DNA of 20,797 nucleotides from a virus, in the IMG/VR virus record IMGVR_UViG_3300022707_002587, positions 1 to 20,797 of that record; one strand, 5' to 3'. This document shows positions 1-20,797 of this stretch, piece by piece. The first letter of the stretch is position 1. Each line of letters begins with the position of its first letter. The notes beneath the pieces were generated by a model. That model saw only the letters and a list, made by a program, of their open reading frames with translations, did no database searches and was not told the DNA's origin. Position numbers and translations under genes: made by a program.

Positions 1-9
1 AGTGATAGG

Positions 10-303
10 TTACTCATTGTCTTGTTCCTTTGGATTTTTGTCTCGCCATTCAACGCCAGCTTTAAAGCTATTTACTGTGCCTTCTCCATAGTTGTGAGTA
101 CTTAGTTGATAAAATTCAACCGCTGCCTCTTCTACTGTTTGAGCTTTAATCCGGTAATCATAACTAACCCAATCCCAAGCAGGATCCTTCGAGTTATTCC
201 ATTCATCACAGCTATTGCGCTTTATTTCAATCTTTTTATTGCCAAAATCAAACGCTTGCATTATTTGAATTTTCCCTATTAAAGTTTCTGTATCGATTTT
301 CAT
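10..303 (-). CDS. small phage protein, unknown function (97 aa)
   Basis: I do not recognise a named family. The protein is acidic to neutral, with a central Trp-rich stretch (PAWDWVSYDYRIK, about residues 41-53) of a kind seen in many small tailed-phage accessory proteins, followed by a helical segment (EEAAVEFYQLS) and a C-terminal EWRDK tail. No membrane segment or cysteine motif is visible. It is the last gene of a leftward run and starts 3 bp after the stop of the 74-aa gene upstream. Co-transcription with the ParB-like gene is inferred. Start choice is the only Met with a full-length reading frame. Confidence 0.7.
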   Translation of the reverse strand: MKIDTETLIGKIQIMQAFDFGNKKIEIKRNSCDEWNNSKDPAWDWVSYDYRIKAQTVEEAAVEFYQLSTHNYGEGTVNSFKAGVEWRDKNPKEQDNE

Positions 304-306
304 TAC

Positions 307-531
307 TTATTCCTCGTTGAATCGGTCTAATACAAGTTGATCAAGGGCTTCTTCATCCCATCCGGCTATTACGTAGCTGTCTATATACGAACCGGATAAC
401 TCGGGCGTGTTGGTTTCAACCTCTCTATCGATAGGCTCACCGGCTACGATAGGCATTGTTGTAACAACTGAATCAGGTGTACTGATTTCGCTTACGGGAA
501 CTCGGATTGTTATTTCGATGTATTCGTTCAT
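307..531 (-). CDS. small acidic phage protein, unknown function (74 aa)
   Basis: Unknown function. The N-terminus looks like a beta-strand (EYIEITIRVPV), the middle is Thr/Pro/Glu-rich, and the C-terminus (WDEEALDQLVLDRFNEE) is a probable acidic helix. No cysteine or membrane motif. It lies between two other short leftward genes with short gaps, so it is probably part of the same transcript. Confidence 0.65.
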   Translation of the reverse strand: MNEYIEITIRVPVSEISTPDSVVTTMPIVAGEPIDREVETNTPELSGSYIDSYVIAGWDEEALDQLVLDRFNEE

Positions 532-549
532 TGTCTGTGCCTTTGTTAA

Positions 550-765
550 TTAAACCGATTGCCCTTCAGGATATTTTGTAGTTAGTGGTCTATAAGTGTC
601 CTTGGCTTTTTTGCCACATTCTTCGCATTTCATATTAGGAATTACGTTATTATGAAAGTTAGCGTCATCATAACCATATGATGCCTTTACATCACCACAG
701 TGCTCGCATTCATAGATAGCTTGGAAATCTCGTCGATGTTGAGATAGAATTTCTTTAATTTTCAT
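550..765 (-). CDS. zinc-ribbon-like small protein (71 aa)
   Basis: Contains two CxxC pairs (CEHC at about residues 20-23 and CEEC at about 47-50) spaced as in a zinc ribbon, so metal binding is likely. The N-terminus is a basic helix (MKIKEILSQHRRDF). Between the pairs is GYDDANFHNNVIP, a segment with His that could contribute to folding. A purine-rich ribosome binding site (AAAGAGGAAAGGAAA) precedes the ATG. Function unknown; small zinc-ribbon proteins in phage accessory regions often bind nucleic acid or a host protein, but nothing here tells which. Confidence 0.7.
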   Translation of the reverse strand: MKIKEILSQHRRDFQAIYECEHCGDVKASYGYDDANFHNNVIPNMKCEECGKKAKDTYRPLTTKYPEGQSV

Positions 766-800
766 TTTCCTTTCCTCTTTATTAACGTTTCACCCAAAAT

Positions 801-815
801 CCCAAATTAATGGGT
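801..815. repeat. CCCAAATTAATRGGT motif, copy 1
   Basis: A 15-bp near-identical motif (one difference, G versus A) found again at 4887-4901. Both copies are in gene-free stretches upstream of leftward genes, and both can form a short CCCA/TGGG or CCTAT/ATAGG type hairpin. Possible shared leader or regulatory element; function not known. Confidence 0.4.
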
Positions 816-837
816 ATGGGCCTACAGACTGATAGGG

Positions 838-1668
838 TTATCTTGCAAGTGCCCCCCCTGAAGACGGGCGGTTTGGAAGGGTAATTTTTGCACCCTCCCT
901 TACTTGTATTCTTTTTAATGGCTGGTCATTAAGGAATGAATTCCACGCTTTAAAGAATGCGCCTAATAGCTGCGTCTTTGTTTCCGCGTTTGTTGGTCTG
1001 TTTCTAAACATGGTTAAATACTCGAAAAATCTCTTGCAAGGGTCGTCAAGCCCATAAAATAGGACGTTACCTATCTTATCTAAAAATTGATTTGTTAATT
1101 CAGGGTCAATCTCATCAAGCATAAACGCACCAAACATGATTGCAGCGCCGCTGCCTTTTATTTTTTTCGATTTATATATTATTTCAGAAACTCTATTTGC
1201 ACCAATTCTTAAGGTTAAATCGTTGGCGCAATCTAACACTTCTTTATTTGTTGCGTCACAAATCCTACCAAGCCTCCATTCTCTTTTATCATCTTGGCGG
1301 CTGTATGAGATAATCAACCTTGCTATTGATGCAAGATGATTTGTGTTTTTAAACCCTTCGATCCCTAAAATATCAGCAGAACTCCTTGCTTTTCCGGTAT
1401 CGATGGTTTCAAATGCGTGCGTACTGGTAACACCTTTAATTAATTCGGTCACAAATGATGCATTAGATTCTATGCATGCCATAAGTCTGTGCTGACCGTC
1501 CAAAAGCTTCCCTTTATCATTCAACACAATTGATTGGCCGTTATATATCCAATCTCCATTAACCATTTGTCTAGCAAGCCTTGACACATGACGCGGGTTT
1601 ATTTTTCGGTTATTGGTGTTTGTTGATAATATTGATTTAGCCTTTCTTGGTGTGATAGTGGTTTTCAT
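838..1668 (-). CDS. ParB/sulfiredoxin-domain protein (276 aa)
   Basis: The N-terminal 70 residues fit the ParB/Srx fold: ITPRKAKSIL, an NNRKINPRHVSRLARQM helix region, GDWIYNGQSIV, and the signature DGQHRL at residues 57-62, the conserved GxHR-type loop of ParB-like NTPase/nuclease domains. The rest is alpha-helical with no recognised domain. Phage proteins of this class are usually annotated ParB-like; some bind DNA or nick it, but the activity here is unknown. It is transcribed leftward, divergent from the HTH gene at 1760, from a promoter whose -10 overlaps that of the HTH gene. A CGGAGAAA ribosome binding site precedes the ATG. It is probably the first gene of the 1668-10 transcript. Confidence 0.85.
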   Translation of the reverse strand: MKTTITPRKAKSILSTNTNNRKINPRHVSRLARQMVNGDWIYNGQSIVLNDKGKLLDGQHRLMACIESNASFVTELIKGVTSTHAFETIDTGKARSSADILGIEGFKNTNHLASIARLIISYSRQDDKREWRLGRICDATNKEVLDCANDLTLRIGANRVSEIIYKSKKIKGSGAAIMFGAFMLDEIDPELTNQFLDKIGNVLFYGLDDPCKRFFEYLTMFRNRPTNAETKTQLLGAFFKAWNSFLNDQPLKRIQVREGAKITLPNRPSSGGALAR

Positions 1669-1690
1669 TTATTTCTCCGGTTTATTTAAC

Positions 1691-1719
1691 TTAACTTTTC
1701 AACTTAAATCTAGTATAAT
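1691..1719 (+). promoter_or_regulatory. predicted sigma-70 promoter for the HTH regulator
   Basis: -35 TTAACT (1691-1696), 17-bp spacer, perfect -10 TATAAT (1714-1719). Expected start near 1726, giving a leader of about 34 nt before the ATG at 1760. Prediction from sequence only. Confidence 0.6.
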
Positions 1720-1740
1720 ACATACTATTCACTATTACAA
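1712..1740 (-). promoter_or_regulatory. predicted sigma-70 promoter for the ParB-like gene
   Basis: Read on the minus strand: -35 TTGTAA (1735-1740), 17-bp spacer, -10 TATACT (1712-1717). The -10 box shares four base pairs with the rightward -10, so RNA polymerase should occupy only one of the two promoters at a time. Confidence 0.55.
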
Positions 1741-1743
1741 TAG
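1712..1743. promoter_or_regulatory. operator-like inverted repeats between divergent promoters
   Basis: Two inverted repeats lie here: AGTAT-5 bp-ATACT (1712-1726) and CTATT-2 bp-AATAG (1732-1743), with a repeated ACTATT between them. They cover the leftward -10 and -35 and the rightward start region, as expected for sites of the neighbouring HTH protein. That the protein binds here is inference. Confidence 0.5.
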
Positions 1744-1759
1744 CATATTAAGGTATTTT

Positions 1760-1963
1760 ATGAAAATATTAACCGGTCAAATTTTAAGGCTTGCTTTAGT
1801 TAAGTCAGGTATTAATCAAATCTCTGCTGCTGAGAAACTTGGTTTGTCGGTTCATACTGTTAGAAATCAATGTAAATCTAATAATCCTAAACTATCAACG
1901 GTCACAAAATATGCCGAACTTTGTAATATGAAGGCTTCTGAGTTAATCGCCCTTTCTGAATAA
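1760..1963 (+). CDS. Cro/CI-like HTH regulator (67 aa)
   Basis: The only convincing rightward gene in the window. It has a lambda-repressor-like (Xre-type) helix-turn-helix: GQILRLALVKSG, then ISAAEKLGLSVHTVRNQC (residues 21-38) as the HTH, then STVTKYAELCNMKASELIAL. The small, single-domain size is Cro-like; there is no C-terminal dimerisation/protease domain. I chose the ATG at 1760, preceded by AAGG, rather than a longer upstream reading because that extension crosses the promoter and the divergent gene start. It probably represses one or both divergent promoters. After its TAA stop the same frame stays open for 15 codons. Confidence 0.85.
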   Translation: MKILTGQILRLALVKSGINQISAAEKLGLSVHTVRNQCKSNNPKLSTVTKYAELCNMKASELIALSE

Positions 1964-2011
1964 AGCATTATCGCTGAGTTAGTGGCAAAGGCTCATAAGA
2001 AAGAGGTTTAA

Positions 2012-2248
2012 TCACTTGGTCAACCTTTTATAGTCTTTAGGCTTAACCCATCGGCCCTCGTATTCGCAGTAAACGACATCGTTAATCAGGATATATTCAG
2101 TACCCGGGCATGATTCGGCGTCTAACCTCGCTTTTAAGTCTATTTCGGCTTGTCCTGACCATTCAGCGAACACCGGTACTAGATGTTGTCCTAAGAAAAG
2201 GAGGAAGCCTACAGCGCATATTACAGAGATTGATGGTCCTATCTTCAT
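2012..2248 (-). CDS. small N-terminally anchored membrane or secreted protein (78 aa)
   Basis: Residues 5-28 are hydrophobic (SISVICAVGFLLFLGQHLVPVFA) and could be a signal anchor or a signal peptide. The remainder (acidic helix AEIDLKARLDAE, then CPGTEYILINDVVYCEYEGRWVKP) would be periplasmic and has two Cys that could form a disulfide. Function unknown. The gene starts 3 bp after the zinc-ribbon gene stop and is the last leftward gene before the convergent HTH gene. Confidence 0.65.
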   Translation of the reverse strand: MKIGPSISVICAVGFLLFLGQHLVPVFAEWSGQAEIDLKARLDAESCPGTEYILINDVVYCEYEGRWVKPKDYKRLTK

Positions 2249-2251
2249 TGG

Positions 2252-2425
2252 TTATCCCTCTTGGTTATCCTCGGAGAATGGTATGGAATAATCTATATCT
2301 ATCCACCATTCTTGCTTACATGCAAGGCAGACCCTATAACCTTCTCCTGAAGTGTCTTTGTATTCATCCATAGTATGTTCACAATCACACTCAGGACATC
2401 GAAAAGTTACCTGTTTTTCACTCAT
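2252..2425 (-). CDS. zinc-ribbon small protein (57 aa)
   Basis: Short gene filling what would otherwise be a gap. It has CPECDC (residues 10-15) and CLAC (33-36), a CxxC-x19-CxxC zinc ribbon, followed by an acidic Trp-containing tail (EWWIDIDYS). It fits the space between its neighbours. Function unknown; probably nucleic-acid or protein binding. Confidence 0.7.
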   Translation of the reverse strand: MSEKQVTFRCPECDCEHTMDEYKDTSGEGYRVCLACKQEWWIDIDYSIPFSEDNQEG

Positions 2426-2444
2426 CTTCTCTATCTCCTATCTG

Positions 2445-3038
2445 TTAAATACTATTACTTGAATATTTTGCTAATTTTATTAATTCGTCTCTAAATTTTA
2501 TAGGTGTTGCGTTTGATTCTTTTCTGTTTAATGTTGGTTTATTTCTTTTTTTCCCTCTTTGGTCTTGTCTGCCTATTTGGTGGCTCCCTTTTAGCCTTTC
2601 CCAATTTAGATCAAATGGTTTATCCTCTCCCTTATAATAGAGCCATGTAGCCTTATTTGCCTTGTGACCATAAGCCGACTGCCAAACCTCACAAACCCAT
2701 CCTAAACCTGATGGACTCCAACCGATTTTATTAGGATTTCTTAATTTATGTTTAGCCCATGCGTAAGATTGTGCCGGGTGCTCTAAAATACCACCACATC
2801 GATCGATAGATTCTAACGCAGACATAAAACACCCTTGATCATTTCCTGGTTTGTTGTGCTCACCACCCCACCTAATATAGTTTATCTTTGCCATTTTCCC
2901 CCATAATTGACACGGAGGATGCGCTATTACAGGGTTATCGCCATTATACAATCTTGCATCACGACCTATTGTCCAGCAATCAATACCATCTAAATCAAAA
3001 TAACACCCATTCTTTTCAGCGAACAAAACACTTATCAT
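2445..3038 (-). CDS. C5-cytosine methyltransferase-like phage protein (197 aa)
   Basis: The N-terminus (ISVLFAEKNG) resembles motif I of cytosine C5 methyltransferases (DLFAGxGG) but lacks its glycine pattern. AHPPCQLWG (residues 39-47) matches motif IV, with the catalytic PCQ cysteine. GGILEHPAQS (82-91) sits where the ENV-type motif VI would be. The protein is much shorter than normal C5 enzymes (over 300 aa) and has no obvious target-recognition domain; the C-terminus is basic. It may act on free nucleotides, modify DNA in an unusual way, or be a degenerate fold. I chose the second ATG (3038), because the AGGAG site is 8 nt from it and only 2 nt from the ATG at 3044. Confidence 0.65.
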   Translation of the reverse strand: MISVLFAEKNGCYFDLDGIDCWTIGRDARLYNGDNPVIAHPPCQLWGKMAKINYIRWGGEHNKPGNDQGCFMSALESIDRCGGILEHPAQSYAWAKHKLRNPNKIGWSPSGLGWVCEVWQSAYGHKANKATWLYYKGEDKPFDLNWERLKGSHQIGRQDQRGKKRNKPTLNRKESNATPIKFRDELIKLAKYSSNSI

Positions 3039-3049
3039 TTCCATCGCTC

Positions 3050-3400
3050 CTAAATTAAATTACGTTTATTATAATAAGCTTCCACTTCGGCTTGAGTCAT
3101 TACTTTAGATTGTTGTTTGGCTTCCTGTGCTCTTCTGGTGCCATCCTGGGACTTATTGGTTTGTTTGGCTAATATGGTTTTAAGAGCGTTTCCTCTTTCT
3201 TTTTCTTTTTTGGCTCGGGGAGTTTCTTCTCTTACCCATTCATTGTATAAGCTGCTAGCGTTTTCTATTTCAGTGTCTCCAAAGCGTTCGATGAATAAAA
3301 GTAGCTTTCTTTTTCTTTGCTCGTCTGACCAGCCACCAGCGATTAAACCATTAATTGTTCTATTGTGGGCTCGCCAGTTAGGAGTGATGAGTTGTTTCAT
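3050..3400 (-). CDS. basic helical phage protein, unknown function (116 aa)
   Basis: Not recognised. The N-terminal half (NWRAHNRTINGLIAGGWSD, ERFGDTEIENASSLYNEWV) looks like a compact helical domain of the sort found in phage replication-accessory proteins, and the C-terminal half is very basic and likely coiled (PRAKKEKERGNALKTILAK). The ATG overlaps the upstream stop as ATGA, so translation is probably coupled. A DNA-binding or helicase-loader-like role is possible but not supported by a motif. Confidence 0.6.
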   Translation of the reverse strand: MKQLITPNWRAHNRTINGLIAGGWSDEQRKRKLLLFIERFGDTEIENASSLYNEWVREETPRAKKEKERGNALKTILAKQTNKSQDGTRRAQEAKQQSKVMTQAEVEAYYNKRNLI

Positions 3401-3642
3401 AAGTAAGAATCATTATAAAATTTTGGCGCGCCTTCTGGTAATTCAGAGTTATCATCAATAATTTCACAAGCTCCATCGATGTAATACTGATCATACTTGG
3501 GAACTCGTCTTGCTGATGTATCGATATAATCCCAACTAAATAAACAGTTGTAGCTTTTTGATCTCGCTTCGTTTGCTGTGTCGGCGTATACCAAAAGGCA
3601 GCCTTCACCAGGATCATCACTAAATACCATAAAAGCTTTCAT
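3397..3642 (-). CDS. small phage protein, unknown function (81 aa)
   Basis: Starts MKAFMVFSDDPGEG, followed by LVYADTANEARSKSYNCL, a beta-beta-alpha pattern (a strand, then an ARxK helix) common in small phage proteins that share a reading-in of 'A..A..A' helices. The ATG at 3642 is chosen because GGAGATAAGAG lies just upstream; a longer in-frame start would overlap the next gene by 30 bp without a ribosome binding site. Function unknown. Confidence 0.65.
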   Translation of the reverse strand: MKAFMVFSDDPGEGCLLVYADTANEARSKSYNCLFSWDYIDTSARRVPKYDQYYIDGACEIIDDNSELPEGAPKFYNDSYL

Positions 3643-3670
3643 TCTCTTATCTCCATAGTTAAAATAAATC

Positions 3671-3892
3671 TTACCAAGATGGATTATAGGATAAGCCAAC
3701 AAGCGTTTTTGTTCGCTTTGAATGGCCCATTAAGTCACCTCTAACTACTTTGCTTAAGTGCGTCACATCATCAAAACATTGATTTAGAGCACGAATAGCC
3801 ACACTACAAGGATGATCATAAACATCAGCACCATTAACTAAATCTTCTTTTGCTATTTCTTCCAAAAAATATACTAATTCTTCTTTGTTCAT
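3671..3892 (-). CDS. small acidic helical protein, unknown function (73 aa)
   Basis: Begins MNKEELVYFLEEIAKED, an amphipathic helix, followed by HPCSVAIRALNQCFDDVTHLSKVV. No family recognised. The start at 3892 is preceded by GAGAGGAAATAAAG; an in-frame start further upstream would run inside the neighbouring gene. The last residues (SYNPSW) form a short tail. Confidence 0.6.
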   Translation of the reverse strand: MNKEELVYFLEEIAKEDLVNGADVYDHPCSVAIRALNQCFDDVTHLSKVVRGDLMGHSKRTKTLVGLSYNPSW

Positions 3893-3894
3893 CT

Positions 3895-4089
3895 TTATTT
3901 CCTCTCTGTTTGGTTTATAGGTTGTCTCTCGACTTCTTTCAAACAATGACAACAATCAGCTTCTGGCTCGTCTTTATGAATTAACAACCCATCCCATTCG
4001 CAGCAGAATCGATAACTTTGATCTAGTTCTTCTTTAGTCAACTTTAAATCAAAGTTATTATTTAGCTCTTTTCTTCTTTTTGGTGTCAT
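3895..4089 (-). CDS. Cys-rich small protein (64 aa)
   Basis: Basic N-terminus (TPKRRKELNNN), then LTKEELDQSYRFCCEWDGLLIHK and DCCHCLKEVE. The FCCEWDGLLI and CCxC elements suggest a small metal-binding fold. The stop is 2 bp before the next gene's ATG and its own ATG overlaps the Lar-like gene stop as ATGA, so the three are translationally linked. Function unknown. Confidence 0.65.
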   Translation of the reverse strand: MTPKRRKELNNNFDLKLTKEELDQSYRFCCEWDGLLIHKDEPEADCCHCLKEVERQPINQTERK

Positions 4090-4286
4090 TTTTGTTTAGC
4101 CTTAGGTTTGCGAGTATTCCAAGCTTCAACCGCTTCATACCTTTCGTGATAACCGCCGCCCCATTCCTCCATTTCTACGCCACAATCGCCACAGCGCACA
4201 CTCCACAAGTCAAGCCCGTTATGATGGGCTGACACTCCTTTGTTGGTGCCGCAAAACGGGCATTCTTTTAGTTTTGTGTCGCTCAC
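4086..4286 (-). CDS. Lar-like restriction alleviation protein (66 aa)
   Basis: The protein has LKECPFCG (Cys 9 and 12), SVRCGDCG (Cys 32 and 35) and EAVEAWNTR near the C-terminus, which together are the signature of the Lar family (two-CxxC zinc fold followed by a helix with AW-N-R). In the Rac prophage, Lar reduces host type I restriction by modulating the modification enzyme; other family members are untested. The start is GTG at 4286 with AAGGAG upstream. An anti-restriction role fits its place beside a methyltransferase-like gene. Confidence 0.75.
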   Translation of the reverse strand: MSDTKLKECPFCGTNKGVSAHHNGLDLWSVRCGDCGVEMEEWGGGYHERYEAVEAWNTRKPKAKQK

Positions 4287-4325
4287 TCTGTTCTCCTTAT
4301 TTAAAATATTACGGTCACTCGACCT

Positions 4326-4829
4326 TTAACCCATCTTTTGGGCGGTTTTAATTAAATATATATCGTTATTACTGAGAGCTCGCCAGTCGGTTTGATCAAG
4401 ATTACTCTTTCCACAATTGCAGGCAGCGCATAAAATCTGCATGTTATCGAACTCGAGCTCAAGCTTTGGAAATTTAGACCTTGGCTTGATATGGTCAACG
4501 TGGACAATAATCCCGTGCTCATGGGGTGTTCTACCGCAACACATACATTTAGCCTTATAAACTCTTAACACTCTGTACCGGAGCTCTAGCCATTCCCTGG
4601 ATCGATAAAAGTCGTTATGTGAGCTCTGTTTATGCTTCTTTTTCCGCTTTTTCTTTTTCAGACTCTTTTGTTGTTTCTTAGTTAATCGTTTAATATAATC
4701 TAGATTCTTAGCTAATGGCTTATGTTCAATATAGACCTTACTATCACTGGATACTTCTACACCTTTACTAAACTTAATGACTTTAACTTTACTGGGTAAA
4801 CTTTCTTTAGTATTAAAGTTATTCTTCAT
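4326..4829 (-). CDS. HNH endonuclease (167 aa)
   Basis: The N-terminal 70 residues are Lys-rich (KKQQKSLKKKKRKKKHK around 51-67), probably for DNA contact. The HNH nuclease core follows: FYRSREWLELRYRVL (74-88), zinc-binding CMCC (C95/C98), HVDHIKPRSK (H110, D112, H113 catalytic strand), FDNM (N129) and ILCAACN (C134/C137, N138). All expected catalytic and zinc residues are present. It has no RuvC or PLMP domain, so it is not IscB/IsrB-like. It could be a free-standing homing-type nuclease or a packaging/recombination nuclease. It lies immediately downstream of the large structured RNA and may be co-transcribed with it. Ribosome binding site AGAGGG. Confidence 0.9.
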   Translation of the reverse strand: MKNNFNTKESLPSKVKVIKFSKGVEVSSDSKVYIEHKPLAKNLDYIKRLTKKQQKSLKKKKRKKKHKQSSHNDFYRSREWLELRYRVLRVYKAKCMCCGRTPHEHGIIVHVDHIKPRSKFPKLELEFDNMQILCAACNCGKSNLDQTDWRALSNNDIYLIKTAQKMG

Positions 4830-4871
4830 TTAACCCTCTATGCTTAACGTTTGAGCTGGTAGATTCTTGAC

Positions 4872-4915
4872 ATAAGGAACCCTATACCCAAATTAATAGG
4901 TTTAGAGCTCCTTAT
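4872..4915 (-). repeat. terminal hairpin of the structured RNA
   Basis: ATAAGGA/TCCTTAT (7 bp) encloses CCTAT/ATAGG (5 bp). It lies about 45 nt before the HNH start. No T-run follows on the minus strand, so it is more likely a 3' boundary or processing element than an intrinsic terminator. It contains the second copy of the CCCAAATTAATRGGT motif. Confidence 0.5.
4887..4901. repeat. CCCAAATTAATRGGT motif, copy 2
   Basis: Matches 801-815 at 14 of 15 positions. It sits in the loop region of the hairpin at the left end of the structured RNA. Shared role with the other copy is unproven. Confidence 0.4.
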
Positions 4916-5172
4916 ATCTCATGCTTATACGAATCACTGTATAGAACAAGACAATCAACCATTAACATAATTAAGTTGACTCGATACCGTTACTTCAATG
5001 TGAAGCCTGCAAACTGTTGTATCTTTCGGACTCAGCTAACGCCATGCTTTCTTCATACGTTTTTAAAATTAAGCCGGTGAGGGTCCCAAAACTACCTATA
5101 AAGGCGTGTTGACTAAGGGAGACATATCTCTACTTAATTCGAGCTGATGGTCGTAATGACTATTAGATGATA

Positions 5173-5255
5173 TGGAGTCGGGCGTGGAATTGAACCACAT
5201 TCGCCATTCGTAAACCTATACGTCTATAGGGCGGCAGCATCGTGCTAGACCAGAC
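5173..5255 (-). other. tRNA-like module inside the structured RNA (non-canonical or degenerate)
   Basis: On the minus strand the 3' half is tRNA-like: a T-arm with GTGG/CCAC stem and TTCAATT loop (5184-5198), an acceptor strand GCCCGAC, a T discriminator and an encoded CCA (5173-5175). The 5' strand GTCTGGT (5249-5255) pairs with one mismatch and one wobble. The D-arm loop would be only about 5 nt and the anticodon-like hairpin (CCTAT/ATAGG) has a 6-nt rather than 7-nt loop, so this is not a normal translating tRNA. The whole module is closed by an extra 10-bp helix. It could be a decayed tRNA or a tRNA mimic. Confidence 0.45.
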
Positions 5256-5771
5256 ATTATATTTATATCATCTATCTGAGGAAGTGTTTATATGAAGGGG
5301 AGCTAAACGTCTGGCTAGCCTCACCAAATAGTCGCCCCGATAGTTTTCGCAGGACTTCCGTTAGTCGATTAACTCCACCACATATAAACACTTTAAACCT
5401 GCTTAGGAGAGCGATTTAGACAAGTTAGGCTGAGTTTACGCATAGCCTTGGCATTACTTGCAAATCCTTACACAATGAATAATTACTCTGTGTATTGGGG
5501 TGCAACTCAACTACCACTAAATCACTCTATTAAACAGGCTTATTGCTTTGAAGGGTGCCGGTAACTTGATAATCCAATACACTCGCGAGAATGTAAAATA
5601 GTAGAATGATTACCAAATAACCAGCATAAAAAAAGCCCTTAAAGCAAAACCCCAGTTCGTATAGCGTTTAGTCCACCAGTAACACAATTAAAACTAAGGC
5701 TCTGAAATTTTGCTTTAAAGACTCTTTTGTGTATAACTGGTATTTATTGACGCTGTACGATCAGCCCTACA

Positions 5772-5800
5772 AGTATAAATCTATTCCTCCTTATTATCAA
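5772..5800 (-). promoter_or_regulatory. strong predicted sigma-70 promoter for the structured RNA
   Basis: Minus strand: -35 TTGATA (5795-5800), 17-bp spacer, -10 TATACT (5772-5777); each box matches consensus at 5 of 6 positions. The expected start is near 5765, five nucleotides before the first predicted paired segment (5751-5760). The promoter overlaps the end of the 63-aa gene, so the RNA can be made independently of the upstream operon. Confidence 0.7.
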
Positions 5801-5972
5801 TAACCTTTTGAAACTCATTATCAAATGGAACAAATGTTATCGCAGAGGCGAAGTGACCTCCGACCTGTTCGGCCATACTTTCATAAAGCCATCCACCTGG
5901 AACCCTTGTAACATAAAGATTTCCACCAGCGTCAAAAGTATCATGTAACTCTAATTTGTATATTTGATTCAT
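5781..5972 (-). CDS. small phage protein, unknown function (63 aa)
   Basis: Beta-rich sequence (IYKLELHDTF, LYVTRVPGGWLYES, AITFVPFDNEF) that resembles small conserved proteins found in many phage accessory regions, without known function. No cysteines, no membrane segment. Its 3' end carries the promoter of the structured RNA. It is the last gene of the 8942-5781 operon. Confidence 0.7.
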   Translation of the reverse strand: MNQIYKLELHDTFDAGGNLYVTRVPGGWLYESMAEQVGGHFASAITFVPFDNEFQKVIDNKEE

Positions 5973-5999
5973 CTATAATCCTCCTACCTGTTATTAACT

Positions 6000-6308
6000 T
6001 TATTTAATAAACTGCGTTAGTAAACCAGCAAACATATTACTCATTGTGTCGTGTTGTCGATGATCATAAACAAAGATATAGTCACTCCTACAATCAGGTC
6101 TTTGCAATCTCACATTCATCTCAACAGCGCATATTTCCATGAGTTCATGACATATCAACCCAAATATTTCATTGGTAGTGTTGTTTTCTGTTCCGATGGT
6201 TATTTCATGATCGCTCCAGCAAAATCCTGCATAACTGTTTTTTGCATCCCAAACAACCTTAAAATCAAAACTATTAACTTTTAGACTCTCTATTCTCTTT
6301 ATCTTCAT
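6000..6308 (-). CDS. HELxE zincin-like small protein (102 aa)
   Basis: Beta-rich N-terminus, then IFGLICHELMEICAVEM (residues 48-64), which resembles the HExxH helix of zinc metallopeptidases with the second His replaced by Glu (H54, E55, E58). FVYDHRQHDTM (79-89) supplies H83 and H86, which could complete a metal site. This is shorter than a typical protease; whether it is active is unknown. I chose the ATG at 6308, which overlaps the upstream stop as ATGA and has GGAGGCGA upstream, over one 27 bp further out. Confidence 0.65.
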   Translation of the reverse strand: MKIKRIESLKVNSFDFKVVWDAKNSYAGFCWSDHEITIGTENNTTNEIFGLICHELMEICAVEMNVRLQRPDCRSDYIFVYDHRQHDTMSNMFAGLLTQFIK

Positions 6309-6625
6309 TTCGCCTCCAATACTTTTAATACGCATTCAGCTAGTGCGCGTTGTGGGTTTTTGTTGAATGTAGAGTGTTTTGTCTGACATCCTAATTCTAT
6401 TGCTACATACGCCTGCCATGTATCGGTTTCTTTATATTGAAAGAGGCTTATTTGACGTTCAACCACTAAAGGCATTAAATCGTTCCAGTCGTTCAAATAA
6501 TCACAAAATAAATACCCAACTGATTTTTGGATTATATAAATACTTTCATCATCACAATTTTTCTTAACCGTTGAATCTGGATATAATGCCTCAGCAATCG
6601 CCTTATTTAATTCAAAATCAGTCAT
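6305..6625 (-). CDS. phage ABA-sandwich/DUF2591-like protein (106 aa)
   Basis: ELNKAIAEALYP at the N-terminus, YLNDWNDLMPLVVERQISLF in the middle and NPQRALAECVLKVLEAK at the end form the pattern of the phage ABA-sandwich domain family common in gammaproteobacterial phages. The role is not established. It overlaps both neighbours by a few bases, so it is probably translated in coupling with the HELxE gene downstream. Confidence 0.75.
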   Translation of the reverse strand: MTDFELNKAIAEALYPDSTVKKNCDDESIYIIQKSVGYLFCDYLNDWNDLMPLVVERQISLFQYKETDTWQAYVAIELGCQTKHSTFNKNPQRALAECVLKVLEAK

Positions 6626-6806
6626 AACTTACCTCCATCCTAAAATATTCGTTGATAGCCTGTAAGCTCCTGTAAGCCTCTGCCTCTTCTTTTTGGAATT
6701 GGTCACGCATTACTTCAAGAGCGAGGATTAAAACACTGTGAGGGACTGCCTCATGCCTTATGGAGTCGATAAAGGCGTTGACTCTCTGTGAAGGGCGCTG
6801 ATTCAT
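6618..6806 (-). CDS. small helical protein, unknown function (62 aa)
   Basis: Almost wholly alpha-helical (RVNAFIDSIRHEAVPHSVLILALEVMRDQ, then KEEAEAYRSLQAINEYF). No motif recognised. It overlaps the next gene by 8 bp and the previous one by 4 bp. Confidence 0.6.
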   Translation of the reverse strand: MNQRPSQRVNAFIDSIRHEAVPHSVLILALEVMRDQFQKEEAEAYRSLQAINEYFRMEVSYD

Positions 6807-7126
6807 TTCTCTACCCGTTTAACATCTTGCAATCTAAATGTCTCGACTTTTTCTTCAACAACTCCACAACATATAACTTTAACAACATCACACATCTCAC
6901 CGTGAAGTTTAACTGGTCCACATACATCAACTGGAACCTCTCGGTAATAGTTAGCCCTGCCACCACCACCGATTACTTTATAAGTATATTGCTCATTTTC
7001 TACGCCGTAACGCCTTTGCTCAATTATACAATAATCGCCAAAATCTAAAGGTGTATCTGTATTTCCGATAATGGTTCTGTTGTTAATTGACTGGATATTA
7101 ACGTCTGGTGTAAATGTATTATTCAT
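6803..7126 (-). CDS. beta-rich phage protein, unknown function (107 aa)
   Basis: Mostly beta-strand prediction: IQSINNRTIIGN, DYCIIEQRRYGV, QYTYKVIGGGGRANYYREVPV, and KVICCGVVEEKVETFRLQDVKRV. Contains several Cys (two adjacent in ICCG) but no zinc spacing. No family recognised. ATGA overlap with the upstream 74-aa gene. Confidence 0.6.
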   Translation of the reverse strand: MNNTFTPDVNIQSINNRTIIGNTDTPLDFGDYCIIEQRRYGVENEQYTYKVIGGGGRANYYREVPVDVCGPVKLHGEMCDVVKVICCGVVEEKVETFRLQDVKRVEK

Positions 7127-7347
7127 TGGTACATCCTCTTTCCGAATTTCTTTTTAAGACGAGACTTTTGTAAGTCGGTGAGATAGTGACTCATTCCCAT
7201 CGGTATAACCTCTATCTTATTTTTTGAGTCTTTAGATAGCCATGTTTCAACCGCTGTCTGTAACTCTAAGCTATCGATTTGCTTGTGGTGTTGAAGCTGA
7301 GACTTTGTGATGTGATAGTAGCTGTTTCTTGATTCGTGAATGTTCAT
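7123..7347 (-). CDS. small basic protein, unknown function (74 aa)
   Basis: His- and Gln-rich N-terminus (YYHITKSQLQHHKQ), then SLELQTAVETWLSKD and a very basic C-terminus (LQKSRLKKKFGKR). Could bind nucleic acid; no known domain. ATGA overlap with the DUF551-like gene. Confidence 0.6.
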   Translation of the reverse strand: MNIHESRNSYYHITKSQLQHHKQIDSLELQTAVETWLSKDSKNKIEVIPMGMSHYLTDLQKSRLKKKFGKRMYQ

Positions 7348-7580
7348 GGTTTAGTCTCCGGTGGTTCTGGTAGCATCCAGTGCGTTACGGTGAACTCGCT
7401 AATGTCGCAACCGTTACCATGAAATTCCGGAGTGTCTGAACATCGGTATTCATAACAAGCATCAGGAACTCTTGACCCTTTACCGTCCAGATTGAATTTA
7501 ACCCATATATCACAAACAATACCTGATTTTGACTTGGGTATCACCGGGAGGTTGTTGTCAACACTTATCCACTTACTCAT
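7344..7580 (-). CDS. DUF551-like protein (78 aa)
   Basis: Starts MSKWISVDNNLP and ends VTHWMLPEPPE, the two ends of the DUF551 family (WISV-D-LP at the N-terminus and THWMPLPEPP at the C-terminus), common in gammaproteobacterial phages and of unknown function. The ATG at 7580 overlaps the stop of the small membrane gene as ATGA. A longer in-frame reading upstream would run through that gene. Confidence 0.85.
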   Translation of the reverse strand: MSKWISVDNNLPVIPKSKSGIVCDIWVKFNLDGKGSRVPDACYEYRCSDTPEFHGNGCDISEFTVTHWMLPEPPETKP

Positions 7581-7708
7581 TGGTAAGACCCCACTGTTTT
7601 CGATACAAAAGAAAGAAATAGGTATATAAGTGAACCATAAACAATTCCCACTATAATCCAAGATTTTATAAGCTTCTTTATATTTGATTTATCCAGTGCT
7701 TGTTTCAT
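7577..7708 (-). CDS. single-span membrane protein (43 aa)
   Basis: Short gene with basic N-terminus (KQALDKSNIKKLIKS), one hydrophobic segment (WIIVGIVYGSLIYLFLSFV, about residues 18-36) and a short polar tail. Both ends overlap neighbours as ATGA, which supports real translation. Topology by the positive-inside rule is N-in. Function unknown. Confidence 0.6.
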   Translation of the reverse strand: MKQALDKSNIKKLIKSWIIVGIVYGSLIYLFLSFVSKTVGSYQ

Positions 7709-7803
7709 ATCACCACCTCAAAACAAATGATTAACGTTAATAGAATGACTAAACCCCATAAAACAATCCAAGTGAGTAGTCTTGCTGTTTCATCGTCCAT
7801 CAT
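7705..7803 (-). CDS. very short membrane protein (32 aa)
   Basis: MMDDETARLL followed by one membrane segment (WIVLWGLVILLTLIICFEVVI). ATGA overlaps with the genes before and after; GAGGTGGTGAT near its end serves as the ribosome binding site of the next gene. Role unknown; the size is compatible with a regulatory or lysis-linked micro-protein, which is speculation. Confidence 0.5.
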   Translation of the reverse strand: MMDDETARLLTWIVLWGLVILLTLIICFEVVI

Positions 7804-8012
7804 TTATTCTCCAACTCTTTCTTAAGTTCTTTAATGATTGCTTTAATGCAAGATTTACAAGGTTGAACACTTCCGCCAGATGCTAAAGCTACATGTTGTG
7901 CATCTTGAAATAAAAACCCGTGACTTCTCCAAACCTTTCTTCCACACCAAGTAACCGGCTGTATCAATTTCTTGCCGTCGTTGTATTCATATTTAATTAC
8001 ATGTGTTGCCAC
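7800..8012 (-). CDS. Cys/His small protein, possible zinc ribbon (70 aa)
   Basis: TWCG (residue 23), SHGF, AQHVALASG and QPCKSCIKAI (CxxC about residues 52-55) give C-x-H-x-H-x-CxxC, possibly one zinc site. The C-terminus is a Lys/Glu helix (KELKKELENK). No family recognised. Confidence 0.6.
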   Translation of the reverse strand: MATHVIKYEYNDGKKLIQPVTWCGRKVWRSHGFLFQDAQHVALASGGSVQPCKSCIKAIIKELKKELENK

Positions 8013-8022
8013 AATTTATTCC

Positions 8023-8352
8023 TTAACAAAAATCTAGTGGGTTTGGTTTTTTCTTTGGCACTCTTATACCTTCGCAGTCATCGGAAAATCTCAGTGTTTG
8101 GTTTATAAATGTAATATTATTATCAAGCGGGTTAATTGAATCAATTGGCCTATCAATTTTAATATCATTACTACTGAGCCATGCAGTGACGGCATTAAGC
8201 TGTGTTAAAATATAGGGTGGCAGTTCACGACCACTTCCCACCTTAAACCAAATCTTATCTCTTACACCCTTATACACAGTCTTTCTTCCAAAAAGCCCTT
8301 TGTACACAACCGTGAAAATCCCGTTTTTTTGACCTGTGCTATATAGTTCCAT
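8023..8352 (-). CDS. phage protein, unknown function (109 aa)
   Basis: N-terminal beta part (NGIFTVVYKGLFGRKTVYKGV), central ELPPYILTQLNAVTAWLSS helix and a Pro-rich C-terminus (VPKKKPNPLDFC). No family recognised. It overlaps the upstream 79-aa gene by 14 bp, which argues for translational coupling. Confidence 0.6.
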   Translation of the reverse strand: MELYSTGQKNGIFTVVYKGLFGRKTVYKGVRDKIWFKVGSGRELPPYILTQLNAVTAWLSSNDIKIDRPIDSINPLDNNITFINQTLRFSDDCEGIRVPKKKPNPLDFC

Positions 8353-8578
8353 TATTTACTCCATCCAACCATTCAGCTAAAGGGATTACTTCTCCGTCTT
8401 CATGTGTAAATGTACAACTGTCGTTAAACTCAATTTCTGTCGCTTCTTTTAATATTTCAATAATACACTGTGCAACTTTAAGAGGTGTTATTCCCTGCCC
8501 TTCTAGTTCAAAAGCAAACCCATTAAGAATAATATCTCCATCTTTTTCTTCGATTGTTCCAAATTTAGTTATTTTCAT
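8339..8578 (-). CDS. small acidic protein, unknown function (79 aa)
   Basis: Alternating strands (MKITKFGTIEEKDGDIILNGFAFEL), a helix (PLKVAQCIIEILKEATEIEF) and a tail with EVIPLAEWLDG. No known domain. Good ribosome binding site (AGGAG, 7 nt before the ATG), which also overlaps the stop region of the upstream membrane protein. Confidence 0.65.
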   Translation of the reverse strand: MKITKFGTIEEKDGDIILNGFAFELEGQGITPLKVAQCIIEILKEATEIEFNDSCTFTHEDGEVIPLAEWLDGVNNGTI

Positions 8579-8581
8579 TAT

Positions 8582-8767
8582 TTACTCCTGAGAGTTTAAT
8601 TTATCTAATTTTTCTTCAATACGATGTAAAACCGCTAAGATTAAGAACATAAAGCACATTATTAATGATTCTTTGCTTGGCTGCTCGAGAGTTGATTGAT
8701 AAAACCATGCTCCCGCCATAATTACTAAAGCAACTCTAAATCCCGATATGTTTATTTCTTTACTCAT
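8582..8767 (-). CDS. two-span small membrane protein (61 aa), holin-like in shape
   Basis: Two hydrophobic segments (about residues 9-24 and 34-49) and a charged C-terminal coiled segment (HRIEEKLDKLNSQE). The shape fits a class II holin, but so would many small membrane proteins, and no endolysin is next to it. I chose the ATG at 8767 (MSKEIN) rather than a longer reading that would overlap the ribbon-helix-helix gene. Confidence 0.55.
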   Translation of the reverse strand: MSKEINISGFRVALVIMAGAWFYQSTLEQPSKESLIMCFMFLILAVLHRIEEKLDKLNSQE

Positions 8768-8771
8768 ATCA

Positions 8772-8942
8772 TTAACCCTCTGAGTCGTAGTCGTGTTTAT
8801 CCATAGCGGCAAGTATTGCAAGTCGACACCATTCCGATTTGTTATAAGTGATACTTTCGAGTCTTTCTATTTGATCCGGATCGAACATTACTCCAATCAT
8901 TTGTTTGTTTGGTGGCTTATTCTTTTTTGCGAATTTAGACAT
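8772..8942 (-). CDS. ribbon-helix-helix-like DNA-binding protein (56 aa)
   Basis: Basic N-terminus (MSKFAKKNK), then NKQMIGVMFDPDQIERLESI and NKSEWCRLAILAAMDKH: a short beta-strand followed by two helices, the Arc/MetJ/CopG layout. Length is in the range of phage Arc-type repressors. As first gene of the leftward operon behind its own promoter, it probably controls that operon or the nearby late region. Ribosome binding site AAGGATAAAGGAAA. Confidence 0.7.
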   Translation of the reverse strand: MSKFAKKNKPPNKQMIGVMFDPDQIERLESITYNKSEWCRLAILAAMDKHDYDSEG

Positions 8943-8975
8943 GTGTTTCCTTTATCCTTTATTTAGGTTGAATTA

Positions 8976-9004
8976 AAGATACATTAATCTGGCCATGAAG
9001 TCAA
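8976..9004 (-). promoter_or_regulatory. predicted sigma-70 promoter of the accessory operon
   Basis: Minus strand: -35 TTGACT (8999-9004, 5 of 6), 17-bp spacer, -10 TATCTT (8976-8981, 4 of 6). It lies directly between the late terminator and the ribbon-helix-helix gene, so it restarts transcription after the late operon ends. Confidence 0.6.
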
Positions 9005-9019
9005 CTTTATTATAGACAT

Positions 9020-9043
9020 AAAAAAGCACCGGTTAAGGTGCTT
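9020..9043 (-). terminator. intrinsic terminator of the late operon
   Basis: Minus strand: AAGCACC, 6-nt loop, GGTGCTT, with the T-run reaching 9020. A clear rho-independent terminator 83 bp after the 55-aa gene. The 9044-9126 stretch between them has no gene. Confidence 0.85.
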
Positions 9044-9126
9044 AGTACTGCAGGGGAATGTCAAAGTGAGTTATTCACAATGAGTAAGCGTTATCTATAA
9101 TACAGTAAATTATTATAAAGTGATAG

Positions 9127-9294
9127 CTACTCGATTTCCATTGCATGAACGCACCGACCTAGTGGGCTGATAACTTCTACCTTATCACCCGATACAGCCG
9201 TTACAGAGCCTTCGTCGGTGGTGACAGTTGCTCCAATAAACTCAAATGCTACACCTTGTAGCACTTCTATGTCGTTGATTAATACTTTATACAT
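9127..9294 (-). CDS. small beta-rich protein following the tailspike (55 aa)
   Basis: Short gene directly after the tailspike, with 3 bp between stop and start and an AGGTGAT ribosome binding site. The sequence (YKVLINDIEVLQGVAFEF, GATVTTDEGSVTAVSGDKVEVISPLG) is entirely beta-strand-like, and would fit a small SH3-like or virion-decoration fold. Function unknown. It is the last gene of the late operon, just before the terminator. Confidence 0.7.
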   Translation of the reverse strand: MYKVLINDIEVLQGVAFEFIGATVTTDEGSVTAVSGDKVEVISPLGRCVHAMEIE

Positions 9295-9297
9295 AAA

Positions 9298-11487
9298 TCA
9301 CCTGGGGAGTTGATTAGCAATACCGGGGGCTAATGTGAATGAAGCTTGTATATTAGCGGCAGAACCCACTCTATTTTCTATCCAGCAAGTTCCGTCTGTA
9401 TCAGCAAAAATAGTAATATTGCCATCGACGCCAGTGGTGCCTGTAGGGGTGCCTGTTGCTACAGCAAATATACCAGGGGAATTGGTTAGGATGGTTGCAA
9501 CGGGTCCACCAGCACACCTCATACCGACCATTACGTTAGGATTACCGCCACTGGTGACATTAAGGTGATTATAGTTAGTACCAACAGTGACATCACTTGC
9601 TAATTGAGGTAAAGGTAACTGTACGGCGGTATCATCAGCCAAAGCCGTAAAATCAAAGTGCATACCTTCACCGGTCTGCGCGGCGTAACTTGGAAACACT
9701 TTTTCAAAGAAGCATTGACTGAAACCGTTCAATATATCGTTGATAGTGAAATTTGTTTTGGGATAGTCATATTCGACGTAACGCTTTCGATTATCATTAG
9801 CGCCTGATTTTTGAGGCTCTGTAATAATATGGAATTTATCACCCAATGAACTACCAGAACCAGCAAAATCCAGATTGTAAGATATTTTTCTAAACTCTGT
9901 ACTCACGCCATTAACACCTATCGATATAATAGAATGTCCGGTTGGATTGACTGCTAAATTACCATTTGCAACAATCGATACTCGATTATTCTCGAAAGAA
10001 GCTTCAAAACATTTCTCATTCGCTCCAGAGCCACCAAATATAAATTGAGCATCAGGGAAAGTCGCTATTCCTAATGCCACCCAATCAATAGTGGAATAAT
10101 CTCTAAATTGAGTAGAGCAATCTCTAATCACTGGAGTCTCAGCTTGAAGACAGCGAACGTTCCAAGGATAATTAGTATCAAGTTCAGTCGTGTCTATAAC
10201 AATACCCTTTGATCTAAATCCATCACTAAACGCAGAAGCGTCCTGTTGTGAGATGTCAATGCCACCAAAAGCGTTTGCCGCATCAGCCAATCCGTTAAAT
10301 GAAATAGAACTATTTTGGGCTTGTATATAAGAAGAATTCCCCCTAACACCTCCCTGGCTGTTGTTTCTGATACTGGTGTTAAAGATTTGAACTAATGGAC
10401 TGTTATTATTCTGTGGATTATCAAAACCAATTACGTTTTCATCAAACTCACAAGTATCAAAAAGAATATGGTTGGATGATGTGGAATCAGGATCAACAAC
10501 AGAACTGTCTCCCGATTGGACCGCTGTGCCATTAACTTTAATTATTTTAACATTCTCATATTTGTCATACCATGCGGCCTGATGTCTAAATGCTACTTGA
10601 TCGGGTGTGCCGGAAACGCCTTTACCAATAACCGTAAATCTTTTTAAACTACTACCTTTGGCAAATGTAGTCCCTGTATCATTCTCAATAAACAACATAG
10701 TTCCAATAACGTCATTTTGTATGATTGTTGACCCCATACCATCGCCATGCATAACCAAGCCGTGGGCTGTATCTGCATCAGTATCTGTTTCTACATACGT
10801 TAATGCGGTTGCAATCCGTCTTTGGCCTGATCCTTGCTCGATAGGCAGTCCTAGAGAAATCCTCAAATCTAAAGCTCTTTGATATATTGGGCCATTGTCA
10901 GTTCCAACACCGGCACCGGTAGAATCTGCAATCATCCCTAACTGAGTTAAAAATATTTTCCTTTGTATTCTTAATACAAAACTAATTAAAGCATCTATTA
11001 CCCCGACGATAATGTCTTGTCCGTTAGGTGTAACACCTGAAGTTAAAACAACATTATAAGTACCACCGCCACCAGTCCCGGTTGCGAATTCCGCTGTTTG
11101 AACAACATCACCAACAATATAAGTATTATTGGTATTAGCGGTCATTGTCACGGTTGTTAGTTCCTGACCTGAGACCTTACCGGCTACAAAAGTGATTATA
11201 TTATCCGCTATTTGTAGGGCATTCGTTGTATCGTTGGCATCAGCTTCGGCGGCTGTGGGAATGATCCATAAATCATAAGGACCATCAATAAATGGAATAA
11301 CGAGAGCTGATCCTGCGGTAACTGGGAATCCTTGAGCGTTCAATTGAAATTTTGACGCGGTAGTGATCCCGGTAATATCGGTTGCCATCACTTTTGGTGT
11401 GGTTGTGCCTTGTTCAAAGGCTTTGATGTATTGATTGGCAAAGTCTTCGTATTGTAGTGCTGCAAAAGCAATAGGGGCTAAACTCAT
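9298..11487 (-). CDS. tailspike, P22-type head-binding domain plus beta-helix (729 aa)
   Basis: Receptor-binding tail protein that probably hydrolyses or binds host surface polysaccharide. Residues 1-100 resemble the P22 tailspike head-binding domain (AFEQGTTTPKVMATDITG, FQLNAQGFPVTAGSALVIPF, GPYDLWIIP). IADSTGAGVGTDNGPIYQRAL (186-206) is the usual entry into a pectate-lyase-type right-handed beta-helix, followed by about 350 residues of N/S/G-rich strands. The C-terminal 140 residues look like a separate beta domain. Length is close to P22 gp9 (about 670 aa). It directly follows the gp16-like ejection gene, as in P22-like phages. The catalytic residues and target sugar cannot be read from the sequence. 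Confidence 0.85.
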   Translation of the reverse strand: MSLAPIAFAALQYEDFANQYIKAFEQGTTTPKVMATDITGITTASKFQLNAQGFPVTAGSALVIPFIDGPYDLWIIPTAAEADANDTTNALQIADNIITFVAGKVSGQELTTVTMTANTNNTYIVGDVVQTAEFATGTGGGGTYNVVLTSGVTPNGQDIIVGVIDALISFVLRIQRKIFLTQLGMIADSTGAGVGTDNGPIYQRALDLRISLGLPIEQGSGQRRIATALTYVETDTDADTAHGLVMHGDGMGSTIIQNDVIGTMLFIENDTGTTFAKGSSLKRFTVIGKGVSGTPDQVAFRHQAAWYDKYENVKIIKVNGTAVQSGDSSVVDPDSTSSNHILFDTCEFDENVIGFDNPQNNNSPLVQIFNTSIRNNSQGGVRGNSSYIQAQNSSISFNGLADAANAFGGIDISQQDASAFSDGFRSKGIVIDTTELDTNYPWNVRCLQAETPVIRDCSTQFRDYSTIDWVALGIATFPDAQFIFGGSGANEKCFEASFENNRVSIVANGNLAVNPTGHSIISIGVNGVSTEFRKISYNLDFAGSGSSLGDKFHIITEPQKSGANDNRKRYVEYDYPKTNFTINDILNGFSQCFFEKVFPSYAAQTGEGMHFDFTALADDTAVQLPLPQLASDVTVGTNYNHLNVTSGGNPNVMVGMRCAGGPVATILTNSPGIFAVATGTPTGTTGVDGNITIFADTDGTCWIENRVGSAANIQASFTLAPGIANQLPR

Positions 11488-11488
11488 A

Positions 11489-13300
11489 TTATTGGACCTC
11501 TGTATTATTTTCTAAAGTCGATACTACGGCACCTGTTGCGGCGGCACTTAGCAATCCTAATCTGTCAGCCTCAGCTCTTAATTGAGCGTCAATATTAAAT
11601 CTTTGTCTAGCTGTTTTGGCCGCGTTTCGTTTAATTAATAAATTTCTCATACTAGGCCTTTCGATTAACGCTTGAACTAGTCCAGGCCCTAAAGTTCGAG
11701 GATCAACAATATTTAACAGTCCAATTAAATTAACGCCAGTTGGAGGTAATACCCCTGCATCTTGGGCGCGCCTGGTCTGCTCTAATGCTTTCTTCAATAC
11801 AGCAATTCCCTTTCTTTGATCTTGATCGAAGAATTTAATCGTTTGGTTTCTTAGATTTGAAAGCTCTTTTATAAATAAATTAGGGTTTAAAGGTTGCCCA
11901 CCTCTAGTAGACTTTTCTAACACCCGTTGTAATATTCTTTGCCCTGCTGCCTGCTTTCCTGCATCGTCTAAATTATCAACTAGAAACTCCAAATCTGAAT
12001 TCTTTTTGCTAAATAACAGTTGATCAACTACTTCAGGTGTAGAGTCTCCTTTCCGTATTATATTCTTTGCACCTGTTTTATTACTACCTATTGCAAATTC
12101 AGTGAATGTTTTATCTGCATCATTCCATTTTTTTGCTAGTTCAGGACTCGCATTTTTGGCAAATTCCTGCATATCTTCTGACAGACTTTTGTAGAGTTGA
12201 GATAATAATCCCACATCACCAGAACCAGATACAGGTGCTTGATTCTTTGCTTTTTGTAATTTGGATCCTATCGATGTTCTAATGGTCTTAATATCATTAA
12301 ACGTCAATCCTTCTGGCACTTCTAAAAACGGGGTTAAATCATCGATAATCCCTTGGTCAGCTAAAGCGCCTAGCTTTTGTTGTCTGGTAAGTGCTTTTTG
12401 TGCGAATACTTTGGTTTTATTAATCACAACCTCGCCCAGTTTATCCAGTTGCCCAGAAGACTGTTCAAACAATACACCCGCCGCTCTTTTCTTAGCATTT
12501 ACACTATCTTTAACACTTTGTACTAATTTAGGTTCAAATCTCGCTGCTTCGTCAATGTCAAAGTTAGTAAACAACTGATCAATAGCTCGTACTCTTTCGG
12601 CTTGTTGGGCTGTTCTAACGGTTGGGGCTATTTCTTCACCTCTTGCCTGGAAAAACTTACCTGTTCGACTCTCAGGGGGGAAAACATCGGTGGTTATTTG
12701 TCGAATACCGGTTGCTTCTTCAGCGGTTCTCACATCGGCTAATGCAGCTCGCTCTGCTGTCGATACCGCTGGCCGTCTCGCTGCAGTTGTTACCGCTCTC
12801 CTTCCCGCTCCTGCGCCCACTATTTCAAGCAATCCTTCGGGTAAGGCTGTTGCTAAAGCGGCTAGTGCCGGACTTCCGGTTGCTTCAAATGCATCATCAC
12901 CTAAAAAGGTTTTCACTTTATCGAGCTTTTCCACGAGCGGCTGCAGGGCTTCTCCAATGGGTTGAACAGCTAATTGACCTTCTGCTGTTCTGGGTTGAAA
13001 GGTTAAAAATTCCCTCACAGCTTCAACATTTCGAGCGCCTATTCCTTCCTCCGCAAATGGATTAGCCGCCCCTGCTAGGCCTAAAATTCCTGCGATTGGT
13101 TCAGCAATAATGGCAGACCCTAACCCTAAAGCGCCCTCAACCCCTCCTACAACGGATTCTAAAAAACTAGGCTCTGGCTGAACAGGTTGCAAAGCTTGTT
13201 GAGGCTCTTGCCTTCTCGCAATCTCGGCTTGTATTTGATCAGGCGTGACACCTTGTTGGCGTCTCGCTAGTTCTGCTTGTAGTTCTTGAGGTGTTGCCAT
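11489..13300 (-). CDS. ejection (internal virion) protein, gp16-like (603 aa)
   Basis: Large Ala/Gln/Arg-rich virion protein. It starts with two copies of an amphipathic motif (PQELQAELARRQQG / PDQIQAEIARRQE), then a hydrophobic helical region (about 48-80, VVGGVEGALGLGSAIIAEPIAGILGLAG) that could insert in a membrane, a second hydrophobic helix near 145-165, and a long coiled-coil part. By position (third of three such genes, before the tailspike) it corresponds to P22 gp16, which is ejected with the DNA and helps it cross the inner membrane. Family match is by context and composition, not a diagnostic motif. Stop and start with the previous gene overlap as TAATG. Confidence 0.75.
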   Translation of the reverse strand: MATPQELQAELARRQQGVTPDQIQAEIARRQEPQQALQPVQPEPSFLESVVGGVEGALGLGSAIIAEPIAGILGLAGAANPFAEEGIGARNVEAVREFLTFQPRTAEGQLAVQPIGEALQPLVEKLDKVKTFLGDDAFEATGSPALAALATALPEGLLEIVGAGAGRRAVTTAARRPAVSTAERAALADVRTAEEATGIRQITTDVFPPESRTGKFFQARGEEIAPTVRTAQQAERVRAIDQLFTNFDIDEAARFEPKLVQSVKDSVNAKKRAAGVLFEQSSGQLDKLGEVVINKTKVFAQKALTRQQKLGALADQGIIDDLTPFLEVPEGLTFNDIKTIRTSIGSKLQKAKNQAPVSGSGDVGLLSQLYKSLSEDMQEFAKNASPELAKKWNDADKTFTEFAIGSNKTGAKNIIRKGDSTPEVVDQLLFSKKNSDLEFLVDNLDDAGKQAAGQRILQRVLEKSTRGGQPLNPNLFIKELSNLRNQTIKFFDQDQRKGIAVLKKALEQTRRAQDAGVLPPTGVNLIGLLNIVDPRTLGPGLVQALIERPSMRNLLIKRNAAKTARQRFNIDAQLRAEADRLGLLSAAATGAVVSTLENNTEVQ

Positions 13301-14508
13301 TATTGACCACTCAGTCGTTGTAATTCTTCAGTAGATAGTTGCTGTAATTGCTCAATGGTTAAATCTTCTAACCTTATTGCTTGTGGTGCTTGGGCCGGTT
13401 GTTTTCTCAGTAGAGCATTCGACTCATTTAAAAGCCCTTTCAATCTTGCATTGTTTCGTTCAATATCTTGGCGTTGTTTTCTTAGTCGCCTTAATCCTGC
13501 AACAGAATTTTGCTCAATACTTGCACCGGCTCTGAATGCTGTCGCGAGCTCTCTTTCAGAAGTAGCGCCTTTAAAGTTAGCCAATCGATCCACCCCTAAT
13601 CGAGCTAAAATACTTTCTAACTCTTGGGTATCATCCGCTAAAGCGGGAAATCTTCCTGCAATTGGGCCTGAAATCGTGCCTGGGGCTGTTTCCCATATTT
13701 CAATAGCGCGATCAATATCAGTTAAGACATTTTGCGATTCTGATATATCTTGAGAAAACCGCTCTCTATTCCTGGATAAAAATTCAACCTTTTGTTGCTC
13801 AGGAATTGCGGCGGTTTGCTCTATCAACTTATTTCTGGTGGTGATGGTCGCTCTTTCTCCTGCACCAACCGTTCTAATCTCTTCTAATCCGCCTGCAATT
13901 TCTAGTCTTTCTGCCACGCCTGCGCGTTTACTTTCCGCGCCTATTAGTTGAGCAAATTGTTGTTTGACTCTTCTTTCTTCCGGCGTTCCTTCTGGCAGCG
14001 CTTGAAGTTGCTGAAATTCTATTTGTCTTGGCGTTTGTTGAGCTTGTCTACCCAACAATCCTTGACTCTGCGCTAGTTGAAAGGCTTGCTCGGCTCTCTC
14101 TGTAGCGAGTAATTGATCTTGAGCATCACCTGATTCAAGTAAGTTAATAAATTCTTGTGTTTCAGTGGTATCGAGTTGGATGCCTGGGTTATCTGCAATC
14201 GTTTGCTGCATTCTGGTTAATCGTGATTTAGCCTGACTCAATGCTTCTTGTGGATTATCGGATCGTAAAGACGGCAAAACGCCGGCGGCAAAGTTTCCCA
14301 ATGAGGTTAATCGGCTTTTTTCTCTATCGGATAAGACTCGTTGTTGAGTTTGTTGGGCTTGAGCTTGCAATAATTGCTGTCTTAACGGTTGCAATTCTGC
14401 TTGCTGCTGTTGCTGTTGTTGCAGACCAATATTGGTTAAAAGAGTGTTAAAGGTTTGGCCCACATCTGGAGCAACTGCTGCAAGTGCTATTCTGGGATCT
14501 AATGCCAT
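13300..14508 (-). CDS. ejection (internal virion) protein, gp20-like (402 aa)
   Basis: Gln/Ala/Arg-rich, almost entirely alpha-helical, with a poly-Gln run (residues 31-37) and several coiled-coil stretches (QPLRQQLLQAQAQQTQQR; RRLRKQRQDIERNNARLKGL). Ends with IRLEDLTIEQLQQLSTEELQRL. Position and composition correspond to P22 gp20, one of three ejected proteins that form the DNA conduit through the envelope. Ribosome binding site GGAGGG overlaps the end of the upstream gene. Confidence 0.75.
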   Translation of the reverse strand: MALDPRIALAAVAPDVGQTFNTLLTNIGLQQQQQQQAELQPLRQQLLQAQAQQTQQRVLSDREKSRLTSLGNFAAGVLPSLRSDNPQEALSQAKSRLTRMQQTIADNPGIQLDTTETQEFINLLESGDAQDQLLATERAEQAFQLAQSQGLLGRQAQQTPRQIEFQQLQALPEGTPEERRVKQQFAQLIGAESKRAGVAERLEIAGGLEEIRTVGAGERATITTRNKLIEQTAAIPEQQKVEFLSRNRERFSQDISESQNVLTDIDRAIEIWETAPGTISGPIAGRFPALADDTQELESILARLGVDRLANFKGATSERELATAFRAGASIEQNSVAGLRRLRKQRQDIERNNARLKGLLNESNALLRKQPAQAPQAIRLEDLTIEQLQQLSTEELQRLSGQ

Positions 14509-14510
14509 TA

Positions 14511-15101
14511 CTATGTCCCTCCGAAAATTTGTCCGCCAAGATTAAATAAGTTTTGCGCTCTTTGCGCTCTGGCGTTGGCTTGTCCGACTATGCCGCCTGC
14601 TTGAGCTGCCCCTATCCCTGTTTGAAGGTTGGCTACGTTAGAGCCTAAACCTTGCTCAATTCCTGCTTGTTGTCCTGCGATACCCGTACCAATACCTAAT
14701 TGGGCTAGAATGTCGCCTCTTTGCCGATCAATTAATGGTTGGGCAGATAATAAAACATTTTGAGAAAGTTGTTGTAGGGTGTCCCCTGCGCTTAATCGAC
14801 CACCAGATGCCGCTCCCGCCTGGGTTTGTTGATTAGCATTTTGTAAAGCGAGTTGAAATAAAGGATTATTTTGTAAGAAATCAAATTGAGCTTGCGGATC
14901 GCCCAAGAACCCCGCCTGCTCAAGTCCTTGCTGACCTACTGCGCCGAATGGAGACAAAAAACCTTGCGCTCTCGCTGCGGCTTCTCCAACCGTTCCAATC
15001 GCTTGTTCACCGGCTGCGGCTTGAACATCACCGCTACGCCTCGCGGCCCTTCCTGCTGTTGTGCCGATAAAATCTTGAACTAAATCTTTTATAAAACTCA
15101 T
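14511..15101 (-). CDS. ejection (internal virion) protein, gp7-like (196 aa)
   Basis: Ala/Gly/Gln-rich. The middle region has the pattern common to P22 gp7-type DNA-transfer proteins: FLSPFGAVGQQGLEQAGFL, QAQFDFLQNNPLFQLALQNANQ, GRLSAGDTLQQLSQNVLL, followed by GIAGQQAGIEQGLG repeats. P22 gp7 is ejected first and is thought to act at the outer membrane. ATGA overlap with the gp14-like gene. Confidence 0.85.
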   Translation of the reverse strand: MSFIKDLVQDFIGTTAGRAARRSGDVQAAAGEQAIGTVGEAAARAQGFLSPFGAVGQQGLEQAGFLGDPQAQFDFLQNNPLFQLALQNANQQTQAGAASGGRLSAGDTLQQLSQNVLLSAQPLIDRQRGDILAQLGIGTGIAGQQAGIEQGLGSNVANLQTGIGAAQAGGIVGQANARAQRAQNLFNLGGQIFGGT

Positions 15102-15502
15102 AATAGCCTCATTAATACGGTATCAGTGGAGTCTTTGTTATTCGCGATGGAGTCAAAGCCTAACTTTTTAGCAAAATTAATTGCTCTTTTATATTTAAGT
15201 GGAACTTCTGCGTATACTTCACATTTTAGCATTGATAAGCATTGTTTAGCAAAAATCCTTGCATATCTTAATCTGTATTCGGGTAAAACATTTGGATGGA
15301 ACTTTAAACCATCCCTAAAACAATGAAAGCATGATACTGCAAATATACCATCTTCATAGCCACCAAGATAAATAACACCCTCTAATGGCGGCTCAAATTT
15401 CTTTGCGGTTAACCCACAATCCCCTGATATTCTAGGAAATATTTCCGGATGACACAAAATGCTTTTAATTTCTTCAATATCTTTTGTTTCTCTAATAATC
15501 AC
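15098..15502 (-). CDS. gp14-like virion assembly protein, GNAT-like fold (134 aa)
   Basis: The sequence (HPEIFPRISGDCG, GVIYLGGYEDGIFAVSCFHCF, FHPNVLPEYRLRYARIFAKQCL, EVYAEVPLKYKRAINFAKKLGFD) resembles DUF2824/P22 gp14, a GNAT-fold relative linked with P22 head assembly and found just before gp7. The acetyl-CoA loop (Q/RxxGxG/A) is not preserved, so it is unlikely to be an acetyltransferase. Start is GTG at 15502, overlapping the upstream stop as GTGA. Confidence 0.75.
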   Translation of the reverse strand: MIIRETKDIEEIKSILCHPEIFPRISGDCGLTAKKFEPPLEGVIYLGGYEDGIFAVSCFHCFRDGLKFHPNVLPEYRLRYARIFAKQCLSMLKCEVYAEVPLKYKRAINFAKKLGFDSIANNKDSTDTVLMRLL

Positions 15503-15843
15503 GGATCTATTTCGGTAACCGTTAGTTTCCCGTTCACTCGATCATTGTCAGCGACCTTTGCCTGCAATGTTCCGCCCGTTAATAGCGCTTGGCCGATTAA
15601 TCCAGGGGCTAAAAAGTTATCCTTTCCTCTAATCGTTCTTTCGGTTACGATTTCGTCCAATATAGTGCCGGCTCCCGATTGGATTAACCGGATAGTGATC
15701 GTTGTATTCGATGAAGAGTAATTATTAAACACAATCGCATCAATACCCGCCCTCGCTTTATCGGCTGGCACTGTATAAATAGTCTTAAACACGGTGGTTA
15801 AATCAAAGCCGGTTCCGATTGGTATTAAAGGATTACTAGCCAT
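15499..15843 (-). CDS. beta-rich virion-associated protein, unknown (114 aa)
   Basis: Almost wholly beta-strand (FDLTTVFKTIYTVPADKARAGI, TTITIRLIQSGAGTILDEIV, GTLQAKVADNDRVNGKLTVTEI). Pattern of a small beta-sandwich as found in virion decoration or tail-attached domains. It lies inside the morphogenesis operon between gp10-like and gp14-like genes, so a structural role is likely. TAATG overlap with the upstream gene. Confidence 0.7.
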   Translation of the reverse strand: MASNPLIPIGTGFDLTTVFKTIYTVPADKARAGIDAIVFNNYSSSNTTITIRLIQSGAGTILDEIVTERTIRGKDNFLAPGLIGQALLTGGTLQAKVADNDRVNGKLTVTEIDP

Positions 15844-16073
15844 TATTTAATCCGCTTTATAAATTCTTGAAATGATGCCTCTTTACCCATTTCTACATCT
15901 TCCAAATTAATCGTTACACTTTCATATCGTTGTTTTTTAATTCTATCTTCTTCGTATTTGACGTTTTTCTCCATAAAAATAGTTTTATCTTTTGGATTAA
16001 ATTGACACATATCAACCGATATATTTTCAGTATCCAATTTATCTAAATATTTATTAATAATACAAACATTCAT
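15843..16073 (-). CDS. small charged protein within the virion operon, unknown (76 aa)
   Basis: Starts MNVCIINKYLDKLDTENISV; rich in Lys, Glu and Asp, with FMEKNVKYEEDRIKKQRYESVTINL. Not recognised. I chose ATG 16073 for its ATGA overlap with the upstream stop; an ATG 12 bp further upstream is possible. Unlike its neighbours it lacks the Gly/Thr/Ser-rich look of virion proteins and may be a chaperone or a moron. Confidence 0.55.
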   Translation of the reverse strand: MNVCIINKYLDKLDTENISVDMCQFNPKDKTIFMEKNVKYEEDRIKKQRYESVTINLEDVEMGKEASFQEFIKRIK

Positions 16074-16423
16074 ACTGTATTCCACGCTATCTGGAGTTTT
16101 ACTTTGTCGTTTTTCCCGTCTCTAGTTTTAATCGCCTTATATGACACACTATAACCCTTATCGATTAATTCTTTTATCAAATCTTCAATAAGAATTTTAG
16201 AATCATCAGATTGAATTATTTCAACAGGACTTACCTTGCCATTAACATCCGCATCGAAATCTAGGGTTGTTTTATAAGTCCTTTCATCTAAATCAGTCCT
16301 AGTCGATTCGGTTGTTATTTTATTGTCAATAATAGTCATTGTCAGGCTGCTGAGGACGGCTCTAGTTTGTATTGCAGCTGCGTCGCTAGCTGTTTTTGCT
16401 GCCACTGCTGTCTGTAGTGTCAT
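16070..16423 (-). CDS. virion operon protein, unknown (117 aa)
   Basis: N-terminus MTLQTAVAAKTASDAAAIQTRA is a helix like those of trimeric or tail-associated proteins; the rest is beta-alpha-beta (KTTLDFDADVNGKVSPVEI, KILIEDLIKELIDKGYSV, DKVKLQIAWNTV). The start at 16423 is supported by GGAGG 9 nt upstream and an ATGA overlap with the previous stop. Function unknown. Confidence 0.6.
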   Translation of the reverse strand: MTLQTAVAAKTASDAAAIQTRAVLSSLTMTIIDNKITTESTRTDLDERTYKTTLDFDADVNGKVSPVEIIQSDDSKILIEDLIKELIDKGYSVSYKAIKTRDGKNDKVKLQIAWNTV

Positions 16424-17883
16424 TGTAAATCCTCCAACCAACTAGCTAAAACTTGCATATCTGCTGCCGCGCCACTGGATACTCTGGCAGCAACGCTAAA
16501 TACTTGTCCTGGTAGTGCAATGAACTCCCTCAAATCTGTTGTATTAAATTCAATTGTTTCGGAAGATCCCGCAACTACAGTTTTTCCACCCAATAATCGA
16601 CCACCAATAACGGCAACGGAATCCGTAGCAAATTCCATAATTGAGTTCTCTTTGTCTACATAAGAGAAATCTAAATCGCCTCCGAATGTGGGATTGGCTA
16701 CGATTTCAAAAAACGCGCTTTTATTGGCTTGGGTTGATAGACTTGCTTGAGTCGGAATAACCGCTGCCCTATTTACTTTTCCCCCAAAATGAATTCTCGG
16801 CCTAAATGTAATAATATTAGTTAATGTCGCTCCAACAGCCAACTGTTCATTGTCTTCCGTTCTTGGTGGAGTGCTACGTTTAATTCGACCCTCAAGGAAA
16901 GCGCCAGCCGCATTGCCAGCCGTAGTAAGATCAATAGTACTACCTAGATTCTGAGATAACCATCCTAATCTAAATGTTTGATTCGTGACATTAGGAAGCG
17001 TGTTTTTATTAGCGTTTTTAATTTGATGAACTAAAACCATTAAACCGGTGTCATTATCTTGAACAAAAAAGCTAACCGATCCGAAATTAGATCCAACTTG
17101 TATTTTGTATGTATTCCCTGTCAATGGGTCGAGTATGTCTACGCCCGAACCACTCGTTCTTGGATCAACATTCCAGCTAGTCTGCGGTATAAAGTCGATT
17201 ATTGCCAAGACACCCGCCGTATCTTGTACCCATGCAGCTACTGCGGTACTACTAGAAAATGCAAATGCACCTTGAGGCCCTGCTAATAAAGATTGGGCCA
17301 CTACCTGATCGTCATTTGAGGTAAAATTATAGTTGGATACCTGTGCCTCTAGACTATTCGCTATTTCAAAAGCGTTATGCTGTATTGTGCCTGCTGTTAA
17401 TGGAACGCTAAATACTGTACCCGCTACAGTTATAGAAGCCGTTTCTCCCCCTGATGCTGGAGTTGTTATGGTAAGTTCTTGAGATTCGCTCACCCCTCCA
17501 TGTGTTGCCGCAATCCCGAAAGCAGTGCCAAGGAAAGCAAATATATAAGAATTTTCAGCCGTTATAAGTCCTGCGGCTTGCTGGCTATCGGCTATTCCGG
17601 CTGAAAATACTGCGTCAAATTTAGCGATTATACCCTGACCCGGCCTTGTACTAACTTGAGCCAGGGTTAGGATACTTGCCAATCCCGTCGCTGATGTTCC
17701 AGTCTTACAAGTAAATAAATCATTGACTACTGTGGTTGTTCCTGACGCCGCCGAGTCTGTAACTGTTAAAGTTAGATCTAATAATCCATAAGTTGCATCA
17801 ATTTGAGCTTGAGATGTATCTTCCGATGATCTAGCTTCACCGTAAGCGGTTATAGAAGGCTCTTTTGTGACGTTATTACTCAA
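16420..17883 (-). CDS. large virion-like protein, unknown (487 aa), probable TTG start
   Basis: Gly/Ser/Thr-rich beta protein. It has VNDLFTCKTGTSATGLASIL, a segment with RPGQGIIAKFDAVF, SYIFAFLGTAFGIAATHGG, then ELTITTPASGGETASITVAGT, followed by QTSWNVDPRTSGSG and FRLGWLSQNLGS. From memory, similar proteins occur in large phages and other viruses, where they appear to be virion surface or fibre proteins; that is recall, not a search result. No ATG is available near the N-terminus. TTG at 17883 overlaps the previous TGA as TTGA and has GGAG 6 nt upstream; a TTG at 17895 is the alternative. Position (between gp10-like and gp14-like) suggests a tail or capsid-surface role. Confidence 0.7.
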   Translation of the reverse strand: MSNNVTKEPSITAYGEARSSEDTSQAQIDATYGLLDLTLTVTDSAASGTTTVVNDLFTCKTGTSATGLASILTLAQVSTRPGQGIIAKFDAVFSAGIADSQQAAGLITAENSYIFAFLGTAFGIAATHGGVSESQELTITTPASGGETASITVAGTVFSVPLTAGTIQHNAFEIANSLEAQVSNYNFTSNDDQVVAQSLLAGPQGAFAFSSSTAVAAWVQDTAGVLAIIDFIPQTSWNVDPRTSGSGVDILDPLTGNTYKIQVGSNFGSVSFFVQDNDTGLMVLVHQIKNANKNTLPNVTNQTFRLGWLSQNLGSTIDLTTAGNAAGAFLEGRIKRSTPPRTEDNEQLAVGATLTNIITFRPRIHFGGKVNRAAVIPTQASLSTQANKSAFFEIVANPTFGGDLDFSYVDKENSIMEFATDSVAVIGGRLLGGKTVVAGSSETIEFNTTDLREFIALPGQVFSVAARVSSGAAADMQVLASWLEDLQ

Positions 17884-18359
17884 ATTTGACTCCAATCGGT
17901 TCCATTAAAAACTAAATGCAAAGAAAAAAACTTAATATTAATTCTTTTATCGATAAATCCGTCAATTGTGCCGATCACATCGACAACCGCATCAGTCCGT
18001 TTAATATGAACCGTATCTTCTTCAATGGCTTTGGGGTCCAAAGTCACATTAATACTCGCTGTATTCTTACAAATAATGATTTGATTTCTAAATGTTGTGA
18101 AATCTGATGTAATGATCTCTACATCAAAAGCGATATCTTCTAAAGCGTCTATCTTAGCGATATTACTTGATACTCTGGAATTGGAACTTGTAATATTTTG
18201 GCCAGCATCATCAATAAAATCTTCACCCGCGCCGGTTCGATTCCATAATTGCAAATCAAATCTCGCTTGTTGTTGAAAATAGTTAATAACTTCAATCCCC
18301 ATATCAGACAATGCTTTAGGGAGTAAAATTTGTGGGGGTGGATTAACTTCTTGTCCCAT
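17880..18359 (-). CDS. tail/virion protein with C-terminal beta domain (159 aa)
   Basis: N-terminal region (PPPQILLPKALSDMGIEVINYFQQQARFDLQLWNRTGAGEDFI) is helical, a short coiled-coil segment follows (SRVSSNIAKIDALED), and the C-terminus is a beta domain typical of fibre tips (FRNQIIICKNTASINVTLDP, EDTVHIKRTDAVVDVIGTIDG, LVFNGTDWSQI). It occupies the slot of the P22 tail needle gp26, next to gp10, and its helix-then-tip layout is compatible, but there is no clear sequence match. TAATG overlap with the gp10-like gene. Confidence 0.65.
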   Translation of the reverse strand: MGQEVNPPPQILLPKALSDMGIEVINYFQQQARFDLQLWNRTGAGEDFIDDAGQNITSSNSRVSSNIAKIDALEDIAFDVEIITSDFTTFRNQIIICKNTASINVTLDPKAIEEDTVHIKRTDAVVDVIGTIDGFIDKRINIKFFSLHLVFNGTDWSQI

Positions 18360-19783
18360 TATCTTCCCGCCAATCTTAAGTCGATTGCAGCCGAATAAAT
18401 CTCATAAGGCACCGCATCACTAGTTGTAATTCGAAATATAAAATCGTAATCAGAAATTAAACTAAATAACTCAACTCTTAATTGCGTTTCACCTAATCGA
18501 CCTATTCTCACAAATCCTTCACTAAACCAGCTTTTCCCGCCGTCTCTTGAGATATCAATAATAATCTTTGGATTTTCGCCTTGACCGTCAATCAGTCCGA
18601 CACCCTTTTCCATAATGAATTCTAATCGAGACATTTCAACTCTTGAGCCTGGCGCATTTAATAGTGAGCCATTAACAGAACTGGTGATCCTTCGTCTTTG
18701 AATGATTTCCCCATTATTAGTAAAAGTATCGATATCTAATTCATATAAGTTACCGTTATTTGAATCAGCAACAAAATTTTTACCATAAACATTAATCAAA
18801 CTAGACCCTTGGTAAATGCCGTCATTCGTTCCTGACGACACCTCAAACCAGCCGTTTTTACCTAAAGATTCATTTAATACCCATGTTCTGTTGGCAGTGG
18901 GGAAGGATATTTGGTAAAAGTTCATGCCTTCGAATGTATAGGTATAAGCTATCGCGTCACTCGTCACATCATATCCAGCTATCGCGTGGCTAATGGCTGT
19001 AGTGGATATACGTTGCCTTTGACCTCCTATGGCTTGATAAATGGCTTTATCATCACCTAACCAATAAAGAAATTGATCGGTATTAGCAACCGAATCGAGA
19101 GCATCTAATCCAATCTCAAATATTTGTCCATCAATTCGAAATAACGGCGGGTTACCTGTGTCTCGATTCCAAAAGGGTTCAGTGGTTCTTACGCCAAACA
19201 TATAAACATTCTGTTTAAATGCATAAGCCCTGATTAATTTATCAGGTTTGCTTTCTGCTCCGGCCGCATCTAATCCGCTCGCTGTGGTTGGGTCGTTAAC
19301 AGCGGCCATAATAAATAGATTTGTGGTCGGATTGGTGTAAACGATCCGGCTATTAATAAATGTGTTAGCAATTGAGCCGACAATATTACTATCTGTGATC
19401 GGTAAAATATCGGTGCCAGCAAATACAAACTGCCCATCCAAACCTGTTATAATAAGGTTTTCACCATCATCATCAATAATCATTCGATTACTGCCTGGTA
19501 TGGTTCCTATTGATGTATGAACACCTGCTTCAGTAAAACTATACAATGTTGTTCCGACAATTCGAAACCCCACTTCGGCAAAGTTTCGCATACCCCTATC
19601 TGGTCCTGCTGATACTGATCCTTTAAACTTTAATCCTGGATAAGAATGTAAGACGAATTGATCTTTACCTTCTTCGACTACTTGATGGTAAAAGTTTCTG
19701 GTTTGTTGGGATGATAAAGGCCTGGACCGGCTTAAATAGCTTGGGCCTGTGGTGTTAAGCGGAATGTTCTTTTGAAAACTCAA
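18359..19783 (-). CDS. gp10-like tail/packaged-DNA stabilisation protein (474 aa)
   Basis: Length matches P22 gp10 (about 472 aa), the hub protein that closes the portal after packaging and anchors tailspikes. The sequence has the gp10 landmarks: NFYHQVVEEGKDQFVLHSYPGLK near the N-terminus, RGMRNFAEVGFRIVGTTLYSF, GENLIITGLDGQFVFAG, VYMFGVRTTEPFWNRDTGNPP, TWVLNESLGKNGWFEVSSGTNDG, and a C-terminal RLEFIMEKGVG / ISRDGGKSWF region. Fits a beta-propeller plus C-terminal domain. It follows the adaptor gene with an ATGA overlap, exactly as gp4-gp10 in P22-like genomes. Confidence 0.9.
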   Translation of the reverse strand: MSFQKNIPLNTTGPSYLSRSRPLSSQQTRNFYHQVVEEGKDQFVLHSYPGLKFKGSVSAGPDRGMRNFAEVGFRIVGTTLYSFTEAGVHTSIGTIPGSNRMIIDDDGENLIITGLDGQFVFAGTDILPITDSNIVGSIANTFINSRIVYTNPTTNLFIMAAVNDPTTASGLDAAGAESKPDKLIRAYAFKQNVYMFGVRTTEPFWNRDTGNPPLFRIDGQIFEIGLDALDSVANTDQFLYWLGDDKAIYQAIGGQRQRISTTAISHAIAGYDVTSDAIAYTYTFEGMNFYQISFPTANRTWVLNESLGKNGWFEVSSGTNDGIYQGSSLINVYGKNFVADSNNGNLYELDIDTFTNNGEIIQRRRITSSVNGSLLNAPGSRVEMSRLEFIMEKGVGLIDGQGENPKIIIDISRDGGKSWFSEGFVRIGRLGETQLRVELFSLISDYDFIFRITTSDAVPYEIYSAAIDLRLAGR

Positions 19784-20427
19784 GGGGTTGAACCTTCTAC
19801 TTTCATGACTGGTGCTGGTCCAAACCTCCCCCTTCTATCGGATTGATTGGCCCCTTGGATCGCACCCATGAATTTACGATCGTACTTGGCTTTGTTCTCG
19901 TCGTCGCCACTATGGGTGAATAACTGGGCCAATCCACCATATAAATAGATAGTTGGATGGTTGGTCAAGACAAAATTAGTGGGCGCTGCGGCTGTTAAAG
20001 CTGCATCTTTTGCGAAATACTGTATTTCAACGTCAAATATCTCATCAGGAACACGATCAAATTCAATCTGAATCCCTATGACCGTAAAGAAACAAGGTCT
20101 ACCTGTGACATCAAACCGCCTTAATTGATCGGGCGCTCGATATTCCAGAAAATCGGGACGGTTTAATACATCAAGCCTTGAGCTTCGCATCGACGCGTAA
20201 TCAGTGGGCAATGCAATAAATCGACTGGTCGTTGTTGTTGGGGTGGTGGAAGTCTTTTCTAGTTGCTTTAACTCTAACGGCTTGGCAACTATTCCTTCAA
20301 TTGGTGAAGGGTTGTACATTTCACACTCAGCTAATGCAATGAAGTCAGGCACCAGTAAATTAAGATCATTTCTGTGTGACCATGAAATAATCGAATCGGA
20401 TATCTCTGTAAAGTTTCCAAACGGCAT
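19780..20427 (-). CDS. head-tail adaptor, gp4 position (215 aa)
   Basis: Belongs by pattern to the podovirus/SU10-type adaptor family: an N-terminal DSIISWSHRNDLNLLVPDFIALAECEM helix pair, a beta domain (SRFIALPTDYASMRSSRLDVL), EYRAPDQLRRFDVTGRP, FTVIGIQIEFDRVPDEIFDVEIQYFAKDA, and a C-terminal helix (LYGGLAQLFTHSGDDENKAKYDRKFMGAIQGAN). Adaptors attach to the portal ring and receive the tail hub; the gene order adaptor-gp10 agrees. Longer than P22 gp4 (166 aa) and not of the same sequence family. Confidence 0.85.
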   Translation of the reverse strand: MPFGNFTEISDSIISWSHRNDLNLLVPDFIALAECEMYNPSPIEGIVAKPLELKQLEKTSTTPTTTTSRFIALPTDYASMRSSRLDVLNRPDFLEYRAPDQLRRFDVTGRPCFFTVIGIQIEFDRVPDEIFDVEIQYFAKDAALTAAAPTNFVLTNHPTIYLYGGLAQLFTHSGDDENKAKYDRKFMGAIQGANQSDRRGRFGPAPVMKVEGSTP

Positions 20428-20439
20428 GCTAGCACCTTA

Positions 20440-20457
20440 AGAGGGCCGAAGCCCTCT
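20440..20457 (-). promoter_or_regulatory. perfect hairpin with UUCG tetraloop between two late genes
   Basis: Minus strand: AGAGGGC, TTCG, GCCCTCT; a 7-bp perfect stem closed by the extra-stable C(UUCG)G loop. It fills the gap between the stop of the 81-aa gene and the adaptor start. No T-run follows, so it is more likely an mRNA-stability, processing or attenuation element than a full terminator. Confidence 0.7.
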
Positions 20458-20460
20458 CGA

Positions 20461-20706
20461 TTATTCGCCGTCAGAGTTTTTATTTTCTTTCGGCTGGCTG
20501 GTTTTTGATTTGACCTGTTTCTTTGCCTTCTCTGCGCCTTTCCTTTTATTCCCAGTTTCCACTAGGCTCGGCGCTTCAAGAGGTTTATAAGCTTCCTCTT
20601 TAAGAGGCTTTATGTCATCCGTCACCTTTTCCATCCAACGGGTGGAAAAGGAGTCTTCAGGACAATTAAAGTAGTCTTTGGGGTCGTTGCTAGGTTTTCG
20701 ATACAA
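20461..20706 (-). CDS. small Lys-rich virion operon protein, unknown (81 aa)
   Basis: N-terminal half PSNDPKDYFNCPEDSFSTRWMEKVTDDIKPL, C-terminal half Lys/Glu/Ser-rich and probably disordered (NKRKGAEKAKKQVKSKTS). No family recognised. Located between the putative coat gene end and the adaptor gene, where P22 has no gene. Confidence 0.65.
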   Translation of the reverse strand: MYRKPSNDPKDYFNCPEDSFSTRWMEKVTDDIKPLKEEAYKPLEAPSLVETGNKRKGAEKAKKQVKSKTSQPKENKNSDGE

Positions 20707-20744
20707 CCCCCCAAAGAAACCGCGTTTAACCGCTCAGACTAACA

Positions 20745-20797
20745 TTATGTAATCGTCACGTTGTCAGGATAAGAAACATACTGAGCAACATCCATTA
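20745..20797 (-). CDS. 3' end of an upstream gene (partial), possible coat protein
   Basis: An open frame reading VAQYVSYPDNVTIT then a TAA stop enters from the window edge. In P22 order the gene before the adaptor is the major coat protein, so this may be its C-terminus; only about 17 codons are visible and none are diagnostic. Confidence 0.4.
   Translation of the reverse strand, partial: MDVAQYVSYPDNVTIT

Follow-up and report, generated by a model that had tools for sequence, protein, structure and literature searches.

A small HTH gene and a ParB-type gene diverging from a predicted bidirectional promoter in a phage genome fragment

In a 20,797-base virus record (hereafter the window), the large genes of which are of the short-tailed phage type, a gene for a small HTH regulator of 67 aa (1760–1963, plus strand) is divergent from a gene for a 276-aa ParB-type protein (838–1668, minus strand), which is the first gene of a leftward block. 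With moderate confidence, we interpret this node as a local autorepressor acting at a bidirectional promoter, in which the HTH protein, placed in a CI-type position, represses the leftward, probably early, operon together with its own gene. The arrangement is of a well-known kind and the layout is a common one, and no report of an HTH/ParB-type pair under one promoter was found in the literature searched. The original prediction had compared the node with lysis–lysogeny switches and asked whether it was bistable. Its divergent regulator and operon are a fair reading, but the step from overlapping promoters to bistability is unsupported: bistability needs feedback, such as a cooperative repressor or mutual repression, and none is in evidence here.

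The two genes are separated by a spacer of 91 bp with a GC content of 22%. It contains a predicted rightward sigma70-type promoter (TTAACT-17-TATAAT, 1691–1719, plus strand, 10 of 12 matches), with its −10 box at 1714–1719, and a predicted leftward one (TTGTAA-17-TATACT, 1712–1740, minus strand, 9 of 12 matches), with its −10 box at 1717–1712. Both hexamer pairs were re-found as originally described, and so was the 4-bp overlap of the −10 boxes at 1714–1717. Transcription starts, when placed 7–8 bases past each −10 box, are predicted at about 1705 (leftward) and 1726–1727 (rightward). The resulting distance of 21–22 bp between predicted starts falls within the 7–25 bp by which bidirectional promoters with divergent starts are defined (PMC10268837), and a TATA core is common to both −10 boxes. 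Shine-Dalgarno-like tracts are found on both sides (AAGG before the HTH ORF and GGAG upstream of the ParB-like ATG). No other gene start in the window is clearly divergent, and the hexamers are well placed for both genes.

The overlap is less striking than at first sight: TATA reads the same on both strands, so that every TATAAT contains part of a −10 box in the other direction. In positions 1–5000, promoter-like sites numbered 14, against 14.2 ± 3.9 in shuffled sequences, and the whole window held three overlapping pairs, against 1.7 ± 1.5 expected (30 shuffles). These counts, together with the chance-level frequency of the inverted repeats described below, are consistent with an explanation in which the hexamers overlap by accident in AT-rich DNA, the genes use other signals (for example, a phage-encoded polymerase or read-through) and the HTH protein acts elsewhere. 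We consider this unlikely: the pair lies within the window's single divergent spacer, and when that 91-bp sequence was dinucleotide-shuffled 4000 times, such a pair arose in 1.8% of the shuffles (0.8% with an equal or higher summed score). Overall, the promoter and repeat matches lie near chance level for such AT-rich DNA, and we give them low weight.

Two inverted repeats, previously described as operator-like, are present in the spacer: TAGTAT-N5-ATACTA (1711–1727), over the −10 boxes, and CTATT-N2-AATAG (1732–1743), over the leftward −35 box. Both are operator candidates, but their frequency is no higher than in shuffled spacers, as repeats of this quality were equalled in 36% (arms of at least 6) and 42% (arms of at least 5) of 2000 shuffles. 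The possibility that they are two copies of one operator was rejected, as half-site orientation and spacing both differ, and neither has a perfect second copy elsewhere in the window. A triple occurrence of CTATT/AATAG (1725, 1732 and 1739) gave a p value of 0.023 for a pattern picked post hoc. No exact match to the 20-base spacer core was found. A second repeat score, which detects real operators in some cases and whose failure is not proof of absence, gave p 0.46 for the window spacer and p 0.03 for the CI/Cro spacer of phiAH14a, which is also 91 bp long and carries two related 14-bp palindromic sites, AAAGGTATACCTTT and AAAGGCATCCCTTT. For the other two spacers with a known or proposed switch, the same score gave p 1.0 (VvAW1) and p 0.84 (PFR1). 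Repeated operators with a common half-site were not found in the window spacer; the phiAH14a control was positive, and the VvAW1 and PFR1 spacers were also negative.

The 67-aa protein matches phrog_3865 (E 4.6e-6), a family of unknown function, the regulator family phrog_2967 (E 2.2e-4) and several PHROG transcriptional regulators. Its match to PF01381 (E 2.5e-4, 21.5 bits) lies under the cut-off of 23, and we therefore describe the protein as HTH_3-like, or Cro-like, instead of filing it under PF01381. A single-sequence model has five helices (pLDDT 64) and gave no significant fold match (best E 0.24; one chain with Z 6.5 and the rest below 4). The reading frame, its size and the HTH-like similarity agree with the Cro-size HTH protein originally proposed, whereas its gene, which diverges from the leading gene of the leftward block, is placed as CI would be. 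The gene is apparently monocistronic. A clear terminator at its end was sought and rejected (z −0.3), as were plasmid relatives of the protein (a single match, E 0.06). The sole locus returned by a genome scan (L174) was dropped as a relative; its product is longer (239 aa), with a C-terminal HTH, and by its look we take it to be a LuxR-type regulator.

Relatives of the ParB-type gene occur in 93 phage records, and gene order was examined in five of these. phiAH14a has, in order, a repressor gene, a divergent Cro-like gene, two small genes, the ParB-type gene, a second ParB-type gene and a replication gene, and in PFR1 the ParB-type gene is third after a divergent HTH regulator. In the other three phages, it stands alone and in opposite orientation among head genes, in a rightward block beside an antirepressor gene, or in a large phage. 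For IMG/VR, the set consisted of the best 80 of 575 ParB-type loci, in which HTH_3 exceeded its cut-off in 21 of 80 records (11 of 40 and 10 of 40). An HTH_3 match over the cut-off was nearest upstream on the same strand, at 0.4–1.3 kb, in L078, L055, L069 and L036, and 0.6–0.7 kb downstream of the ParB-type gene in L029, L031 and L054; in none of these 80 loci did such a match lie within 1.3 kb upstream on the other strand. L078 has one weak opposite-strand HTH_3 match at 0.75 kb, behind the same-strand HTH gene. In L069 and L078, the ParB-type gene is downstream of a same-strand HTH gene, as in phiAH14a. These positions indicate that in some phages the ParB-type gene belongs to the block that follows a Cro-like gene. 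The window's HTH gene lies opposite the first leftward gene, and the ParB-type gene of phiAH14a is in the early operon after Cro; therefore, the HTH gene of the window takes the place of CI and by position would match the repressor side.

No recognizable homolog of the window's HTH protein was found in the best 80 of the 575 ParB-type loci, and no second case of a direct 91-bp HTH/ParB-type pairing was found in the phage and IMG/VR sets examined. Crude gene calling covered 73 loci (68 of the best 80 of 575, plus the five named phages; 11 loci were lost, and in L044 no ParB ORF was found). The nearest upstream ORF of the ParB-type gene was on the same strand in 55, divergent in 16 and at the contig edge in two. 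We judge most of the 16 divergent ORFs, four of which were scanned, to be spurious. On one IMG/VR contig (L040:3528–4792), a 113-aa ORF, HTH-like on visual inspection, diverges from the ParB-type relative at close range; it found no support from Pfam or PHROGs, and this locus is a possible second case of the divergent layout. Scans of IMG/VR with the ParB-type protein and with the HTH protein alone returned no close relative that includes the spacer. Plasmid searches gave distant matches only (17 records for the ParB-type protein and 4 for the head-closure protein).

We propose that one AT-rich, pseudo-symmetric promoter would direct expression of the HTH protein rightward and of the ParB-CTPase-fold protein and small downstream genes leftward, with the palindromic TATA core serving both −10 boxes. 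The 67-aa protein would most likely bind the spacer as a dimer and repress both the leftward operon and its own gene, so that the operon would be kept down until wanted. A polymerase bound at the shared core would bar another for that moment, and momentary exclusion of this sort would not make a switch. The earlier statement that the overlap forces mutually exclusive transcription is contradicted by work on E. coli. There, a bound RNA polymerase shuts out the other for that moment, and yet none of the five bidirectional promoters tested had enough basal transcription for the two directions to compete; competition appeared only under strong activation of one direction, and the interference reduced variation from cell to cell (PMC12825309). 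AcrR represses both RNAs of its own bidirectional promoter (PMC12825309), a case that may by analogy be a fair model for the node described here. If the hexamers are used as predicted, the window would provide a further phage regulator that shares a two-way promoter with the operon it faces. The general lesson is a negative one: overlapping −10 boxes arise easily from palindromic TATA in AT-rich spacers, and alone they make no switch.

The window encodes a head-closure Hc3 protein (phrog_578, E 7.6e-74), an adaptor (PF24175, E 3.4e-22) and a DNA transfer protein (phrog_770, E 1.4e-42), and by our judgement of the ORF list, plausible genes are nearly all leftward, with the HTH gene as the one clear rightward gene. 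The head-closure protein has matches in 43 phage records at less than 60% identity, including Rhodoferax phage P26218 and many Vibrio phages. The 20 of these records that were listed are 33–40 kb long; therefore, the window is probably a genome fragment from which about half of the genome is missing. In the best 80 of 599 loci of a head-closure scan, one relative was 48% identical on 5.5 kb and the 79 others were 29–34% identical. A search of 40 of these 80 loci, made without a positive control, found a ParB-type gene in none, and HTH_3 gave a weak match in 3 of the 40, none over the cut-off.

Two explanations that differ in the role of the repressor were weighed. In a true lysis–lysogeny switch, the leftward operon would be lytic and the HTH protein a minimal repressor of the prophage, with feedback giving two stable states. 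The layout does resemble CI-type regions, VvAW1 is thought to be temperate from its turbid plaques and divergent HTH gene (PMC3558961), and Xanthomonas phage PBR31, which matches the same head-closure protein, is described as temperate, but the relative P26218 is called lytic in the same source (PMC10975493). The search for a CI-type repressor or integrase elsewhere, as originally suggested, gave no tyrosine integrase (PF00589) in the 20.8-kb record, itself a fragment of a genome much of which is missing, and no recognized lysogeny gene among the 20 window proteins scanned. Paired identical operators were not found in the spacer, and 67 aa is too small for a separate dimerization or cleavage domain. 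We find such a switch improbable.

The same absence of an integrase and of lysogeny genes among the scanned proteins, together with the Cro size of the HTH protein and the relative called lytic (PMC10975493), would suit a timing repressor of a lytic phage, a Cro-like protein that damps early leftward transcription as it accumulates, with neither lysogeny nor bistability. However, the genome is seen in part only, and Cro normally lies within the operon that it damps, whereas the HTH gene here lies opposite; we accordingly hold this role to be doubtful.

The ParB-type protein matches phrog_5931 (E 9.3e-58, residues 4–260), whose function is unknown. Its AlphaFold2 model (pLDDT 87, 33 sequences) has an N-domain (residues 1–96) with a DGQHR motif and a helical C-terminal part. 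The structural matches are led by ParB, Noc, KorB and sulfiredoxin chains, with Z values below 8 for the best of them, ParB 7bnk_B (VIA-align, Z 6.9, rmsd 3.2, 89 residues), followed by KorB 8qa9_B (Z 6.3), sulfiredoxin 6ky4 (Z 6.0) and the DndB complex 9jfl_A (Z 4.5, 211 residues). The label 'ParB/Srx' given in the original prediction is thus correct at the level of predicted fold, the modeled N-domain being of the ParB-CTPase/sulfiredoxin type, and this predicted fold does not imply a partition function. No HTH_3 match was found in the protein. The fold that the modeled N-domain would share with the repressors KorB and DndB, the latter described as an ATP-dependent repressor (PMC12704722), raises a two-regulator scheme in which the neighbor, as a nucleotide-dependent repressor, would repress the HTH gene from the same spacer and the two would cross-repress at one 91-bp bidirectional promoter, but the NCBIfam DndB/DGQHR model TIGR03187 was not reached (13.2 against 58.85 bits), no binding site lends support, and we regard the scheme as highly improbable. 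If it were true, the decision would be read from nucleotide as well as from repressor levels. To our knowledge, most members of the ParB-CTPase fold are not repressors, which also counts against cross-repression. phrog_5931 is frequent in phages, and a binding test would be worthwhile.

Apart from the node, about 950 bases without a plausible gene (4830–5780, minus strand) are strongly structured as RNA (z −9.4, 20 shuffles), and this region may merit more attention than the divergent promoters. Its structured modules lie at 4870–4925 (z −7.0), 5278–5396 (−4.4), 5396–5545 (−6.5), 5545–5640 (−4.8) and 5625–5735 (−7.0), and the segment 5165–5285 reached a z of only −1.1. Among 61 tiles of 150 nt over positions 1–9150, only four fell below −3.5 on a strand, all within 4801–5700. 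The region gave no Rfam match at gathering level, no tRNA and no phage blastn match, and is possibly an undescribed large phage RNA. Within it, at about 5175–5205 on the minus strand, a tRNA T-arm-like segment, GTGGTTCAATTCCAC, is followed by acceptor-like GCCCGAC and TCCA; ARAGORN finds no tRNA there, and a 26-base string from the segment had no exact match in IMG/VR. Near-identical 15-mers, CCCAAATTAATGGGT and CCCAAATTAATAGGT, occur at 801–815 and 4887–4901, the latter inside a strong hairpin. An HNH endonuclease gene (4326–4829) adjoins a gene resembling those for Lar-like restriction alleviation proteins (4086–4286, minus strand; phrog_599, E 2.6e-13). A small gene at 550–765 matches phrog_14808 (E 4.5e-37), and positions 605–780 show about 71–79% DNA identity with Streptococcus and Yersinia phages in 13 records, a wide spread for phage DNA. 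A weak SAM-SAH riboswitch match at 9229–9267 (minus strand; 22.1 bits against a gathering score of 40, E 0.47) is probably due to chance.

Among known systems, the lambda-type CI/Cro region of phiAH14a resembles the window in having a small HTH gene at a divergence, beside a block in which a ParB-type gene is found. In phiAH14a, two regulator genes diverge, with repeated 14-bp palindromes between them, whereas the window has one HTH gene with a ParB-CTPase-type partner in place of two divergent repressor/Cro-type regulators, and no such repeats. Overlapping divergent promoters are present in the immI region of P22. VvAW1 (L090) is, like the source of the window, a podovirus with a related head-closure protein, in which a single small HTH gene diverges from a leftward block, and its authors proposed a CI/Cro-like region for the divergence of gene 32 and gene 31 (PMC3558961). 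The VvAW1 HTH protein (71 aa) is 32% identical to that of the window over 62 residues; its gene heads a seven-gene rightward run, whereas that of the window is apparently monocistronic. VvAW1 has no annotated ParB-type neighbor, and the same scan finds no overlapping hexamers in its spacer. Plasmid pLS20 likewise combines a repressor gene, rcoLS20, with a conjugation operon at overlapping divergent promoters, predicted ones in the case of the window. It is a real switch, built on operator repeats, looping and a three-way regulator; its operators, as reported, are multiple, repeated, looped and mapped by experiment (PMC4207663), whereas no repeated operator stands out in the window. The bidirectional promoters of E. 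coli and Salmonella have a typical start spacing of 18 bp, whereas that of the window is known from sequence only; like them, the predicted promoter pair of the window has a shared, near-symmetric −10 element, with predicted starts 21–22 bp apart (PMC12825309, PMC10268837).
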